From contig NZ_FNQB01000001.1 in the NCBI RefSeq assembly GCF_900107455.1, positions 1,736,001 to 1,800,000 of the forward strand: DNA of 64,000 nt, read 5' to 3'. Made by a program: the position numbers and the translations under genes. Positions 1 to 64,000 of this stretch are shown here, one piece after another; within the stretch, counting starts at the first letter, position 1, and every line of letters starts with the position of its first letter. Below the pieces are notes generated by a model that saw only the letters and a program-made list of their open reading frames with translations, was not told where the DNA came from and ran no database searches. This stretch comes from Asanoa ishikariensis (GTDB taxonomy: Bacteria; Actinomycetota; Actinomycetes; Mycobacteriales; Micromonosporaceae).

Positions 1-456
1 GCGCCCGCGTCCATCGTTCTCAACGCCACCGATGACGCCTTCCTCCAGCTCATGATCCCGATCGACGAGAGCGCCCTGGTCTTCCTGAAGGAGGCTCAGG
101 GCATCGCCCAGTCTCCGGCCCTGCGCGCCCTGACCGCTCAGTTGGCCGACTCGCACCAGACGGAGCTGAAAGAGCTGCGGGCCTTGCTGGCCGCGGGCGG
201 GACGGCTGAGCAGAACCTCCACGAGGGCCACCGGATGCCCGGCATGATCTTCGACGACCAGGTGGCCGAGCTACGCAGCGCGCCCGAAGCCGCCCGCGAC
301 GCCCAGGCGATAACGCTGCTTCGGGGACATCTGGAGCAGTGCGAGGTGCTCGCCACCGGTGAGCAGACGGCTGGCGGAAGCGATGAGACGAGGGCCTTCG
401 CCGTGCGCCTCAAGCGACTCCGCACCGAACAGCTCAACCAACTGGCCGCGATCTAG
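1..456 (+). CDS. DUF305-family protein, 5' end outside window
   Basis: The frame is open from the first base, so the start lies upstream and 151 residues are visible. The sequence resembles the ferritin-like DUF305 fold: a helix with FLQLMIP, then acidic and Leu-rich helices, then QTELKELRALL. DUF305 proteins are usually exported four-helix proteins of unknown or metal-related function. Unlike the second copy at 33390-33935, which has MMLAHHEP, this one reads MIPIDESA and lacks the His pair, so any metal site is changed. It ends convergently with the MFS gene and the two overlap by 23 bases. The family call is by eye. Confidence 0.7.
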   Translation, partial: APASIVLNATDDAFLQLMIPIDESALVFLKEAQGIAQSPALRALTAQLADSHQTELKELRALLAAGGTAEQNLHEGHRMPGMIFDDQVAELRSAPEAARDAQAITLLRGHLEQCEVLATGEQTAGGSDETRAFAVRLKRLRTEQLNQLAAI

Positions 457-1666
457 CCCTCAGCGGGCGGCGCAGGAGCTCCGATCCGCACCACAGTGCG
501 AAGCCGATGACCGACAGGGCGATGCCCAGGACGCTGACTCCGGACCAGCCCAGGTGGTCGTACAACAGCCCCGACAGGGCCGATCCGATCGCGCCGCCGA
601 AGAAGACGCTGCCGATGAAGACCGTGTTGATTCGCGATCGGGCGTCCGGTCTGAGCTGGTAGATCTCCTGTTGGCTGAGGACCAGGTTGCCCTGGACCGC
701 GAGGTCGAGCAGGACAGCGGCGACGGCCAGGCCGACGAGGTGGTGCGAGCCGATCCCGCCAACCGCCATGGCGACCGCGGCCAACGCGAACACCACACCC
801 GTGGCCGGGCGGCCGAGACCCCGGTCGCCGAGGCGCCCCGCGACCGGGGCGGCGGCCGCGCCGGCGGCGCCCACCAGCGCGAAGATCGCGATCTCGGTCT
901 GGGAAAGATGGTGGACCTTGATCAGCTCGTACGCGATGGAGGTCCAGAAGGCGGAGAACGTCGCGAACATCAGGGCCTGGAGCGCGGCGCGTCGACGCAA
1001 CGCCGGCTCGGTCCTGATCAGCCGCCCGATCGAGAGCATCAGGCTGCGGTAGCCGTCGGTGTGGTCCGGCCTGCGGCTGGGCAGCGTCGTCGCCAGCACC
1101 ACCGCCATGATCAGCATCAGGCCGGCCGAGACGATGTAGACGGATCGCCAGCCCCAGAGGTCGGCCAGCAGGCTGGAGACGGTGCGGGCCAGCATGATTC
1201 CCAGCAGCAGGCCGCTCATGACCTGTCCGACGAACCGCCCGCGTGCGGCCTCCGGCGCCAGGTGCGCCGCGAACGGGACCACGATCTGCGCGACGACCGC
1301 GGTGAAACCGAGCAGCACCGAGCAGACAAGGAAGATCGGCAGGTTCGGGGCGACCGCCGCCAGCCCGGCCGCGATCGCGGTCACGACCAGGACTCGCGAC
1401 GCCAGGGCGCGGTTCTCGATGAGGTCCCCGAGGGGCATCAGCACGATGATCCCGGCCGCGTAGCCGAGTTGGGTCACGGTCACCACGATCGCGGCCGAGC
1501 TCTCGGTGGTGTGGAACGCCTGCGCGATCAGGTCAAGGAGCGGCTGGGAGTAGAAGATGTTGGCCACGGAGAGGCCGGAAGCGGTGGCGAGGATGAAGGT
1601 GAGCGCCCGAAGACGGCGCGGGCTGATGCCCGTCCCGGTCGGGACGGGGTGGCTCGAGGAGCTCAA
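434..1666 (-). CDS. MFS exporter (12-TM drug-efflux type)
   Basis: A 410-residue major facilitator protein with about 12 hydrophobic segments. TM1 follows a short polar N-terminus (SGLSVANIFYSQPLLDLIA). The loop 2-3 motif is PLGDLIENR. The family moves small molecules across the plasma membrane using the proton gradient; the substrate cannot be read from sequence. The start is TTG, since no ATG or GTG lies near the conserved N-terminus. It begins 4 bases after the decarboxylase gene stops, so the two are probably translationally coupled. Co-transcription with a TetR regulator upstream suggests regulated efflux. Its 3' end overlaps the DUF305 gene. Confidence 0.85.
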   Translation of the reverse strand: MSSSSHPVPTGTGISPRRLRALTFILATASGLSVANIFYSQPLLDLIAQAFHTTESSAAIVVTVTQLGYAAGIIVLMPLGDLIENRALASRVLVVTAIAAGLAAVAPNLPIFLVCSVLLGFTAVVAQIVVPFAAHLAPEAARGRFVGQVMSGLLLGIMLARTVSSLLADLWGWRSVYIVSAGLMLIMAVVLATTLPSRRPDHTDGYRSLMLSIGRLIRTEPALRRRAALQALMFATFSAFWTSIAYELIKVHHLSQTEIAIFALVGAAGAAAAPVAGRLGDRGLGRPATGVVFALAAVAMAVGGIGSHHLVGLAVAAVLLDLAVQGNLVLSQQEIYQLRPDARSRINTVFIGSVFFGGAIGSALSGLLYDHLGWSGVSVLGIALSVIGFALWCGSELLRRPLRARSRPVG

Positions 1667-1670
1667 GTTT

Positions 1671-4600
1671 CTACCGATCGATGCGGAGGGTGTGGTCGAC
1701 CAGGGCCCGCTGCTCGCGCGCGTGTCGCGATGTCGAGCCTGTCGCCGGGGCAGCCGACGCGGGCCGGGACATCAGCCGGAGCGGCCGGGGGAGGCTCGGC
1801 GCGAGTTCGGAGAGCAGGAAGGTCCAGGCGCCCTGGTTCTTCGGCTCTTCCTGCGCCCAGACGAGCTCAGCGTTCGGGTACGCCGCCAGGCGCTGGTTGA
1901 GCTCGTCGACGGGAAGCGGGTAGAGCTGCTCGATGCGCACGATCGCGATACCGGGATCAGGCTGCTTCGCAAGCTCGGCCATGAGGTCGTAGTAGAGCTT
2001 GCCCGAGACCAGGACGACTCGGCGGACCGCGGCAGGATCTCCCGCCGGCCGATGGTCGATGACCGGCTCGAACCGGCCATCCGTGAACTCGGCGAGGCCG
2101 CTCGTGGCCGCGCGCATGCGCAGCATCGACTTCGGCGTAATCACCACGAGCGGTCTGCGCGGCCGTGTGTGGGCGTGCCGGCGCAGGAGGTGGAAGTACG
2201 ACGCGGGACTCGACGGTTGGGCGACCGTCATGTTGTTCTCCGCGCAGAGGGCGAGGAAGCGCTCGATCCGCGCGGACGAATGATCCGGTCCCTGGCCTTC
2301 ATAACCATGGGGAAGCAGGAGTACGACACCCGAGTGCTGCCCCCACTTCTGCTCGGCGCTCGCGACGAACTCGTCGAGCACGATCTGCGCGCCGTTCACG
2401 AAGTCGCCGAACTGTGCCTCCCACAGCACCAGGGTGTCCGCCCGCTCGGCGGAGTAGCCGTACTCGAACGCGAGCGCCGCGTACTCGCTGAGGAGAGAGT
2501 CGTACGCCCAGAAACGGCCCTGCTCCGGCGTGAGACCCGCGAGCGGCGACCACTCCTCGCCGGTGTCGCGGTCGTGCAGCACGGCGTGCCGCTGGGCGAA
2601 GGTGCCGCGCCGCGTGTCCTGCCCGGCCATCCGCACGCTCGTGCCCTCGGTGAGCAACGAGCCGAGCGCGAGCGCCTCGGCGAAGGCCCAGTCGACCGGA
2701 CCGGTCCGGCTCATGTCCCGTCGCTTGTCGAGCAGCGCCCGCAGCTTCGGATGGACCGAGAACCCCTCGGGCCGTCGCACGGTCGCGTCGCCGATCAGCT
2801 CGATCGTCGCGGTCGAGATCCCGGTCGTCGACGGTTCCGCGGTGCGGATGTGCGCGGGCGTCACGATCGGCGCCGTCTTGGCTTCGGCGAAAGCGTGCTC
2901 CAGTCGCTCCAGGAAGTCCTTCGTGGATGGCTCCCAGTCCTCCGGGCCGAGGTCCCCGCGCCGCAGCAGCGTTTCGGTGTAGAGGTCGTGCACCGAGCGC
3001 TTCGCGTTGATGCGGTCGTACATCCGTGGTTGGGTCATCGACGGCTCGTCGGCTTCGTTGTGGCCCCGCCTGCGGTAGCACACCAGGTCGATGACGACGT
3101 CCCGGCGGAACCGCCGACGGTAGGCGAAAGCCAGCTCCGCGACCCGCACGACCGCCTCCGGATCGTCGCCGTTGACGTGGAAAACGGGCGCTTGAACGGT
3201 CTTCGCCACGTCCGTGGAGTACGTCGAGCTCCGGCCGGCGGTCGGGAGCGTCGTGAAGCCGACCTGATTGTTGATGTTGATCCGGACGGTGCCGCCGGTG
3301 TGGTACGCGGGGAGCTGCGACATCTGGAGGGTCTCGGCCACGACGCCCTGGCCGGCCAGCGCGGCATCTCCGTGAATCAGGATCGGGAGAACACCGTCTC
3401 CGTCACGATCCTGCTTGCCGCGCACGACTCCTTCCAACACACCGTCGACCGCCTCGAGATGGGAGGGGTTGGCCGCGAGGGACACCCGGATGTGTCCACC
3501 TTCGACAGTGCGGTAGGTGCCCGCGCTGCCGAGGTGGTACTTGACGTCGCCGGAGCCGTCGTCGTCGCCGTCGGTTCCCTCGAACTCGCGGAAGAGTCGC
3601 TCGTACGTCATCCCGGCGATGTTGGTGAGCACGTTGAGCCGGCCGCGGTGTGCCATGCCGATCGCCACCTCGTGCAGCCCGGCGCGCACCGACTGCCGCA
3701 GGATCGCGTCCAGCAACGGGATGAGTGACTCGGCACCCTCCAGGCTGAAGCGCGTCTGGCCCACGTACTTCGTGTGCAGGAAGGTCTCGAACGCCTCGGC
3801 CTCATGGAGCTTGCCGAGAACTCGAAGCTGTTCGGCGGTGGGCGGCATGGCGTACGGCCGCTCCATCCGCTCCTGGATCCACTGCCGTTGCGCCGGATCC
3901 GCGATGTGCATGTACTCGACGCCGACGGTGCGGCAGTAGGCCTCGTGGAGGACCGCGAGGATGTCGCGGAGCGGCGCCGACGGGCGTTCGCCCACCCCGC
4001 CCGTCGCGACCTCACGGTCGAGGTCCCACAGGCTCAGTCCGTGGCTGGCCAGGTCGAGGTCGGGGTGCGACCGTTGGCGATATTCGAGCGGGTCGACGTC
4101 CGCGATCAGGTGGCCGCGTACCCGGTAGGAGTTGACGAGCTCCCGCACCCGCGCGCCGAGCTCCGGTCCGCCTCCGAGGTCCGCGACCCAGCGGATCGGC
4201 TCGTACGGGATGCGGAGCGCGGTGAAGATCTCGTCGTAGAACCCGTGGCCGCCGGTCAGGCGCTCGCCGACCAGCTTGAGGAACTCGCCGGATCCGGCGC
4301 CCTGGATGACGCGGTGATCGTAGGTGCTCGTGAGAGTCAGGGTCTTTCCCACGCCGAGCTCGGCCAGCCGGGCCGGTGACACTCCCTGAAACTCGGCCGG
4401 AAGATCGAGCGCCCCGACAGCGATGATCGAGCCTTGGCCACGCATCAGGCGGGGGACGGAGTGCTTCGTCCCGATCCCGCCGGGGTTGGTGAGCGAGATG
4501 GTGGCTCCGTCGAAATCGTCCGTGGTGAGCTGGTGCGCTCGGGCCCTGGACACCAGGTCGTCGTAGGCCGCGACGAACTCGTCGAAGCTCTTCTCGTCGG

Positions 4601-4970
4601 CCCGCTTGACGACGGGGACGACCAGGGCTCGGCCGCCGTCCGGTTTCGGGACGTCGATGGCGATGCCGAGGCCCGTGTGTGCGGGGGCGACGATCGCGGG
4701 CCGTCCGTCGACCTCTCGGTAGGACACGTTCTGGCTCGGCAGGTTCCCGATCGACCGTAGGACCGCCCACGCGATCAGGTGGGTGAAGGAGACCGTGCTG
4801 CGGCCCGGGTGACGAAGGTGGTCGTTGATGACGATGCGGTTGTCGACCATCAGTTTGGCCGGGACCGTCCGGACGCTTGTCGCGGTGGGGATCGTGAGAC
4901 TGGCGTCCATGTTTAGCGCCAGACGCTTCGCCGCGCCCGTCAGCGGGGTTCCGATTGTTCCTGTCGACAC
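1671..4970 (-). CDS. kgd: 2-oxoglutarate decarboxylase/dehydrogenase, fused E2-E1, N-terminally short
   Basis: This is the actinobacterial fusion of a succinyltransferase-like E2 domain (about residues 20-240, ending near TYDHRVIQG) and a thiamine-diphosphate E1 domain (about 250-1099). The E1 part shows AMAHRGRLNVL-type, GDAALAGQG and ININNQVGFTT motifs. The family decarboxylates 2-oxoglutarate in the TCA cycle with E2 and E3 partners. Usual Kgd/OdhA proteins are about 1,230 residues and begin with a helical E1 N-terminal segment plus an Ala/Pro linker; both are absent here. GTG at 4970 is preferred because AAAGAG lies 8 bases upstream; GTG at 5021 would add 17 residues. It may be a specialised paralogue rather than the housekeeping copy. 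It sits between a TetR gene and an exporter. Confidence 0.88.
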   Translation of the reverse strand: MSTGTIGTPLTGAAKRLALNMDASLTIPTATSVRTVPAKLMVDNRIVINDHLRHPGRSTVSFTHLIAWAVLRSIGNLPSQNVSYREVDGRPAIVAPAHTGLGIAIDVPKPDGGRALVVPVVKRADEKSFDEFVAAYDDLVSRARAHQLTTDDFDGATISLTNPGGIGTKHSVPRLMRGQGSIIAVGALDLPAEFQGVSPARLAELGVGKTLTLTSTYDHRVIQGAGSGEFLKLVGERLTGGHGFYDEIFTALRIPYEPIRWVADLGGGPELGARVRELVNSYRVRGHLIADVDPLEYRQRSHPDLDLASHGLSLWDLDREVATGGVGERPSAPLRDILAVLHEAYCRTVGVEYMHIADPAQRQWIQERMERPYAMPPTAEQLRVLGKLHEAEAFETFLHTKYVGQTRFSLEGAESLIPLLDAILRQSVRAGLHEVAIGMAHRGRLNVLTNIAGMTYERLFREFEGTDGDDDGSGDVKYHLGSAGTYRTVEGGHIRVSLAANPSHLEAVDGVLEGVVRGKQDRDGDGVLPILIHGDAALAGQGVVAETLQMSQLPAYHTGGTVRININNQVGFTTLPTAGRSSTYSTDVAKTVQAPVFHVNGDDPEAVVRVAELAFAYRRRFRRDVVIDLVCYRRRGHNEADEPSMTQPRMYDRINAKRSVHDLYTETLLRRGDLGPEDWEPSTKDFLERLEHAFAEAKTAPIVTPAHIRTAEPSTTGISTATIELIGDATVRRPEGFSVHPKLRALLDKRRDMSRTGPVDWAFAEALALGSLLTEGTSVRMAGQDTRRGTFAQRHAVLHDRDTGEEWSPLAGLTPEQGRFWAYDSLLSEYAALAFEYGYSAERADTLVLWEAQFGDFVNGAQIVLDEFVASAEQKWGQHSGVVLLLPHGYEGQGPDHSSARIERFLALCAENNMTVAQPSSPASYFHLLRRHAHTRPRRPLVVITPKSMLRMRAATSGLAEFTDGRFEPVIDHRPAGDPAAVRRVVLVSGKLYYDLMAELAKQPDPGIAIVRIEQLYPLPVDELNQRLAAYPNAELVWAQEEPKNQGAWTFLLSELAPSLPRPLRLMSRPASAAPATGSTSRHAREQRALVDHTLRIDR

Positions 4971-5018
4971 GGGGGTCACTCTTTCTGCACTGTTTTCGCG
5001 CGCGCCACATCGCCCGTT

Positions 5019-5035
5019 CACGGACAGAGTCCGTG
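5019..5035. promoter_or_regulatory. Perfect palindrome, candidate operator
   Basis: CACGGAC and GTCCGTG form a perfect 7-base inverted repeat around AGA. It lies in the 88-base gap between the TetR stop codon and the preferred kgd start. Size and position fit a TetR-type operator for the kgd-exporter unit. There is no T-tract, so it is a poor terminator. Binding by the neighbouring regulator is inference. Confidence 0.45.
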
Positions 5036-5058
5036 ACCGGTTAGGGCTCGCGGTTTTA

Positions 5059-5628
5059 CTAAAGGCCGTTGATCGTCGCGTCGATCGTCCTGAGCACTCG
5101 GCCCTGACCTGTTCGAGACTTCAGCAGCAGACTCGTGCCGACGACGGTCGTCAGCAGGGCGCCCGCCGCCGCCCCGGGATCGTTCGCGGGGTCCAGCTCT
5201 CCGTTGCGCTGTCCACGTTGGATGGCCACTCGGAAGGCATCCTCGATGCCGGCGAACAGATCCTCGGTGACCTCCGTCACCGACTGATCGCTGCTGCCGA
5301 GCTCGGCCGTGGCGTTGACGAGAAGGCACCCTCGATCGTGGTCGCCGTATCCCGTGAGAACCTCCACCGCTTCCCGCAACTGGAGGCGCACGGGATCGGG
5401 GCTCGCGAAGTTGTCGGCGAGGAAACCCATCCGCCACGTGCTGTATCTCGCCAGTGAGAGCACGAAGAGGTGGTGTTTGCTCTTGAAGGTGTTGTAGAGA
5501 CTTCCCTTACCGATTTGAAGCTCGGAGGTCAACGTTTGCGGCGTCGTGGCCCCATAGCCATTGCGCCAGAAAACCCCCATCGCCGTCTCGATCGCGGCGT
5601 CCGCGTCGAACTGCATGGGCCTTCCCAT
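5059..5628 (-). CDS. TetR/AcrR-family regulator
   Basis: A 189-residue one-component repressor. The N-terminal helix-turn-helix spans about residues 10-50 (ATTPQTLTSELQIGKGSLYNTF), with the classic GKGSLYNTFKSK recognition-helix end. The C-terminal domain binds an unknown ligand. The ATG start at 5628 gives the expected short arm before helix 1. It is divergent from the P450 gene (151-base gap) and is the first gene of a probable unit with kgd and the MFS exporter. It may control either side. A palindrome lies just behind its stop codon at 5019-5035. Confidence 0.9.
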   Translation of the reverse strand: MGRPMQFDADAAIETAMGVFWRNGYGATTPQTLTSELQIGKGSLYNTFKSKHHLFVLSLARYSTWRMGFLADNFASPDPVRLQLREAVEVLTGYGDHDRGCLLVNATAELGSSDQSVTEVTEDLFAGIEDAFRVAIQRGQRNGELDPANDPGAAAGALLTTVVGTSLLLKSRTGQGRVLRTIDATINGL

Positions 5629-5779
5629 GCCGGCAACCGTAGCGCGTTCTGTACCTGGGGGTCAACAAGTGCCGTCAGGAAAGTTGGCTGGCCTGGCGTC
5701 GCACCTTTCTCGCGCACCCCCTCGTATTGATGTTTGTCTTGGTCTAAATTGATTCCGTCAGGCCATCGGGGAGGTTGAC

Positions 5780-6988
5780 ATGACTGCGCTGGACGACGCT
5801 ACGGCGGTGGAGCTCCCGCTCCCGCCCGCACCCAGCATCTACCATCCGACGCCGCGGCTCGCGGAGCTGCGGGCCAACCGGCCGGTCGCCGAGGTCACGT
5901 TCCACAATGGATCAAAGGGGTTTCTGGTCACCAGATACGCGGACGTGCGTCAAGTGCTCATCGACCCGCGTTTCAGCCGGGCCGCCGCCGCGGGCTCGGC
6001 CGCCTCGGACTCGGGCCTCGCCATGGTGGCCACCGACTCGATCCTCGGCATGGACCCGCCGGAGCACACGCGCCTGCGGCGCCTCGTCGCCGGTGCGTTC
6101 ACCGCGCGCCGGGTCGAGGAGCTGCGACCGAAGGTCACGGCGCTGATCGACGGGCTGCTCGGCGACATCGTCGCGGGACCACGCCCGGTCGACCTGGTCG
6201 AGCACTTCTCGCTGCCGCTGCCGGTGCGCGTCATCTGCGAGTTGCTCGGCGTCCCGCCCGAGGACCAGCACATCTTCCACGCCTGGTCGGACACGATCTT
6301 GTCGGACGCGGGCGCCGATCCCGCCGAGATCCGGGCGGCCATGGGCAACCTCGGCGTCTATTTCGGCAAGCTGATCGCCGACAAGCGGGCCGCCCCGGCC
6401 GACGATCTCATGACCGCCCTCATCGGGGCGCGCGACGACCAGGACCGGCTGAGCGAGAAGGAACTCGTCAACCTGTGCTTCGGCCTGCTCATCGCCGGCC
6501 ACGAGACGACCGCCAACCAGATCAACATGTTCCTGCTGACGCTGCTGCACTTCCCGGAGGAATACCAACGCCTGGCCGGGTCGCCGGAGCTGGTCCCGCA
6601 GGCCGTGGAAGAGCTGATGCGCTTCGTCCAGCTCGGCGAGGGCTCCGGTCTGCCCCGCGTCACGACCGAGGCGGTGGAGCTGAGCGGCGTCACGATCCCG
6701 GCGGGCTCGATCGTGATGACCTCGATGGTGGCCGCCAACCGTGACGAGTCGGTCTTCACCGACGCCGACCGCCTCGACCTGTCCCGCGAGATCACCCAGC
6801 ACCTCGGCTTCGGCGCGGGCGCGCATCACTGCCTGGGCGCTCAGCTCGCGCGGATGGAGCTGCAAGAGGCACTGCGCGGTCTGTTGCGGCACCTGCCCGG
6901 CCTGCGCATCGCGGTGCCCGACTCGGAGCTGCGGTTCAAGACCGGCATGATCGTGCGGAGTTTGCAGACTCTCCCGGTGACCTGGTAG
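5780..6988 (+). CDS. Cytochrome P450 (bacterial class I)
   Basis: A 402-residue soluble monooxygenase. The I-helix oxygen-binding motif is AGHETT near residue 240, the K-helix ExxR is EELMR, and the heme loop is FGAGAHHCLGAQLAR with the thiolate Cys near residue 351. The family hydroxylates or epoxidises small molecules using O2 and two electrons. ATG at 5780 follows a strong GGGGAGG Shine-Dalgarno. The ferredoxin gene starts 11 bases downstream, so the pair forms an electron-transfer unit; no ferredoxin reductase is nearby. Overall style is CYP105/107-like. The substrate is unknown, and no biosynthetic cluster surrounds it, so a xenobiotic or accessory role is plausible. Confidence 0.95.
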   Translation: MTALDDATAVELPLPPAPSIYHPTPRLAELRANRPVAEVTFHNGSKGFLVTRYADVRQVLIDPRFSRAAAAGSAASDSGLAMVATDSILGMDPPEHTRLRRLVAGAFTARRVEELRPKVTALIDGLLGDIVAGPRPVDLVEHFSLPLPVRVICELLGVPPEDQHIFHAWSDTILSDAGADPAEIRAAMGNLGVYFGKLIADKRAAPADDLMTALIGARDDQDRLSEKELVNLCFGLLIAGHETTANQINMFLLTLLHFPEEYQRLAGSPELVPQAVEELMRFVQLGEGSGLPRVTTEAVELSGVTIPAGSIVMTSMVAANRDESVFTDADRLDLSREITQHLGFGAGAHHCLGAQLARMELQEALRGLLRHLPGLRIAVPDSELRFKTGMIVRSLQTLPVTW

Positions 6989-6999
6989 GCCGCCGTCCG

Positions 7000-7212
7000 A
7001 TGTGGAAGGTCGAGGTGTCGCCCGCCTGCATCGGGACCGGCGTGTGCGCCGGCACCGCTCCGCGGCATTTCGCGCTCGGGCCCGACGGTCGCTCCCGACC
7101 ACTCGCGGCGTCCGTCGACGCGGACGAGGCGGTGCTCGGAGCGGCCGCATCCTGCCCCATGGAGGCGATCGCCGTGACCGACGCCGACACCGGCGTACCC
7201 ATCGAGGGGTGA
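7000..7212 (+). CDS. [3Fe-4S] ferredoxin, P450 partner
   Basis: This 70-residue ferredoxin has three cluster cysteines, at positions 10, 16 and 52, the last in the SCPMEAI turn. A small residue stands where a fourth Cys would sit, which is the usual 3Fe-4S arrangement in actinobacterial P450 partners. It carries single electrons from a reductase to the heme protein in the cytosol. It lies 11 bases after the P450 stop. The 7214 gene ends convergently one base beyond its stop. Confidence 0.92.
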   Translation: MWKVEVSPACIGTGVCAGTAPRHFALGPDGRSRPLAASVDADEAVLGAAASCPMEAIAVTDADTGVPIEG

Positions 7213-7213
7213 C

Positions 7214-7992
7214 TCAGCCAGCCCGGCGCGCGCCTTCGCGTGGTGGCAACTCGTCGTCGTACGCGCCGATCGGACCCGAATAGCGCTGACCGTCGCGGTA
7301 CGGCCACGCGTTGGCCGTGCACCCGTGCAGGCCCAGCGTCTGCTGCTGCATGACCGGCGCCGGCTGGCCCCGCCTCGGGCACCGCTCGTGACCCAGGCCG
7401 AGCCGGTGCCCGACCTCGTGGTTGACCATGTACTGCCGGTAGGTGCTCAAACCGGCTCCGTAGCCCGGCACTCCCTTCACCCAGCGCGCCACGTTGAGCA
7501 CCACCCGGTCGCCGTTGCGGCACGAGGTGTAGCCGTCCGGAACGTCCTGGCACAACTCGTCTCGAGTGCCGGGGGTGGCCAGGTAGATGGTGAAATCGGC
7601 CGACTGGTCCGGGCCGACCCGGCGCAGTCGCCAGTTCCCGCCGGCGGTCCACCCCCGCGGGTCGTTCAGCGTCGCGGTGATCGCCGCGGCCACGCCGGCC
7701 ACCGGCAAGCCGGTGATGTCGCGCTCCACCGCCACGCGGTAGCGCAGTAGCTGGCCGGTGCCTCCTCTAGCTGGTGTCTCGGCAGCCGCGGTCGACCAGC
7801 GGTCGCGTCCGGTGGCGGGGTAGCTGACGGGGGCGACCGGCGCCCGGGACATCCTCGCCGTCCCCCTGGGGCGGCGTCCGCACCGGCTGCCTGCGTGGTG
7901 TGCCCGGCGGCCGGAGCGCCACAACCGCCGAGCAGCAGCGACACCAGCACCGCTCCGGCGGTCCGGCGCCAGTGCGTACCCTTCGTCAGCAT
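7214..7992 (-). pseudogene. DUF3152 zinc-protease-like lipoprotein, single-base frameshift
   Basis: The first reading frame (from 7992) encodes a lipoprotein signal, VLVSLLLGGC. A second frame from about 7855 to 7214 encodes a DUF3152 domain with the metalloprotease motif NHEVGHRLGLGHE. They join perfectly if one G is added to the five-base G run read from 7866-7862, giving a 259-residue secreted protein of normal family layout. As written the gene is split. Alternatively an ATG near 7850 makes the domain alone, but that would lack export, which is unlikely for this family. Sequence error is as likely as a real mutation. Confidence 0.7.
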
Positions 7993-8131
7993 GTCTCTCC
8001 CTTCGCGCCGCCGTTCTGCGGCCGCGCGGGAGAAGAGACGGGTGACCGGGCCGAAAAGTTGATCTCTGTGAGACTCAACCTATTACCGTCCCCACCCGTC
8101 CTTTCCTGCGTGAGACGGGAAGGGGGTCGCG

Positions 8132-8635
8132 GTGACCGCGGGTGACGCGGAGTTCGTCGAGTTCGCGCGGGCGGCGTCCGCGCGGCTGGTGCACGCCGCG
8201 TTCCTCATGACCGGCGACCACCACCGGGCCGAGGACGCGGCGCAGACGGCACTGGTCCGCACCTACGCGTCCTGGTCGCGCATCCGCGAGGGCGACGCCT
8301 ACGGGTACGCGCGCAGCGTCCTGGTCAACCACCTGGTCGACGGCTGGCGGCGACCGATCCGGGAGTACCCGACCGAGGACCTGCCGGAGCAGCACCGCGG
8401 TGACGTGGCCGACGAGGTCACCACGCGCCGCTGGTTGGTAGCGGTGCTCGGCGCGCTCAGCCCGCGAGAGCGGGCCATCGTCGTGCTGCGCTACTACTTC
8501 GACCTCGCGGAGGCGAAGGTGGCCGAGGAGCTCGGAGTCTCGCTGGGCACCGTCAAGAGCACCAGCTCTCGTGCCCTGGAGAAGCTGCGGGCGGCCGGCA
8601 TCCGAGCGCGAGAGACGCAGGAAACGAGACCATGA
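8132..8635 (+). CDS. SigE-family ECF RNA polymerase sigma factor
   Basis: A 167-residue group 4 sigma factor. Region 2 spans about residues 5-75 (HAAFLMTGDHHRAEDAAQTALVRTY) and region 4 about 100-160 (ALSPRERAIVVLRYYFDLAEAKVAEELGVS split by the turn). This matches the actinobacterial SigE/ECF subset that directs small regulons. GTG at 8132 follows GGAAGGGGG. Its last codons overlap the start of the next gene by ATGA, the usual arrangement for a sigma factor and its membrane regulator. Confidence 0.92.
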   Translation: MTAGDAEFVEFARAASARLVHAAFLMTGDHHRAEDAAQTALVRTYASWSRIREGDAYGYARSVLVNHLVDGWRRPIREYPTEDLPEQHRGDVADEVTTRRWLVAVLGALSPRERAIVVLRYYFDLAEAKVAEELGVSLGTVKSTSSRALEKLRAAGIRARETQETRP

Positions 8636-9327
8636 GCGAGCTACAGCGGCTGCGCGACGCCATGCGCGTGACCGAGCAGCCCAGCACCCTCGACCTGGCC
8701 GCCATCATGCGCGACGGGCGACGGCTGCGCCAGCGCCGCCGAATCGGGCGCACCGGAGGGGCGACGCTGGCCGCCTCGTTGGTCGCCGCGGTCGCGGTGG
8801 TCGCCGTCGGCCGGGACGGCCCGCCCGTGGTCGAGCACCATCCAAGGCCGGCCGCGGTCGCGCCGACACCGACGGCCACCTCTGAGTCGCGCAAGCCGGT
8901 CGGCGCGGTGGTCGACACCGGCATCCATTACGGTGCCGAGCAGCGCGTCTATTACTTCGTCGCGGTCGACGTGCCAGGTCTGCCCAAGGTGACGATCGGC
9001 CTGGCGGGCGGTCGTCGCCTGCCGAGCGGCGCGCTGACCACGGACTACCTGGTGAACGACGTCGAGGGCACCGACCGCAGCGCGGGCTTCCACGAGATCG
9101 GGCGTGACGAGTCGGGCGCGACACCGGCCGTGCCGACCTTCGGCTATTTTGTCGGCCCGGCCCAGCGAATCGTGGGTACGGTCGACGGCCGGAACGTCAA
9201 GGCCCAACTGGCCAGGTGGAGCGAGGACCCCCAGGTGGTGATCTTCTGGTTCGATCCGGCCGAGCTGGCGCCGGGCGTACCACTGGACGGGATCGTCGCC
9301 CGCGACAAACTCGATCGCCGGTTGTAA
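8632..9327 (+). CDS. Membrane-anchored partner of the ECF sigma factor
   Basis: A 231-residue protein with a cytosolic N-terminus of about 45 residues, one transmembrane segment (GGATLAASLVAAVAVVAV), a Pro/Thr linker, and an external domain of about 150 residues without recognised catalytic motifs. Proteins of this layout follow SigE-type sigma genes in actinobacteria and are often called anti-sigma-like, although a canonical zinc anti-sigma HxxxCxxC is absent. The 4-base overlap with the sigma gene implies coupled translation. A control role is inferred from position only. Confidence 0.7.
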   Translation: MSELQRLRDAMRVTEQPSTLDLAAIMRDGRRLRQRRRIGRTGGATLAASLVAAVAVVAVGRDGPPVVEHHPRPAAVAPTPTATSESRKPVGAVVDTGIHYGAEQRVYYFVAVDVPGLPKVTIGLAGGRRLPSGALTTDYLVNDVEGTDRSAGFHEIGRDESGATPAVPTFGYFVGPAQRIVGTVDGRNVKAQLARWSEDPQVVIFWFDPAELAPGVPLDGIVARDKLDRRL

Positions 9328-9428
9328 GTCTCGCCCCGCGCGGCTGTGGCGTTGCCCGCGTCCGGGCAGGCAGTATGTGGTTCTCGCTCTGGGTTACCGG
9401 AGTCAAGCTGGATAGAGTGCTTCTTGTA

Positions 9429-9438
9429 AAGCGCTTTC
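9429..9438. promoter_or_regulatory. LacI-type operator upstream of the regulator
   Basis: AAAGCGCTTT is a perfect palindrome with a central CG step, the shape recognised by LacI/GalR proteins. It lies 47 bases before the regulator start. A near-identical site precedes the esterase gene at 10524-10533. Two matching sites flanking one LacI gene support autoregulation plus control of the operon. Confidence 0.7.
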
Positions 9439-9485
9439 GAGGTCTTCGAAGCGGCGGAGCGGGGACGCTGGAGCGAGGCGGGGAC

Positions 9486-10478
9486 GTGGCGGCGGATCAT
9501 CGAGTCACCATCTACGAGGTCGCCGATCGCGCCAAGGTGAGCATCGCGACGGTGTCCAACGTCATGAACAAGCCCGATCGGGTCAGTCAGGCCACTCGCC
9601 AACGGGTGCTGGCGGCGGCCGACGAGCTCGGGTTCGTGCCGAAGGTGCAAGCGGTGACCTTGGCCCGGCGCGGGACGGGGCGGGTCGGCGTCATGGCCCC
9701 GTTCACGTCCTACGGGTCGTACCTGCGTCGCTTGTCGGGCGTGCTGACCGCGGCGGCCGAGTTGGAGATCGACGTCGTGGTCTTCGATCACGAGTCGGCC
9801 GCGCTGGCTTCTTCGCCGGTGTTGGCCAGCATGCCCATCCATGGGCGGCTGGACGGGCTGATCGTGATGGGCCTGCGGATCGAGGATGCCATCGCGGCCC
9901 GGCTTCGAGAGCGGAGTCTGCCGACGGTGGCGGTCGACGCCGACAGCGCGTTGTTCAGCCGAGTCGTGATCGACGACAACGAAGGCGGCCGACTGGCGGC
10001 CGCGCATCTGGTGGAGCGTGGGCACCGCCGCGTCGGGTATCTCGTCGAGCGGCAGGTCTCCGACTACGAGTCCCAGGCGATCCGGCGCTTGTCCGGATTC
10101 AAGCAGGTCATGGAGGCGGCCGGCGGCGAGGTGGTGATCGCGACCAGCGACAACTCCGTCGCCGACGCGCGGCGGGCGGCGGCGCTCCTGCTCGACGTGG
10201 TGGATCGCCCGAGTGCCGTCATGGCGCACCACGACGCACTCGCCGTCGGCGTGCTCCTGGCTGCCCGGGACCGGGAGCTGCGGGTTCCCGGCGATGTCGC
10301 GGTGATGGGCTTCGACGACGGCGAGGCGGCGACGGCGGCCGACCTGACGACGGTGCGGCAGCCGTTCGAGGAGTCCGGCAGCACGGCGCTCGGTGTGCTG
10401 CTCGGCCACATCGATGGCTCGGATCTGCGTTCGACGACCGTGCTCGACGTTCGCCTGGTCGAGCGCTCCACCACCTGA
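9486..10478 (+). CDS. LacI-family transcriptional regulator
   Basis: A 330-residue regulator. Residues 5-30 form the LacI helix-turn-helix and hinge (TIYEVADRAKVSIATVSNVM), followed by a periplasmic-binding-protein-like sugar domain ending in FDDGEAATAADLTTVRQP. Such proteins dissociate from operators when a sugar or sugar derivative binds. The frame is open further upstream, but GTG at 9486 has GGAGCGAGGCGGGGAC before it and places the HTH at the normal distance. The gene precedes an esterase, sugar ABC importer and SGNH hydrolase, its likely targets. Confidence 0.93.
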   Translation: MAADHRVTIYEVADRAKVSIATVSNVMNKPDRVSQATRQRVLAAADELGFVPKVQAVTLARRGTGRVGVMAPFTSYGSYLRRLSGVLTAAAELEIDVVVFDHESAALASSPVLASMPIHGRLDGLIVMGLRIEDAIAARLRERSLPTVAVDADSALFSRVVIDDNEGGRLAAAHLVERGHRRVGYLVERQVSDYESQAIRRLSGFKQVMEAAGGEVVIATSDNSVADARRAAALLLDVVDRPSAVMAHHDALAVGVLLAARDRELRVPGDVAVMGFDDGEAATAADLTTVRQPFEESGSTALGVLLGHIDGSDLRSTTVLDVRLVERSTT

Positions 10479-10523
10479 CCTTGATCGGGTACTTTGGCCC
10501 CTGAGCTGCGCGAGCACTCAATA

Positions 10524-10533
10524 AAAGTGCTTT
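10524..10533. promoter_or_regulatory. LacI-type operator upstream of the esterase operon
   Basis: AAAGTGCTTT differs from the palindrome at 9429-9438 only at one central base. It lies 68 bases before the esterase ATG and inside the AT-richest stretch locally. A second arm pair, AAGTG at 10525-10529 and CACTT at 10542-10546, surrounds it. It is the likely site through which the LacI protein controls the downstream genes. Confidence 0.65.
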
Positions 10534-10601
10534 AATGGAAACACTTGACAGGCCTTCTGCGATGAGGTTTCGTGCTTGTAACACGAGCGCGGGAGGCGTC
10601 G

Positions 10602-11555
10602 ATGGAGCTGGACGAGGCGGTGCGGACGTTCCTGTCCACCAAGCCGGACTCCGGCGACCCGGACGCGCCGATCGTCCAGCGGCGCAAGGCCATCCACGCC
10701 GGGACCGACACGCTGTTCGCGATGTTCGGCCGGCCGGTCGCGGCGGCGCACAGCGAGCAGGACGTCGAGATCGCCGTGGCTGGTGGCCAGATCCGCCTGC
10801 GGGTGTATCGCCCGAGCGACGAGATCGGCCTGCCGATCCACGTCTTCCTGCACGGCGGCGGTTTCTGGCTGGGTTCCATTGACGAGGACGTCAACCAGGC
10901 GATGTGCCGGGACCGCTGCACGGGCGCCGGCTGTGTAGTGGTCGCGGTGGATTACCGGCTGGCCCCTGAGCACCGCTTTCCGGTCCCGGCGGAGGACTGC
11001 TACGCGGGTCTTCGTTGGGCCGTGGAGCACGCCGTCGAGATCGGCGGTGACCCGGCGAACGTGTCAGTCGGCGGGGTCTCCGCGGGCGCGACCCTGGCCG
11101 CGGCGGTCGCGTTGCTGGTCCGCGAGCGCGGGACGGCGGACTTGCGTCTGCAACTGCTCGAAGTACCGGCGCTGGACCTGACCCTCGACAGCATGCGCGC
11201 ATCCGGCGTCGGCGATGACTTCGGCATCACCGTCGACGACATGAGGTTGTGCCAGCAGCTCTACCTGCCGTCCCCCGAGGACGCCTGGAGCCCGCTCGCG
11301 TCACCGCTGCGGGCGCAAGACCTCACCGGGTTGCCGAACACCAGGATCATGACGGCTCAGTTCGATCCGCTGCGCCACGACGGCGAACAGTACGCGGATC
11401 GGCTGCGGGCGGCCGGCGTCCCGGTCTCCTACAGCTGCTACCTCGGTGCCGTACACGGGTCGCTCGCTCTCACCGGCACCTGGCCCGCCGCACGCACCTG
11501 GCAGGACGACCTTCTGCAGTGCCTGCGCGACGCGCACTTTCCTTCGCACGCCTGA
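10602..11555 (+). CDS. HSL-family alpha/beta-hydrolase (acyl esterase)
   Basis: A 317-residue serine esterase of the hormone-sensitive-lipase group. The oxyanion motif is HGGGFW, the nucleophile elbow GVSAG (usually GDSAG), the acid is in AQFDPLRHD and the base in AVHGS. It hydrolyses short-chain esters in the cytosol. ATG at 10602 has GGGAGG seven bases upstream and is preferred to an in-frame GTG at 10572. It is the first structural gene after the LacI operator and precedes a sugar importer. Deacylation of an imported acylated sugar is a reasonable inference. Confidence 0.9.
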   Translation: MELDEAVRTFLSTKPDSGDPDAPIVQRRKAIHAGTDTLFAMFGRPVAAAHSEQDVEIAVAGGQIRLRVYRPSDEIGLPIHVFLHGGGFWLGSIDEDVNQAMCRDRCTGAGCVVVAVDYRLAPEHRFPVPAEDCYAGLRWAVEHAVEIGGDPANVSVGGVSAGATLAAAVALLVRERGTADLRLQLLEVPALDLTLDSMRASGVGDDFGITVDDMRLCQQLYLPSPEDAWSPLASPLRAQDLTGLPNTRIMTAQFDPLRHDGEQYADRLRAAGVPVSYSCYLGAVHGSLALTGTWPAARTWQDDLLQCLRDAHFPSHA

Positions 11556-11629
11556 ACCCACCTATCCCCACACCCCTCAACCGGCGGTGATCCTCGCCGC
11601 CGGAAGTTCCGCGATCCTGGAGGCCTGAC

Positions 11630-12985
11630 ATGGCTCACGGACCCACCGGCCGACCCCTATTGGCCGCGCTCACCCTTGCCGCACTGGCGGCCACCGCCGC
11701 GTGCAGCGCACCCGGCGGCAACTCCGACACGACCGGCGCGAATGCCAGCGCACCCGCCGTCGCCGCCGCGACCTGCGGCACCGCGCCGGTCACCCTGAAG
11801 GGCTACTTCGAGACGGGCTTCCCGCTGCCGAAGGACCTTTCCGCCGAGTTCACCAAGCAGTTCCCGAACGTCAAATGGGACATCCGCGAGGACCAGTTCG
11901 CGGTGATCACCCAGAACGCTCCGCGCGTCCTCGCCGACGACCCGCCGGATCTGATGCGCCTCCCGCAGGTGTCCGAGCTCGTCAAGGATGGCTTGCTGAA
12001 GAACCTCGACGGGTACGCGCAGGGCACCGGCTGGGACAAGTGGCCGGCCTCGCAGCTCGAGCAGATGCGGGTCGGCGCGAGCGGCCAGCGGGGCGACGGT
12101 CCGCTCTACGCGATGGGCCTGAACTTCAGCATGACCGGCCTGTTCTACAACAAGAAGCTGGCGTCGCAGATCGGCATGACGCAGCAGCCGGCCACGCTGG
12201 CCGACCTCGATGCCGCGCTGCAGAAGGCGAAGGACGCCGGCATCACGCCGATCGACCAGTTCAACGGTGGCGCCACCGGCGGTCTGGCGTTCCCGCTGCA
12301 GAACCTGATGACCGCGTACGGCGAGCCTGGACCGATCAACGACTGGATCTTCCAGAAGCCCGGCGCCACCATCGACACGCCGACCAACCTCCAGGCCGTG
12401 CAGCACCTGGATAAGTGGATCAAGGCGGGCTACTTCGCCAAGGACATCAACTCGCAGGACTACGCGACGATGATGAGCCGCTTCATCGGCGGCAAGGCCC
12501 TGTTCATGTTCAACGGCGACTGGGAGTCGGGCAATCTCGACAAGCAGATGGCCGGAAACGCCGGCTTCCTGCTGATGCCGCCCGCGCAGGCCGGCGGCAA
12601 GCAGGCCGCGATGTCGGCGCCGCTGACGTACGGCATCAGCAGCAAGGCCAAGAACGCCGACTGTGCCGCGTTCTTCCTGAACTGGGTGGCCACCAACCAG
12701 CAGGCCCGCGATATCGCGGTGAAGGTCGGCGGATCGCACCCGATGGGTCCGGCGGACGCCTACATGCCGGCCGTCCAGGAGGGCACCGTCACGGCGAGCA
12801 CGCTCGCCGCCGGCGCGACCATCGGCAAGGACAACGGCGCCATGGACTTCATCGCCAACGCGACCGGCGCCATCTACGCGAAGGGCTGGACGCCGCAGTT
12901 GCAGAAGCTGGCGGCCGGTCAGCAGACACCGGACGGCTTGCTCAAGTCGGTGCAGAAGGACTACGAGACCCAGGTCAAGAACTAA
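11630..12985 (+). CDS. Sugar ABC importer, substrate-binding lipoprotein
   Basis: A 451-residue family 1 extracellular solute-binding protein. A lipoprotein signal ends at Cys25 in LAATAAC. The mature part has the two-lobe fold with aromatic and acidic patches typical of oligosaccharide binders (LFYNKKLASQIGM, and FMFNGDWESGN). It captures the sugar outside the membrane and hands it to the two permeases that follow. Its TAA stop overlaps the next ATG by one base. Confidence 0.95.
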   Translation: MAHGPTGRPLLAALTLAALAATAACSAPGGNSDTTGANASAPAVAAATCGTAPVTLKGYFETGFPLPKDLSAEFTKQFPNVKWDIREDQFAVITQNAPRVLADDPPDLMRLPQVSELVKDGLLKNLDGYAQGTGWDKWPASQLEQMRVGASGQRGDGPLYAMGLNFSMTGLFYNKKLASQIGMTQQPATLADLDAALQKAKDAGITPIDQFNGGATGGLAFPLQNLMTAYGEPGPINDWIFQKPGATIDTPTNLQAVQHLDKWIKAGYFAKDINSQDYATMMSRFIGGKALFMFNGDWESGNLDKQMAGNAGFLLMPPAQAGGKQAAMSAPLTYGISSKAKNADCAAFFLNWVATNQQARDIAVKVGGSHPMGPADAYMPAVQEGTVTASTLAAGATIGKDNGAMDFIANATGAIYAKGWTPQLQKLAAGQQTPDGLLKSVQKDYETQVKN

Positions 12986-13896
12986 TGTCGGCACCGGTCA
13001 CGGGGCGGCGTGCGCGACGCGCGCGCCGCCCTCGGGCGGTGTGGCTCGGCTGGCTCTTCGCGGCGCCGGCCATTGTCATGTACGGCACGTTCGTCCTCCG
13101 CCCGCTCCTGCTGACGGTGCAGTACTCGCTGTACGACTGGAACGGCATCGGCCCGTCGACCTGGGTCGGTCTCGACAACTACCGGCGGCTGCTGACCGAC
13201 TCGGAGCTGTTCGCCACGATCGTGCACGCCTTCGAGCTGATCGTGTTCTTCAGCTTCGTCCCGGTGCTGCTGGGCCTGTTCGTGGCGGCCACCATCCGGA
13301 ACATCGCCGCGAGCCGGCTGGCCACCGTGGCCCGCACGGTGCTGTTCCTGCCCCAGGTCATCCCGCTGGTCGCGGCCGGCATCATGTGGAGCTGGCTGCT
13401 CTCCTCGACCGGCCTGGCCAACGAGTTGCTGTCGGCCGTCGGCCTCGACAGCATCACCCGCGCCTGGCTCGGCGAGTTCGACACCGCGCTGCCCGCGGTC
13501 GGGGTGATCGGTGCCTGGGTCCTCGTCGGCCTGTGCACGCTGCTGCTGCTCGCCGGGATGAGCAAGATCGACCCGGCGTTGTACGAGGCGGCCCGCCTGG
13601 ACGGCGCCGGGCCGATCCGCGAGTTCTTCTCGATCACGCTGCCCAGCCTGCGCCAGGAGATCGGCGTGTGCGTGACGGTGACCGTGATCGCCGCGCTCGC
13701 CAGCTTCGACATCGTCTACATCGCCACGCAGGGCGGGCCGGGCAACTCCACCATGGTCCCCGGCCTGGAGATCTACTACCTGGCCTTCTCCGAGCGCGAG
13801 GTCGGCATGGCATCGGCACTCGCGGTCGCACTGGTCCTGCTCGTCCTCGCCGTCGTCCTTCCGATTCAGCGCCTCACCAGGGACGGATCCCGATGA
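12985..13896 (+). CDS. Sugar ABC importer, permease 1 (MalF/UgpA type)
   Basis: A 303-residue inner-membrane permease with six predicted transmembrane helices. The EAA loop that docks to the ATPase reads YEAARLDGAGPIREFFSITL. ATG at 12985 overlaps the binding-protein stop (TAATG). A basic Arg-rich N-terminus precedes TM1. It pairs with the next gene to form the channel. Confidence 0.95.
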   Translation: MSAPVTGRRARRARRPRAVWLGWLFAAPAIVMYGTFVLRPLLLTVQYSLYDWNGIGPSTWVGLDNYRRLLTDSELFATIVHAFELIVFFSFVPVLLGLFVAATIRNIAASRLATVARTVLFLPQVIPLVAAGIMWSWLLSSTGLANELLSAVGLDSITRAWLGEFDTALPAVGVIGAWVLVGLCTLLLLAGMSKIDPALYEAARLDGAGPIREFFSITLPSLRQEIGVCVTVTVIAALASFDIVYIATQGGPGNSTMVPGLEIYYLAFSEREVGMASALAVALVLLVLAVVLPIQRLTRDGSR

Positions 13897-14717
13897 TCGC
13901 CACACGTCGCGAGACCCTGATCGGGCGACTCCTGCTCGTCCTGCTGATGGCGATCACCATCGTGCCGTTCATCAGTCTGTTCGTCACGGCCCTGCACCCC
14001 TCCGGGACGTACCCGTCGGGACTCTCCTGGCCGGACAGCCCGCAATGGGGCAACTTCCTCGACGCCTTCCGGGCCGCGAACATGGGCAAGCTCCTGCTGT
14101 CCAGCAGCCTCATCGTGCTCGGGGTCGTCCCGGCCTCGCTGCTGTTCGGCACCCTGGCCGGCTTCGCCTTCGGGCACCTGCGGATGCCCGGTCACCGGAT
14201 CGGCTTCCTCGTCTTCGTGCTGGGCCTCACCCTGCCGTTCGAAGGCATCATCACACCGCTGTACTACCAGGTCCGCGACATGGGGCTGCTCAACACCCGC
14301 TGGGCGATCATCCTGCCGCTCATCGGGCTGTTCATGCCCTTCTCCGTGATCTGGATGCGAGCCCACTTCGTCACCATGCCCGACGATCTCTCGGAGGCCG
14401 CGCGCATCGACGGCGCCAGCACGTGGCAGCTCTTCTGGCGGGTGCACGTACCGCTGGCCATGCCCGCCCTCTCGTCGTTGGCCATCCTGCTGTTCCTGTG
14501 GACGTGGAACCAGTTCCTCCTCGCCATCGTCCTGGTCGACGATCCCGCGAAGCGGACCATGGCCGGTGCGCTCGGCGCGTTCCAGGGGCAGTGGGGCACG
14601 GACATTCCGCTGCTCTGCGCCGGCGCGCTGCTGATTCTGGTGCCCACGCTGACCGTCTTCCTCATCTTCCAGCGCCGCTTCGTCGCGGCGCTGCTGCAAG
14701 GTTCGATCAAGGGCTGA
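13893..14717 (+). CDS. Sugar ABC importer, permease 2 (MalG/UgpE type)
   Basis: A 274-residue second permease with six transmembrane helices. The EAA motif is SEAARIDGASTWQLFWRVHV. It overlaps permease 1 by ATGA. No ATPase gene accompanies the set; actinobacterial sugar importers of this type commonly share a single MsiK-like ATPase encoded elsewhere. Confidence 0.95.
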   Translation: MIATRRETLIGRLLLVLLMAITIVPFISLFVTALHPSGTYPSGLSWPDSPQWGNFLDAFRAANMGKLLLSSSLIVLGVVPASLLFGTLAGFAFGHLRMPGHRIGFLVFVLGLTLPFEGIITPLYYQVRDMGLLNTRWAIILPLIGLFMPFSVIWMRAHFVTMPDDLSEAARIDGASTWQLFWRVHVPLAMPALSSLAILLFLWTWNQFLLAIVLVDDPAKRTMAGALGAFQGQWGTDIPLLCAGALLILVPTLTVFLIFQRRFVAALLQGSIKG

Positions 14718-14746
14718 TACATGAACGCACCAAACCGGATCGAGCG

Positions 14747-15604
14747 GTGGCCCACGTGATCACCGATCGAAGCTATACGGACGACGAACGCCGGCACTTC
14801 CTGCGCTACACCCGCACCCAGTCGTGGCCGATGCTGCAACGCTTCCCGGTCGACGACGACCTGCACGCCGAGTTGCTCGCCCAGATGCTGGCCAGCACGC
14901 CGGAGACCATCCGCGCACTGCTTCATTCGCTGCGCGACGAAACCCGCGCAGCGGCGACCCAGATGCTGGCCGACGACCACTTTCGCAACGCCGTCGCCGC
15001 CCTGCCGTTCGGGCCGGAAGACCGGATCGCCGCCGTCGGCGACTCGATCACGGCTGACCGCCTCGGCTGGTTCGAGCTCCTCGCGGCCTCGATCGACCTG
15101 ACCGGCGTACCCAAGGCAACCTTGATCAATCTCGGGATCAGCGGCAACACCACGGCGGACGTGCTCGAACGCTTCGATCTGCTGGAAGCGGTGCGGCCGA
15201 CCCGGGTGCTGCTGATGCTCGGCACCAACGACGCCCGCGCACACGGCCGGACCGGCCGCTACCGGATGGCCACCACGGCGGAGACCGGACGCAACCTGCG
15301 CGCACTGGTGAACCTCATCACCCAAGACCTGAACGCAGTCGTCACGATCATCACGCCACCGGCCGTCAACCAACAACGCATCGACACCTTCTTCAACGAC
15401 GCCCCGCTGCACTGGCAGGCCGCCGCGGTGGCCGAAGTGGCCGGAGTCGCCCACCAGACGGCACCGGGCGCCCTCGACCTGCACAAGGCCATTCACGCCC
15501 GCGGCACAGAGGACCTACTGGAACCCGACGGCGTCCATCCGACCCTCGCCGGTCAGCGGCTCATCCTGGCCAGCATCGTGGATCATCTCCGCACCGTCGC
15601 TTGA
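14747..15604 (+). CDS. SGNH/GDSL hydrolase
   Basis: A 285-residue esterase. SGNH block I is GDSIT, the Gly block is NLGISGNT, the Asn block is GTND and the catalytic Asp-His block is DGVHP. There is no signal peptide, so it is cytosolic. A helical N-terminal extension of about 100 residues precedes the catalytic domain. It follows permease 2 by 29 bases and starts at GTG 14747 (or GTG 14756). Together with the HSL esterase it suggests that the imported sugar carries two ester groups or is acetylated; xylan or pectin fragments are candidates, not shown. Confidence 0.85.
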   Translation: MAHVITDRSYTDDERRHFLRYTRTQSWPMLQRFPVDDDLHAELLAQMLASTPETIRALLHSLRDETRAAATQMLADDHFRNAVAALPFGPEDRIAAVGDSITADRLGWFELLAASIDLTGVPKATLINLGISGNTTADVLERFDLLEAVRPTRVLLMLGTNDARAHGRTGRYRMATTAETGRNLRALVNLITQDLNAVVTIITPPAVNQQRIDTFFNDAPLHWQAAAVAEVAGVAHQTAPGALDLHKAIHARGTEDLLEPDGVHPTLAGQRLILASIVDHLRTVA

Positions 15605-15625
15605 TGCCGCGCTCACAATCGCCGG

Positions 15626-15780
15626 GTGGAGCCGCCGCCCTCCAGTGTGGACGCGATTGATCTGGCAACGGTGCCCGCGCTGGCGCGCGGCGGGCTCCTG
15701 GAGCAGGCGGGCATCCGCCGCACTCGCTTCCATGACCTACGTCACTCAGGCGCGAGCATCTTCGATGCCCGACGTAGGGG
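15626..15780 (+). pseudogene. Tyrosine-recombinase C-terminal remnant
   Basis: The frame reads LLEQAGIRRTRFHDLRHSGA, which carries the RxHxLRH box II core of tyrosine integrases, then degrades into an unrelated Arg-rich tail. The second catalytic Arg, the HxLRH His/Arg and spacing are recognisable; the final Tyr box and everything N-terminal are gone. It lies about 55 bases before a tRNA-Lys 3' fragment. This is the typical int-att layout of an actinobacterial integrative element. Confidence 0.65.
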
Positions 15781-15791
15781 TCGGAAAGGGT

Positions 15792-15822
15792 TCAGGGACA
15801 GTCCCATGTGGGCTGTCCCTGA
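15792..15822. terminator. Strong hairpin, probable terminator
   Basis: TCAGGGACAG and CTGTCCCTGA form a perfect 10-base stem, continued inside by CCCA/TGGG with one bulged T. There is no T-tract. It lies between the integrase remnant and the tRNA fragment, where the terminator of a lost integrase gene would be. Confidence 0.55.
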
Positions 15823-15832
15823 GGGTTGCTAC

Positions 15833-15857
15833 TAGTGCGCCGCCGAGAACCCGCAGA
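15833..15857 (-). repeat. tRNA-Lys 3'-end fragment (candidate att remnant)
   Basis: Read on the minus strand, GCGGGTTC, then two bases, then GGCGGCGCAC matches the tRNA-Lys at 18924-18999 over the anticodon-stem edge and the acceptor/discriminator, with about 13 bases of the T arm deleted. Orientation is the same as the tRNA gene. The fragment and the tRNA therefore form an imperfect direct repeat about 3.1 kb apart. Confidence 0.55.
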
Positions 15858-16526
15858 ACATCCCAAACCGATGATCAGCAACTGGGCAAGATCGTGATTG
15901 AACAACGCGTCACGCTGTCATCCAGGTAGAACGGCGGGACCCGATCACGCCGACGAGCGGCGGACCAGTCGAACTCCACCGGCGCGTGAGCCGGACTCGC
16001 GGATTCGATCTGTCCGCATCGAAGATGCCGGAAGGGGCGACGGTTGTAGCGCGATCATGGAGCAGGCTCGAACCCTCGGCGGGTCACGCCAAGCTTGGGA
16101 ACGGGATTTGATCAACGCTGACCTGGTCGTTGTCGCCGTGTCGTGGCGTTTGCCCAGCTAGCGGCTCGGCTTCGCTAGCGTCGGGAGGCGGCGCCAAGGA
16201 CATGGCTTGCGCCGTCGCGGGGGTCCGGTGCACCTTTGCGCGGAGTGATCGGAACCAGTCACCTGCCGACGCAATCGGCCGCCGCCGTTCGACAAGCGGC
16301 GGCGGGACACCATCGTGCATTGCCGGGATGGTAAGCATCGTGATCGTGCAGAGTCGGTGAGCACCGTCATTTGCCGACCCGCCCCGGTCGGGCTCTGACG
16401 TTGTTGACGACCGAAGTGGCGAAGAGCATGCCGCCGACCAAACCTTCTCATCGTGACGTAAGCCGCGTTTCGCTGCGCCGACCGCGGGTAAGCGGCCAAC
16501 GTGGGCTCCATCAGGGCGGAAGTGTC
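15858..16526. other. Gene-poor stretch within decayed island
   Basis: I find no convincing gene, RNA or repeat in these 670 bases. Codon-position GC bias is weak in all six frames. Several short open frames lack ribosome-binding sites and resemble nothing. It looks like decayed element DNA. Confidence 0.5.
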
Positions 16527-16835
16527 ATGAAATCCTGGTGGGAGCACAGCGCTGGCGGTAAGCGTGGTGTGCCTGCTCGGAAGGCAGCACAAGCTTCGCG
16601 CCGCGCTCATGCTCGGTCGAAGCGGCGGGCGGTCGAATGGGCGCGCGGCCAGCGCGGGGAGCCCCGGCAACCGTCGGGGCACCACTCACCGGCGTCGGGC
16701 CGAGGCCTCGTGAGCAGCTCGGTCGCGCTGGGAAGTCTGCCGCGATCGGCGTCTTCGCGCGCTCCGCCGGCAGGCGGTGACCGCCTCACCGAACGGGCGG
16801 CGTCGATGCGGGGTTCCGGAGGGGACGACAGGTGA
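16527..16835 (+). CDS. Small basic protein, unknown
   Basis: A 102-residue Arg/Lys/Ser-rich frame starting MKSWWEHSAGGKRGVPARKA. ATG at 16527 has GGGCGGAAG upstream. The first 45 residues carry about 15 basic residues; the rest is low-complexity Ser/Gly/Arg. It ends in GTGA, overlapping the start of the histone-like gene by four bases, which is the best argument that it is real. A nucleic-acid-binding role is plausible from charge alone. Composition could also arise by chance in GC-rich DNA. Confidence 0.4.
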   Translation: MKSWWEHSAGGKRGVPARKAAQASRRAHARSKRRAVEWARGQRGEPRQPSGHHSPASGRGLVSSSVALGSLPRSASSRAPPAGGDRLTERAASMRGSGGDDR

Positions 16836-18250
16836 GTCAGGGTACGAGCGGTAACGGAAACGGTTCAACCAGCGGCAAGTTGGTGGAGGGTCTGCGGGAC
16901 TACGTGGGCGCGCTCGTCGACCATGCTGTGTCCGCCGTGAATGAGCGAATGGGTGAATCCCGCGGCGACGACGGTTCCCGCCATGGCAGGGAGTCGATCA
17001 ATGAGGGCAGCTCGCCGGCAAATGCGGTTACGGACGACGGCGTGATCCGCGACAGCGAGGTGGTCTCCCAGGACGACCGCGCGGACGACCAGAATTCGGA
17101 AGAGGGCGGCCAGGCCAAGGGTGAGAAGGCCAAGAACGAGCCAGCTCGGGACGACCAGACCGTGGAGGACGAGTCGCCCGACGAGGAACCAGCCAAGGTG
17201 GCTACCAAGACCGCGACTGAGGTGGCGAAGGAGACCGCGGCTCGAGAGTCAGCGAGGACCGCGACCGAGGTGGCGAAGGAGACCGCGGTCCGAGAGTTAA
17301 CCAGGACCGCGACCGAGGTGGCGAGGGAGACCGCGACCGAGGTGGCGAAGGAGACCGCGGCTCGAGAGTTAACCAGGACCGCGACCGAGGTGGCGAAGGA
17401 GACCGCGGTCCGAGAGTCAACCAGGACCGCGACCGAGGTGGCGAAGGAGACCGCGACCGAGGTGGCGAAGGAGACCGCGACCCGAGAGTCAGCGAGGACC
17501 GCGACCGAGGTGGCGAAGGAGACCGCGGTCCGAGAGTCAACCAGGACCGCGACCGAGGTGGCGAAGGAGACCGCGACCGAGGTGGCGAGGAAGACCGCGA
17601 CCCGAGAGTCAACCAGGACCGCGACCAAGGCGGCGAAGAAGACCGCGACCGAGGTGGCGAAGGAGACCGCGACCGAGGTGGCGAGGAAGACCGCGGCCCG
17701 AGAGTCAGCGAAGACCGCGACTGAGGTGGCGAGGAAGACCGCGGCCCGAGAGTCAGCGAAGACCGCGACTGAGGTGGCGAAGAAGACCGCGGCCCGAGAG
17801 TCAGCGAAGACCGCGACCGAGGTGGCGAAGAAGACCGCGAACCGAGAGTCAGCGAAGACCGCGACCAAGGCGGCGAAGAAGACCGCGACCGAGGTGGCGA
17901 AGGAGACCGCGACCGAGGTGGCGAAGAAGACCGCGGCCCGAGAGTCAGCGAAGACCGCGACCGAGGCGGCGAAGAAGACGGCGCCTCGAAAGTCAACTAG
18001 GACGGCGACCGAGGCGGCGAAGAAGACGGCGCCTCGAAAGTCAGCCAGGACGGCGACCAAGGCGGCGAAGAAGACGGCGCCTCGAAAGTCAGCCAGGACG
18101 GCGACCAAGGCGGCGAAGAAGACGGCGCCTCGAAAGTCAGCCAGGACCGCGACCAAGGCGGCCAAGAAGACGGCGCCTCGAAAGTCAGCCAGGACCGCGA
18201 CCAAGGCGGCCAAGAAGACGGCGCCTCGAAAGGCCGCGAAAAGCGGCTAG
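16832..18250 (+). CDS. Histone-H1-like Lys/Ala repeat protein with charge gradient
   Basis: The 472-residue protein has three parts. An N-terminal amphipathic helix spans about residues 15-42 (KLVEGLRDYVGALVDHAV), an acidic Asp/Glu/Ser linker runs to about 120, and tandem repeats fill the rest. Repeats are 16 residues made of two 8-residue halves. Early copies read TATEVAKETAARESAR and are near neutral; late copies read TATKAAKKTAPRKSAR and are strongly basic, like histone H1 tails and actinobacterial Hup/HupS-type tails. Such tails bind and compact DNA. The start is GTG with GGAGGGGA. Nearly every Lys codon is AAG. It may tether DNA to a partner held by the N-terminal helix; that is inference. 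Confidence 0.8.
   Translation: MSQGTSGNGNGSTSGKLVEGLRDYVGALVDHAVSAVNERMGESRGDDGSRHGRESINEGSSPANAVTDDGVIRDSEVVSQDDRADDQNSEEGGQAKGEKAKNEPARDDQTVEDESPDEEPAKVATKTATEVAKETAARESARTATEVAKETAVRELTRTATEVARETATEVAKETAARELTRTATEVAKETAVRESTRTATEVAKETATEVAKETATRESARTATEVAKETAVRESTRTATEVAKETATEVARKTATRESTRTATKAAKKTATEVAKETATEVARKTAARESAKTATEVARKTAARESAKTATEVAKKTAARESAKTATEVAKKTANRESAKTATKAAKKTATEVAKETATEVAKKTAARESAKTATEAAKKTAPRKSTRTATEAAKKTAPRKSARTATKAAKKTAPRKSARTATKAAKKTAPRKSARTATKAAKKTAPRKSARTATKAAKKTAPRKAAKSG
17197..18247 (+). repeat. Tandem 48-bp coding repeats (24-bp half units)
   Basis: About twenty degenerate 48-base units, some with an extra 24-base half, encode the 16-residue repeats. The last five or so 48-base copies differ by only a few bases, whereas the first ones vary at codons for Ala/Val/Thr and Ser/Leu. 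This indicates recent amplification at the 3' end and older copies at the 5' end. Copy number is likely to vary between strains and to be collapse-prone in assembly. Confidence 0.9.
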
Positions 18251-18314
18251 CCGGCTACTACTCCGCGGCTGGCGCCCGGGGCGGCCTGCGTTGCGTCACG
18301 GTAGCTGCTTCCAC

Positions 18315-18830
18315 GGTCGCATTCTCGATACACCTACTACCGGTGCAGCCCGAACCCGACGAACCATGGTCACTTGCCGTGGTTCAAAGACCATCCACCC
18401 GCCGCGATGATCGCGGAAGACCGGCTCGTCGAACCGTTGGCCCGGTTCTTCGCTCAACGCATCTTCGGCACCGGCCGCGAGATCTTCCTCGCTGCGGCGG
18501 CCGACGCCGATCGCAGCGATGACTCGGTGGACACTCGCACGAGCGTGGCGCGAAGCCATCCAACGCAGGTTCGCGTCGACTGTGGCCGAGCAGCGCAAGG
18601 AGAAACAGCTTCTCGAACAGGCTGGCCGAGAGCGGTCAACCTCAACGCGACGCGACGTCAGTGTCTTCGCCGACATCCCCCAGGGCGACATCGACATAAC
18701 GCGACTCTCCGACGACCAGCAACGTCAGGTCTACGAGGCGTTCCAGCTGGAGCTCCGCTACAACACGATCCGCAACGAGGCCACGATTCGCGTCACGGTC
18801 ACCAGCGGCACTGCCGCGATGCTTGCTGCG
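18315..18830 (+). pseudogene. Large serine-recombinase C-terminal remnant, frameshifted
   Basis: Two frames together resemble the C-terminal half of a serine integrase. The first reads RYTYYRCSPNP, a half zinc ribbon with one Cys pair partner missing, then HPPAAMIAEDRLVEPLARFF, the usual HPxxxxxREDxLxxxLxxF segment. After about 18515 the match continues in another frame: a coiled-coil stretch with Arg/Glu and then YEAFQLELRYNTIRNEATIR, the terminal beta segment. The catalytic Ser domain is absent. It ends about 95 bases before the tRNA-Lys gene. Confidence 0.6.
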
Positions 18831-18923
18831 GGGGACGGGGGAGACCGGCCACATTCCGAGACCAAGAAGGGCGGAGACCGAAACTCAGGTTTCGGTTCCC
18901 GCCCAACAGGTTTGGAATGCTTT

Positions 18924-18999
18924 TGGTGCGCCGCCAGGGACTCGAACCCCGAACCCGCGGATTAAGAGTCCGCTGCTCTGCCAGTTGAGCTAGCGGCGC
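18924..18999 (-). tRNA. tRNA-Lys (anticodon CTT), CCA encoded
   Basis: The minus strand folds into a full cloverleaf. The acceptor is GCGCCGC/GCGGCGC, the D arm GCTC/GAGC, the anticodon stem GCGGA/TCCGC around CTCTTAA, the variable loop GGGTT and the T arm CGGGG-TTCGAGT-CCCTG, ending ACCA. The 3' end faces the decayed island at lower coordinates, the usual side for integration. A fragment of this 3' end lies at 15833-15857. Confidence 0.97.
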
Positions 19000-19076
19000 T
19001 CGATCGGCAACGACACGTACGTTAGCACGCGCCCAGAGGGATCTTCCAACTGGTGGTGAACGACCGGCCGAACGCC

Positions 19077-19957
19077 TCAAACACCCTCATATATCTCCAC
19101 GTAGTGTCGGTAGTTGTCGGCGATCAGGCCGATCACCTCGGCCTCGGTCATCTCCCTTGCCAGGAGGGCCTGGAGCGGGTCCTGCCAGATGCTGCGGCCG
19201 ATCGCGAAGCCCAGAGAAACCCCGCCGGTGCCGCTGCCCGCAACCAGCGGTCCAGGTCCTCCGGCGGCGCGTCTCGGCCCAGCACCACGCACTGCACGTT
19301 GTTGCGACCGCCCTGCCGGGCCGTTGCCAGCACCTGGGTGGCGTCCGCGGTCGTGTTCAGGCCCTCGATCTTCCAGATGGCCGGCTCCACGCCGGCGGCC
19401 TGCATCTCGCCGATGATCCGTACCGTCAGCTCGGGTCGAAGATCGTCGTCGTATCCCGCCGACTCCTCGGCCGGGGTCGGTGGGACCAAGAGCTCCAGCA
19501 GGAGGTCCCGACCCGCACTGGTGAGCACCGACGAGACGGTCGCCAGGTCGTCCATCTGGCGCGTGCGGGCCCGTACCTCGAATGACGGGTTGTCGCGCAC
19601 CAGGATCTTGACGTAGCGCGGGTCGAACGCCTCCACGTGTTCCAGCCAGCGGCCGTCGCCCAGGTTGCCGTACTCCAGGGTGAACCATTCCTGGTCCGAT
19701 TTTTCGATCGGCATGGCCAGGGTGATGCCCGTCGCCTTGGCCGCTCGGGCCACCTGCTCGCCGTAGCGTTCGTCGACCAGGACCGCGGCTTTCGACCGGT
19801 CGGCGCCCCGGCTGAGGGCATCGACCAGGCCCTGGTAGATCAGGTTCTTTCCATCGACGATCCGCTTGGTCTCGGCGGGGTTCGGATCACCCTTGATCTT
19901 GTACACCTGGGTGGCGAACGAGTCCCGGTGATCCATCGCCAGTAGATAGAGTGCCAT
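19077..19957 (-). pseudogene. DUF2090 (IolC aldolase-like) protein, single-base frameshift
   Basis: The protein starts MALYLLAMDHRDSF at ATG 19957 with GGGGGAA before it. It keeps family landmarks such as VLVDERYG and IWKIEGL. At the four-base G run read from 19223-19220 the frame breaks. The expected ending, GFAIGRSIWQDPL through IADNYRHYVEIYEGV, continues in the next frame. Adding one G restores a continuous 293-residue protein. DUF2090 domains form TIM barrels fused to or near IolC kinases in inositol and sugar catabolism. No inositol genes flank it. Whether the break is real or a sequencing error cannot be told here. Confidence 0.75.
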
Positions 19958-20190
19958 GATTCCCCCGAATGCCACCAAATCCACCCTCAGCATGCACAAA
20001 GGGGCGCTGACCTGGGATTACTTCGGAGAAATAGCCGCTACTGCGAGGTTCCGACCGGTTCGCGCCCCAGGGTTACCCATGTGGCTGAGGCGCGGAGTGG
20101 ACGCCATCTGGCACCCTGCCGGATCGAGGTACATAGCGGGTGTGGCTGGGGCACGATGACCCCAAGGTTGCGAAGGAACGGGGACATCTA

Positions 20191-21489
20191 ATGGGCCGGT
20201 TCGTGACACGTAAAGCAGCCATCGGGAAGATCCTTGCCGCCGCGGCGGCCGGGGCTCTCGCACTCACCCTCGTCACTGCCTGCGGCAACGACCAGCCGAA
20301 GGCGCCCACGTTCGTCAACAACAACCAGGCGGCGGCGCCGTCCGCCTCGCCGACCGCGCCACCGGTTCCGTTCGAGTTCGCGGTCACGCCGGCCGACAAG
20401 AAGAAGAACCTGCCGGTCAGCACCGAGATCGGCACCAGCGTCAAGGGCGGCGAGATCACCAGCGTCGCGCTGACCGACAAGGCGGGCAAGGCGGTCAAGG
20501 GCACCCTGCGCGAGGACAAGTCGTCGTGGGTGCCGAGCGCGCCGCTCAAGTACGACACCGACTACACCGCGACCGTGGTCGCCACCAGCGCGGCCGGGCA
20601 GGCCGAGACGAAGAAGGTCTCGTTCTCCACGCGGGGCAAGTCGGGCAACGACATCGGCTCCGGCATGTACCTGTTCAACGGCAAGACGTACGGCGTCGCC
20701 ATGCCAGTCGTGATGGAGTTCAGTCCGGGCATCCCGAAGAGGGACCGGGCCGCCGTGCAGCGCCGGCTGTTCGTGCAGACCGACCCACCGCAGCCGGGTG
20801 TCTGGCACTGGGTCAGCAGCGGCACGCAGGCGTACTACCGCGGGCCCGACTACTGGCAGGCCGGCACGAAGATCACGGTGCGGGCGGCGCTCGAGGGAAT
20901 CCCGCTGTCCAACGGCCGCTTCGGCGACCAGGACCGCAGGGCGACGGCCAAGATCGGCGACAAGTTCGTAATGAAGGTCGAGAACAAGACCAAGAAGATG
21001 CAGGTCTTCAAGAACGACAAATTGGTCAAAACGTTCCCGGTCAGCCTTGGTAAGCCCAGCACGCCCTCGTCCAGCGGCACGCTGATCGTGATGGACAAGC
21101 AGGAGCACACGGTCTTCGACACCTTCGCGGAGCTCGGCCCGGAAGAGGGTTACCGCACCGACATCGACTTCGCGCAGCGGCTGACCTGGGGTGGCGAGTT
21201 CATCCACTCGGCGCCGTGGTCGGTGGGCGACCAGGGCGTACGCAACGTCTCGCACGGCTGCGTCAACCTCGCCCCGCAGAACGCGAGCTGGTTGTTCGGC
21301 CAGACCAAGGTGGGCGACCCGATCACCATCAAGGGCACCGAACGCAAGCTCGAGCCCGGCAACGGCTGGACCGCCTGGAACCTGTCGTGGGCCGACTTCG
21401 TCAAGGGCAGCGCGTTGCCGGTTCCGGACAGTCTGAAGTCGCCGGGTTCGACCGGTAACGCCACGCCGACACCGACGCCTACCGATTAA
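20191..21489 (+). CDS. L,D-transpeptidase lipoprotein 1
   Basis: A 432-residue exported lipoprotein with a lipobox ending LTLVTAC. Two Ig-like domains (about residues 60-260) are followed by a YkuD catalytic domain with the active-site motif SHGCVN and upstream His in GEFIHSAPWS. A Thr/Pro tail ends the protein. The enzyme cross-links peptidoglycan by 3-3 meso-DAP bridges and is the usual target of carbapenems. ATG at 20191 with GGAACGGGGA is preferred over an upstream in-frame start because it opens the signal peptide. A close paralogue follows 140 bases downstream. Confidence 0.95.
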   Translation: MGRFVTRKAAIGKILAAAAAGALALTLVTACGNDQPKAPTFVNNNQAAAPSASPTAPPVPFEFAVTPADKKKNLPVSTEIGTSVKGGEITSVALTDKAGKAVKGTLREDKSSWVPSAPLKYDTDYTATVVATSAAGQAETKKVSFSTRGKSGNDIGSGMYLFNGKTYGVAMPVVMEFSPGIPKRDRAAVQRRLFVQTDPPQPGVWHWVSSGTQAYYRGPDYWQAGTKITVRAALEGIPLSNGRFGDQDRRATAKIGDKFVMKVENKTKKMQVFKNDKLVKTFPVSLGKPSTPSSSGTLIVMDKQEHTVFDTFAELGPEEGYRTDIDFAQRLTWGGEFIHSAPWSVGDQGVRNVSHGCVNLAPQNASWLFGQTKVGDPITIKGTERKLEPGNGWTAWNLSWADFVKGSALPVPDSLKSPGSTGNATPTPTPTD

Positions 21490-21629
21490 ACCTCTTTCGG
21501 GTACCGTTGCTCAGCTCGATCGTTCGTACACTCGTCTGCGTGTTACCGCACACGGCACGAAACCGTGAGGTGTTCCGAAGCGTCTTTCGGGCAACATGAC
21601 TGCGGTACACGGACCTGTGAGGGGATCTC

Positions 21630-22865
21630 ATGTTGAGCAGCCGAGGGTGGCGTCCCACTCGCCGACGTGGCGTCATGCTGGCGGCAGTCGCCATGGCCGG
21701 GTTGCTGTCCGTCACCGCGGGTTGCACCAAGAGTGGCAACGCGGCGTGGTCGGACGGAGCGAAGCCGGGTTCGTCGCAGTCGGCCGAGCCTGACACCAAG
21801 GCCAAGGCGGCGATCACCGAGCCCGCCGCCGACGCGAGCGACGTGCCGGCCTCGACCGCCATCGCGTTCGACACCACCGACGCGGTCGAGACCGCGGTCG
21901 AGCTGAAGTCGTCGGACGGCGAGAGCGTCAAGGGCACCCTCTCCGCGGACAAGAAGAGCTGGCTGCCGACGGGCGCCCTCGAGTGGGGCGCGAGCTACAC
22001 CGCGACGGTGACCGCGACCGGCGACGACGGCAAGGCCGCGACGGCCGAGAGCACTTTCAAGGTCATGGCCAAGCCGGGCAACACGGTCGCGGTGAGCAGC
22101 TTCCTCGGCGACGGCGCCGTGGTCGGCGTCGGCATGCCGATGATCGTCAAGTTCGGCAAGGCGATCCCGCAGGACTACCGCGACGACGTGCAGCGACGAA
22201 TGAAGGTCACCGCGACGCCGGCGCAGGAGGGCACCTGGGCGTGGATCAGCCCGACTGAGATCCACTTCCGCCCCAAGGAGTTCTGGCAGGCCAACACCAA
22301 GGTCCACTACAAGCTCCAGACCGGCGGCCTCCCGCTGGGCAACGGCTCGTTCCTCCGCAACGACCTCACGGTGGATCTGAAGATCGGTCCGGCCCTGGTC
22401 ATGACGGTCAACAACAGCACCAAGCGAATGACGGTCACCAAGGACGGCAAGGTCATCAAGACCATCAAGGTCAGCCTGGGCAAGAAGAGCACCCCGTCGT
22501 CGACCGGCACGATGATCGTGATCGAGAAGAAGCGCAAGACGGTCTTCGACACCTTCGAAGAGCTCGGCCCGGAAGAGGGCTACCGCACCGACATCGACTT
22601 CGCCCAACGCCTGACCTGGGGCGGCGAGTTCATCCACGCGGCGCCGTGGTCCGAGGGCCAACAGGGCACCACCAACGTCTCCCACGGCTGCGTCAACGTC
22701 TCGATGAAGGACGGCGAGTGGCTCTTCGGCCAGACCCGCATCGGTGACCCGATCACAGTCAAGGGCACCGAACGCAAGCTGCAAAACGGAAACGGCTGGA
22801 CGGACTGGAACATGACCTTCGCGGAGTACGCGGAGCTCAGCGCCATCCCCCTTTCTGACCAGTAG
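21630..22865 (+). CDS. L,D-transpeptidase lipoprotein 2
   Basis: A 411-residue paralogue with the same layout: lipobox SVTAGC, Ig-like domains and YkuD domain (GEFIHAAPWS and SHGCVN). The block GPEEGYRTDIDFAQRLTWGG is shared identically with the preceding gene, showing tandem duplication. The N-terminal Ig region is more diverged, and the C-terminal Pro/Thr tail is absent. The start is ATG with GAGGGGAT. It lies in its own likely transcript, with a terminator-bearing repeat behind it. Confidence 0.95.
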   Translation: MLSSRGWRPTRRRGVMLAAVAMAGLLSVTAGCTKSGNAAWSDGAKPGSSQSAEPDTKAKAAITEPAADASDVPASTAIAFDTTDAVETAVELKSSDGESVKGTLSADKKSWLPTGALEWGASYTATVTATGDDGKAATAESTFKVMAKPGNTVAVSSFLGDGAVVGVGMPMIVKFGKAIPQDYRDDVQRRMKVTATPAQEGTWAWISPTEIHFRPKEFWQANTKVHYKLQTGGLPLGNGSFLRNDLTVDLKIGPALVMTVNNSTKRMTVTKDGKVIKTIKVSLGKKSTPSSTGTMIVIEKKRKTVFDTFEELGPEEGYRTDIDFAQRLTWGGEFIHAAPWSEGQQGTTNVSHGCVNVSMKDGEWLFGQTRIGDPITVKGTERKLQNGNGWTDWNMTFAEYAELSAIPLSDQ

Positions 22866-22869
22866 CTTT

Positions 22870-22957
22870 CCCGGGTCCGCGGTGGTGCGGACCGTTGCTC
22901 CCGCCGGAGACCGGGTCGGGCCCTTGGGGGCCCGACCCTGCCAGGTCCGCGGTTGGC
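22870..22957 (+). repeat. Dispersed 88-bp terminator repeat, copy A
   Basis: The sequence contains an 11-base perfect stem (GGGTCGGGCCC at 22913-22923 and GGGCCCGACCC at 22928-22938). It is flanked by conserved arms including ACCGTTGCTCCCGCCGG. Its reverse complement recurs at 50934-51020 with only scattered differences. It sits directly after the second L,D-transpeptidase gene and probably acts as its terminator. Confidence 0.75.
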
Positions 22958-23221
22958 GAACCCAGATCCGCGGGTCAATGCCGCGCCGGGTTGTGCCTCG
23001 AACCTGAGCTGCGGACAACGGCCACGCGTCAACCCCACCCGCGCCCGACGGCAAAGCGACGCGAAAGCCCGTGTGCCGTGGTTTGAGTCTGCGCCGAGGT
23101 TCGGCGCGCCCAAGGCCGTCCAGCGCCACTGTCCCGGCCAAGCCGGCGTCCGGGATCGCCAATGGAGGCCAAGCCCAGGAGACGGCGCGCCCGCGGCGTG
23201 GTCAGGCGTTTGAGAAGGCTG
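22958..23221. other. Intergenic stretch without recognised feature
   Basis: I see no gene or RNA here. It lies between two 3' ends. Short open frames on the plus strand are Arg/Pro-rich and lack start signals. Confidence 0.5.
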
Positions 23222-23827
23222 CTATGCGCCGGCGATGTCGCGGCCGGCGAAGGCTGCTAGGCGGTCGTATAGGTGGGCTTCGGCGGAGATCGTGACCTCG
23301 GGCCCGAAGGACTTGCCTTCGCTTTCTGAGCCGCGGAACTGGGGGAGCATTGTGCCGCGCATCCAGTCGAGGGCTAGTTGGCCTACCTCCGGGTCCAGGT
23401 CTGTCGATTGGGCTGTTGCCCGGGCCAGATCCCACGCGTGCACGGCGAACTCGGCTGTCTGTAGGTCGACCGGGAACCGGGCCGGCACCTCACCCATCCC
23501 CGGCAACGTGACGGTGCCCGACAGGTCGCCTGCCTGGCGCCACACGTCGAGCAGGTCGGCGGCCCCCGACCGGAACAAGGCGGGCCGGTCAGCAGCCGGC
23601 GCCGGGCTGGCGGCGGTTGACCAGTCGGCTGTGCCACCGGCAGCCGCAACGCTGAACTGGCGTAGGTCGTGCACCACGTGATCGCCGAGCTGCGCGACCG
23701 TCCACGAACGGCACGGGCTCGGCAGGGTTTCCTGGTCGGCGCGGACGTCCGAGAGCACCTTGCCCACCTGGTCCAGCGCACGTTCCAACAGCGCGAGCGG
23801 ATCGTTGTCCACCGTTGACTCACTCAT
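23222..23827 (-). CDS. TIGR03086/mycothiol-maleylpyruvate-isomerase-like protein
   Basis: A 201-residue DinB-like four-helix protein: CRSWTVAQLGDHVVHDL near residue 45 with the metal-type His, and AVHAWDLARATAQSTDLDP in the last third, the signature region of this actinobacterial group. Members are metal-dependent and thought to use mycothiol as a cofactor; most substrates are unknown. ATG at 23827 is chosen over an upstream start because it removes a Cys-rich non-homologous lead. It is divergent from nothing, lying downstream of the MocA gene by 21 bases on the same strand. Confidence 0.8.
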   Translation of the reverse strand: MSESTVDNDPLALLERALDQVGKVLSDVRADQETLPSPCRSWTVAQLGDHVVHDLRQFSVAAAGGTADWSTAASPAPAADRPALFRSGAADLLDVWRQAGDLSGTVTLPGMGEVPARFPVDLQTAEFAVHAWDLARATAQSTDLDPEVGQLALDWMRGTMLPQFRGSESEGKSFGPEVTISAEAHLYDRLAAFAGRDIAGA

Positions 23828-23848
23828 GTCCGGAAGACAACCACACAC

Positions 23849-24883
23849 CTACGACATTTCGAGGGCCGAGCGGACCGAGGGCCACGAGCGGAGTACCTCA
23901 GCCACGTCGGGGTCCGCCGACCCGATTGCCGATGCATGAGCCCGCGCCAGGACGTCGTCGACCGCGACCACGGCGCCCGTGTCCGCCGAGGCGACCGCGC
24001 ATAGGACCATCGCCAGGCTCATCACGTTCGCATGCACGGCCGTTGCTGGCCGCCGGCCCGTGCGCAGCGCCTCGACGAAGACCGACAACGACGCACTGAT
24101 GGTCTCCAGCAACGTGTTGGCGTCGGCCGGAGAGCGGTCGCCGTCCCAGAACGCCGTTCCAGAAGAGGCCACCGCGCGCCAGTTTCCGTTCCACGATGTG
24201 TCGCCGCCGTCGGCGCACCAGGAAGCCAGGTACGAGTAGCGGGCGCCGGACGCGAAACGGAACAGCGCGTTGGCCGACGCGTCACCGGCGTACCAGCTCC
24301 ACGACGGGTTGTACGCGTCGCAGTAGACCGAGACCGGCTCGTCGTCCAGCAGGTAGCGCGCCGTGTCGAAGGCGTGGATGGCCATGTCCAACAGAAGCGG
24401 ATGCGCCATCGTCTCGCGGAAGCCGCCGAACCGGGCACCTCGATAGAACTCCGTGGTCAATGAACCGACCGGCCCCAGAGCAGAGAGCCGCGACTTGAAC
24501 CCAAAAAGATTCCGCTCGAAGCGCCGCGACTGGCTCACCACGAACAGCGACCCCGTCAACGACGACAACGCGGCCAACGTCAACGCCTCAGGCAGCGTCG
24601 AGGTCAGCGGCTTCTCGCCCAGCACCGGCAGACCCAACCGCAACGCCGAGCGAGTGACGTCGAAATGCGCCGAGGGCACCGTGGCGTTCACGACGAAGTC
24701 CGCACCGGAGGCGACCTCCGACAGGGTGGTCGCCGACGGAACACCCTGAGCCGCGCGCGCCGCGGCCGCCAAGTCGAGATCGACCACCGCGGCCAGCGAC
24801 ACATCAGGGCTGGCCGCGATCGCGGCCAGCCACTCGGTGCCCATCGCCCCAGCACCGACCACCACTGCCCGAAGAGGACTCAC
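23849..24883 (-). CDS. Gfo/Idh/MocA-family oxidoreductase
   Basis: A 344-residue NAD(P)-dependent dehydrogenase. The Rossmann motif GAGAMG lies at residues 11-16 and EKPLTS marks the conserved EKP catalytic lysine region. The C-terminal domain is an alpha/beta sheet that binds sugars. It oxidises sugars or inositols. GTG at 24883 overlaps the ThuA stop codon by four bases. The TetR-ThuA-MocA arrangement suggests a small sugar-catabolic operon. Confidence 0.9.
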   Translation of the reverse strand: MSPLRAVVVGAGAMGTEWLAAIAASPDVSLAAVVDLDLAAAARAAQGVPSATTLSEVASGADFVVNATVPSAHFDVTRSALRLGLPVLGEKPLTSTLPEALTLAALSSLTGSLFVVSQSRRFERNLFGFKSRLSALGPVGSLTTEFYRGARFGGFRETMAHPLLLDMAIHAFDTARYLLDDEPVSVYCDAYNPSWSWYAGDASANALFRFASGARYSYLASWCADGGDTSWNGNWRAVASSGTAFWDGDRSPADANTLLETISASLSVFVEALRTGRRPATAVHANVMSLAMVLCAVASADTGAVVAVDDVLARAHASAIGSADPDVAEVLRSWPSVRSALEMS

Positions 24884-25623
24884 GGCGTCACGAACCAGTC
24901 GGGCGCCGCGTACGCGATCGGTGTCGTGGAGCGCGGCCCGGCCGGCGCCGCCCAGACGGCCGCGTTGGCGAGCACCCGGCGTACGTCCGGATGGTGGTAG
25001 ACCGGATAGTCCTGGTCACCAGGGCTGAAGTAGAAGATCCGGCCGCGGCCGCGGCGCCACGCGCACCCGCTGCGGAACACCTCGCCCCCGGTGAACGAGC
25101 TGACGAAGACGAGCTCGTCGGGCGCGGGGATGTCGAAGAACTCGCCGTACATCTCCTGGCTGGGTATCTCGATCGGGCTCGGGACGCCAGCAGCGACCGG
25201 ATGCGCCGGATCCACCGTCCACACCAGCTCCCGGTCGTCGCCGTTGCGCCAGCGCAGCGCGCAGCTCGTACCCATGAGCCGTTTGAAGATCTTGGACCAG
25301 TGGCCGGAGTGCAGCACGACCAGGCCCATCCCGGCGAGCACCGCCTCCTGCACCCGGTCGACCAGGTCGTCGCTCACCTCGTCGTGGGCGATGTGCCCCC
25401 ACCAGGTCAGCACGTCGGTCGAAGCCAGCAGCGACGCCGGCAGACCCTGGTCCGGATCGTCGAGCGTGACGCAGCGGACGGCGACCGCCGCCCCCGCGTA
25501 CTCGGTGATGCCCGAAGCGATCGTCGCGTGCATGCCGTCGGGATAGTGGGAAGCGACGTTGACGTCGCGTTTTTCGTGGCGACCCTCGCCCCACACCGTC
25601 ACCCGGATCGGTTCATCAGCCAT
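24880..25623 (-). CDS. ThuA-like sugar-metabolism protein
   Basis: A 247-residue protein of the ThuA family (trehalose/maltitol utilisation, class I glutamine-amidotransferase-like fold). The segments TVWGEGRHEKRD, WWGHIAHDEV, GLVVLHSGHWSKIF and FYFSPGDQDYP are typical. The usual partner is a MocA-type dehydrogenase, as here, and the pair probably interconverts keto-sugars in the cytosol. ATG at 25623 is preferred over a farther upstream start because the family motif starts right after it. Confidence 0.9.
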   Translation of the reverse strand: MADEPIRVTVWGEGRHEKRDVNVASHYPDGMHATIASGITEYAGAAVAVRCVTLDDPDQGLPASLLASTDVLTWWGHIAHDEVSDDLVDRVQEAVLAGMGLVVLHSGHWSKIFKRLMGTSCALRWRNGDDRELVWTVDPAHPVAAGVPSPIEIPSQEMYGEFFDIPAPDELVFVSSFTGGEVFRSGCAWRRGRGRIFYFSPGDQDYPVYHHPDVRRVLANAAVWAAPAGPRSTTPIAYAAPDWFVTP

Positions 25624-25651
25624 CGGCGCTCGCTTCGTCGTTGGAAACGGG

Positions 25652-26251
25652 TTACCCGGCATTCTCTGCGAGCGACGTCGACCCCGCCACCAGGGCGTCC
25701 ATCAGCAGGTCGAGCAGTCGGCCGGCCTGGGCGCGCTGGTCCGGCGCGCCGGCCGCGAGGGCGATGCCGGACAGACTGATCAACACATCGTCGGCGGGTA
25801 CGTCGGTGCGAAGGCTGCCGTCGGCCCCGCCCGCGGCCAGGAACAGGTCGAGCGCGTCGTCGAGCATGTCCCGGCTCTGCGCATAAGGGTTGGTGCCCGC
25901 CGCGATCACCGTCCGCAGTGCATCGGTCATCCCGATCTTCGTGGTCATGTAGTCGACGAACCGAGCCATCCACGCCCGGAGCGCCGCAGCCGGCGGTTGC
26001 TCCGTCAGGAGCACCGGGGCGGCCGCGCAGACCGCGACGAGCTCGCTGCGGTAGGCCGCCTCGATCAGCGCCTCCCGGGTGGGGAAGTGCCGGTAGACCG
26101 TCCCTACCCCGACACCGGCGTCCCGGGCGATCGCCTCGATGGTGGCGCCCGGCCCGGCACCGGCGAAGGCGCGGACCGCGGCGGCGAGCACCCGGTCGCG
26201 GTTTCGCCGGGCGTCCGCACGCAGCGGCCGTTCGTCGGCGGCAGACGGCAT
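25652..26251 (-). CDS. TetR-family regulator
   Basis: A 199-residue repressor. The helix-turn-helix is at about residues 25-60 (ATIEAIARDAGVGVGTVYRH). The C-terminal domain resembles the SCO-type TetR groups with Ala/Leu-rich helices. It is the first gene of the ThuA-MocA operon (28-base gap) and is divergent from a short-chain dehydrogenase. Two large inverted repeats fill the shared promoter region at 26280-26331 and are almost certainly its operators. Confidence 0.92.
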   Translation of the reverse strand: MPSAADERPLRADARRNRDRVLAAAVRAFAGAGPGATIEAIARDAGVGVGTVYRHFPTREALIEAAYRSELVAVCAAAPVLLTEQPPAAALRAWMARFVDYMTTKIGMTDALRTVIAAGTNPYAQSRDMLDDALDLFLAAGGADGSLRTDVPADDVLISLSGIALAAGAPDQRAQAGRLLDLLMDALVAGSTSLAENAG

Positions 26252-26279
26252 GTGGCCCCCCTCACTGAGAAACAGGTGC

Positions 26280-26301
26280 TAACCGGAACGCATTCCGATT
26301 A
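26280..26301. promoter_or_regulatory. TetR operator 1
   Basis: TAACCGGAA and TTCCGATTA form a 9-base inverted repeat with one mismatch around CGCA. It lies 29 bases before the TetR start, and shares its arms with operator 2. Confidence 0.75.
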
Positions 26302-26309
26302 GCCTGGGC

Positions 26310-26331
26310 GAACCGGAATGCGTTCCGGTTC
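26310..26331. promoter_or_regulatory. TetR operator 2
   Basis: GAACCGGAA and TTCCGGTTC form a perfect 9-base inverted repeat around TGCG, 26 bases before the SDR start. Centre-to-centre spacing to operator 1 is 30 bases, about three helical turns, so dimers would bind on the same face. Confidence 0.85.
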
Positions 26332-26357
26332 CACCGTAGTCCCGACGGGAGCACGCC

Positions 26358-27275
26358 ATGAACGCGTCATCGACCACCAACGAGATCCTCGCGGGCATCG
26401 ACCTGAGCGCCAAGCGGGCGATCGTCACCGGTGGTGGTCAGGGCATCGGGTTCGAGACCGCCCGCGCGCTGGCGGCCGCCGGTGCCGAGGTTCTGCTCAC
26501 GGCTCGGGGCCGTAGCGCCGCGACTGCCGCGGCCGCCGAGATCGCGGCGAAGACGGGCAATCCAGCGGTACGCGGGACGTCGCTGGAGCTCACCGACGGC
26601 GCCTCAGTCGCCGGCCTCGTCGCAGGCTGGACGGGACCCTTGCACATCCTGATCAACAACGCCGGCATCATGGCCCTGCCCGAGCTGCACCGCACCGCCG
26701 AGGGCTGGGAGCTGCAGTTCGCGACCAACCATCTCGGCCACTTCGCCCTGGCCACCGGCCTTCATCGGGCGCTCGCCGCAGCCGGCGGGGCGCGGGTTGT
26801 CGCGGTGAGCTCCAACGGCCACCGCACCTCGCCGGTGGTCTTCGGCGACATCAACTTCACCAGCCGGGCGTACGACCCGTGGCTGGCCTACGGCCAGTCG
26901 AAGACGGCCAACGTGCTGTTCGCCGTCGAGGCCGCGAGCCGTTGGGCGGACGACGGCGTCGTGGCGAACGCCCTGATGCCCGGCGGTGTGCGGAGCAATC
27001 TGCAGGCACCGCAGCTCGCCAACGTCACCCCCGAGATCCAGGCGGTCTTCGACAGCTATCCGTGGAAGACGGTCGAGCAGGGCGCGGCCACCTCGGTGCT
27101 GCTGGCCGCCTCGCCGCTGGTCGATGGGGTCACCGGCCGCTATTACGAGGACTGCGCGCCGGCGGTGCTCACTATGGACCCGGACGCACAGAACGGCGTA
27201 CGCCCGCACGCCCTCGACCCCGAGGACGCCGCCCGCCTGTGGGAAGTGTCCCGAGAGCTGCTCAGCGCGCGCTAG
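26358..27275 (+). CDS. Short-chain dehydrogenase/reductase
   Basis: A 305-residue NAD(P)H oxidoreductase related to WW-domain/retinol-type SDRs. The cofactor motif is TGGGQGIG, followed by NNAG, the catalytic Ser in VAVSSNGH and YGQSK. It reduces or oxidises an alcohol/ketone in the cytosol. It is divergent from the TetR regulator and sits directly behind operator 2, so it is the prime target. The ATG at 26358 has GGGAGCACGCC before it. Its 3' end overlaps the SatP-type gene by 14 bases. Confidence 0.93.
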   Translation: MNASSTTNEILAGIDLSAKRAIVTGGGQGIGFETARALAAAGAEVLLTARGRSAATAAAAEIAAKTGNPAVRGTSLELTDGASVAGLVAGWTGPLHILINNAGIMALPELHRTAEGWELQFATNHLGHFALATGLHRALAAAGGARVVAVSSNGHRTSPVVFGDINFTSRAYDPWLAYGQSKTANVLFAVEAASRWADDGVVANALMPGGVRSNLQAPQLANVTPEIQAVFDSYPWKTVEQGAATSVLLAASPLVDGVTGRYYEDCAPAVLTMDPDAQNGVRPHALDPEDAARLWEVSRELLSAR

Positions 27276-27939
27276 CGGCGGGTGTGCGGCGGGCCAGCCG
27301 TCGCTCGAGGTCGAACCTGATCGGGCCGCCCACCTTGACCACGTCCCGGCCCAGCAGCCCGTTGATGAGCGCGGCGGACGACCCGTACCAGGCGATCAGT
27401 GCGGTGATGACGCCCAGATAGCCGCCGACCCGAACCGCCGTGCTGTTGTCGACGAAGAAACCGATGCAGAGCACGACCTCCGTGACGCCGAGGAAGAAGA
27501 ACAGCGCGAACCACGTCTCGTTGATTTGGCTCGACCACAGCAGCAGATAGAAGTTGAACAACGCGAACGCCAACAGGATCCAGGCGAGGTCGTTGCGTTG
27601 TGCCGCCGCGTCCGCGCCTGGTGCGACCAGGGTGAAATACAGCGACAGTCCGAAGTAGAACGCGGCGTACATCGAGAACGTGACCGTCCCGAACAGGTTG
27701 CGGTTGCGGAAGGACCACATCCCGGCCAGCAGTTGTACGAGGCCGCCGGCCACGAAGCCGAAGCTCAGCCACGCGGTCGTGCCACTGGTCCAGCCGGCGT
27801 TGAACACCGAGAACAAGAAGGTCGACAGCGCGAACGCGGCCAGCCCCATGGGTACGGCGTCCACGACTCCGCCGGCTCGAGGTTCGGCTTCGCCGGCGGA
27901 AAGTCGGGCAGAAGGCGTGCGCGGGTCAGCGTCGGTCAT
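27262..27939 (-). CDS. GPR1/FUN34/YaaH (SatP)-type acetate/succinate channel
   Basis: A 225-residue membrane protein with six transmembrane helices. TM1 starts with VPMGLAAFALSTFLFSVFNA, a variant of the family NPAPLGL signature, and FNFYLLLWSSQINETWFALF is in the second half. Members move acetate or succinate across the plasma membrane. ATG at 27939 has AGGGGATCGCA upstream and is preferred to an earlier start. It is convergent with the SDR gene. Confidence 0.87.
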   Translation of the reverse strand: MTDADPRTPSARLSAGEAEPRAGGVVDAVPMGLAAFALSTFLFSVFNAGWTSGTTAWLSFGFVAGGLVQLLAGMWSFRNRNLFGTVTFSMYAAFYFGLSLYFTLVAPGADAAAQRNDLAWILLAFALFNFYLLLWSSQINETWFALFFFLGVTEVVLCIGFFVDNSTAVRVGGYLGVITALIAWYGSSAALINGLLGRDVVKVGGPIRFDLERRLARRTPAASAR

Positions 27940-28013
27940 TGCGATCCCCTCGTCAGACGTGCGCAATTCCGACTATTCCACTGGGTCGGAGCCGCTGGCC
28001 AGGGTCCGCCGCT

Positions 28014-28724
28014 TTACGGGACGGGATGGGTGGATGTGGCGTCCGCGGCCCGTTCGGCGATTAGCGTCGCCACGCCGTCGAGGATCCGGGCGAGGCCGAA
28101 GTCGAGCGCCTGGTTCTGCTGGCCGCCCGCGCGCGCGGCCGACACCGCCGCGCTCAGCGCCGGAAACCGATCCTCTCGGCCCGCGACCAGCGCGGCGATC
28201 CCTTCTTCCAGGGCGCCCTCGGCATCGGCGGGCATGCCCGCCGTCTGCTGCGCCAGGCTCCGCACGTGGCCGGCCAGGGTGGCCGCCACGTCGAGCATCT
28301 CCGCTCCCCGCAACCCGGTGCCGCCCAGAGCGGCGACCGCCGCCTCCATCCAGCCGAGCTCGTTGGGCCCGATGACACGGGCTCCGACCGCCGCCTCCAG
28401 CGCCCAAGGGTGGGCGGCCAACGCCGCGAAGAGCGCATGGGACCAGGCATCCAGCGCGGTACGCCAGTCGTCGCCATCCCGGGCCGGTGGGCCGCCGATC
28501 CCGATGTCGAGCATCAGCGCGACCAGCTCGGCCTTGCCCGGCACGTAGCGGTAGAGCGCCATCTTGGTCACGCCGAGCTGGTCGGCGACCCGCTGCATGG
28601 TGACGGCCGCGAGGCCGTCCGAGTCGGCGATCGCGATGCCCGCGCGGGCGATGTCGTCCAGCGTGAAGGCCGGCCGAGGGCCCCGCCTTGGCCCCGCCGG
28701 GGGGCCCCACAACAGCTTCTCCAT
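28014..28724 (-). CDS. TetR-family regulator with TetR_C-type ligand domain
   Basis: A 236-residue repressor. The helix-turn-helix covers about residues 20-60 (VTMQRVADQLGVTKMALYRY), with PGKAEL after it, as in tetracycline/macrolide-type TetR proteins that have the long C-terminal dimer domain. The ATG at 28724 begins MEKLLWG; a longer frame overlaps the next gene and is not real. It is divergent from an FAD monooxygenase (85-base gap), the classic TetR and TetX-like pairing. Confidence 0.9.
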   Translation of the reverse strand: MEKLLWGPPAGPRRGPRPAFTLDDIARAGIAIADSDGLAAVTMQRVADQLGVTKMALYRYVPGKAELVALMLDIGIGGPPARDGDDWRTALDAWSHALFAALAAHPWALEAAVGARVIGPNELGWMEAAVAALGGTGLRGAEMLDVAATLAGHVRSLAQQTAGMPADAEGALEEGIAALVAGREDRFPALSAAVSAARAGGQQNQALDFGLARILDGVATLIAERAADATSTHPVP

Positions 28725-28809
28725 CGTCGCCACCTTAAGGGTTTGCCGCCGAGCGAAACTGCGTCTATCGTAAACAGCATCCGATGGACACAGTAAGGAG
28801 AGGACAAAA

Positions 28810-29970
28810 ATGAGGGTTCTGATCTCCGGCGCGGGCATCGCCGGGCCGGCGCTGGCCGGCTGCCTCGCCGACGCCGGTGCCGAGACCACCGTGGTGGAGG
28901 TGGCGCCGAGGCTGCGCACCAGTGGCTTCGCCGTCGACTTCCGGGGTCCGACACACCTGCGGGTGCTGGAGCGGCTCGGCGTGCTCGACGACATCAAGGC
29001 CGTCCAGACCCACGGCGGCGCGATGCGGACAGTCGACGCGGCGGGAAAGACGATCTTCGAGCTTCCGGCCGAGTTCGCGGGAGGCGACGTCGAGATCCGC
29101 CGCCGGGACCTGACCGCGGTGCTGCACCGGCGCAGTGCCGACCGCACCCGTTACGTCTTCGGCGACTCGATCGTCGCGCTGCACGACGGCCGTGCCGGGG
29201 TCGAGGTCCAGTTCAGGAGCGGCAACAGCGGCACGTACGACGCGGTGGTCGGCGCCGACGGCATCCACTCGACGGTCCGGCGGCTGGCCATGGGGCCGGA
29301 GGAGCGGTTCGTGAAGCACCTCGGCTACCACATCGCCGGTTGGGACGTGCCCAACGACCTGGGTGCGTTGACCGTCGCGCAGCAGTACAACGTGCCTGGG
29401 CGGATGGCCAGCGTCGCCGCCGACGACCGCGACCCGACCCGGGCCGGAGCGCTGGTGGTCTGGGCGTCCAAGCCCCTCGGCATCGGCTGGCAGGATCTCG
29501 ACGCGCAGAAGCGCGCGGTGCACGCCACGTTCGACGGGCTCGGCTGGCACGTTCCGCGGTTGCTGTCGGGGCTGGCCGATGCGCCGGACCTCTACTTCGA
29601 CGCGATCAGCCGGGTCTCCGTGCCGACGCTGCACAAAGGACGGATCGCGCTGCTCGGCGACGCCGCGTGGGGCGTGACCCTCGGCGGCATGGGGGTCGGC
29701 ACAGGCGTGGTCGGTGCGTACGTGCTGGCCGGCGAGTTGGCCCGCGCCGGCGGCGACGTCACGGCCGCGTTCGCGGCCTACGAGAAGCGGATGCGGTCGT
29801 ACGCGGGGCGCTGGCAGAAGGGCGCGAGCCCAGGTCATTTCCTCGCCCCGGCGAGCCGCACCGGGCTGTGGCTGCGCAACACGATGTTCCGCCGGGCGGC
29901 GGTCAGGCGGCTACTGGTCAGTAGTTCGACGGCCCTGGCCAGCGCGTCCGACCTGCCGGACTACCCCTGA
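28810..29970 (+). CDS. FAD-dependent aromatic-type monooxygenase
   Basis: A 386-residue flavoprotein of the UbiH/PHBH/TetX superfamily. The FAD motif GAGIAG is at residues 7-12, VGADGIHSTVR is the DG motif and LLGDAAWG the GD motif. It hydroxylates an aromatic or polycyclic substrate using NAD(P)H and O2. It has a strong AAGGAGAGGAC site before ATG 28810 and is divergent from a TetR regulator that probably represses it. Substrate inactivation of an antibiotic, as with TetX, is possible but unproven. Confidence 0.92.
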   Translation: MRVLISGAGIAGPALAGCLADAGAETTVVEVAPRLRTSGFAVDFRGPTHLRVLERLGVLDDIKAVQTHGGAMRTVDAAGKTIFELPAEFAGGDVEIRRRDLTAVLHRRSADRTRYVFGDSIVALHDGRAGVEVQFRSGNSGTYDAVVGADGIHSTVRRLAMGPEERFVKHLGYHIAGWDVPNDLGALTVAQQYNVPGRMASVAADDRDPTRAGALVVWASKPLGIGWQDLDAQKRAVHATFDGLGWHVPRLLSGLADAPDLYFDAISRVSVPTLHKGRIALLGDAAWGVTLGGMGVGTGVVGAYVLAGELARAGGDVTAAFAAYEKRMRSYAGRWQKGASPGHFLAPASRTGLWLRNTMFRRAAVRRLLVSSSTALASASDLPDYP

Positions 29971-30014
29971 GGCGCGGATCACAGCGCACCCAGCGCCCCG
30001 CTCGCGTTAGCGTT

Positions 30015-30046
30015 TCTGACGGCTGTCAGATCTGACGGCTGTCAGA
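30015..30046. promoter_or_regulatory. Tandem operator pair upstream of cupin
   Basis: Two identical 16-base copies, each TCTGAC-GGCT-GTCAGA, sit head to tail, 22 bases before the cupin start. Each is a dyad with 6-base arms. This is typical of a dimeric repressor binding twice cooperatively. No regulator gene lies directly beside the cupin, so it must be encoded elsewhere or be the TetR at 28014. Confidence 0.8.
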
Positions 30047-30068
30047 AAGCTCAGAACGGGGTACGACA

Positions 30069-30593
30069 ATGAGCCTTCCCTTCCAGGACGCGGTCGCCGA
30101 CGACCCGCGCTACACCAAGCGCGGTGCCATGTTCGTGCCGGCCGGTCAGGGCATCCAGCGCTGGGTCGCCGGCGACATGTACTCGGTCAAGGCCAGCGCC
30201 AAGACCACCAACGGCCTCCTCGGCTTTGTCGAGGCATCGGTGCCGCCCGGCGGTGGACCGGTCGCGCACGTCCACAACCGCGAGAGTGAGGCGTTCTACC
30301 TCCTCGACGGCGAGCTCGAGTTCCTCGACGGGGACGAGACCCACACCGCGCACACCGGAGACTTCGTCTTCGTGCCGCCGGGCGTCCGCCACCGGTTCAA
30401 GAACAAGGGCGTGCACACCGCCAAGCTGCTTTTCCTGTTCAGCCCCGGCGGCGCGGAGGAGTCGTTCGTGGTGGGTGGTGACGAGCCCGTGCCGGGCGAG
30501 CCGATCCCGGCCTGGGACGGGCCGCGGTTCCAGAAGATGTTCGAGGACATCAGCGGGCTCGACCTCCAGGTCGACATCCTTCCGGAGGACTGA
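30069..30593 (+). CDS. Cupin-domain (quercetin-dioxygenase-like) protein
   Basis: A 174-residue single-domain cupin. Motif 1 is GGPVAHVHNRESEAFYLLDGE (metal His, His, Glu, split across the strand) and motif 2 is PPGVRHRFKNKG. Such proteins bind Fe, Mn or Ni and act as small dioxygenases or isomerases, or have no known activity. A well-formed tandem operator precedes it, so expression is tightly controlled. It stands alone. Confidence 0.87.
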   Translation: MSLPFQDAVADDPRYTKRGAMFVPAGQGIQRWVAGDMYSVKASAKTTNGLLGFVEASVPPGGGPVAHVHNRESEAFYLLDGELEFLDGDETHTAHTGDFVFVPPGVRHRFKNKGVHTAKLLFLFSPGGAEESFVVGGDEPVPGEPIPAWDGPRFQKMFEDISGLDLQVDILPED

Positions 30594-30683
30594 CACGCGG
30601 GTCCCCCGTTCGGGGGCACGTCTGCCGGCCGGCCAACGTCGTTAGGCCCAAGGCTGGTTGGCAGACGACCCCGGGGGCCCGTT

Positions 30684-32432
30684 TTGACGTCCGTAGTTCC
30701 AAAGCCCATCGTGACGCGTCCATGGCCGGTGCGGGACCAGCCGCACGGGAATGCCCTCTCGCGGCTGATCCGCACCACCGACGCGAAGCAGATCGGGATC
30801 CTGTACCTCACGACGAGCTTCGGGTTCTTCGTCGCCGGCGGGATCATGGCGCTGTTGATGCGCGCCGAGCTCGCCCGGCCCGGCATGCAATTCCTGTCGC
30901 CGGAGCAGTACAACCAGCTCTTCACGATGCACGGCACGATCATGCTGCTGCTGTTCGCGACCCCGATCCTGTTCGCGTTCGCGAACTTCGTCGTGCCGTT
31001 GCAGATCGGCGCGCCGGACGTCGCGTTCCCGCGACTCAACGCGTTCGCGTACTGGCTCTACCTGTTCGGCGGCTCGCTGGTGCTGCTCGGGTTCTTCACC
31101 CCGAGCGGGGCCGCCGACTTCGGCTGGTTCGCGTACACGCCGCTCAGTGACGTGGAGAACTCGCCGGGCATCGGCCCGAACATGTGGGTGATCGGCCTGG
31201 TCATCTCCGGTCTGGGCACGATCCTCGGCGCCGTCAACATGATCACCACGATCGTGACGCTGCGGGCGCCGGGCATGACCATGTTCCGGATGCCGATCTT
31301 CACCTGGAACATCCTGGTCACCAGCCTGCTGGTCATCATGGTCTTCCCGCTGCTGGCTGCGACGTTGTTAGCGCTCGGCGCGGACCGGATCCTGGACGCG
31401 AAGGTGTTCGAGCCGTCACACGGCGGTCCACTGCTCTGGCAGCACCTGTTCTGGTTCTTCGGCCATCCCGAGGTCTACATCGTCGCGCTGCCGTTCTTCG
31501 GCATCGTCACCGAGGTCATCCCGGTCTTCTCTCGCAAGCCGCTGTTCGGCTACAAGGGTCTGGTCGGCGCGACGATCGCGATCGCGGCGCTGTCGATGAG
31601 CGTGTGGGCGCACCACATGTTCGCCACGGGCCAGGTGCTGCTGCCGTTCTTCAGCTTCCTCAGTTATCTGATCGCGGTGCCGACCGGGGTGAAGTTCTTC
31701 AACTGGATCGGCAGCATGTGGCGCGGCCAGATCACGTTCGAGACGCCGATGCTGTTCTCCATCGGCTTCCTGGTCACCTTCCTGCTCGGTGGGCTGACCG
31801 GTGTGCTGCTGGCCAGTCCGCCCGTCGACTGGCACGTCTCCGACTCGTACTTCGTGGTGGCGCACTTCCACTACGTGCTATTCGGGACGATCGTGTTCGC
31901 CGTCTACTCCGGTGTGTACTTCTGGTTCCCGAAGATGTTCGGCCGCATGCTCGACGACCGGCTGGGCAAGATTCACTTCTGGCTGACGTTCATCGGGTTC
32001 CACACCACGTTCCTGGTGCAGCACTGGCTGGGCAACGAGGGCATGCCCCGGCGGTACGCGGACTACCGGCCGAGCGACGGCTTCACCACGCTCAACGAGA
32101 TCTCCACGATCGGCGCGTTCATCCTGGGCGCTTCGACGCTGCCGTTCATCTACAACTGCTGGAAGGCGTACAAGGCCGGTCCCGTGGTGTTGGCCGACGA
32201 CCCGTGGGGGCACGGCAACTCGCTGGAGTGGGCGACCTCCTCGCCCCCGCCGTTGCGCAACTTCGACCGGATGCCGCGGATCCGCTCCGAGCGCCCCGCG
32301 TTCGACGAGAAGTTCCCGGAGCTCGCCGCCGGTCCACAGTCGATCGCCGGTCCGCCGGAGGGTGGCGCCAAGCCGTTCAGCCGCGAGTCCGACGGCGGAG
32401 CCTCGTACCCGGAGGACAAGTCCCGGCGTTGA
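30684..32432 (+). CDS. ctaD: Cytochrome c oxidase subunit I
   Basis: The 582-residue catalytic subunit of an aa3-type oxidase has 12 transmembrane helices. Heme a/CuB ligands are visible: FTMHGTIM (heme a His), FFGHPEVY (CuB His with the linked Tyr), WAHHMFATG (two CuB His) and VVAHFHYV (heme a3 and heme a His). It reduces O2 to water in the plasma membrane. The start is TTG at 30684, which matches the usual [12 protein letters not shown]-terminus. Subunits II-IV and bc1 genes are not nearby, so this is probably an additional copy. Confidence 0.95.
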
Positions 32433-32464
32433 GGCCGACCGCGGACCAGACATCGAAAAATTTC

Positions 32465-32496
32465 GTTAGGTCTATTTACTGTTAGGTTTGTTTACC
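32465..32496 (+). promoter_or_regulatory. Tandem direct repeat before LPMO gene
   Basis: Two adjacent 16-base copies, GTTAGGTCTATTTACT and GTTAGGTTTGTTTACC, lie in an AT-rich block 56 bases before the LPMO start. Direct repeats in this position are common activator or repressor sites for chitin-degradation genes in actinobacteria, though this exact motif is not one I can assign. Confidence 0.55.
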
Positions 32497-32551
32497 TTAC
32501 TCTTTGGGCCAAGAAGGGATCGGTATCGCTCTATGAAGTGAGGAGGACTTC

Positions 32552-33265
32552 ATGCGTAGACGCATCATGCTTCCGGTGCTGACGGTCACCGCCCTGCTGG
32601 TCTCGATGTTCCTGGCCGCGCCGGCTCAGGCGCACGGCTACATCTCCTCACCACCCAGCCGACAGGCCAACTGCGCGCAGGGCCGGGTCGCCAACTGCGG
32701 CGACATCGTGTACGAGCCGCAGAGCGTCGAAGCGCCCAAGGGCTCCATGCAGTGCAACGGCGGGGGCAGCAGGTTCTCCGTCCTCAACGACAACAGCCGC
32801 GCCTGGCCCGCGACCTCGGTCGGCCAGAGCGTGACGTTCAACTGGGTCATCACGGCCCGGCACGCCACCAGCACCTGGGAGTACTTCGTCGGCGGCAGCC
32901 GGATCGCCGTCTTCGACGACCACGGCGCCCAGCCCGGCGCGACCAAGTCGCACAACGTCAGCCTCGGCGGCCGCACCGGCCGGCTCACCGTGCTGGCCCG
33001 GTGGAACGTCGCCGACACCGCCATGGCGTTCTACGCCTGCGTCGACCTCCAGGTCGGCAGCGGTGGCGGCGGTGGGACCAACCCGCCGCCTCCGCCGCCC
33101 CCGACGAACTGCGGCACCGCCTGGAGCGCGAGCGCGGTCTACAACGGCGGCGCGATCGTCTCCTACAACGGCCGCCGCTGGCAGGCCCAGTGGTGGACGC
33201 AGGGCGAGACGCCCGGCACCACCGGCGAGTGGGGCGTCTGGCGCGACCAGGGCGCCTGCTCCTAA
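32552..33265 (+). CDS. Lytic polysaccharide monooxygenase (AA10) with CBM5/12 domain
   Basis: A 237-residue secreted enzyme. The signal peptide ends AQA, leaving His28 as the N-terminal copper ligand (HGYISSPPSR). The second histidine-brace residue is His104 in TARHATS. The AA10 domain runs to about residue 175, followed by a Gly/Pro linker and a chitin-binding CBM5/12 module (NCGTAWSASAVYNGG to WRDQGAC). It cleaves crystalline chitin oxidatively outside the cell. A tandem repeat precedes it and a terminator follows. Confidence 0.96.
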   Translation: MRRRIMLPVLTVTALLVSMFLAAPAQAHGYISSPPSRQANCAQGRVANCGDIVYEPQSVEAPKGSMQCNGGGSRFSVLNDNSRAWPATSVGQSVTFNWVITARHATSTWEYFVGGSRIAVFDDHGAQPGATKSHNVSLGGRTGRLTVLARWNVADTAMAFYACVDLQVGSGGGGGTNPPPPPPPTNCGTAWSASAVYNGGAIVSYNGRRWQAQWWTQGETPGTTGEWGVWRDQGACS

Positions 33266-33276
33266 GAAATGGAGTG

Positions 33277-33299
33277 GCCCGCGCCGTCTCGGCGCGGGC
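33277..33299 (+). terminator. LPMO terminator hairpin
   Basis: GCCCGCGCCG and CGGCGCGGGC form a perfect 10-base stem around TCT, 11 bases after the LPMO stop. Confidence 0.75.
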
Positions 33300-33302
33300 T
33301 GC

Positions 33303-33366
33303 TTGCTCCGCACCCACATACGCACCACCTGTCGGGCTGGGTGGTGCGTATGTGGGTGCAGAGCAA
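33303..33366. repeat. Large near-perfect hairpin, MITE-like
   Basis: A perfect 20-base stem (33310-33329 with 33340-33359) has a 10-base loop and is extended by TTGCTC/GAGCAA beyond one mismatch. The total length of 64 bases is too long for an ordinary terminator, and another terminator already precedes it. It resembles a small palindromic mobile element or a structured RNA. Confidence 0.6.
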
Positions 33367-33389
33367 AGGCCACCGGGAAGGAGCCCTGG

Positions 33390-33935
33390 GTGTACGGACG
33401 ACGCGTGTTCCTCGCGGCGGTGGTGCTGCTCGTGGCGGGCTGTGCCGGCCCGACGCCCGCCGCGCAACCACCGTCCTACAACGACACTGACGTGATGTTC
33501 CTGCAGATGATGCTGGCCCACCACGAGCCGGCCGCGAAGCTGCTGGCGCTGGGGGAGAAGCAGGCCAGCGCGCCTGAGGTCACGGCCGTGGCGACGGAGA
33601 TCGCGACCACGCAGGCGGCCGAGGCGGCCACCATCCGGGACCGGCTCGCGAGCTGGGACGAGCCGCTGGTCTCCACCGCGCACGCCGGCCTGCACGAGGC
33701 GCACGGCGGTCTGCCACTGCTCGACGACGCGGAGCTGCTGCGGCTGGCCGGACTGACCGGGGGCGAGTTCGACACCACCTTCCTCACGATGCTGATCGGA
33801 CATCAGCACGGCGCGGTGGAGCTTGCCCGCATGGAGACCGCGTCCGGCGTCGACCCGCCGACGCGGGAGCTGGCGACCCGCACCGACGAGACCGTCCGCA
33901 CCCAGATCCAGCAGTTGCTCCGAATGGTCAGCTAG
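33390..33935 (+). CDS. DUF305 lipoprotein
   Basis: A 181-residue exported protein with a lipobox ending LLVAGC. The DUF305 domain has two His-rich repeats, MMLAHHEPAAKLL and MLIGHQHGAVELA, which form a ferritin-like metal-binding bundle. The function of the family is unknown; copper or iron handling has been suggested from gene context. The start is GTG 33390 with GGAAGGAG. It overlaps the next gene convergently by four bases. Confidence 0.88.
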   Translation: MYGRRVFLAAVVLLVAGCAGPTPAAQPPSYNDTDVMFLQMMLAHHEPAAKLLALGEKQASAPEVTAVATEIATTQAAEAATIRDRLASWDEPLVSTAHAGLHEAHGGLPLLDDAELLRLAGLTGGEFDTTFLTMLIGHQHGAVELARMETASGVDPPTRELATRTDETVRTQIQQLLRMVS

Positions 33936-34696
33936 AAGACCACGCGGGCCGCTGAGAGCGGGCTGTCCTTCGGGAGTTCGACACCGTCGCGACCCGAGAG
34001 GTGCAGCATCATCGCCATCGTGTCGGCGGTTACCGACTCGACCGGTGCGCCGCGCCCGATCGCCCAGACGCCGCCGGCCGGCCCGGTCAGCTCGAGCCGC
34101 AGCGGCGGACGCTGCCAGCCCTGGTCCAGCTCGCGGACCACCTGGCTGACGATCTCGTGGTCGTGGTCGTCCACGTCGAACACCCCGCCGGACGCCCGGG
34201 TCAGTTCCATGCGGTGCATCCAGGTGTCGCGCGGCAGGATCACGTCGGCCAGGTAGCCGAGGTTCGACTCCTGCAGTGGGGACTCCGGGAAGAACCGCAG
34301 GGTCGAGATCCGCCGGAACAGCCCCGGCATCAGCCGGATCCGCTTGAGCGCCACCGGGCCGTTCCGCTGCAGGTGGGCGAAGAGCTCGGCGGGCGGCAGC
34401 CCACCCAGCTCGTCGATCTGCACCTGGTTGTGCCCGTCTAGGGCGATCTTGTCCGGGTAGCGGCGGCGCGCGACCCGCAGCCGGTGCAGCAGCACCGTCG
34501 GCTTGCTGAGCTCCTCGTACTGCCCGCAGACGTGGGCGACGACGTCCTTGACCGTCCAGTCCGGGCAGTCTGTGGGCCTGGCCCAGTCGGTGTCGTCGAG
34601 GGACGCCAGCGCGGCGCCGAAGGCGCGTAGCTCCGCCGCGGCCACCTCCGCGGCCCGGCGCCGGCTCAGCGACTGCGGTCGGGTGTCGATTGCCAT
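33932..34696 (-). CDS. Maleylpyruvate-isomerase-family (DinB-like) protein
   Basis: A 254-residue protein of the mycothiol-dependent maleylpyruvate isomerase group. The N-terminal four-helix domain carries CPDWTVKDVVAHVCGQYEE with its metal His and a later RDTWMHRMELTRA with a second His. The C-terminal part is a small alpha/beta domain. Most members have no known substrate. ATG at 34696 lies 8 bases after AGAGAGG. A small dyad (34712-34725) lies at its promoter. Confidence 0.82.
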   Translation of the reverse strand: MAIDTRPQSLSRRRAAEVAAAELRAFGAALASLDDTDWARPTDCPDWTVKDVVAHVCGQYEELSKPTVLLHRLRVARRRYPDKIALDGHNQVQIDELGGLPPAELFAHLQRNGPVALKRIRLMPGLFRRISTLRFFPESPLQESNLGYLADVILPRDTWMHRMELTRASGGVFDVDDHDHEIVSQVVRELDQGWQRPPLRLELTGPAGGVWAIGRGAPVESVTADTMAMMLHLSGRDGVELPKDSPLSAARVVF

Positions 34697-34711
34697 CGCG
34701 ATCACCTCTCT

Positions 34712-34725
34712 CTTAGAAAGCTAAG
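34712..34725. promoter_or_regulatory. Small dyad upstream of the DinB-like gene
   Basis: CTTAG and CTAAG form a 5-base inverted repeat around AAAG, 16 bases before the start codon. The form TTAG-N4-CTAA is common for MarR/PadR-type operators. The signal is short and could be chance. Confidence 0.35.
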
Positions 34726-34836
34726 CGCGACACGCCAGGCTTTCGCGCCGAATCCGACCAAGTTCCGTGATTCGCCTTTTATGCGAAGTTTCTCTGCATA
34801 TATTCGGCCCTGGGAGTGTTGTGAAGGGAGAAACCA

Positions 34837-35547
34837 ATGGGGAAACTGCGCACGAGGGTGGGCTTGGGCGCGGCGGTGGTCGGGTTCGCGCTGGCGCTGA
34901 GCTCGCCGGCGTTCGCGGACGGTGCTCGCTTTCAGATCACCAGTCCGCAGACCGGCTCGACCATCTCGAACACGCCGACCGTGAGGGGCATCGGGCAGCC
35001 TGGCGCCCGGGTCGCGGTCGAAGCGCTCAGCCAGCGGAACAACGACAACAACCACTGGAACAACGGCAACGGCCAGCCTGGCAACAACGGTCCGGGCAAC
35101 AACCAGCCGGGCAACGGTCCGGGCAACAACGGTCCGGGCAACAACGGTCCGGGCAACAACCAGCCCGGCAACGGTGCCAGCAACGGTCCGGGTAACAACC
35201 AGCCCGGCAACAACGGCAACCAGTGGAATAACGAACGGCCGACAGAGAGCGACGCTGCCGCGGCCGGCACCTGCAACACCACGGTCGGCCAGAACGGTTA
35301 CTGGTCGTGCACGATCTCGCCGCGCCTGCGGCCGGGGACCTACCGGGTAGTCGCGCGGCAGAGCATCCCGGGCGGCGGCAACGAGGTCTCCTCCGTCGAC
35401 AACCTCACGGTGCCCGGCGGCGCGCTGCCGGTCACGCCGGGTCCCGACCCGGTTCCGGTCGTCGCGGGCGGCCTGGTGCTGCTCGCCGGCGGCGCCATCG
35501 TCATCGCCGCGACCCGCACCCGCCGTCGCGGGAAGCACGCGGCCTAG
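34837..35547 (+). CDS. Surface protein with PGNN repeats inside an Ig-like domain
   Basis: A 236-residue secreted protein. The signal peptide ends SSPAFA. An Ig-like fold starts at about residue 32 (FQITSPQTGSTISNTPTVRG) and resumes after residue 145 (CNTTVGQNGYWSCTISPRLRPG). Between them lie about 70 residues of NNGPGNNQPGNG-type repeats. A C-terminal transmembrane helix and basic tail (VVAGGLVLLAGGAIVIAA, then RTRRRGKHAA) anchor it to the membrane. There is no sortase LPXTG box. It probably spans the cell wall. Function is unknown. Confidence 0.75.
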   Translation: MGKLRTRVGLGAAVVGFALALSSPAFADGARFQITSPQTGSTISNTPTVRGIGQPGARVAVEALSQRNNDNNHWNNGNGQPGNNGPGNNQPGNGPGNNGPGNNGPGNNQPGNGASNGPGNNQPGNNGNQWNNERPTESDAAAAGTCNTTVGQNGYWSCTISPRLRPGTYRVVARQSIPGGGNEVSSVDNLTVPGGALPVTPGPDPVPVVAGGLVLLAGGAIVIAATRTRRRGKHAA

Positions 35548-35560
35548 GTGCCCACACCCG

Positions 35561-35596
35561 AGGTGGAGTCGCCCGCGGTCGCGGGCGGCTCCACCT
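35561..35596 (+). terminator. Terminator hairpin
   Basis: AGGTGGAG-CGCCCGC and GCGGGCG-CTCCACCT pair over 15 bases with one wobble around GGTC, followed by TT, 13 bases after the PGNN-protein stop. Confidence 0.75.
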
Positions 35597-35635
35597 TCGG
35601 CTTTGTCCAGGTCGCGGCGGGGTAAGGACGAGATC

Positions 35636-36052
35636 GTGACCGACCAGCACGAACGCCCGCCCGGGCTCGACGACGACACGGTTGCCGCCCTCGGCAAGCT
35701 CAGCGAGGCATTGGAGACCGTCGAGCGGGTACGGGGCCACCTGTACTCGATGCACCAGCTCACCGGGCACGCCGACCTGATGCTCGACGAGGCGGTCGAC
35801 CTGCTCCGCCGGGCGGGCCACGACGACTTCGCGGACGCGGTGCGGGACGAGCTGATCGGCCGCAACGTCATCGAGGGCCGGTGGACCTACCAGATCGTCG
35901 AGGACTACGACGCCGGCTACTACGCGGCGTTCCGCGACCTCGAGTCGAGGGCGCGCGACCGGCTGGCGGGCGGGCGCCGCCACCTCTTCGAGGCGGAGAT
36001 GAAGGAACGCCGGCGGACCAAGGGCCGTCCCGGCCACGAGGCCGGACCCTAG
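35636..36052 (+). CDS. Conserved actinobacterial protein, unknown
   Basis: A 138-residue acidic helical protein. It contains KLSEALETVERVRGHLYSMH, then HADLMLDEAVDLLRRAGHDD and a GRWTYQIVEDYDAGYY segment. The sequence pattern is that of a small cytosolic helical bundle found widely in actinobacteria. No catalytic motif is visible. GTG at 35636 follows AAGGACGAG. It meets the hydrolase gene convergently with a four-base overlap. Confidence 0.75.
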   Translation: MTDQHERPPGLDDDTVAALGKLSEALETVERVRGHLYSMHQLTGHADLMLDEAVDLLRRAGHDDFADAVRDELIGRNVIEGRWTYQIVEDYDAGYYAAFRDLESRARDRLAGGRRHLFEAEMKERRRTKGRPGHEAGP

Positions 36053-37275
36053 TGTCGAGTCCCGCTCAGCACGGCCGTCGGGCGCAGGATCGAGTCCAGC
36101 CAGCCCAGCGCCCGTGCGTGGAACAGCGTCCGGGCACCCGCCTCGCAATGGTCGCCGGCACCCTCCGCCACGGTGAACGTGATCAGCTCCTTGCGGGTGG
36201 TCAGCGCGTCGTAGAGCTCGGGCGCCTGGGCACCCAGGGGGTCGGACTCCGCGTGGCAGACCAGGGTCGGGCAGGTGATCCGCCCGGCGCGGCCCTTGAG
36301 CGTGTAGTCCCGGAGCATGTCCAGATAGGTCATCGAGTCGGCCGCGCCGTGCACGAGCTGACCCCGGCGCAGCGACCAGCCGGCGGTCGGACGGCGATCC
36401 ATGCCGCGGAGCACCCGGCGCAGCAGCGCCGCCGATGACGAGCGCCCCTCGGCGAAGCCGCGCGCGATCGACGCCGGCATCCGCTGCAGCACCGCGTCGA
36501 ACAGGTCGTACTGGGCGCCGTCGGCGATGCACGCCGCCAGCCGGTGCTCGCCCGAGGCCGCCCGTGGTGCGAGGTACCCGCCGAGGCTGAGCCCGATCAG
36601 CGCGATCCGGTTGACGTCGACGTCGGGCAGCCCGAGCACGAAGTCGACCACGGGGGTGACCACGTTCTCGTAGTCCGGCCGCATGACCATGCCGCGCTGG
36701 AGCAGGGCCGTGCCCTGCCCCGGGCCGTCGAAGGTCAGCACGTCGTAGCCGCGGGCCAGCGCCGCGGCGCCGTTGAAGAAGTAGCCCTCCTCGGCCGTGC
36801 TGTCGTAGCCGCCCAGGCAGATCAGCATCGGCCGGTCCCGCGAGTCTCCGGCGCGGAAGAGATAGCCGGGCAGCGAGCCGTCCGGGAACGGGATCTCCAC
36901 CTGCTTGGGCGGCAGCGGCAACAGGGCGCATCCGCGCCGGAACGCGTCGGTCTGCCGCAGGTTGGCTTCGACCACCCGCCGGTCCAGGGGCGCGCCGAGC
37001 AGCATCGTGCCGGCGTTGCGGAAGTAGTTCGACGCCCGCCAGTACGCCAGCCGGGCGCTCTCCACGTGCCCGGCGGCCTCCTCGGCCTCGGCCAGCGCCT
37101 GGAGCCGGTTGGCGGTCAGCGTCCATTCGCCGTACCAACTGTCCAGGTCCGTGCCCTGGACCCGGGCCAGCGTCGACAGGCACTCGCCGATATCGGCGCC
37201 CCCGTACGGGGCATGGCCCATGGTCCGCAACGTCTGTGCGCCGAACAGCTCGTCCTTGGCGCCGATTCTGGTCAT
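36049..37275 (-). CDS. Alpha/beta-hydrolase, FrsA/pseudooxynicotine-hydrolase type
   Basis: A 408-residue hydrolase. A helical N-terminal region of about 130 residues precedes an alpha/beta domain with the nucleophile elbow GLSLGG, acid Asp in HAESDPLG and base in GAGDHCEAG. Family members cleave C-C or C-N bonds in heterocycles, or act as esterases; the substrate is unknown. ATG at 37275 follows GGAGG. A longer frame upstream overlaps the next genes antisense and is not real. Confidence 0.88.
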   Translation of the reverse strand: MTRIGAKDELFGAQTLRTMGHAPYGGADIGECLSTLARVQGTDLDSWYGEWTLTANRLQALAEAEEAAGHVESARLAYWRASNYFRNAGTMLLGAPLDRRVVEANLRQTDAFRRGCALLPLPPKQVEIPFPDGSLPGYLFRAGDSRDRPMLICLGGYDSTAEEGYFFNGAAALARGYDVLTFDGPGQGTALLQRGMVMRPDYENVVTPVVDFVLGLPDVDVNRIALIGLSLGGYLAPRAASGEHRLAACIADGAQYDLFDAVLQRMPASIARGFAEGRSSSAALLRRVLRGMDRRPTAGWSLRRGQLVHGAADSMTYLDMLRDYTLKGRAGRITCPTLVCHAESDPLGAQAPELYDALTTRKELITFTVAEGAGDHCEAGARTLFHARALGWLDSILRPTAVLSGTRH

Positions 37276-37365
37276 CGGAACCTCCACCTGGGCTGGCCTC
37301 TGGCCAGCGTCGCACGGCCCGGACTGGCAGGCTGGGTAAAGCCGAAAGCAGGGGAGAAACCGATC

Positions 37366-37824
37366 ATGACAAGCCGGGGGTACGAGGACTCTGCGCTGCC
37401 GCCGATCGTCCGGGAGCTGGTGGTGCCGGTGGGGCCGACCGAGGCCTTCGACCTGTTCACCGGCCGGATCGGCGACTGGTGGCCGAGGGCGTTCACCGCC
37501 AGCGGCGACGCGCTCGCCGCCGTGGTCCTGGAGCCCCGGGTCGGCGGCCGCGTCTACGAGCGGGCCGCCGACGGCGCCGAGCAGGAGTGGGGCGAGGTCG
37601 GGATCTGGGAGCTGTCGGCCCGGGTCGCGCTGAGCTGGACGCACGGCCTGCGCACGCCGGGGGCCACCCTGGTCGACGTGAGCTTCACGCCGGACGGCTC
37701 GGTCACCGACGTGCGCCTGGAGCACAGCGGCTGGCACGCCGACCAGACCGCCGACCACGCCCGCTTCGCGCAGGACGGTGGCTGGACCCAGGTCCTCGAG
37801 TCCTACCGCGCGAAGGCGATCTAG
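37366..37824 (+). CDS. AHSA1/SRPBCC-domain protein
   Basis: A 152-residue START-like protein. It contains AFDLFTGRIGDWWPRAF, a Gly-rich turn LEPRVGGRVYE and WGEVGIWELSARVALSW, the normal AHSA1 sequence pattern. The fold binds hydrophobic ligands; no enzyme residues are apparent. ATG at 37366 is preceded by AGGGGAG. It is divergent from the hydrolase gene and meets the MFS gene convergently with a four-base overlap. Confidence 0.87.
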   Translation: MTSRGYEDSALPPIVRELVVPVGPTEAFDLFTGRIGDWWPRAFTASGDALAAVVLEPRVGGRVYERAADGAEQEWGEVGIWELSARVALSWTHGLRTPGATLVDVSFTPDGSVTDVRLEHSGWHADQTADHARFAQDGGWTQVLESYRAKAI

Positions 37825-39170
37825 ACCCGGCGGGCGACGGCGACGGCGGCCGCGCCGAGCAGGGTCGAGAGCGTGAGGGTGCCGGCGAAGGACCACCAGG
37901 CGCCGATGCCGGCCAGCGACTGGAACAGCAGGCCGGCCAGCGCGAGGGCGAGGCTGCCGCCGACCACGTCGGCGATGCTCTTGGCGGCCGTGTTGAAGCC
38001 CTGGGTGCCCGGTGCCGAGGCGGCCAGCACCAGCGTGCTGACCCGGGGATACATCAGGCCCATGCCGCCGCCGGCCAGCAGCCAGCCGGCGCCGACGAAC
38101 AGCCAGTGAGGGCTGACCAGGGCGGTCACCAGTTCGGCGGCGGCGCCGGTGGCGAGGAACAGCGCGCCGAGCCGGAGCACCGCCGAGTCCGTCCACCGGT
38201 CGCCGATCCGGCCCTGCACGTGTGAGCCGGCCGCCCAGGCGATCGCCCCGACGGTCAGCGTGAAGCCGGACAGCCAACCGGGCAGCCCGTACCGGTCGTG
38301 CAGGAGCAGCGGCAGGTAGACCTCGGTGCTGAAGAAGGTGCCACCGGCGGCGGCGCTGAGCAGCACCGCGCCGGGCAGGCCCGGTCGGGCGCGCAGCGTG
38401 CCGGGCGGCAGCAGCGTGCGGACGGTGGCCAGCACGAGCGCGCCGGCGACCGCCACGACGACCCACCCACGGGCGTCCGGCAGCTCACTGGACAACCCGG
38501 CCGCCACCGCCGCGGAGGCCACCACCGCCGCCGCTGCGATCCGCCGGCCGGCGCCGGCCGTGACCTTGCCGGGCGCGACGACCGTGGCCCGGAGCACGGG
38601 CACGATCACCAGCGTCGCGGCGGCGACCAGCACCAGCACGCCGAGGAACACCCAGTGCCAGCTCCACGCGTCGGCGACCAGACCGGCGACGAACGGGCCG
38701 ACCATCGACGGCACCACCCAGGCGGCGGCGAACAGCCCGAAGATGCGCGGGTGCAGCGCGGCGGGGTAGACGGCGGCGACGAGCACGTACAGCGCGACCG
38801 TGATGCCGCCGGCGCCGAGCCCCTGTAGGAACCGGCCGCCGACGAAGACACCCATGGTGCCGGCCGTGCCGGCGACCGCCAGGCCGAGAGCGAAGACGAC
38901 GATCGCCACCAGCAGCGCCCGCCGCGGGCCATGCCGGTCGGCCCAGGCGCCGGCGACCACGCTGCCGACCACGCTGGCCGCGGTGGTCGACACGAAGGCC
39001 AGCGAGTAGAGCGCGCGACCGTCGAGCTCGGCCGTGATGGTGGGCATCACGGTGGTGACCGCGAGGGCCTCGAACGCGGCCAGGAAGACCAGGCTGGTCG
39101 AGCCGGCGGTGGCCAGCGCGTACCGGCGGCTGAAGAGCTGGGTGTCGGGTTCGACTGCGGTGACGGTCAC
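37821..39170 (-). CDS. MFS multidrug exporter, SoxR-box controlled
   Basis: A 449-residue transporter of the DHA2/14-TM drug-antiporter type. TM1 contains FLAAFEALAVTTVMPTI, and the loop 2-3 motif is GAWADRHGPRRA. It exports hydrophobic compounds using the proton gradient. The start GTG at 39170 lies 16 bases behind the core of a SoxR-like box, at the position where transcription should begin, so the mRNA may be leaderless. An in-frame TTG at 39191 would lie inside the box and is rejected. Confidence 0.88.
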   Translation of the reverse strand: MTVTAVEPDTQLFSRRYALATAGSTSLVFLAAFEALAVTTVMPTITAELDGRALYSLAFVSTTAASVVGSVVAGAWADRHGPRRALLVAIVVFALGLAVAGTAGTMGVFVGGRFLQGLGAGGITVALYVLVAAVYPAALHPRIFGLFAAAWVVPSMVGPFVAGLVADAWSWHWVFLGVLVLVAAATLVIVPVLRATVVAPGKVTAGAGRRIAAAAVVASAAVAAGLSSELPDARGWVVVAVAGALVLATVRTLLPPGTLRARPGLPGAVLLSAAAGGTFFSTEVYLPLLLHDRYGLPGWLSGFTLTVGAIAWAAGSHVQGRIGDRWTDSAVLRLGALFLATGAAAELVTALVSPHWLFVGAGWLLAGGGMGLMYPRVSTLVLAASAPGTQGFNTAAKSIADVVGGSLALALAGLLFQSLAGIGAWWSFAGTLTLSTLLGAAAVAVARRV

Positions 39171-39183
39171 CGCACGATGATGG

Positions 39184-39205
39184 GACCTCAAGCGGGCTTG
39201 AGGTC
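39184..39205 (-). promoter_or_regulatory. SoxR/MerR-like promoter box before MFS exporter
   Basis: The minus strand has GACCTCAAGC, two bases, then GCTTGAGGTC, a perfect 10-base dyad. The arms CCTCAAG-N4-CTTGAGG equal those of the enterobacterial SoxR box. TTGACC begins the -35 just outside, and CATCAT follows 19 bases later as -10, the stretched spacing of MerR-family promoters. Confidence 0.8.
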
Positions 39206-39214
39206 AACCGGGTT

Positions 39215-40246
39215 TCAGCCCTCCGGCGTGTGCTCCAGCGGCACCGCTTCGTCGTCGCGCACCGGTCCGGGCGGGGTGCCGTCGCCGAACGGGCGCCCGC
39301 CGAGCACCTCCCGGCCGTGCGGCGTGAGCCAGCCCGACAGGTCCGGACCCGCCGGCACGATCCCGGTCGGGTTGATGTCGCGGTGCACCTCGTAGTAGTG
39401 GCGCTTGATGTGGTCGAAGTCGACGGTGTCGCCGAAGCCCGGAGTGACGAACAGATCCCGCGCGTACGCCCAGAGCACCGGCATCTCGGTCAGCTTCTGC
39501 CGGTTGCACTTGAAGTGTCCGTGGTAGACGGCGTCGAAGCGGACCAGCGTGGTGAACAGCCGGACGTCGGCCTCGGTGATCGTGTCACCGACGAGGTAGC
39601 GCTGGCCTTCGAGTCGGTCCGAGAGCCAGTCGAGCCGATCGAAGAGCCGGGTGTACGCCTTTTCGTACGCCTCCTGGGTGCCCGCGAAGCCGGCCCGGTA
39701 GACGCCGTTGTTGACGTCCTTGAAGACCACCTCGTTGACCGCGTCGATCTCCGGGCGGAGCGCCTCCGGGTAGAGCTCCGGCGCGCCCGGGCGTTGGTGG
39801 TCGCGCCACTCCAGCGACATGTCGATGGTGATCTGCGGGTAGTCGTTCGTGACCACCTGGCCGGTGGTGACGTCGACGATCGCCGGCACCGTGATGCCCC
39901 GCTCGTAGTCGGGGAAGCGCTTGAAGAACGCCTGCTGGAGCCGCTCGTAGCCGAGCACCGGGTCGATCCCGCCGGGAGCGAGGTCGAACGTCCAGCTCCG
40001 CTTGTCGTGCGTGGGCCCGGCGATGGCCATCGAGATCGCGTCCTCCAGCCCGAGCAGCCGACGGACGATCACCGCGCGGCTGGCCCAGGGACAGGCCCGG
40101 CTCACGACCAGCCGGTAGCGGCCGGGTTCGACCGGGTAGCCGTCGCGCCCGTCCCGGGTGATCCGGGAGGCGATGTAGCGCTGGTCACGGGTGAACTCGC
40201 CGGCGGGGTTGAGGTAGACACCCTGCTCGGTCGTGGTGTCGGGCAT
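39215..40246 (-). CDS. Glutathionyl-hydroquinone-reductase-type GST (YqjG/ECM4 family)
   Basis: A 343-residue Xi-class GST homologue. The catalytic Cys is in SRACPWASR, in the usual CPWA motif. The C-terminal helical domain carries GDTITEADVRLFTTLVRFDAVY and HYYEVHRDINPTGIVP. In proteobacteria it reduces glutathionyl-hydroquinones. Actinobacteria make mycothiol instead of glutathione, so a mycothiolated quinol is the likely substrate. ATG 40246 is chosen; ATG 40255 is possible. It lies 24 bases upstream of a quinone/drug-stress exporter on the same strand. Confidence 0.9.
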   Translation of the reverse strand: MPDTTTEQGVYLNPAGEFTRDQRYIASRITRDGRDGYPVEPGRYRLVVSRACPWASRAVIVRRLLGLEDAISMAIAGPTHDKRSWTFDLAPGGIDPVLGYERLQQAFFKRFPDYERGITVPAIVDVTTGQVVTNDYPQITIDMSLEWRDHQRPGAPELYPEALRPEIDAVNEVVFKDVNNGVYRAGFAGTQEAYEKAYTRLFDRLDWLSDRLEGQRYLVGDTITEADVRLFTTLVRFDAVYHGHFKCNRQKLTEMPVLWAYARDLFVTPGFGDTVDFDHIKRHYYEVHRDINPTGIVPAGPDLSGWLTPHGREVLGGRPFGDGTPPGPVRDDEAVPLEHTPEG

Positions 40247-40378
40247 GCGTCCCATAGTGCCTCGCGAACCGGCCGACCGCCCGTCCAGATCTTCCCGCCG
40301 GGTTGCGCCGCGGGGTAGCTTGACCAAGCATCGATGCTGGTCGAGTTTTCCGTCCCGAACGCCAGGAGGCATTCATCC

Positions 40379-41362
40379 ATGTGCGTCAACGACCAAGAAG
40401 CTCACGAGAGCGCTCCTGCACTGACCGAGGAGCAACGGATCACCCTGACCCGGCGCGGCGCGCTGAGGGCGGCGACCGTCGCCGCGGCGGCGGGGGCCGT
40501 CGGCGCCGCTGGCGGCCTGGCTGCGGCGTCTCCGGCGAGCGCGGGCGGGCGCGGCGGCACAAGCCACGGCCGGGTGCCCCGCGACCAGATCAGCGTGCAG
40601 CTGTACACGTTGCGTGACCAGCTCGCCGCCGACCTGCCGGGCACGCTGCGCGCACTCGCCGACATCGGCTACACCCGGGTCGAGCACGCCGGTTTCGTCG
40701 GCCGCACCGCTGCCCAGTTCAAGGCCGCGCTGGACGCGGTCGGCCTGCGGGCGACCTCCGGGCACGTCGGCATACCGCAGCCGTTCGACGCCGCGTCGTG
40801 GCAGGCCGCACTGGCCGACGCGCGGCTGCTCCGCCAGCGCTACATCGTCCACCCGTTCTTCGGCGTCGGCGCCAACGGCGTCATCCGCGACTCGGCGACC
40901 TACCGGGCGTTCGCCCGCGACCTCAACAAGGCCGGCGCGCTGGCCAAGAAGGCCGGGCTGCGCTTCGGCTATCACAACCACCACTTCGAGTTCTTCCGCC
41001 TCGATGGTGGCACCACCACCGGCTGGGACATCCTCACCGGTGAGACCGATCCCGACCTGGTGCACCTCGAGGTCGACCTGTTCTGGGTCACCCGGGGAGC
41101 GCACGACCCGGTCGACGTGATCCGCGCCAACCGCGGCCGGATCAAGCAGTTCCACGTCAAGGACCTGGGCGACAGCGGCTCGTTCGCGGACGTCGGTGAC
41201 GGCCTCATCGACTTCGCACGCATCTTCCAGCACGGCCGAGAGGCCGGCATCGACGAGTACATCGTCGAGCGCGACGACGCCGGCACGTCACCGCGCACAC
41301 CGGCGCAGGCGATCGACACGGCCCGCGTCGGCTACAACTACCTCGCGAACTTGCGATTCTAA
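40379..41362 (+). CDS. Tat-exported sugar-isomerase-like TIM-barrel protein
   Basis: A 327-residue protein. The twin-arginine signal is TRRGALRAATVAAAAGAVGA, ending ASA near residue 55. The mature AP-endonuclease-2/xylose-isomerase-like barrel shows VQLYTLRDQL, FGYHNHHFEF, LEVDLFWVTRGAHDP and KQFHVKDL, with His, Asp and Glu metal ligands in order. Exported members act on sugars or inositols outside the cell. ATG at 40379 follows GGAGG at a long 12-base spacing. A terminator shared with the conservon lies behind it. Confidence 0.9.
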   Translation: MCVNDQEAHESAPALTEEQRITLTRRGALRAATVAAAAGAVGAAGGLAAASPASAGGRGGTSHGRVPRDQISVQLYTLRDQLAADLPGTLRALADIGYTRVEHAGFVGRTAAQFKAALDAVGLRATSGHVGIPQPFDAASWQAALADARLLRQRYIVHPFFGVGANGVIRDSATYRAFARDLNKAGALAKKAGLRFGYHNHHFEFFRLDGGTTTGWDILTGETDPDLVHLEVDLFWVTRGAHDPVDVIRANRGRIKQFHVKDLGDSGSFADVGDGLIDFARIFQHGREAGIDEYIVERDDAGTSPRTPAQAIDTARVGYNYLANLRF

Positions 41363-41372
41363 AGAGGACGGT

Positions 41373-41410
41373 CGCGGTTCGCCTCAGCCGACAGGTGCGG
41401 GCGAACCGCG
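41373..41410. terminator. Bidirectional terminator
   Basis: CGCGGTTCGCC and GGCGAACCGCG form a perfect 11-base stem with a 16-base loop. The loop covers the stop codon of the conservon GTPase gene, and the left arm is 11 bases after the TIM-barrel stop. It can serve both convergent transcripts. Confidence 0.6.
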
Positions 41411-41992
41411 GCCGAACTCCTCCCGTAGCGCCCGCATCGCGTGCTCGACGACCTCGATGAGCGTCTGCTTGACGGCCTCACGGCGGCGGGCGTCGGTCAT
41501 CAGCAGCGGCACGCTGGCCGGGATGGCGAGCGCCTCGCGCACCTCGTCGACCTCGTACGTCGGTGCGCCGTCGAAGCAGTTGAGCGCCACCAGGTACGGC
41601 AGGTTGTGCTTCTCGAAGTAGTCGAGCGGCGCGAACGCGTCGGTGATCCGCCTGGTGTCGACCAGCACCACCGCACCGACCGCGCCGCGGACGAGCTCGT
41701 CCCACATGAACCAGAACCGGGTCTGCCCGGGCGTGCCGAACAGGTAGAGGATCAGGTCCTCGGCCATCGTGATCCGGCCGAAGTCCATCGCCACCGTGGT
41801 GGTCTCCTTCTCCGGCACCTTCGACCGATCGTCGATGCCCGAGCCGGCCGTGGTCAACAGCGCCTCGGTGGTCAGGGGAGTGATCTCGGAGACCGCGCCG
41901 ACCATCGTGGTCTTGCCCACGCCGAAGCCTCCGGCGACGACGATCTTCGCCGAGATGATGCCCCGCTCGCGGTCAAAGCCTGCGTAGTCCAC
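41384..41992 (-). CDS. cvnD: Conservon GTPase (CvnD type)
   Basis: A 202-residue small Ras/MglA-like GTPase. The P-loop is GGFGVGKTTM at about residue 20, with DFGRI and LFGTPGQTRFW as switch II and ALNCFDG in place of NKxD. In actinobacteria it forms a membrane-associated complex with CvnA-C, comparable to a eukaryotic G-protein signalling unit. GTG at 41992 overlaps the DUF742 gene by 20 bases. It is the last gene of the operon. Confidence 0.94.
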   Translation of the reverse strand: MDYAGFDRERGIISAKIVVAGGFGVGKTTMVGAVSEITPLTTEALLTTAGSGIDDRSKVPEKETTTVAMDFGRITMAEDLILYLFGTPGQTRFWFMWDELVRGAVGAVVLVDTRRITDAFAPLDYFEKHNLPYLVALNCFDGAPTYEVDEVREALAIPASVPLLMTDARRREAVKQTLIEVVEHAMRALREEFGRGSPAPVG

Positions 41993-42338
41993 TTAGCACC
42001 CTCTCCAACATTTCCATCCGTTCCTCAAAGCGCTGGGCGGGTGCGGCGCTGTGCAGCGTCAGCAGCCCTTCGCCGACCATGTCGGCCACGATCACCCGGG
42101 CGACACCGAGCGGCAGACGGGTGTACGCGGCGATCTCGGCCAGCGACTGGGGCGTGGACTGGCAGATCTGCGCGATCCGGTACTTGTCGTGGCCGGCGAA
42201 CCTGGCCTCGGTGACCGCCTGCACGCTGGCCGTGAGCACGGCCTCGAGGGCGATGTGCCGCGACGGTTCGGTGCGGCCGCGGGTAACCGCGTACGGGCGC
42301 ACCAGCGCGCCCCTGGGATCGCTGTGCGGCGGTTCCAT
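41973..42338 (-). CDS. cvnC: Conservon DUF742 protein (CvnC type)
   Basis: A 121-residue DUF742 protein containing VRPYAVTRGRTEP near the N-terminus and a winged-helix-like middle (ICQSTPQSLAEIAAYTRLPLGVARVI). The family acts as the third component of conservon signalling. ATG at 42338 has GAGGAGGT upstream. It is 53 bases behind cvnB and overlaps cvnD. Confidence 0.94.
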   Translation of the reverse strand: MEPPHSDPRGALVRPYAVTRGRTEPSRHIALEAVLTASVQAVTEARFAGHDKYRIAQICQSTPQSLAEIAAYTRLPLGVARVIVADMVGEGLLTLHSAAPAQRFEERMEMLERVLSGLRRL

Positions 42339-42391
42339 GCGCGGTTACCTCCTCACGGTTGTGCGGGGGCGGCACGTTCTCGTCCACTGTG

Positions 42392-42808
42392 TTACGACCG
42401 ACGGCCTATCGCGGCTTCGCGGCGCTCCGGCGAGAGGGCCTTGCCGACGCGTTCGACCAGCAGGGCCATCTCGTAGCCGACCTGGCCGACGTCGCTGTTG
42501 CGGCCGGCCAGCACGGCCATCGACGAGCCGTCGCTGATCGACATCAGGAACAGGTAACCGCTGTGCATCTCGATCACGGTCTGGAGCACGTTGCCGCCGT
42601 CGAACATCCGCGCGGCACCGCTGGTCAGGCTGACCACGCCGGCCGTGATCGCGGAAAGCTGGTCGGCCCGGTCCGGGGGCAGGTCCCGCGACGACGCGAG
42701 CAGGAGACCGTCAGCGGAGACAGCGACCACGTGCGCGATGCCGGCGACGCTGTCGGCGAAGTTGCTCAGCAGCCAGGCCATGTCCTGCATGGTCGGTGCC
42801 CTGTTCAT
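42392..42808 (-). CDS. cvnB: Conservon roadblock/LC7 protein (CvnB type)
   Basis: A 138-residue roadblock/longin-like protein (DMAWLLSNFADSVAGIAHVV, then LTSGAARMFDGGNVLQTVIE). The fold acts as activator and scaffold for the small GTPase. ATG at 42808 has AAGGAGA and overlaps the histidine-kinase stop by four bases. Confidence 0.95.
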   Translation of the reverse strand: MNRAPTMQDMAWLLSNFADSVAGIAHVVAVSADGLLLASSRDLPPDRADQLSAITAGVVSLTSGAARMFDGGNVLQTVIEMHSGYLFLMSISDGSSMAVLAGRNSDVGQVGYEMALLVERVGKALSPERREAAIGRRS

Positions 42809-45636
42809 CGGCTCTCCTTGCTCGGGTCGGGTAGGCCCGGCTCAGCGCCGGCCGTGCGGCCCCGTTGGACGCCCCGGTGGTAGGCGGACAACAGGCCACG
42901 GACCTCTTCGGGCGCACGCTTGACGCCCTCCTTGGGACGGGTCTCCACGCCGCCGGGTACGAGCTGCGCCTGCGGCACCCGCTTGGGCAGCCCGGACCGG
43001 GTGGTGCCGTCGGTCGCCGGCGTGGCGGCCCGGGTGGCCCGGTCCCAGCCTTCGTCGGCGGCGGTCCGCCAGAGCTCGTCGTCGGCCGGCGGCGGCGCGC
43101 TCCGGCCGGCCGGAGCGGCGGTGGTCACCGCGGGCTGCACGGGGATGGTGGGCGGGGTGGGTGCGGGCGCCGGCGGGGGAGGGCCGGGTGCCGCCGCCGG
43201 GCGGGCGGCCGGCGCGAGGTAGTTGTCGGGCAGGTGCAGGATCTGCGTGGAGCTGTGGCCGTGTGACTGGAACCAGACGGCTTCCATCTCCCGGAAGATC
43301 GGCATTTCGGTGGTCGCCTCCCGGCTGGGCTCGGCGAGCAGCGCGGCCTCGCTGCCCGCGACAGGTGGGACGGGCGGCGCGGCCGCGCTCGGTGCGGGTG
43401 GGACAGGCGGCGCGGTGGCGTAGCCGGGGCCGGCGACGGGTGCGGCGGTGGGCGGCACCTCGGTGCCGAACGCGGGCCGCTGCGGCAGCGACACGTCCCA
43501 CTGGGCCGGTGTGGTCGGCGGTTCGGCCAGCGTCGTCGCCGACGCGCGGTTGGCCCATGCGCTGCCGCCGCGCGCGTGGCCGTTGCCGGCGGCCAGCGAG
43601 CCCAGCTCGGCCGACGCCGGCACCCGCTTGCGGGGCAGCAGGGTCGGCGGGTGTCCCGCGTGCTGCGGCACGACCACGATCTCGGCCGGCAGCGTGACGA
43701 GGGCGACCGTGCCCGCGTCGAGCGTGCGGCGCAGCTCGACCTGGATCCGGTAGCGGGCCGCGAGGCGGGCGACGACCGCGAGGCCCATCAGCCGGAACGC
43801 CGAGACGTCGACCGGTGACGGTGCCTGCAACCGCTGGTTGAGCGCCTCGATCTGGTCGTCGTCGAGGCCGAGGCCGCGGTCTTCGACCTGGACCACCACG
43901 TAGTCGCGGATCCGCCGGGCGTCGGCCACCACCACGGTGTTCGGCGGCGAGAAGCGGGTGGCGTTGTCGAGCAGCTCCGAGAGGATCCGGACGACATCGT
44001 TGACGGCCTTGGCGGACACGGAGATGTCCGGGTCGACCGTGCCGAACTCGATCCGGTTGTAGAACTCCACTTCGGACTGTGCGGCGCGCAACGCGTCGAT
44101 CAGCAACGCGTCCTCGCGGCGCGGTGGTGCGGTGTCGGCACCGGCGAGCACCAACAGGTTCTCGTCGTTGCGCCGCATCCGGGTGGCGAGGTGGTCGAGC
44201 ACGAACAGCTTGGCCAGCCGCTTCGGGTCCTCCTCGCCGCGCTCGATCGAGTCGAGCTCGCCGATGATCCGGTCGACCAGAGTCTGGCTGCGCCGCGCCA
44301 GGGTGAGGAACATCGCGGAGACGCTGGTGCGCAGCGCCGCCTGCTCGGCCGCGATCCGGACCGCCTCGCGGTGGACCACGTTGAAGGCGGCGGCGACCTC
44401 GCCCACCTCGTCGCGGTTGGTCAGGCGGATCGGGTCGCGTACCTCGTTGACGATCTCCTCGACGCCGCCCTCGCCGAGCTTCTCGAGCTCGCGCAGCCGG
44501 CCGACCGCCTCGGGCAGGCCGTAGTTGGCCACGGTGAGCGCGCCGTCCCGGAGGCGGAACAGCGAGCGGTTGAGCGAACGGGCGATGACGATCGCGAGGA
44601 GCAGTGCGATCAGCAGCACGGAGAGCACCAGCGTGCCCTCGACGGTGGCCTGCCGCACGGCGGCGCCACGCGCGTCGTCGGCCTGGCCGAGCAGGTCCCG
44701 TTCCAGCTTGGTCTCGGCGTAGCGCATCAGGTCGTTGACCGCGCCGATGGCCGGGCTGCCGACGGAGGCCGGGAACGGGGCCGCCTCGCCGACCGAGCGG
44801 GTGAGCTGGGCGGACACCTGATCGGCGAGCAGCGACGCGTCGCCCGTGACGGTCCGGTCGACCGCACCCTGCTGGGCCGCCGAGGCCGAACCGGCGAAGG
44901 CGGCGAACGCCTCCTGCTGGCTGGTCAGCGTCGCGACGAAGGCGGAGAACTGTTCCTGGCTCAGGCCGCCCGAGGACAGCGCGACGAAGACCACCGCCTC
45001 CTCCTCGGCGGTGGCGGCCTTGGCGCGCGCGAACGCGGCCATCGCGCGCAGGCTGTCCGCGAGGTCGCCCTCGCCGGACACCTGGCCGAGTGCCTCGCCG
45101 TAGGCCACCAGGTCGCCCAGCACGACGCCGTAGCGCAGCGTCGCCTCGGCGACCGACATCTCGCCGCGGGCCAGCGTCTCCTCCCGGATGCCGGGGAGCC
45201 CGGTCAGGTGGTCGTCGATCGCGGCGAGCCGGTTGCGCACCGAGCCCGGCAGGTCGGGCAGGTTGGCCCGGCGGTTCTGATAGGTGGTCACGAGCGCGTC
45301 GGTGCTGCGCACCCGCAGGTTGTACGCGTCTGCCTTGGCCTCCGGCGTGGCCAGGAACGCGGCGGCGGCCATCCGCTCCTTGTGCAGGTTCTGCGTCAAC
45401 GCCGAGACGTCGATCGAGAGCTCTGACAGGGAGCGGATGAGCGTCGCGTCGGAGGCCTGGCGGGAGACGTCGACCAGCCGGACCGCGGCGAGCGCGATCA
45501 CGGCGACCAACGGCACCAGCAACAGGAGGCCGAGCTTCGAGCGGATGCGTGCGTCGGCGAGGCGCGGCAGCCCGCGCCTTTCCAGCCCGGGTGTCCTCGG
45601 GCTGCGCGCCGATAGCGTCATCCGTCCGGTGGTCAC
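42805..45636 (-). CDS. cvnA: Conservon histidine-kinase-like sensor (CvnA type)
   Basis: A 943-residue membrane sensor. A first transmembrane helix at about residues 30-52 (LGLLLLVPLVAVIALAAV) is followed by a nitrate/nitrite-sensing (NIT) type helical outer domain to about 330, a second helix (LVLSVLLIALLLAIVIA) and HAMP-like linker. The HATPase_c domain has N-box ELLDNATRFS and G-box VEDRGLGLDDD. A long Pro/Ala-rich C-terminus lies beyond about 680. No phospho-acceptor His box is obvious, as in other CvnA proteins. GTG at 45636 follows GGAGG. Confidence 0.93.
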   Translation of the reverse strand: MTTGRMTLSARSPRTPGLERRGLPRLADARIRSKLGLLLLVPLVAVIALAAVRLVDVSRQASDATLIRSLSELSIDVSALTQNLHKERMAAAAFLATPEAKADAYNLRVRSTDALVTTYQNRRANLPDLPGSVRNRLAAIDDHLTGLPGIREETLARGEMSVAEATLRYGVVLGDLVAYGEALGQVSGEGDLADSLRAMAAFARAKAATAEEEAVVFVALSSGGLSQEQFSAFVATLTSQQEAFAAFAGSASAAQQGAVDRTVTGDASLLADQVSAQLTRSVGEAAPFPASVGSPAIGAVNDLMRYAETKLERDLLGQADDARGAAVRQATVEGTLVLSVLLIALLLAIVIARSLNRSLFRLRDGALTVANYGLPEAVGRLRELEKLGEGGVEEIVNEVRDPIRLTNRDEVGEVAAAFNVVHREAVRIAAEQAALRTSVSAMFLTLARRSQTLVDRIIGELDSIERGEEDPKRLAKLFVLDHLATRMRRNDENLLVLAGADTAPPRREDALLIDALRAAQSEVEFYNRIEFGTVDPDISVSAKAVNDVVRILSELLDNATRFSPPNTVVVADARRIRDYVVVQVEDRGLGLDDDQIEALNQRLQAPSPVDVSAFRLMGLAVVARLAARYRIQVELRRTLDAGTVALVTLPAEIVVVPQHAGHPPTLLPRKRVPASAELGSLAAGNGHARGGSAWANRASATTLAEPPTTPAQWDVSLPQRPAFGTEVPPTAAPVAGPGYATAPPVPPAPSAAAPPVPPVAGSEAALLAEPSREATTEMPIFREMEAVWFQSHGHSSTQILHLPDNYLAPAARPAAAPGPPPPAPAPTPPTIPVQPAVTTAAPAGRSAPPPADDELWRTAADEGWDRATRAATPATDGTTRSGLPKRVPQAQLVPGGVETRPKEGVKRAPEEVRGLLSAYHRGVQRGRTAGAEPGLPDPSKESR

Positions 45637-46032
45637 GCCATCGCCTCCGTGGTGGGTTACGTGGCGGGTCCGCCACCGGTCGTCACGGCGCCCCCGCGGC
45701 TCACGCGGCACGGCGGCGATTTCATCAGGTTCTGCGGGTGTACGGAAGGGGCATCGAACTAGCAAACGGTCGTCGCGTACGCAACAGACACTCGGTGCCT
45801 CAAGCTGTCCATTCGGACAACGCGCTGAGCTGCTTGGTCATGACCTCCGTGTTCGCGTGGACACGGAAAGTAATGTCCATTGTGCGGACACGAATCTCAA
45901 ACATTGAGACAATCAGATATGGGAATTCCTCAGCTTGACCAGAGCTGATGAGCTTGGCAAGGTTTCTCAACGCTTGCCGACCGCAGCCGGTCGTTGTCTC
46001 TCCACTGAGGAACACCGTCCAGGAGGCATCCC
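45637..46032. promoter_or_regulatory. AT-richer shared promoter region with TGTCC dyads
   Basis: The 396 bases between the divergent cvnA and the binding-protein gene are unusually AT-rich over 45770-45950. They contain inverted repeats TGTCC-N4-GGACA (45806-45819), CCGTGT-N8-ACACGG (45847-45866) and TGTCC-N7-GGACA (45874-45890). No gene is evident. They are candidate operators. Confidence 0.5.
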
Positions 46033-47235
46033 GTGACGTCCGTCAATTCCTTGACCCGCTCGCTCGCCGTCATCACCGCGACGGCGCTCGCCGTGACCGT
46101 GGCCGGCTGTGGTGGGGAGGACGACGCCGGCGTGGTCGCGAGCGGCGGCCCGATCGTGGTCGCCGCCGACCTCGAGCTCTCCGGCGCCGACGCGGCCGCC
46201 GGCCAGGCCTTCCAGCGCGCGCTGGAGCTGCGGGTCGACCAGCTCAACGGCTCCGGGTTGACCGGCGGCCGCACGGTCCGGCTGGTGGTCAAGGACAACC
46301 GGTCCGACCCCGGCGAGAGCCTGCGCAACATCCAGGACTTCAGCGCCGACCGCGCGGTCAACGCGATCATCATGGGCGCCTGCGCGCCGTGCGCGGTCAA
46401 CGCCGCCAGAACGCTGAACGACAAGGCGATCCCGGCCATCTCGCTGGCCGCCGCCAGTGCCGTGGCCAGCCCGATCGCCGAGCGGCGCTTCATGTTCAAG
46501 GTCGGCCCCAACGCCAACGACAACGCCGCCGCGCTCGCCGCCGAGGTGCGCCGGACTCCCACGCTGCGCAAGATCGGCCTGCTCTACACGGCCGACGGCT
46601 ACGGCGCCGAAGGGGTCACGGCTCTGGATCGCGAGTTGGGCAAGGTCGGGCTGAAGCTGGCGGCCAAGACCGAGGTGAAGCCGACCGAGGACAACCTCGA
46701 CGATCCCGTCGAGCAGCTCGCCGCCGAAGCGCCGGACGGGATCCTGGTGTGGACCGGCGCGGAGCAGGCCACGAAGGCCAGCGCGGCGGCGGCCGAGGCC
46801 GAGTACCGCGGCCGGCTGTTCCTCGACGCGGCCGCGGCCGGTGACCTGTTCCTCGGTGGCCGCGACGGCACGACACCGGACGGCACGACGATGGTGTTCA
46901 CCCAGACGATGGTGATCGACGACGTCATCGCGACGACGCCGGCGAAGGCTGCCCGCAAGCAGTGGTTCCGGGACTACACCGCCCGCTGGGGCAGCTACCA
47001 CGGGATCGCCTCGTTCGCCGCCGACGCGTTGCAGTTGGTCACCGACGCCGCGGTGCGGGCCGGGGCCGACCCGGCCACGCCGGACCGCTCGGCGATCCGG
47101 GACCAGCTCGAGATGTCGCAGATGGACGGTCTCTCCGGACCGATCCGGCTCACGCCGGACAACCACTCGGGCCTGATGCGTCAGTCACTGACGATGCTGG
47201 TCGCCCGCGGCGGCCGCTGGCGCCTGGCGAGTTAG
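46033..47235 (+). CDS. Leu/Ile/Val-type ABC substrate-binding lipoprotein, solitary
   Basis: A 400-residue family 5/6-type periplasmic-binding protein. The lipobox ends TVAGC. The two-lobed fold shows LRVDQLNGSGLTGGRTVRLV, VVKDNRSDPGESL and GASAPCAVN-like ligand-loop equivalents. It binds amino acids or small organics at the cell surface. No permease or ATPase follows. It is divergent from the conservon across a shared control region, so it could present a ligand to the CvnA sensor. GTG at 46033 has AGGAGG. It overlaps the next gene convergently by four bases. Confidence 0.88.
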   Translation: MTSVNSLTRSLAVITATALAVTVAGCGGEDDAGVVASGGPIVVAADLELSGADAAAGQAFQRALELRVDQLNGSGLTGGRTVRLVVKDNRSDPGESLRNIQDFSADRAVNAIIMGACAPCAVNAARTLNDKAIPAISLAAASAVASPIAERRFMFKVGPNANDNAAALAAEVRRTPTLRKIGLLYTADGYGAEGVTALDRELGKVGLKLAAKTEVKPTEDNLDDPVEQLAAEAPDGILVWTGAEQATKASAAAAEAEYRGRLFLDAAAAGDLFLGGRDGTTPDGTTMVFTQTMVIDDVIATTPAKAARKQWFRDYTARWGSYHGIASFAADALQLVTDAAVRAGADPATPDRSAIRDQLEMSQMDGLSGPIRLTPDNHSGLMRQSLTMLVARGGRWRLAS

Positions 47236-48059
47236 CCCGTGGTGCCGCGCACCCAAGGCAGGGTGACCCGTTCGATCGCGACCAGCGCGTAGAAGAGCAC
47301 GATGCTCATCAACGAGAGCAGGGCCACGCAGGCGAAGGCCAGCGCGGTGTTGCCGCTGCCGCCGGATGAGCTGATCAGGTAGCCCAGTCCCGCGTCGGAC
47401 GCGAACAGCTCGCCTACGACCGCGCCGACCAGGGCCAGCGGCAGCGCGACCTTCAGCCCGACGAAGATCTGCGGCAGTGCCGCCGGGAACCGGATCTTCA
47501 CGAAGGTCTGCACGCGGGAGGCGTCCAGCGAGCGGGTCAGCTCGACCAGGTCGGCCGGCGTGCTGCTCAGGCCGGCCGCGGTGGCCAGGGTGATCGGGAA
47601 GAAGCAGAACAGCACGGCCATCACGATCTTCGGTGCGCTGTCGAAGCCGAACCAGACGATCAGCAGCGGCACGATCGCCACCTTCGGCGCGGCGTTGAGG
47701 GCGACCAGCATCGGGTAGACCGCTCGCTCGACCGTGCGTGAACCGGCGATCAACGCGCCGATCAGCACCCCGCCGACCACCGAGATGCCATATCCGGCGA
47801 CGGTTTCCCAGAGCGTCACCCTGGCCTCGACGAACAGGTCGCCGGGCATCTCGGCGAACACCCGGAGCACCTCGGGCGGGGTCGGCACGAGGTAGGGCTG
47901 GATCTCGAACGCGACCACGGCCAGCCACCACAGCGCGACGGCGGCCAGGGTGCCGGCCACCGGGAGGACAACCGCGAGCACCCGACCGTTGCTCGCCCGC
48001 CGGCGCCCGGGACGGTCGGGCGCGGGTCGTTCGAGGTCGGGCAGGGTGTTCGCGGTCAT
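47232..48059 (-). CDS. ABC permease, SsuC/TauC type
   Basis: A 275-residue inner-membrane permease with six transmembrane helices. The EAA loop reads TRSLDASRVQTFVKIRFPAALP. Members import alkanesulfonates, taurine, nitriles, or thiamine precursors. It lies 16 bases behind its binding-protein gene. The matching ATPase is at 50161 on the other strand. Confidence 0.93.
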   Translation of the reverse strand: MTANTLPDLERPAPDRPGRRRASNGRVLAVVLPVAGTLAAVALWWLAVVAFEIQPYLVPTPPEVLRVFAEMPGDLFVEARVTLWETVAGYGISVVGGVLIGALIAGSRTVERAVYPMLVALNAAPKVAIVPLLIVWFGFDSAPKIVMAVLFCFFPITLATAAGLSSTPADLVELTRSLDASRVQTFVKIRFPAALPQIFVGLKVALPLALVGAVVGELFASDAGLGYLISSSGGSGNTALAFACVALLSLMSIVLFYALVAIERVTLPWVRGTTG

Positions 48060-48075
48060 CGAGACTCCACAGTGG

Positions 48076-49113
48076 TCAGGCGAACGGCTTCGGAATCAGG
48101 TTGAACGAGATCACGTCTTCCGGCTTGAGGCCGTCCGGGATCGCGCCGGCGCCCTGGAGGATCGCGATGCTGCGGGCGGCCCGGGCCTGGTCGATCTGGC
48201 CGAGACCGGTGCCGAGGTCGACGTACGGCCGCATCAGCGTCATCTCGGCCGCGGCGACCGGCGCCGGCTGGGTCTTCTCGAACTTGGCGTAGATCTGGCC
48301 CGCTTCCTGCGGGTTGCTGATCGTGTCCGAGAGGCCCTTGAGCAGCGCGGACATGAACCGCTTGACCTGGTCGGGCTTCTCCTGTGCGGTCTTCTTCGAG
48401 ACGCCGATCGCGCCACCGAACAGGTCGGTGATCACGTCGGTGTACGGCAGCACGACCGCCTTCTTGCCGCCGGCGGCGCGCTCCACGCCCGGCTTGCCGA
48501 CCGGGAACTGGGTGATCACGTCGACCTGCTTGGACGCCAGTAGCTGCGGTTGCTGCTGCGGCGCGACGTTCTGGAACTTCACCTTCGCCGCGTCGATGCC
48601 GGCGAGTCGGGCGTACGTCGGGAACAGCACCTGGTTGACCGAGCCGGGCTGGGCGCCGATCGTCTTGTTCTCCAGGTCGCGGGGCGTGCTGATGCCGCTC
48701 TCCTCCAGCGCCATCAGCGCGGTCAGGGAGCGCTGCTGCACGGCGCCGACGATGGTGAAGTCGTTGATGCCGCCGGGGCGGCCGTACTCGAGGAACGCGC
48801 CGGTCAGGTCGATCGAGGCGTACTGGACCGCGCCGGCGCTGAGTGCCTTGAGGTTGCCGTTGGTGCCCAGGCCGGGCTTGACCTCGACGTCCAGGCCGGC
48901 CTCTCGGAAGTAGCCCTTGTCGATGGCGGCGTAGACATAGGACTCTCGGCCGAAGAGGCCGAAGCCGCTCATGTAGACCACCTTGTCCAGTGGCTTGTCG
49001 GCGGCGTCCTGGGAGTTGCTGGCGGGCGCTTTGTCGTCGGAGCCGGAGCAGGCGGCCATGGTCAGCAGCAACGCCGCTGCACCTACGGCGGCCACCGCGC
49101 GGAGGGTTCGCAT
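48076..49113 (-). CDS. ABC substrate-binding lipoprotein, SsuA/NMT1 type
   Basis: A 345-residue lipoprotein with lipobox LTMAAC. The NMT1/THI5-like fold shows AAIDKGYFREAGLDVEVKPG, ASIDLTGAFLEYG and IGAQPGSVNQVLF. Homologues bind aromatic or aliphatic sulfonates, pyrimidines or phthalate. ATG at 49113 is chosen because it opens the signal peptide. It is divergent from the LLM monooxygenase gene, with a 139-base shared promoter region. Confidence 0.93.
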   Translation of the reverse strand: MRTLRAVAAVGAAALLLTMAACSGSDDKAPASNSQDAADKPLDKVVYMSGFGLFGRESYVYAAIDKGYFREAGLDVEVKPGLGTNGNLKALSAGAVQYASIDLTGAFLEYGRPGGINDFTIVGAVQQRSLTALMALEESGISTPRDLENKTIGAQPGSVNQVLFPTYARLAGIDAAKVKFQNVAPQQQPQLLASKQVDVITQFPVGKPGVERAAGGKKAVVLPYTDVITDLFGGAIGVSKKTAQEKPDQVKRFMSALLKGLSDTISNPQEAGQIYAKFEKTQPAPVAAAEMTLMRPYVDLGTGLGQIDQARAARSIAILQGAGAIPDGLKPEDVISFNLIPKPFA

Positions 49114-49252
49114 AACGTGAGGTCCCTTTCGTGGCATCGAAGGATTGACACACATTGGGCGGGGGACGACGCATCACCCTAGGGGAAACCCGGCGTTTGG
49201 CAACAGCCCGTACATCTATCCATCCGAGGCACCAAGGGATAACCTGGCGTCG

Positions 49253-50164
49253 ATGTTTCTCCGGATCTTCGCCTCCACCAAGGGAGGCACGAGCTACGCC
49301 GACATCCTTGGCCTGGCAAGGCATGCCGAGGCCTGCGGCTTCGACGGCTTCTTCCGGCCCGACCACTATCTGCCGCTCGGTGGGCCGCCTGACCACACCC
49401 CGACCGACGTATGGACCACAGTGGCCGGTCTGGCCCGCGACACCACCCGGATCCGGCTCGGCTCGCTGATGAGCGCGGCCACCTTCCGGTCGCCGGGCGC
49501 GCTCGCGGTGGTCGTGAGCCAGGTCGACGAGATGAGCGCGGGGCGGGTCGAGCTCGGGCTCGGCACCGGGTGGTACGAAGCGGAGCACGCGGCGTTCGGC
49601 ATCCCGCTGCCACCGGTCGGCGAGCGGTTCGAGCGCCTGGCCGAACAGTTGGCGATCGTCACCGGGCTATGGACCGCGCCGGATCGGTTCGACCACGCGG
49701 GTAAGCACTACACGCTGACCGGGGCACCGGCCCTGCACACCACCCAGCGGCCCCATCCACCGGTGATCGTCGGAGGCAAGGGGCCACGCCGCACCCCGCG
49801 GCTGGCCGCCCGCTACGCGGATGAATACAACGTGCAGTTCGCCAGCCCCGCCGACACCAAGGAGCTGTTCAACCGGCTCGACGCCGAGTCGGCGAAGCAG
49901 GGCCGGACCGTGCGGCGCTCGGTGTGTGTGTCCGTGGCGTGCGGGCGGGACGCGGCGACGGTCGAGCGGCGGGCGGCCATCCTGCGCCCGCCGGTGCGGG
50001 CTGCCGCGTCCGGCGCGTACGGGTCGGTCGACGAGGTGGTCGACTATCTCGGTCAGTTCGCCGCCCTCGGTGCCGAGCGCGCCTACCTGCGGATCGCCGA
50101 CCTGGCCGACCTCGACCATCTCGACCTGATCGCCGGTGAGGTCATGCCGCAGGTGGCGGGATGA
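49253..50164 (+). CDS. LLM-class flavin-dependent monooxygenase
   Basis: A 303-residue luciferase-like TIM barrel, probably F420- or FMN-dependent. It contains RPDHYLP, RIRLGSLMSAATFRSP, VELGLGTGWYEAEH and ADEYNVQF. It oxidises small substrates by adding oxygen. ATG at 49253 is preferred, although its AAGGGAT site is a little far. The stop overlaps the ATPase start by ATGA. Paired with an SsuABC-like importer, it probably degrades the imported compound, as SsuD does with alkanesulfonates. Confidence 0.92.
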   Translation: MFLRIFASTKGGTSYADILGLARHAEACGFDGFFRPDHYLPLGGPPDHTPTDVWTTVAGLARDTTRIRLGSLMSAATFRSPGALAVVVSQVDEMSAGRVELGLGTGWYEAEHAAFGIPLPPVGERFERLAEQLAIVTGLWTAPDRFDHAGKHYTLTGAPALHTTQRPHPPVIVGGKGPRRTPRLAARYADEYNVQFASPADTKELFNRLDAESAKQGRTVRRSVCVSVACGRDAATVERRAAILRPPVRAAASGAYGSVDEVVDYLGQFAALGAERAYLRIADLADLDHLDLIAGEVMPQVAG

Positions 50165-50928
50165 TCCAGCTCTTCGGTGTGTCGCAGGTGTTCACCGGCC
50201 GCTCCGGCTCGGTCGAGGCGCTGCGCGACATCGACCTGAAGATCGCCGAGGGCGAGTTCGTCGCGGTGGTCGGCCGGTCGGGCTGCGGCAAGTCGACGCT
50301 GCTGCGGCTGGTGGCCGGGCTGCTCCCGCCGACCTACGGCGAGATCCAGGTCGCCGACGAGCGGGTCACCAAGCCGCGGCAGGACATCGCGATGCTCTTC
50401 CAGCGTCCGGCGCTGCTGCCGTGGCGCACGGTGCTCGACAACGTGCTGCTGCCGGCGGAGATCTTCAAGCTGGGGCGGGCGGCGCTGCGCGAGCGCGCGC
50501 TCGGTTTGCTGGAGATGGTCGGGCTGGCGGGTTTCGAGAAGCGGCTGCCGCACGAGCTGTCGGGCGGCATGCAGCAACGGGTGGCGCTCTGCCGTTCGCT
50601 GCTGTCCGGCCCGCGGGTCCTGCTGATGGACGAGCCGTTCTCCGCTCTCGACGCGCTCACCCGCGAAGACCTTTCCACCGAGTTGCAGCGCATCCACATG
50701 GAGAACCGAGCGACCATCATGTTCGTCACCCACTCGATCGACGAGGCCGTCCTCCTCGCCGACCGGGTGGTCGTGCTGAGCCCGCGGCCGGGCCAGATCG
50801 TCGACGTCCTCGACATCGACATCCCGCGCCCGCGCTCCCTGGGCCGCACGGCCCAACTGGACCAGGTAGTGGCGGCCCGCGCGGAGCTCCACGACCTGCT
50901 CATGCGCCGGGAGAGTGTCGTTCTTTAG
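50161..50928 (+). CDS. ABC ATPase, SsuB/TauB type
   Basis: A 255-residue ATPase. Walker A is GRSGCGKST, the Q loop FQRPALLPW, the signature LSGGMQQRV and Walker B RVLLMDEPF. It drives the permease at 47232. ATG at 50161 overlaps the monooxygenase stop by four bases. The split of one importer over two divergent transcripts is unusual but consistent with a shared promoter region. A copy of the 88-bp repeat lies behind it. Confidence 0.94.
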   Translation: MIQLFGVSQVFTGRSGSVEALRDIDLKIAEGEFVAVVGRSGCGKSTLLRLVAGLLPPTYGEIQVADERVTKPRQDIAMLFQRPALLPWRTVLDNVLLPAEIFKLGRAALRERALGLLEMVGLAGFEKRLPHELSGGMQQRVALCRSLLSGPRVLLMDEPFSALDALTREDLSTELQRIHMENRATIMFVTHSIDEAVLLADRVVVLSPRPGQIVDVLDIDIPRPRSLGRTAQLDQVVAARAELHDLLMRRESVVL

Positions 50929-50933
50929 GTCTT

Positions 50934-51020
50934 GCCACCGCGAACGTGGCAGGGTCGGGCCCCCTAGGGCCCGGCCCGGTGTCCGGCGGGAGCAACGGTC
51001 GCGCCCCCGGCGGACCCGGG
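50934..51020 (-). repeat. Dispersed 88-bp terminator repeat, copy B
   Basis: The reverse complement aligns with 22870-22957 over its whole length, with scattered differences. It has the same hairpin (GGGTCGGGCCC at 50952-50962 and GGGCCCGGCCC at 50967-50977). It separates the convergent ATPase and snapalysin genes. Confidence 0.75.
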
Positions 51021-51039
51021 ACCAAGGTTCTCTGCTCTT

Positions 51040-51579
51040 CTAAACCCCGGGTTGCCAGACAAACTCTCGCGCCGGGACTGTGGTCAAACTGCGGAAGCGG
51101 TTGTTGACTGTGGCCGCTTCGGTGCTGTTCGGGAACGCGTTGGTGCACGAGACCGGTGCGCTGCTGCCCGACATGAGGTCGGCGCACAGCCCGGTTCGGC
51201 GGTCCGGCAGCCCCAGGATGTGGCCGAACTCGTGTGTGGAGATTCGCGGCTGGTAGTAGCCCTGGTTGACGGCCTGGCGGCCCATGTACCAGTAGCCGTT
51301 GCCGAGCGAGGTCGTGTAGGTGCGCGGCCAGCCGTTGTCGGCGTAGACCCGGATGTTGGGCGTGCGGCCGGCGGGCACCGGCTCCAGGCGCACGTTGGTG
51401 ACCCGGCTGTTCCAGTTGGCCGCGCCCTGGCGCACCACGGACACGAACTCCTGAGACTGGCTGGCGTCGTAGTACAGCACCCGGACCGCGGCCTGGGCGA
51501 CGCCGGCGGTGGCGAGCTGCACGCCGACCAGCGCGGCGGCTATCAGGACGAGAGTGGACAGTCTGCGGCGTAGGGCCAT
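51040..51579 (-). CDS. snpA: Snapalysin-type small zinc protease (M7)
   Basis: A 179-residue secreted metalloprotease. The signal peptide ends GVAQA. The mature enzyme has the extended zinc motif THEFGHILGLPD (two His and the Asp third ligand) and GLCADLMSG, the Met turn region. Snapalysins degrade milk proteins and are made during mycelial growth. A Cys pair lies in the C-terminal third. It starts with ATG at 51579 after GAGGCCCCCCG. Confidence 0.95.
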   Translation of the reverse strand: MALRRRLSTLVLIAAALVGVQLATAGVAQAAVRVLYYDASQSQEFVSVVRQGAANWNSRVTNVRLEPVPAGRTPNIRVYADNGWPRTYTTSLGNGYWYMGRQAVNQGYYQPRISTHEFGHILGLPDRRTGLCADLMSGSSAPVSCTNAFPNSTEAATVNNRFRSLTTVPAREFVWQPGV

Positions 51580-51789
51580 CGGGGGGCCTCCTCGTGGGAG
51601 CGGAACGGATCGGTGGCACTCATCCTATCGAGCTGCATCGATTTGATGACCATCCCGGCAGGCACCTACCGCCGGGGGATGGTAGGGCGGGCACTACCCC
51701 GGGTTGGGGTACCTGTGGCAGTGACCCAGCGTGGCCGGGCCGGAAGAGTGGTTGTCGAGGGTTCCGCGCGTTCGACTGGGGGAGCGGTG

Positions 51790-51954
51790 ATGGGTGCACG
51801 ATCCACAGTGGGCATCAGGATGGCGGGCCTGCTGCTGCTGGCGCTGTTGGGGATGACCGCTGGTGGGGTGCTGGGGCGGCTGCCGGTGGTGGCCGACTAC
51901 TCGCCGGTGCCGGTGATGCCGGTCGTGGAGTGGGCGGTCGGCGGAGGTCGGTAA
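51790..51954 (+). CDS. Small single-TM protein, unknown
   Basis: A 54-residue frame with one hydrophobic helix (MAGLLLLALLGMTAGGVLG) and a short external tail rich in Pro and Val. GGGGGAGCGGTG precedes ATG 51790. It is short and lacks homology that I can recognise, so it may be spurious. Its location in front of a secreted hydrolase suggests a membrane role at most. Confidence 0.4.
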   Translation: MGARSTVGIRMAGLLLLALLGMTAGGVLGRLPVVADYSPVPVMPVVEWAVGGGR

Positions 51955-52041
51955 GGCGCGAGGGTCTCCGTGACATTTAGGGCATAAGCCGCGTTATTGA
52001 ATGCGGGCCGGTGCCCGTGCCCTGAACCCACGGAGGCTTTG

Positions 52042-52881
52042 TTGAAGAGAATCCTGGTCGCCCTGCGGCGACGGTTCCCCCTGTTGTTCGCGGTCGTCGC
52101 GGTCGCCCTGCTCGCCTGGCCGGCGGCCGTCGTGGCCCAGCCCGCCGAGGACGCCTATCCGCTGAAGCCGACGATCGTGCTGGTCCACGGAGCCTGGGCC
52201 GACGGCTCCTCGTGGGACGGCGTGACCGCCCGGTTGCAGGCGGCCGGCTACCCGGTCCGCGTGCCGCCGAACCCGTTGCGCAGCCTGCCCGGTGACAGCG
52301 AGACGATCGCCGACTTCCTTTCCACCATCGCGGGTCCGATCGTCCTGGTCGGACACTCGTACGGCGGTGCGGTGATCACGAACGCCGCCGAGGGGAACAC
52401 GAACGTTCGTGCACTGGTCTACGTGGACGCGTTCGCACCCGACGAGGGCGAGAAGGTGGTGGACCTGGTCGGCCCCGACTCGGTCCTCGCCGGTGACCCG
52501 GCGCTGGTCTTCGACTTCGTGCCGTTCCCGGATGCGCCCGAGGGCGACGCCGACCTCTACCTGAAGGAGGAGGTCTTCCTGACCGGCTTCGCCAACGGCG
52601 TGCCGGTGGAGCAGGCCCGGGTGCTGTGGGCCAGCCAACGACCGTTGGTGGCCACCGCCAGCAACCAGGAGTCGGGGCCGGCCGCCTGGAAGACCATTCC
52701 GTCCTGGTACGTGGTCGGCACGCAGGACCAGGTGATCCCGAAGGCCCAGCAACTCTTCATGGCCAAGCGGGCTGGTTCGGCGGTCACCAAGGTCGACGCC
52801 GGCCACCTGTCGCTGATCACCAAGCCCGACGAGGTCACCGAGGTCATCCTCGACGCGGTCAGGCACGTCTCCGCGACGTGA
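52042..52881 (+). CDS. Exported alpha/beta-hydrolase
   Basis: A 279-residue hydrolase with an N-terminal hydrophobic segment (LLFAVVAVALLAWPAAVVAQ) that acts as signal or anchor. The catalytic domain shows VLVHGAWADGSSW (oxyanion), GHSYGG (nucleophile Ser), Asp in VGTQDQVI and His in DAGHLSL. It resembles the EstC/pyrethroid-type secreted esterases. The start is TTG at 52042, five bases after GGAGG; no ATG or GTG fits. Confidence 0.87.
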   Translation: MKRILVALRRRFPLLFAVVAVALLAWPAAVVAQPAEDAYPLKPTIVLVHGAWADGSSWDGVTARLQAAGYPVRVPPNPLRSLPGDSETIADFLSTIAGPIVLVGHSYGGAVITNAAEGNTNVRALVYVDAFAPDEGEKVVDLVGPDSVLAGDPALVFDFVPFPDAPEGDADLYLKEEVFLTGFANGVPVEQARVLWASQRPLVATASNQESGPAAWKTIPSWYVVGTQDQVIPKAQQLFMAKRAGSAVTKVDAGHLSLITKPDEVTEVILDAVRHVSAT

Positions 52882-52889
52882 CCGCTGTC

Positions 52890-52922
52890 GCCGGCCGGTC
52901 GCGCCCTACGGGGCCGGCCGGC
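52890..52922. terminator. Putative bidirectional terminator
   Basis: GCCGGCCGG and CCGGCCGGC arms lie 14 bases apart between the convergent hydrolase and rnhA genes. The right arm runs into the rnhA stop region. Confidence 0.4.
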
Positions 52923-53367
52923 TGGCGGCGCCGTCGCGGGCCTCGCGGAGGCCGCGGCCGGCCAGGCCGTCGGCGCGCTCATTCTCGGGGTGGCCGGAGT
53001 GGCCCTTCACCCAGAACCAGCTCACCTCGTGCGGCACCAGTGCCGCTTCCAGGCGCTGCCACAGGTCCACGTTCTTCACCGGCGTCTTCGCCGAGGTCAG
53101 CCAGCCGTTGGCCTTCCACTTCGGCAGCCATTTCGTGATGCCGTCGCGCACGTAGACGCTGTCGGTGTGCAGCCGGACCACTGACGGCCGGGTCAGGCTC
53201 TCCAGCGCGCTGATCGGCGCCATGAGCTCCATCCGGTTGTTGGTGGTAGCCGTCGCCTCGCCGCCGCACATCTCCTTCTCGACCGTGCCGTAGCGCAGCA
53301 ACGCGCCCCAGCCGCCCGGCCCAGGGTTGCCGCTGCAGGCGCCGTCCGTCCAGATGTCCACGGTCAT
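52906..53367 (-). CDS. rnhA: Ribonuclease HI
   Basis: A 153-residue RNase HI. The four catalytic acids are Asp8 ([11 protein letters not shown]), Glu47 (NNRMEL), Asp69 (HTDS) and Asp133 (ENERAD), and His123 lies in KGHSGH. It removes the RNA strand of RNA-DNA hybrids in the cytosol. ATG at 53367 is divergent from the SRPBCC-TetR operon, 44 bases away, with a perfect palindrome in the gap. Confidence 0.97.
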
Positions 53368-53394
53368 GCGGGCACCTTACGCGATGCTGACGCG

Positions 53395-53414
53395 CATGTA
53401 CCATCTGGTACATG
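53395..53414. promoter_or_regulatory. Perfect 20-bp palindrome, TetR operator
   Basis: CATGTACCA and TGGTACATG are perfect 9-base arms around TC. The right arm covers the start codon of the SRPBCC gene. The second gene of that operon is a TetR regulator, so autorepression by blocking the start is likely. Confidence 0.85.
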
Positions 53415-53834
53415 ATGCTGACGACGAGCACCGAGGCGCGGGCTTCCCGGGCCGCGACCTGGACGGCATTGCGTGATGTGACCGATTGGCCACGCTGGAC
53501 GCGGTCGATGACGTCGGTCGAACGCCTCGACGACGGCCCGCTGCGGCTCGGCAGCCGGGCCCGGATCAAACAGCCGGGCATGGCGCCCCTCGTGTGGGAG
53601 GTCACGACCTTCGCCGACGAGACGGAGTTCTCCTGGACGAACCACTCGCCGGGGGTACGCACGGTCGGCCGTCACGTGATCGACGCCAACCCGGACGGCT
53701 CGACCCGGATCACGCTGGAGCTGCACCAGACCGGACCCCTGGCCGGGCTGCTGAACCTGGTCTTCGGCCGGCGCAACCGGCGTTATCTCGAGCTGGAGGC
53801 GGCCGGCCTCAAGGCGGCGAGCGAAGCCGCGTGA
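53412..53834 (+). CDS. SRPBCC/polyketide-cyclase-like protein
   Basis: A 140-residue START-like protein. It contains ALRDVTDWPRWTRSM, then RARIKQPGMAPLVWEV, and a basic C-terminal helix. The fold binds a hydrophobic ligand. The start codon lies inside the operator palindrome, so transcription is probably leaderless or nearly so. The stop overlaps the TetR start by GTGA. Confidence 0.87.
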   Translation: MMLTTSTEARASRAATWTALRDVTDWPRWTRSMTSVERLDDGPLRLGSRARIKQPGMAPLVWEVTTFADETEFSWTNHSPGVRTVGRHVIDANPDGSTRITLELHQTGPLAGLLNLVFGRRNRRYLELEAAGLKAASEAA

Positions 53835-54388
53835 GTGCCTCCCGCGACGCGCTGCTCGACCGCTGCTTCGAGGTCGTGCGCCGGCACGGGTTCAGCCACC
53901 TGAGCCTGCGCGAGATCGCCGCGGAGGCCGGCACCAGCCACCGGATGCTGATCTACCACTTCGGCTCCCGGGACGGGCTCCTGGCCGAGGTGGTCGGCCG
54001 GATGGAGGCGGAGCAGCGGGCGCTGCTCGCCGACCTGGTCACCGGCGACGCCGACATCTTCACCGTGTCCGCGGCCTTCTGGGCCCACCTGACCAGCCCG
54101 GAGGTGCTGCCCGCGCAACGGCTGTTCTTCGAGATCTACGTGCAGGCGCTGTACGGCCGGGAATGGACGGCGGCCTTCCGCGAGTCCGTGATCCGGGCCT
54201 GGGAGGAGCCGCTGATCTCGCTGTTCCGGCGCGCGGGGGCCGATGGTGACCGGGCGCGGGCGCACGCCCGGCTCGGGCTCGCGGTGACCCGAGGCCTCGG
54301 GCTCGACCTGCTGATGAGCGGCGACCGCGCCGAGGTGGACGCGGCGATGACCCTCTTCGGCGAACTGGCCCGCCGCGACCTGAGCTGA
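53831..54388 (+). CDS. TetR-family regulator
   Basis: A 185-residue repressor. The helix-turn-helix is at about residues 20-50 (SHLSLREIAAEAGTSHRMLI). The C-terminal domain has the TetR_C_6-like helices. GTG at 53831 overlaps the SRPBCC stop, so the two proteins are made together. The perfect palindrome at 53395-53414 upstream of the operon is the presumed binding site. Confidence 0.93.
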   Translation: MSASRDALLDRCFEVVRRHGFSHLSLREIAAEAGTSHRMLIYHFGSRDGLLAEVVGRMEAEQRALLADLVTGDADIFTVSAAFWAHLTSPEVLPAQRLFFEIYVQALYGREWTAAFRESVIRAWEEPLISLFRRAGADGDRARAHARLGLAVTRGLGLDLLMSGDRAEVDAAMTLFGELARRDLS

Positions 54389-54389
54389 A

Positions 54390-54441
54390 GCAAGGGTCCC
54401 TTGTTAACGCTTTCCGCAGCGGAAGGGACCCTTGCTAACGC
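54390..54441. repeat. Palindromic direct repeat AAGGGWCCCTTGYTAACGC
   Basis: Two copies of a 19-base unit, AAGGGTCCCTTGTTAACGC at 54392 and AAGGGACCCTTGCTAACGC at 54423, lie 31 bases apart. Each carries a palindrome, and together GCAAGGGTCCCTT and AAGGGACCCTTGC form a 13-base stem. It separates the convergent TetR and DUF4126 genes and is probably both terminator and dispersed repeat. Confidence 0.7.
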
Positions 54442-54920
54442 CGCTCGGGTTGCCGCTGCGGAGCCAGGGCGGAGGCGGCCACCGCGGTGGCGGCGGTGAG
54501 GAGGTCCTCGGCGACCGCGGCGACGAATGCCGTGACCCGCTCGGTGCCGGCCCAGCGCCGCCAGTACGCGCCCCCATAGCTGCCGACCACGGCGCCCACA
54601 CCGCCGCACAGCGCGCCGAGCGCCGGGTTGCCGCGGGTCCGCAGCGCCAACGCCGCCCCGCCGAGCGCGCCGCTGGTGATCCGGATGGCCAACGACCGCG
54701 GCATCAGCCGGCTCGGGGTGCCGGGCAGCTTGTCGCCGACGAGTTCGGCGGCGGCACCCGCGGTCAGCAGCGCGCGGCCGGGATTGCTGGCCGCGCGGTC
54801 CAGGTAGATCGACGACGTGCCCGGGCGGGTGGTCAGGGCGACCGCCGCGAGACCGGTCATGCTGCGGCCGCCGGAGGCGACACCGACGAGGAAAGCGCTG
54901 GTCAGGGCGGCGGTCTCCAT
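54435..54920 (-). CDS. DUF4126 membrane protein
   Basis: A 161-residue small membrane protein with about four hydrophobic helices. It contains SGGRSMTGLAAVAL near the N-terminus and GALCGGVGAVVGSYGGAYWRR near the C-terminus, as is typical for DUF4126. The function is unknown. ATG at 54920. The 3' end runs into the palindromic repeat. Confidence 0.85.
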   Translation of the reverse strand: METAALTSAFLVGVASGGRSMTGLAAVALTTRPGTSSIYLDRAASNPGRALLTAGAAAELVGDKLPGTPSRLMPRSLAIRITSGALGGAALALRTRGNPALGALCGGVGAVVGSYGGAYWRRWAGTERVTAFVAAVAEDLLTAATAVAASALAPQRQPERR

Positions 54921-54980
54921 GCGGGTCAGGCTACCGGGCCGGCCGGCGCGGCGGGCCTACTCCCGCAGGCGCGACCGGGC

Positions 54981-55589
54981 CTACTCCAGCAGGCGCGACC
55001 GGGCCGCCGCGAGCGCGGCGCCGTCGACGCCGCAGTCGGCCAGGTACTTCGCCACGCCGCCGTACGCCTGCCGCAGGTGGTCGAGGGTGTTGACCATGAG
55101 TATCCGCTGGACGTCCGCGGTCAGCGCGTAGTCGTCGGCGATGTCGTCCTCGGCCACGCCGGCGACCAGCAGCAGGAGCGCGACCAGCACGCCCGTGCGG
55201 TCCTTGCCCTCGTGGCAGTGCACCACGACGCCGCCCGGCGGTGCCTCGGCCACGGCACGGAAGGCGGCGCCGACCTGGGGCCGGTTGTGGTCGAGCAGGG
55301 CCGAGTAGCTGTCCGGCACGATCTCGTAGTCGGCGTCGCCGAGCAGCGGGACGTTGAGGTAGAACGGGTCCGCGGCGAACGGGCTCGGCCACCTGGCGTT
55401 CTCGTGTGCCCAGCGCAGGTCGACGATCCGCCGCACGCCACCGGCGCGGATGGCCGCGACCGTGTCGGCGGTCAGCTTGTGGTGGCCGTCGGAACGGAGC
55501 AGTGCCTCGGGTCGCACCCGGCGGCCGTCGGTCGTGGCGAGGCCGCCGAGATCGCGCACGTTGGTGCAGTCCGGCCAGTCGAGGATCAT
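54981..55589 (-). CDS. Tyrosine-protein phosphatase (PTPLA/DUF tyrosine phosphatase_3)
   Basis: A 202-residue phosphatase. The P-loop is HCHEGKDRTG with the nucleophilic Cys and general Arg; NVRDLGGL marks the N-terminal family motif. It dephosphorylates phosphotyrosine or phosphoinositides. ATG at 55589 is preceded by a strong hairpin at 55605-55636 in the leader. The frame is open farther upstream but has no homology there. Confidence 0.92.
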   Translation of the reverse strand: MILDWPDCTNVRDLGGLATTDGRRVRPEALLRSDGHHKLTADTVAAIRAGGVRRIVDLRWAHENARWPSPFAADPFYLNVPLLGDADYEIVPDSYSALLDHNRPQVGAAFRAVAEAPPGGVVVHCHEGKDRTGVLVALLLLVAGVAEDDIADDYALTADVQRILMVNTLDHLRQAYGGVAKYLADCGVDGAALAAARSRLLE

Positions 55590-55604
55590 GGTCGCGGCTC
55601 CTGT

Positions 55605-55636
55605 CCGTGGGGGATATGGATCATGATCCCCCACGG
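55605..55636. promoter_or_regulatory. Hairpin in the phosphatase leader
   Basis: CCGTGGGGGAT and ATCCCCCACGG form a perfect 11-base stem with a 10-base loop that contains part of the palindrome GGATCATGATCC (55618-55629). It lies between the phosphatase start and the 3' end of the next gene. It could be an operator or the terminator of the upstream gene. Confidence 0.5.
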
Positions 55637-55658
55637 AGGCAAGCGTCGGCGATCCGGT

Positions 55659-56363
55659 TTACGCGGTGCCGCGCCGGGTGACGCGGATCCGCCACCGCCC
55701 GAACAGGACCGTGCCGGCGACGAAGAGCGCCGCTACGGCCGCCAGCGCGAGCAGCCAGGGCTGCGGTCCGGACGGCGCGGTGTTGGCGACCGGCTCCGCG
55801 TCGATGGCGACCGGTGGGTCGACGTCGGTGACCGCCGCGGGCGCGGCCGCGGTGAACGGGTCGCGGTTCTGGTCGACCGGCAGAACCGGCGGCTTGACCG
55901 GTCCAGGCCAGTACTCGGCGAGCTGGTCCTTCGTCGGCGCGACGACGCCCGGTAGCTGCCTGAGGCCGGCTTTCGCGCTGATCGTGCCGACCTCGTACGG
56001 GGCGAACCAGCCCTGGATCCCGACGACGGTGAACGGACCGTCGTGTGGCAGCACGAGGGAGACCGCGTAGTGCGCCGGCTCCTTGAGCTTCACGGCCGCG
56101 AACTTCGTCGCCGTGCCCTTGCTGTCGATGAGCTGCAACGCGACCTCGCTGAGATCACCTTCGTACGGATGGAAGCCGTGCTGGAGCACCCACGTGCCCA
56201 CGGTGTACGTCTGGTGCGCCTGAAGCTGGGCCGGCATGGGCTCAAGGACGGTCGCCGCCCAGCCACCGGCATGGGCCGGGCCCGGCGCGGCGATCGCGCC
56301 GACCATCGCCGCGAGCAGAGCCGCCGTCATAGCCGCGAGGGCGCGGCGCAAAGTGTTCGACAT
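55659..56363 (-). CDS. Secreted, membrane-anchored protein, unknown
   Basis: A 234-residue protein with a signal peptide ending GPAHA, an exported domain of about 140 residues (TYTVGTWVLQHGFHPYEGD and SLVLPHDGPFTVVGIQGW), a Pro-rich stretch, and a C-terminal transmembrane helix followed by basic residues. The pattern resembles YcnI/CopC-like surface domains but I cannot assign the family. ATG at 56363 follows GGAGGTGGCG. Confidence 0.7.
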   Translation of the reverse strand: MSNTLRRALAAMTAALLAAMVGAIAAPGPAHAGGWAATVLEPMPAQLQAHQTYTVGTWVLQHGFHPYEGDLSEVALQLIDSKGTATKFAAVKLKEPAHYAVSLVLPHDGPFTVVGIQGWFAPYEVGTISAKAGLRQLPGVVAPTKDQLAEYWPGPVKPPVLPVDQNRDPFTAAAPAAVTDVDPPVAIDAEPVANTAPSGPQPWLLALAAVAALFVAGTVLFGRWRIRVTRRGTA

Positions 56364-56450
56364 GTTCGCCACCTCCGGTGGTGACGAGCCGCACACCGGT
56401 CGGCCGGTTCCCGCCGTCACGTTTCCGGGTGGCCGCCTCGTCGTGAGTTC

Positions 56451-57221
56451 ATGCGCGTACTAGTCATCGGAGGCTCGGGCGTGGTCGGGCGACCCACCGC
56501 GAGCACACTGTTCCAGCGCGGCCACCAGGTCGCGGTGCTCAGCCGCGGCGGCACGGCCGGCCCGGCCGGCACCGAGGCGTTCCAGGGCGACCTCACCACC
56601 GGAGCCGGACTCGACCAGGCGTTGGCCGGCGTCGACTGCGTGGTCGACTGCGCCAACGTCGCGACCATGTCCCGAGCGGCGGCGGTTCGCTACTTCACCG
56701 ACACCACCACGCTGCTGGGCCGGCGCGCCGAGGCGGCCGGCGTCAAGCACCACGTGGTGCTGAGCATCGTCGGCATCGACAAGGTGCCCCAGGGCTACTT
56801 CAGCGGCAAGCTGGCCCAGGAGGAGGCGGTCCTGGGCGGGCCGGTGCCGGCCACGGTCCTGCGGGCGACCCAGTTCCACGAGTTCGCCGGCCAGGTCATG
56901 GGCCAGTTGGCGGTCGGGCGGTTCGCGCTCGTGCCGCAGATGGTGACGCAGCCGATCGCGGCCGCCGAGGTCGGCGCGGCGCTGGCCGAGGTGGTCGAGG
57001 ACGGGCCGCGCGGCCGGGTCCCGGACATCGGCGGACCCCGCGTCGAGCGGCTGCCCGACCTGGCCCGGCAACTGGTGCGGCACCGCGGCCTGGGCCGCAC
57101 GGTGGTCCCGCTGTGGCTGCCCGGCAAGGCGGGTCGGGCCATGCGCGGCTCGGGCCAGTTGCCAGGACCCGGCGCCGTCCTGCGCGGCCCGACCTTCGCC
57201 GAGTGGTTAAGGGACCAATAG
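56451..57221 (+). CDS. NmrA-like NAD(P)-binding protein
   Basis: A 256-residue Rossmann protein. The N-terminal motif is VIGGSGVVGRPT. It has the atypical-SDR layout, with VVLSIVGIDKVPQGYFSGK in the middle (no YxxxK catalytic pair). Such proteins act as redox sensors or as small reductases. ATG at 56451. It meets the quinone-reductase-like gene convergently with a 15-base overlap. Confidence 0.87.
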   Translation: MRVLVIGGSGVVGRPTASTLFQRGHQVAVLSRGGTAGPAGTEAFQGDLTTGAGLDQALAGVDCVVDCANVATMSRAAAVRYFTDTTTLLGRRAEAAGVKHHVVLSIVGIDKVPQGYFSGKLAQEEAVLGGPVPATVLRATQFHEFAGQVMGQLAVGRFALVPQMVTQPIAAAEVGAALAEVVEDGPRGRVPDIGGPRVERLPDLARQLVRHRGLGRTVVPLWLPGKAGRAMRGSGQLPGPGAVLRGPTFAEWLRDQ

Positions 57222-58139
57222 CGTCTTGCCGACTGTGGAGCGCGCCTCGATCGCCGTGTGGGCGTCGGCGGCGCGCTCCAAGGGGAAGCGCTGCCCGATC
57301 ACCGGGCGAAGTTGGCCTTGGGCGCTGAGCCGGAGCGCCTCCGCGGACAGCGCGCGCAGCTCTTCGGGTGTGCCCGTCACGCCGCGGATCAGTGTCACGC
57401 CGCGCGCTGCGGCCTCGTCGTCTGTGACGTCGGACCAGGCGCCGCTGGACAGACCGTAGCTGAGCATCCGGCCGCCCGGTGCGAGCTGCGCGAAGGCCGC
57501 GCGGGCGACCTCGCCGCCGACGCCGTCGAAGACGACGTCCAGCGGGCCGACGCCGTGCGCCCAGCCGGGTGCGGTGTAGTCGACGGCCCGGTCCGCGCCG
57601 ACGTGGCCGAGCTTGGCGGTGCTGGCCGCGCCCGTGACCGTCGCGCCGGCCGCCTTCGCGAGCTGGACCAGCAGCGTGCCGACCCCGCCGGCGGCCGCCT
57701 CGACCAGCACCCGCTCGCCGGGCTTCGGTGCCGCCTTGCGGAGCAGCAGCAGCGCGGTGCGGCCGTCGGCGAGCAGGGCCACCGCCGTGTCCAGGCCGAG
57801 CCCGTCGGGCACGGGCACCAGGCCTTCCGCGTCGACCGCCACTCGCGACGCGTATCCGCCGGAGCCGCCGGTCGAGGTGACCACGCGGGTGCCGACCAGC
57901 GCCGGGTCCGCGCCCGGGCCGACCGCGGTGACCACACCGCCGACTCCGTTGCCGGGCACCATCGGGAACTCGCCCTTGAACGGGCCGAAGCCCTTCGCCC
58001 GGAACATCGTCTCGATGAAGGTGATGTTGGCGTAGGCCACGTCCACCAGGACCTGGCCGGCCGCGGGCTCGGGGTCAGGTGCCTCACCGGGCACCAGGAC
58101 GGATGGGTCGCCGAACCGGGTCAACCACACGACTCGCAT
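57207..58139 (-). CDS. Quinone-oxidoreductase-like zinc-free MDR protein, SoxR-box controlled
   Basis: A 310-residue medium-chain dehydrogenase of the quinone oxidoreductase (QOR) group: no structural or catalytic Zn cysteines, cofactor motif AAAGGVGTLLVQLAKA, and FDGVGG. It reduces quinones with NADPH. ATG at 58139 lies 17 bases behind the core of a SoxR/MerR-like box, so the transcript is probably leaderless. A GTG at 58154 touches the box and is rejected. In actinobacteria SoxR typically controls such reductases together with exporters. Confidence 0.9.
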   Translation of the reverse strand: MRVVWLTRFGDPSVLVPGEAPDPEPAAGQVLVDVAYANITFIETMFRAKGFGPFKGEFPMVPGNGVGGVVTAVGPGADPALVGTRVVTSTGGSGGYASRVAVDAEGLVPVPDGLGLDTAVALLADGRTALLLLRKAAPKPGERVLVEAAAGGVGTLLVQLAKAAGATVTGAASTAKLGHVGADRAVDYTAPGWAHGVGPLDVVFDGVGGEVARAAFAQLAPGGRMLSYGLSSGAWSDVTDDEAAARGVTLIRGVTGTPEELRALSAEALRLSAQGQLRPVIGQRFPLERAADAHTAIEARSTVGKTLLVP

Positions 58140-58154
58140 ACGACGAAGGATCAC

Positions 58155-58174
58155 ACCTCAACGTGGGTTGAGGT
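58155..58174 (-). promoter_or_regulatory. SoxR/MerR-like promoter box before quinone reductase
   Basis: The minus strand reads ACCTCAAC-CCAC-GTTGAGGT, a perfect 8-base dyad. TTGACC starts the -35 on its outer side and GATCCT stands 19 bases on as -10; the start codon follows 7 bases later. The same geometry is found at 39184-39205. Confidence 0.8.
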
Positions 58175-58578
58175 CAACGCTCGCCGACACCGCCGAGGAC
58201 CGGCTTGACGTCGACGATCGGCGTACCGTCGAGCGCTTCCAGGTTGTTGACCTTGACTCGCCGGCCGTCGACTTCGAGCACGGTGACCCGGTGCAGGCCG
58301 ATCGGGTTGGGGCGGTCGGGGGAGCGGGTGCTGAACACGCCGGTCAACGGCCGGTCGGCGGCCCCGCGCGGGCGCACGCTCAGCACCCCTCGGTCGGCCC
58401 GGTCGAACCAGGTGAGCAGCAGGACCTCCTGGCCGGGCGCCAGGTCGGCGAGACCGTCGGCGACCGCCGGGTCGAAGTGCAGCCAGGCGTCCGGTGCGCC
58501 CTCGTCGCCCTGTTTCGGTGCGGACGCGGCGTCGGTGAGTGCGGAGGAGACGACCCCGATGGGCGAGAGCTCAAACAT
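58174..58578 (-). CDS. trmO: tRNA m6t6A37 methyltransferase TrmO (TsaA/YaeB)
   Basis: A 134-residue TrmO-family protein. The family signature is [11 protein letters not shown], with [13 protein letters not shown] upstream and DVKPVL near the end. It methylates t6A37 in tRNA-Thr. At 134 residues it lacks the extra C-terminal domain of the E. coli protein, as many actinobacterial ones do. Its last codons overlap the SoxR-like promoter region of the next gene. Confidence 0.9.
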
Positions 58579-59827
58579 CTGGCGATCCTAGGGACGCGAG
58601 GCGGCGAGCGAGGTAGTCGCGCTCCGGCTCGTTGCCGACCAGCGCGAGCGCCGCCCGGTAGGCCTCGGCCGCCTCGGCGGTGCGGCCCAGGCGGCGCAAC
58701 AGGTCGGCGCGGGCGGCCGGTAGCAGGTGGTAAGAGGACAGGTGGCGGTCGGCGGCGAGCTCGTCCAGCAGCACCAGCCCCGCCTCCGGACCGTCCACCA
58801 TGGCCACCGCGACCGCGCGGTTGAGCTCGACCAGCGGCGACGGCGCCACCGTGCGGAGCACGTCGTAGAGCGCGACCACCTGCGGCCAGTCGGTGGTCGC
58901 GACCGACGCGGCGTCGTCGTGCACGGCGGCGATGGCGGCCTGGAGCGCGTACGGGCCGGGTGGCCCACCGGTCAGTGCCTCGACGACGAGCCGCCGCCCC
59001 TCGGTGATCTTGTCGACCGTCCACAACTCCCGGTCCTGGTCCTCCAGGAGCACGAGGTCGCCGTTCCCGTCGACCCGGGCCGGCCGGCGCGCGTCGACCA
59101 GCAGCATCAGCGCGAGCAGCCCGGTCACCTCGCGCTCGGCCGGCAGCAGCCGGTGCAGGATCCGGCCCAGCCGGACCGCCTCGTCGGTCAGGTCCGCGCG
59201 GACCAGCTTGTTGCCGCCCGTCGCCGCGTACCCCTCGGTGAAGATCAGGTAGACCACCTGGAGCACGGCCGGCAACCGGTCGGGGAGCTCTGTCGCGGAC
59301 GGCACCCGGAACGGGATCCGCGCGTCCCGAATCTTGCGTTTGGCGCGCACCACCCGCTGCGCCATGGTGGCCGGCGGCACCAGGAACGCCCGGGCGGCCT
59401 CGGGGGTGGTCAGGCCGGCCAGGCAGGTAAGGGTCAACGCGAGTTGGGCGTCGAGCCCCAGCGCCGGGTGGCAGCAGGTGAAGAAGAGCCGCAGCCGCTC
59501 GTCGGGCGCGTCGTCGCTCCACACCGGGTCGATCGGCGGTGGGCTGTCGCGGCGATCGGCCTCGACCTGGAGCAGGGCCAACTTCGCCGCGAACACCTTG
59601 TCGCGCCGCAGCAGGTCGACGGCACGGTGCCGGGCCACGGTGAGGAGCCACGCACCAGGGCGATCGGGTACGCCGTCCTTCGGCCAGCGGGCCACGGCGG
59701 AGGCGACCGCGTCGGCCGCGACCTCCTCGGCCAGGTCGAGATCGCCGAGGGTACGGACGAGCCCCGCCAGCAGCCGCCCCCACTCTTCGCGGAAGACGGC
59801 CTCGACGGAGGCGGCGCCCGTACCCAT
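58571..59827 (-). CDS. ECF42-type RNA polymerase sigma factor with C-terminal TPR-like domain
   Basis: A 418-residue sigma factor. Region 2 is at about residues 10-85 ([20 protein letters not shown]), region 4 at about 120-175 ([20 protein letters not shown]), followed by a helical domain of about 230 residues (DUF6596-like) needed for regulation in ECF42. ECF42 factors have no classical anti-sigma factor and are linked to DGPF proteins, as here. ATG at 59827. It is 11 bases behind the DGPF gene. Confidence 0.93.
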
Positions 59828-59838
59828 CGGCGGACCGT

Positions 59839-60189
59839 CTATTCGCCGAACTCCATGACCGGCCTGACCTCGACCGAGCCGTACTTGGAGCCGGGGCAGC
59901 GCTCGGCCCACTCGATCGCGGAGTCCAGGTCGGGCACGTCGATCAGGTAGAAGCCGCCGAGCACCTCGCGGGTCTCGGCGAAGGGGCCGTCGGTGACCGT
60001 CCGCTGGCCTTCCTTGACACGCACGGTGGTCGCGGTCGCGGACTCCTGCAGCGCGTCGCCGCCCTTGCCGATGCCGGCCTTCTCGATCGCCTCGGAGTAG
60101 GCCCAGTACTCGTTCATGACCTTCTCCGCCTCGGCCGGGTCCGGCGTCCCGCGGTTCTCCTCGCTGTAGATCAGCAACAGGTAGCGCAT
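59839..60189 (-). CDS. YCII/DGPF-domain protein, ECF42 partner
   Basis: A 116-residue dimeric alpha-beta barrel protein with the signature [23 protein letters not shown]42 sigma factors usually activate expression of their own DGPF partner. ATG at 60189 has AAGGGAGAG upstream. Confidence 0.94.
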
Positions 60190-60283
60190 GGGGTTCTCTC
60201 CCTTGAGCAGGCGGTGGTCGGTGACCACCTCTCATCCTGACGACGAACGACTCCACCGCAATCGACATCGCGGCGAGAACTTT

Positions 60284-61087
60284 CTAGACCGGTACCGAAA
60301 GAGTGACGGTCAGCCCTTGCTCGACGTCGCCGGTGACGGTGCCCAGTTGCAGCGAGTAGCCGTCGCTGAACACCATGTCCGTCTCGAGCGACGTGTTGCC
60401 CATGTTGCGCACGCTCTGTTCGTAGCCGCTGGTGGCGTACACCTTCGCGCTGGCGTCCTCGGGCAGGGCGAGTTGGCTGGTGCGCAGCTTGTCGCTGGCG
60501 CCGGTGGCCTTCGCCAGGGTCGCGTAGACCTCGAAATGGATGTGCGGCCAGCGCCCGTCGTACGCGGCCGGGTAGACGCTGGTGAAGGTGATCTTGCCGG
60601 CGGCGTCGGCGACCTGGACGCCGCGCAGGTAGTTCTCCTGCTCGACGCCGTTCGAGTAGAGCGAGTAGCGGCCCTGCTGGTCGCAGTGCCACAGGTAGAC
60701 CGCCGCGCCGGGGCGTGGGCTGCCGCTCGTGTCGACCACCGCCAGCGCGATGGTCAACGGCACGCCGGTCGCCACCCCGGACGCCGTGCCGAAGCTGCGG
60801 GTGAGGTCGCTGCGCACGATGCCACTCTCGGTGAGGACGTTGACCCCGTTGGAACCGTCGCCAGGGAACGGACCGGCGGTCTCTACGGGGATCTCGCCCT
60901 CGGCGGTCTGGGTCTGGCTCTGGCCCGGGGGCTGTCCTGGCCCGGGTGGCGCGGTACTCGTGGCCTGTTCCTCGGGCGCGCAGCCGGCGACCGCGACCGC
61001 ACCGGCCGCGGTGAACAGCCCGAGCACCCGGCGGCGGCTCAGCAGCGTCGGCAGGTCGAGCGAGAGTCCCTGGTCGTGCTGGTGCAT
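60284..61087 (-). CDS. Secreted intradiol-dioxygenase-like lipoprotein
   Basis: A 267-residue protein with Tat-like SRRRVLGLFTAAGAVAVAGC, which combines twin arginine and a lipobox. The C-terminal beta-sandwich matches intradiol ring-cleavage dioxygenases: the metal ligands are visible as Tyr in AAYDGRWPHIHFEV and two His in HIHFEV, with YLWHCDQQGRYSLYS before. Exported members are common in actinobacteria that degrade lignin-derived aromatics. ATG at 61087. Confidence 0.9.
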   Translation of the reverse strand: MHQHDQGLSLDLPTLLSRRRVLGLFTAAGAVAVAGCAPEEQATSTAPPGPGQPPGQSQTQTAEGEIPVETAGPFPGDGSNGVNVLTESGIVRSDLTRSFGTASGVATGVPLTIALAVVDTSGSPRPGAAVYLWHCDQQGRYSLYSNGVEQENYLRGVQVADAAGKITFTSVYPAAYDGRWPHIHFEVYATLAKATGASDKLRTSQLALPEDASAKVYATSGYEQSVRNMGNTSLETDMVFSDGYSLQLGTVTGDVEQGLTVTLSVPV

Positions 61088-61128
61088 CGGTGGCCTCCTT
61101 GGGTTCGGTGGCCCAACCTTCTGTCGCG

Positions 61129-61560
61129 TTACTGCCCTGTCGCTTTCGGCGGGCTGTGCGGTGGCTGTGCGTCCAGCTCCTGGAACAGCGTGACGTGCAG
61201 GTCGCCGGGCACGTCGAGGCGGGCGTTGAGTGACCGCCACGGCGTCTCGGTCGGCGGTGCCACGGTCTCGGCTCCCGCCGCGGCCAGCTTGTCGGTGTCC
61301 GCCGCGGCGTCGTCGACCTCGAACGCGATCCGGAACCGGGGTGCCACGGGTCGCCCGACCTCGACCTCGTCGATGTAGCGGTGGTGTTTCGGGTTGGCCA
61401 GCTCCAGCGTGGCCCGACCCGCCTCCAGGATCATCACCTGAGCGCCGTCGCCGCCGCTGAACGCCGCCTCTTCGGTGAGCCCGAGCGCGTCCCGGAAGAA
61501 CGCCACCGCCGCGTCGTAGTCCTCGACCTCGACCACCAACCGCATCTGCTTGACCGTCAT
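61129..61560 (-). CDS. VOC-family (glyoxalase/bleomycin-resistance) protein
   Basis: A 143-residue vicinal-oxygen-chelate protein. It has paired beta-alpha-beta modules beginning MRLVVEVEDYDAAVAFFRDA and FRIAFEVDDAAADTDKLAAA, and a metal-ligand-type Glu in ATLELANPKHH. It may act as isomerase, dioxygenase or drug-binding protein. It shares a strand with the beta-hydroxyacid dehydrogenase (10-base gap). Confidence 0.88.
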   Translation of the reverse strand: MTVKQMRLVVEVEDYDAAVAFFRDALGLTEEAAFSGGDGAQVMILEAGRATLELANPKHHRYIDEVEVGRPVAPRFRIAFEVDDAAADTDKLAAAGAETVAPPTETPWRSLNARLDVPGDLHVTLFQELDAQPPHSPPKATGQ

Positions 61561-61570
61561 GCCGGCAAAG

Positions 61571-62470
61571 CTAGCCCCGACTCGACCTTGTCCGCAGCTC
61601 TCGCAGGTGGGTGGCGATCGCGCTGATGTCCCGGTCGGCGTAGCCGTCGTCCAGCGCGGCGGCGAGTGCGGCCTTGTTGGCCTGCGCCTGCGGCACGGGC
61701 ACGCCGGTCCGCTCGGCCAACGCCAGCACCAGACCGGCGTCCTTGTGGACCAGGTCGAGCGAGAACGCGACCTCGGCGTTTTCGGGGTGCTCGAAGACGT
61801 TCCGCTTGTACTTGAGGTACGGCGCACCAGTGGCACCGGCCAGGAACACGTCGTACGCCGTGGCGGGGTCGATGCCGGCCGCCTCCGCCAGCACGTACGC
61901 CTCGGAAAGCCCCTGGTTGATCGCGATCAGCAAGGTGTTGATCGCGACCTTCATGGTCGCCCCGGTGCCCGTCGGTCCGATGTGGAACACCTTGCCGAGG
62001 TGGTCGAGGACGGGCCGGACCTGGTCGATGTCGACGGCTTCCCCACCCGCGAGCACCGCGAGCGTGCCGGCCTCGACGCTGGACACGCTGCCGGACACCG
62101 GGCAGTCGACGTGCACCCCGCCTGCGCCGCGCACCATCTCGGCGAGCCGTAGCGTCGTGCGTGGGTCGATGGTGCTCGTGTCGACGACCGCCGTGCCACG
62201 ACGCAGGCCGGCGACGATCCCGTCGCGACCCTCGTGCGCCCCCAGATCGGCGGCGTCGTTGGCCAGCGCGACGAGCACGACGTCGGACGTGCCGGCGGCC
62301 TCCCTCGGCGTGCCGGCGACGGTCGCCCCGGTGCGGGCGGCGATGTCATCGGCCCGTTCCCGGGTGCGGTTCCAGATCGTCACCGGATAGCCGGCGGCGC
62401 GCAGCCGCACCACCATCGCGCCACCCATGTGCCCGGTGCCGATGATCGCCACCCGTGTCGACTCGCTCAT
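61571..62470 (-). CDS. 3-hydroxyisobutyrate-dehydrogenase-like beta-hydroxyacid dehydrogenase
   Basis: A 299-residue NAD(P)-dependent enzyme. The Rossmann motif is GTGHMGG, substrate motif DCPVSGSVSSVEAGTL, and catalytic Lys in GATMKVAINTLL. It oxidises a beta-hydroxy acid or reduces a semialdehyde. ATG at 62470 overlaps the stop of the MFS gene by one base. Confidence 0.93.
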   Translation of the reverse strand: MSESTRVAIIGTGHMGGAMVVRLRAAGYPVTIWNRTRERADDIAARTGATVAGTPREAAGTSDVVLVALANDAADLGAHEGRDGIVAGLRRGTAVVDTSTIDPRTTLRLAEMVRGAGGVHVDCPVSGSVSSVEAGTLAVLAGGEAVDIDQVRPVLDHLGKVFHIGPTGTGATMKVAINTLLIAINQGLSEAYVLAEAAGIDPATAYDVFLAGATGAPYLKYKRNVFEHPENAEVAFSLDLVHKDAGLVLALAERTGVPVPQAQANKAALAAALDDGYADRDISAIATHLRELRTRSSRG

Positions 62471-64000
62471 CACCCCATCCTCGCACCGGCCCGGGGCCCG
62501 CGTTCCGGGCTCGGGCCGACGGCCGCCTGGTCCGGGTGGGTGGCTTCGGTGTCGGCCAGGCGGGTGGCGATGTGGCTGAGGGCGGTGTCCAGGTCGGCCC
62601 GCGTGGGGCGTTGGCCGTCGCGTTCCGGGAGCTTGGTCAACAGCCAGGTCTTCCAGGCTTCGGCGAGCTTCGTGTACGCCTCTTCGCCCGGCCCCGTCAG
62701 GCTCAGGCACTCGTCGTCGTCGATGGCGACCAGCCCTCGCCAGGCGGCCGCGGCGAACGCGGGGCGCAGCACGGCGCCGGGAAGCTGGTACGCCCGGCCG
62801 ATGCCGGCCAGGTCGATCGGGCCCGCGTACTGGGTGCGCAGGTGGATCTGGGCCAGGCACCAGGCGTCCGCGGCACCCAGCTTGGTGCCCGAGGCGGCCA
62901 GGACGCTCGGTGCGGCGGCCGGGCCCTCGCTGCGGAAGACGCGGGAGATCGCCTGCTCGAGCTCGGCGTTCGAGCTTTGCGCCTCCGGCATGCCGAAGCC
63001 CTCGCCCAGGTCCGGTGCGGCGGCCCGGGCCATGTCGCGCAGCGGGACCTCCTTGAGGAACAGGGCGATCGCGAAAGCGATCAACGGGACCGGGACCGCA
63101 TAGAGGAACAGGCTGTGCACCGATTGCGCGTACGCCTCGATGATCGGTCCGGACTGGGCCGGCGGCAGGCTGTGCACCGCCGTCGGCACGCCGAGCACGT
63201 GCGGTGGGATGAAGCCGGTCTGCCGCAGCGCGTCGGTCAGGTGGTGGTTGAGCTGATTGGCGAAGATCGTGCCGAACACCGCCGCGCCGAAAGAGCTGCC
63301 CAGGGTACGCAGGAACGTCACGCCCGAGGTGGCCACGCCGAGGTCGCGGTAGGCGACCGTGTTCTGCACGATGATGATCAGGATCTGCATGGAGAGCCCG
63401 ATGCCGACGCCGAACACGAACATGTAGACGGACGTGAGCAGCACCGACGTGCCGGAGCCCATCCGGGACATCAGGAAGAGCCCGAGCGCCATGACCAGGC
63501 CGCCGGCGATCGGGAACATCTTGTAGCGGCCCGTGCGGCTGACGGTGGTGCCGGCCAGCACGGCCGTGACCAGGAGACCGAACACGAGCGGCAGCGTGCG
63601 TACGCCGGAGACCGTCGCGGAGACGCCCTGCACCCATTGCAGGTACGTCGGCAGGAAGGTGAACGCCCCGAGCAGTGTGAAGCCGACGAAGAAGCTGAGC
63701 GCCGACGACACCACGAACACGCGCGACTGGAACAACCGGATCGGCAGCACCGGCTCGCGGGCCCGGCGCTCGGCGAACCCGAACGCCACCAGCAGCGCCG
63801 CCGACACGGCGAACAGCACGATGATGACGGGGGAGCTCCACGCGTACTCCGTGCCGCCCCAACTCGTCGCCAGCGTCAGGCCGGCCGCGCCCGAGCCGAT
63901 CAGCACGATGCCGAGATAGTCGATCACCGGTCGGCCGCGGTTCGTGATCGCCGGAATGGTCCGGGCGGCGACCAGGATCACCACGACGGCCAGCGGCACG
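62470..64000 (-). CDS. MFS exporter (DHA2 type) with C-terminal winged-helix-like extension, 5' end outside window
   Basis: The gene enters at the window edge; 509 residues are visible. About eight transmembrane helices of a 14-TM DHA2 exporter (FTFLPTYLQWVQGVSA is the family loop) are followed from residue 350 by a soluble tail of about 150 residues. The tail is helical with a MarR-like pattern (AGIGRAYQLPGAVLRPAFAAAAWRGLVAI and DDDECLSLTGPGEEAYTKLA, split here). Such a fused regulator-like tail is known in some actinobacterial drug exporters but its role is unclear. The start codon lies outside. Confidence 0.88.
   Translation of the reverse strand, partial: VPLAVVVILVAARTIPAITNRGRPVIDYLGIVLIGSGAAGLTLATSWGGTEYAWSSPVIIVLFAVSAALLVAFGFAERRAREPVLPIRLFQSRVFVVSSALSFFVGFTLLGAFTFLPTYLQWVQGVSATVSGVRTLPLVFGLLVTAVLAGTTVSRTGRYKMFPIAGGLVMALGLFLMSRMGSGTSVLLTSVYMFVFGVGIGLSMQILIIIVQNTVAYRDLGVATSGVTFLRTLGSSFGAAVFGTIFANQLNHHLTDALRQTGFIPPHVLGVPTAVHSLPPAQSGPIIEAYAQSVHSLFLYAVPVPLIAFAIALFLKEVPLRDMARAAAPDLGEGFGMPEAQSSNAELEQAISRVFRSEGPAAAPSVLAASGTKLGAADAWCLAQIHLRTQYAGPIDLAGIGRAYQLPGAVLRPAFAAAAWRGLVAIDDDECLSLTGPGEEAYTKLAEAWKTWLLTKLPERDGQRPTRADLDTALSHIATRLADTEATHPDQAAVGPSPERGPRAGARMG

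Follow-up and report, generated by a model that had tools for sequence, protein, structure and literature searches.

Insertion into tRNA genes is classically the work of tyrosine integrases. In the islands that these enzymes form, the target gene stays functional, and the far limit of the island is recognised by a displaced copy of the gene's 3' end. Integration into tRNA genes by serine recombinases is also known and is called rare by Ghinet et al., who describe eight mycobacterial serine recombinases at one tRNA-Leu, belonging to actinomycete integrative and conjugative elements, and name the filamentous phage phiRSM1, whose serine recombinase, 'resolvase-like' according to the title of a reference, acts at a tRNA-Ser (Ghinet et al. 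2011, PMC3218068). The locus considered here lies in a 64,000-nucleotide stretch of DNA (the window) and, like the Mycobacterium elements, ties a serine recombinase to insertion at a tRNA gene in an actinobacterium. The likeness is one of recombinase class and target: here a Micromonosporaceae group is found at tRNA-Lys, tRNA-Leu and tRNA-Arg, and the window holds a remnant devoid of transfer or replication genes among the ORFs scanned. With phiRSM1, whose host Ralstonia belongs to another phylum, it shares a serine recombinase that uses a tRNA gene at its 3' end. With tyrosine-integrase islands it shares an intact target and a displaced 3' end at the far boundary, but islands at the same tRNA-Lys in G008, G034 and G013 have displaced copies of ~45 bp, whereas the window has ~10-12 bp from the very tip of the gene and the recombinase adjoining the tRNA is of the serine type. 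We consider it probable that an element with a large serine recombinase integrated at the extreme 3' end of tRNA-Lys, exchanged the terminator of the gene and later decayed.

The tRNA-Lys gene, its displaced tip and two terminators

The attachment target is an intact tRNA-Lys(CTT) gene at 18924-18999 on the minus strand, correctly recognised in a first-pass annotation (ARAGORN; Rfam tRNA, 65.3 bits), and an Rfam scan of 15600-19100 returned nothing but this tRNA at gathering score. Approximately 3.1 kb away, likewise on the minus strand, stands a terminator hairpin of the original tRNA-Lys type (termA, 15785-15832), which resembles the hairpin at the tRNA-Lys of three congeners (G001, G002 and G003) and folds better than all of 200 shuffles (z -4.0). 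TermA lies on the outer side of a displaced tRNA-Lys 3' tip of ~10-12 bp on the same strand (15833-15844), the putative recombination core. Together, 15785-15844 match the terminator and tip that are joined to the intact tRNA-Lys of G003 at 50 of 60 bases. The score of this match is 40, whereas 200 mononucleotide shuffles of 9331-18900 reach at most 16 and ten control stretches of the window 10-14. On these comparisons we regard the displaced end as real. The tRNA is thus intact at one end and its 3' end is displaced at the other, the copy consisting of the ~10-12 bp and the terminator; termA and tRNA are directly joined in G001, G002 and G003. The displaced fragment had previously been drawn as 15833-15857 with an internal 13-base deletion. 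The tip and the terminator outside it survive scrutiny; the remainder of that span is not tRNA, and the sequence after GTGCGCCGCC is a conserved unit (unit1) that recurs five times elsewhere in the genus and is common to 5/6 unit1 copies, which speaks against the deletion.

The tRNA is now adjoined by a second hairpin on the minus strand (termB, 18861-18923; z -2.35, with one of 200 shuffles equally good), which we read as borne by the element. Within the genus termB occurs at the tRNA-Lys of G000, G004 and G005 and on contig C33 of G005, apart from two matches of 16-19 bp at chance level. On C33, termB, core and unit1 are joined, and the distance from there to the G005 tRNA-Lys, where a recombinase remnant adjoins the tRNA as well, is probably ~23 kb, judging from 89% synteny with G004; G005 therefore seems to have retained the same two element ends. 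Two observations speak against an integration by the serine recombinase, namely that the G005 stretch between the two ends carries genes belonging to the chromosome in other congeners, and that G004 has termB at its tRNA but lacks a recombinase remnant within its fetched 40 kb.

Since termA and the tip stand far off, while termB and a piece of serine recombinase stand at the tRNA, we read ~15845-18925, from comparison of sequences, as a 3.1 kb remnant of an insertion into the very 3' end of the tRNA gene, by which the terminator of the gene was exchanged. A decayed island at tRNA-Lys, as first proposed, is supported by the congener comparison in so far as it is a decayed insertion with a serine-recombinase remnant, although its bounds move to ~15845-18925 and leave out 15626-15775. 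In the proposed course of events, the attP of the element would have recombined with the tRNA-Lys 3' end inside the ~10-12 bp TGGTGCGCCGCC; the tRNA would have stayed intact and gained the element's own terminator, termB, and the native terminator with the tRNA tip (termA and core) would have been carried off to the opposite end of the insert. We infer the exact crossover position, as well as that termB arrived with the element and that the recombinase now in remnants did the integration.

The interior of the insert

The large serine recombinase is represented by its broken C-terminal third (18329-18830, plus strand), recovered with tblastn searches of intact relatives. The stretch 18329-18490 is 72% identical to residues 475-528, and 18543-18830 is 51% identical to residues 582-677, of the same intact 741-residue relative, which bears out the remnant noted beside the tRNA in the first-pass annotation. 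The N-terminal two thirds with the catalytic serine are absent from the window, and their loss would belong to the later decay of the element. The remnant by itself matches none of the Resolvase, Recombinase and Zn_ribbon_recom Pfam families; two intact relatives both match Recombinase above cut-off, and Resolvase and Zn_ribbon_recom are each matched, likewise above cut-off, by one of them. The consensus of nine relatives contains GRTSTDD, which we take to be the catalytic serine motif.

Decay would have left an H1-like ORF and a genus repeat in the interior. The latter (unit2, 16038-16168) is a copy of a repeat dispersed in the genus. The former is a Lys/Ala/Thr-repeat ORF of 472 residues (16832-18250, plus strand) with homologues in G002, G004 and G005. 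It does lie inside the insert, but its description as the cargo left there is uncertain because the loci of these homologues have no common flanks and purifying selection is not seen in its N-terminal part (dN roughly equals dS; dN/dS ~1.1-1.3), which speaks against a maintained cargo gene. Scanned ORFs of the insert include no transfer or replication gene (TraB/FtsK, Rep), and NCBIfam gave no match on fragments of the window. Among five relatives, 20 of the 51 listed non-recombinase ORFs were scanned, with no FtsK or Rep match and one pair matching T2SSE/T2SSF; the genes neighbouring the relatives' recombinases are mixed, with no clear AICE type.

The left flank and alternative histories

To the left of termA, 9328-15784 is a separate insertion relative to G003, given that the G003 tRNA joins the gene that ends at window position 9327, at a distance of ~60 bp. 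This insertion comprises a sugar ABC transporter (named by eye), an SGNH hydrolase (Pfam) and a tyrosine-integrase scrap, and its ABC-transporter/SGNH block (9408-15613) has a counterpart of 90% identity at 5.45 Mb in G002:C1. The empty site had been predicted to join the tRNA 3' end to sequence beside the SGNH gene; in G003 the tRNA end and terminator join the gene ending at 9327 instead. The scrap (15626-15775, plus strand) is a plausible though weak match: 24 residues share 71% identity with a tyrosine recombinase of Streptomyces (E 2e-3), next to Pfam at E 0.31, PHROG integrases at E 0.1-0.4 and a PHROG family of unknown function at E 0.004. It has the sole box II motif that a scan of the window found, at 15731, so no tyrosine integrase is seen inside the insert. 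The proposed identity as an integrase C-terminus is plausible; its role as island boundary does not hold, as the scrap stands beyond the native-type terminator and hence outside the insert. For the same reason the scrap does not bear out the claim of at least two integrations at this site, even if an older accreted element may have preceded the present one.

Such accretion is the alternative that fares best, although we think it unlikely. A tyrosine-integrase element would have come first, with the ABC/SGNH genes and a termA-like terminator (15785-15832), and the serine element would then have settled beside the tRNA. The scrap points at hairpin and core in the same order as the tyrosine integrase at the tRNA-Lys of G034 (L051), and other genera have displaced tRNA-Lys ends of ~43-50 bp. 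The 83% identity of 15785-15844 to G003 does not decide the matter, since it is lower than that of the right flank of the tRNA (94-95%) but equal to that of the left (83-90%). However, no second displaced tip was found near 9328-9408, and by eye the hairpin is more like the G001-G003 terminator than that of G034.

The two remaining alternatives turn on unit1 (15845-15925), which the preferred reading of a serine-recombinase insertion takes as the distal, P'-like arm of the element. Three of its other copies have the exact core (L103 and L104 in G000, L108 in G005), one has a single change in it (L106 in G001) and one has a more diverged start (L110 in G000). A tyrosine integrase could have inserted at tRNA-Lys through the usual ~45-bp site, with a deletion then shortening the displaced copy; the long displaced ends in G008, G034 and G013 and the GAACCCGC after the core, which recalls tRNA sequence, would fit. 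This history is already disfavoured and seems very improbable, because a private deletion fails to explain why the same GNGAACCCGCAGAAC follows the core in 5/6 unit1 copies behind different neighbours, and the recombinase adjoining the tRNA is of the serine type. Since unit1 copies also lie between genes at places that have no adjoining tRNA (none within the fetched stretch at L103, L104, L106 and L108; only a tRNA-Pro, 2.8 kb off, at L110), unit1 may partly be a dispersed repeat, like the neighbouring unit2; that unit1 and core arrived merely as such a repeat, the recombinase remnant and terminator change stemming from an unrelated event, is hardly credible, as 3/6 copies stand directly behind a tRNA-Lys-type terminator (termA, termB and, by eye, one in L103), which is not expected of chance insertion.

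Related recombinases at tRNA ends

Homologues of the recombinase are found in 26/300 genomes of the family, its own included. In ten of the 29 fetched homologue loci an intact tRNA in convergent orientation stands at the end, with 87-149 bp between it and the matched recombinase stretch, the targets being Leu-CAA (three), Leu-TAA (one), Arg-CCG (five) and Arg-CCT (one); a further case at a tRNA end is L209. In these ten and in the window, the reading frame of the recombinase stays open as far as the tRNA and into it. Within the final 150 bp this frame is uninterrupted in 11/11 cases and the two other forward frames in 6/22, all three forward frames being open in the window itself. No tRNA piece was recognised at 13 of the 29, two of which are cut off by the contig end. 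Behind the closest intact recombinase (741 aa), in G061, come a similar arm and, after it, GTGCGCCG. Evidence to the contrary comes from two recombinase junctions at tRNA-Arg(CCG) which carry 42-44 bp of tRNA, more like tyrosine-type sites. Displaced tRNA ends were sought in stretches of 20-80 kb fetched from G006, G106, G285, G124, G087 and G103, together with four further short loci and two loci without a tRNA. The six stretches held no convincing copy, the best candidate being 15/16 bases in G285 (E 0.22). At E 1e-10, G006 and G106 have nothing in common but the recombinase end, and at tRNA-Lys no intact element was found that combines a recombinase, both ends and a displaced tip.

A broader proposal, which we put forward tentatively as a possibility rather than an expectation, is that one Micromonosporaceae group of large serine recombinases has specialised in the very tip of the 3' end of tRNA genes, that their elements bring only a new terminator, and that the recombinase gene crosses the attachment site into the tRNA, whereby integration swaps its C-terminal tail and may mark the integrated state. 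In the window the C-terminal tail, from antisense tRNA, ends in WCAARDSNPEPAD, and the same frame of unit1 in CAAENPQNIPNR. If true, this group at the tips of tRNA-Lys, tRNA-Leu and tRNA-Arg, which brings a terminator in place of half a tRNA, would be a second solution to harmless insertion and a source of integrases with attachment sites that bacteria at large have conserved. For the reading of genomes, the locus indicates that tRNA islands can leave no more than a 10-12 bp mark and a moved terminator, which searches for long tRNA-end repeats miss.

Displaced tip and second terminator at tRNA-Lys

The sole tRNA gene of the window, tRNA-Lys(CTT), is encoded on the minus strand (18924-18999), and its 3' end therefore points left. 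The genus was represented by the window's own genome (G000; 9.09 Mb, with the window on contig C2) and five congeners (G001-G005), and in G001, G002 and G003 a hairpin, CAGGGAC..GTCCCTG, directly follows tRNA-Lys. The window carries this hairpin, termA (15785-15832), followed by the tRNA tip GTGCGCCGCC; together (15785-15844) they match G003 at 50 of 60 bases, ungapped, with a score of 40 (maximum 16 among 200 shuffles; 10 to 14 in ten control stretches), which bears out the displaced tRNA-Lys 3' end proposed in the first-pass annotation. A second terminator, termB (18861-18923), now stands in place of termA 3' of the intact gene. In the genus termB occurs at tRNA-Lys of G000, G004 and G005 and on contig C33 of G005, the only two other matches being 16-19 bp long (E 0.3-0.6). 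The termA fold beats all 200 shuffles (z -4.0), and that of termB all but one (z -2.35). We consider it rather probable that these features are best read as a serine-type element that would have integrated at the tRNA-Lys tip, swapping the terminator upon integration, and later decayed.

The stretch after GTGCGCCGCC (15844) had been taken for tRNA with an internal deletion, but it is a unit that recurs elsewhere in the genus (unit1, 15845-15925). Copies with the exact tip core (15833-15844) lie on G000 C3 (L103), G000 C2 (L104) and G005 C33 (L108); the core differs by one change on G001 C16 (L106), and the start is more diverged on G000 C6 (L110). The left neighbours of these copies are not alike, and on G005 C33 the neighbour is termB. 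Since C33:1-17388 is syntenic at 89% with G004 254848-274250, and tRNA-Lys of G004 lies at 249443, the G005 termB-unit1 junction is probably about 23 kb from tRNA-Lys, a distance bridging a contig gap. G005 probably keeps the same pair of ends as the window, wider apart; its stretch is not a clean element, because two parts of it, C33:1-2023 and the gene that ends at 17388, form one uninterrupted piece of chromosome in G000 and G003.

Recombinase relatives beside tRNA genes

The serine-recombinase remnant reported beside tRNA-Lys proved sound: two pieces, 18329-18490 (72% to aa 475-528) and 18543-18830 (51% to aa 582-677), align to an intact 741-aa relative from a Dactylosporangium MAG, and the catalytic part is absent. 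G005 has a remnant at the corresponding place. Two intact relatives that were scanned match Recombinase, Resolvase and zinc-ribbon, with Resolvase or zinc-ribbon below cut-off in each. Matches occur in 26 of 300 family genomes, our own included, and named records place relatives in Micromonospora, Actinoplanes, Dactylosporangium, Rhizocola, Virgisporangium and Allorhizocola. At 10 of the 29 loci fetched (L054-L082; 31 matches outside our genome) an intact tRNA gene faces the 3' end of the recombinase gene in convergent orientation, 87-149 bp past the matched stretch: Leu-CAA (L056, L072, L077), Leu-TAA (L058), Arg-CCG (L061, L062, L065, L079, L082) and Arg-CCT (L066). Pieces of tRNA-Arg(CCG) adjoin the recombinase in L064 (44 bp) and L069 (42 bp), L055 has an Arg-CCT-like piece, L054 an arm resembling the window's and then GTGCGCCG, L080 GTGCGCCGCCGGGTACCCG after a terminator-like stretch, and L081, by eye, a T-arm-like GGGGTTCGAACCC further on. 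No tRNA piece was recognised at the other 13 of the 29, among which L067 and L068 end too early to judge. A scan of named genomes turned up 11 loci; L209, with tRNA-Arg-CCG, is new among them.

In all 10 tRNA-adjacent relatives the recombinase frame continues without a stop into the antisense tRNA or right across it, as does the window ORF 18519-18965. Over the last 150 bp no stop interrupts this frame in any of the 11 sequences (these relatives and the window, leaving out the decayed G005 copy), as against 6 of 22 open for the two remaining forward frames, a contrast inflated because the 150 bp are partly conserved coding sequence and all three window frames are open. If this run-through is real, integration would give the recombinase a different C-terminal tail. 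Ghinet et al. (2011, PMC3218068) describe the insertion of serine-type elements into tRNA genes as rare, and name phiRSM1 and a tRNA-Leu group from mycobacteria. The literature matches listed included no paper on a Micromonosporaceae group of this kind; subscription literature lay mostly outside their coverage, and novelty is not proven. In the other genera of G008, G034 and G013, tRNA-Lys(CTT) is a hot spot of insertions of the classic tRNA type.

The left insert

In G003 the gene corresponding to the one ending at window 9327 sits about 60 bp from the tRNA, which makes window 9328-15784 a different insert relative to that genome. It had been predicted that the tRNA 3' end would be joined to SGNH-side sequence; G003 joins it to the gene ending at 9327 instead. 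The tyrosine-integrase scrap (15626-15775), supposed to bound the island, falls outside the tRNA insert, at the right end of the 9408-15613 block. It is unlikely that the locus grew by accretion, a tyrosine-integrase element arriving first and bringing the termA-like hairpin, a serine element later beside the tRNA. The 83% termA match lends this no support, because the left flank is itself only 83-90% identical to G003. The 9408-15613 block comprises a sugar ABC transporter and the SGNH gene. It is 90.3% identical to G002 at 5.45 Mb across 6221 bp, and the same genome pair reaches a lower 84.5% on the tRNA right flank.

Interior and neighbouring genes

The H1-like ORF (16832-18250) does lie inside the insert, as the first-pass annotation held in calling it remaining cargo; we do not call it maintained cargo, because over the 97-120 aligned codons of its N-terminal part dN/dS is 1.1-1.3. 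Homologues in G002, G004 and G005 share 76-80% DNA identity and no common flanks. The gene thus occurs in four genus genomes (window; L119, L120, L121) in differing surroundings, as if moving alone. The dispersed repeat unit2 (16038-16168) has matches in all six genomes; the repeat is about 100 bp long, many copies contain a tRNA T-arm-like GCAGGTTCGAACCC, and further copies lie, among others, at G000 C2:2257394, 2262485, 2263965 and 2277925. In G002 its final 26 bases immediately precede the H1-like gene region. On the other side of the tRNA, a DUF2090 gene (19077-19999, minus) has a frameshift near its 3' end relative to the 299-residue open frame of G002, and is absent at this place in G003 and G004. 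In other genera, tRNA-Lys(CTT) of G008, G034 and G013 (L050, L051, L052) is accompanied by displaced 3'-end copies of about 43-45 bp, two of them in tandem in G013.
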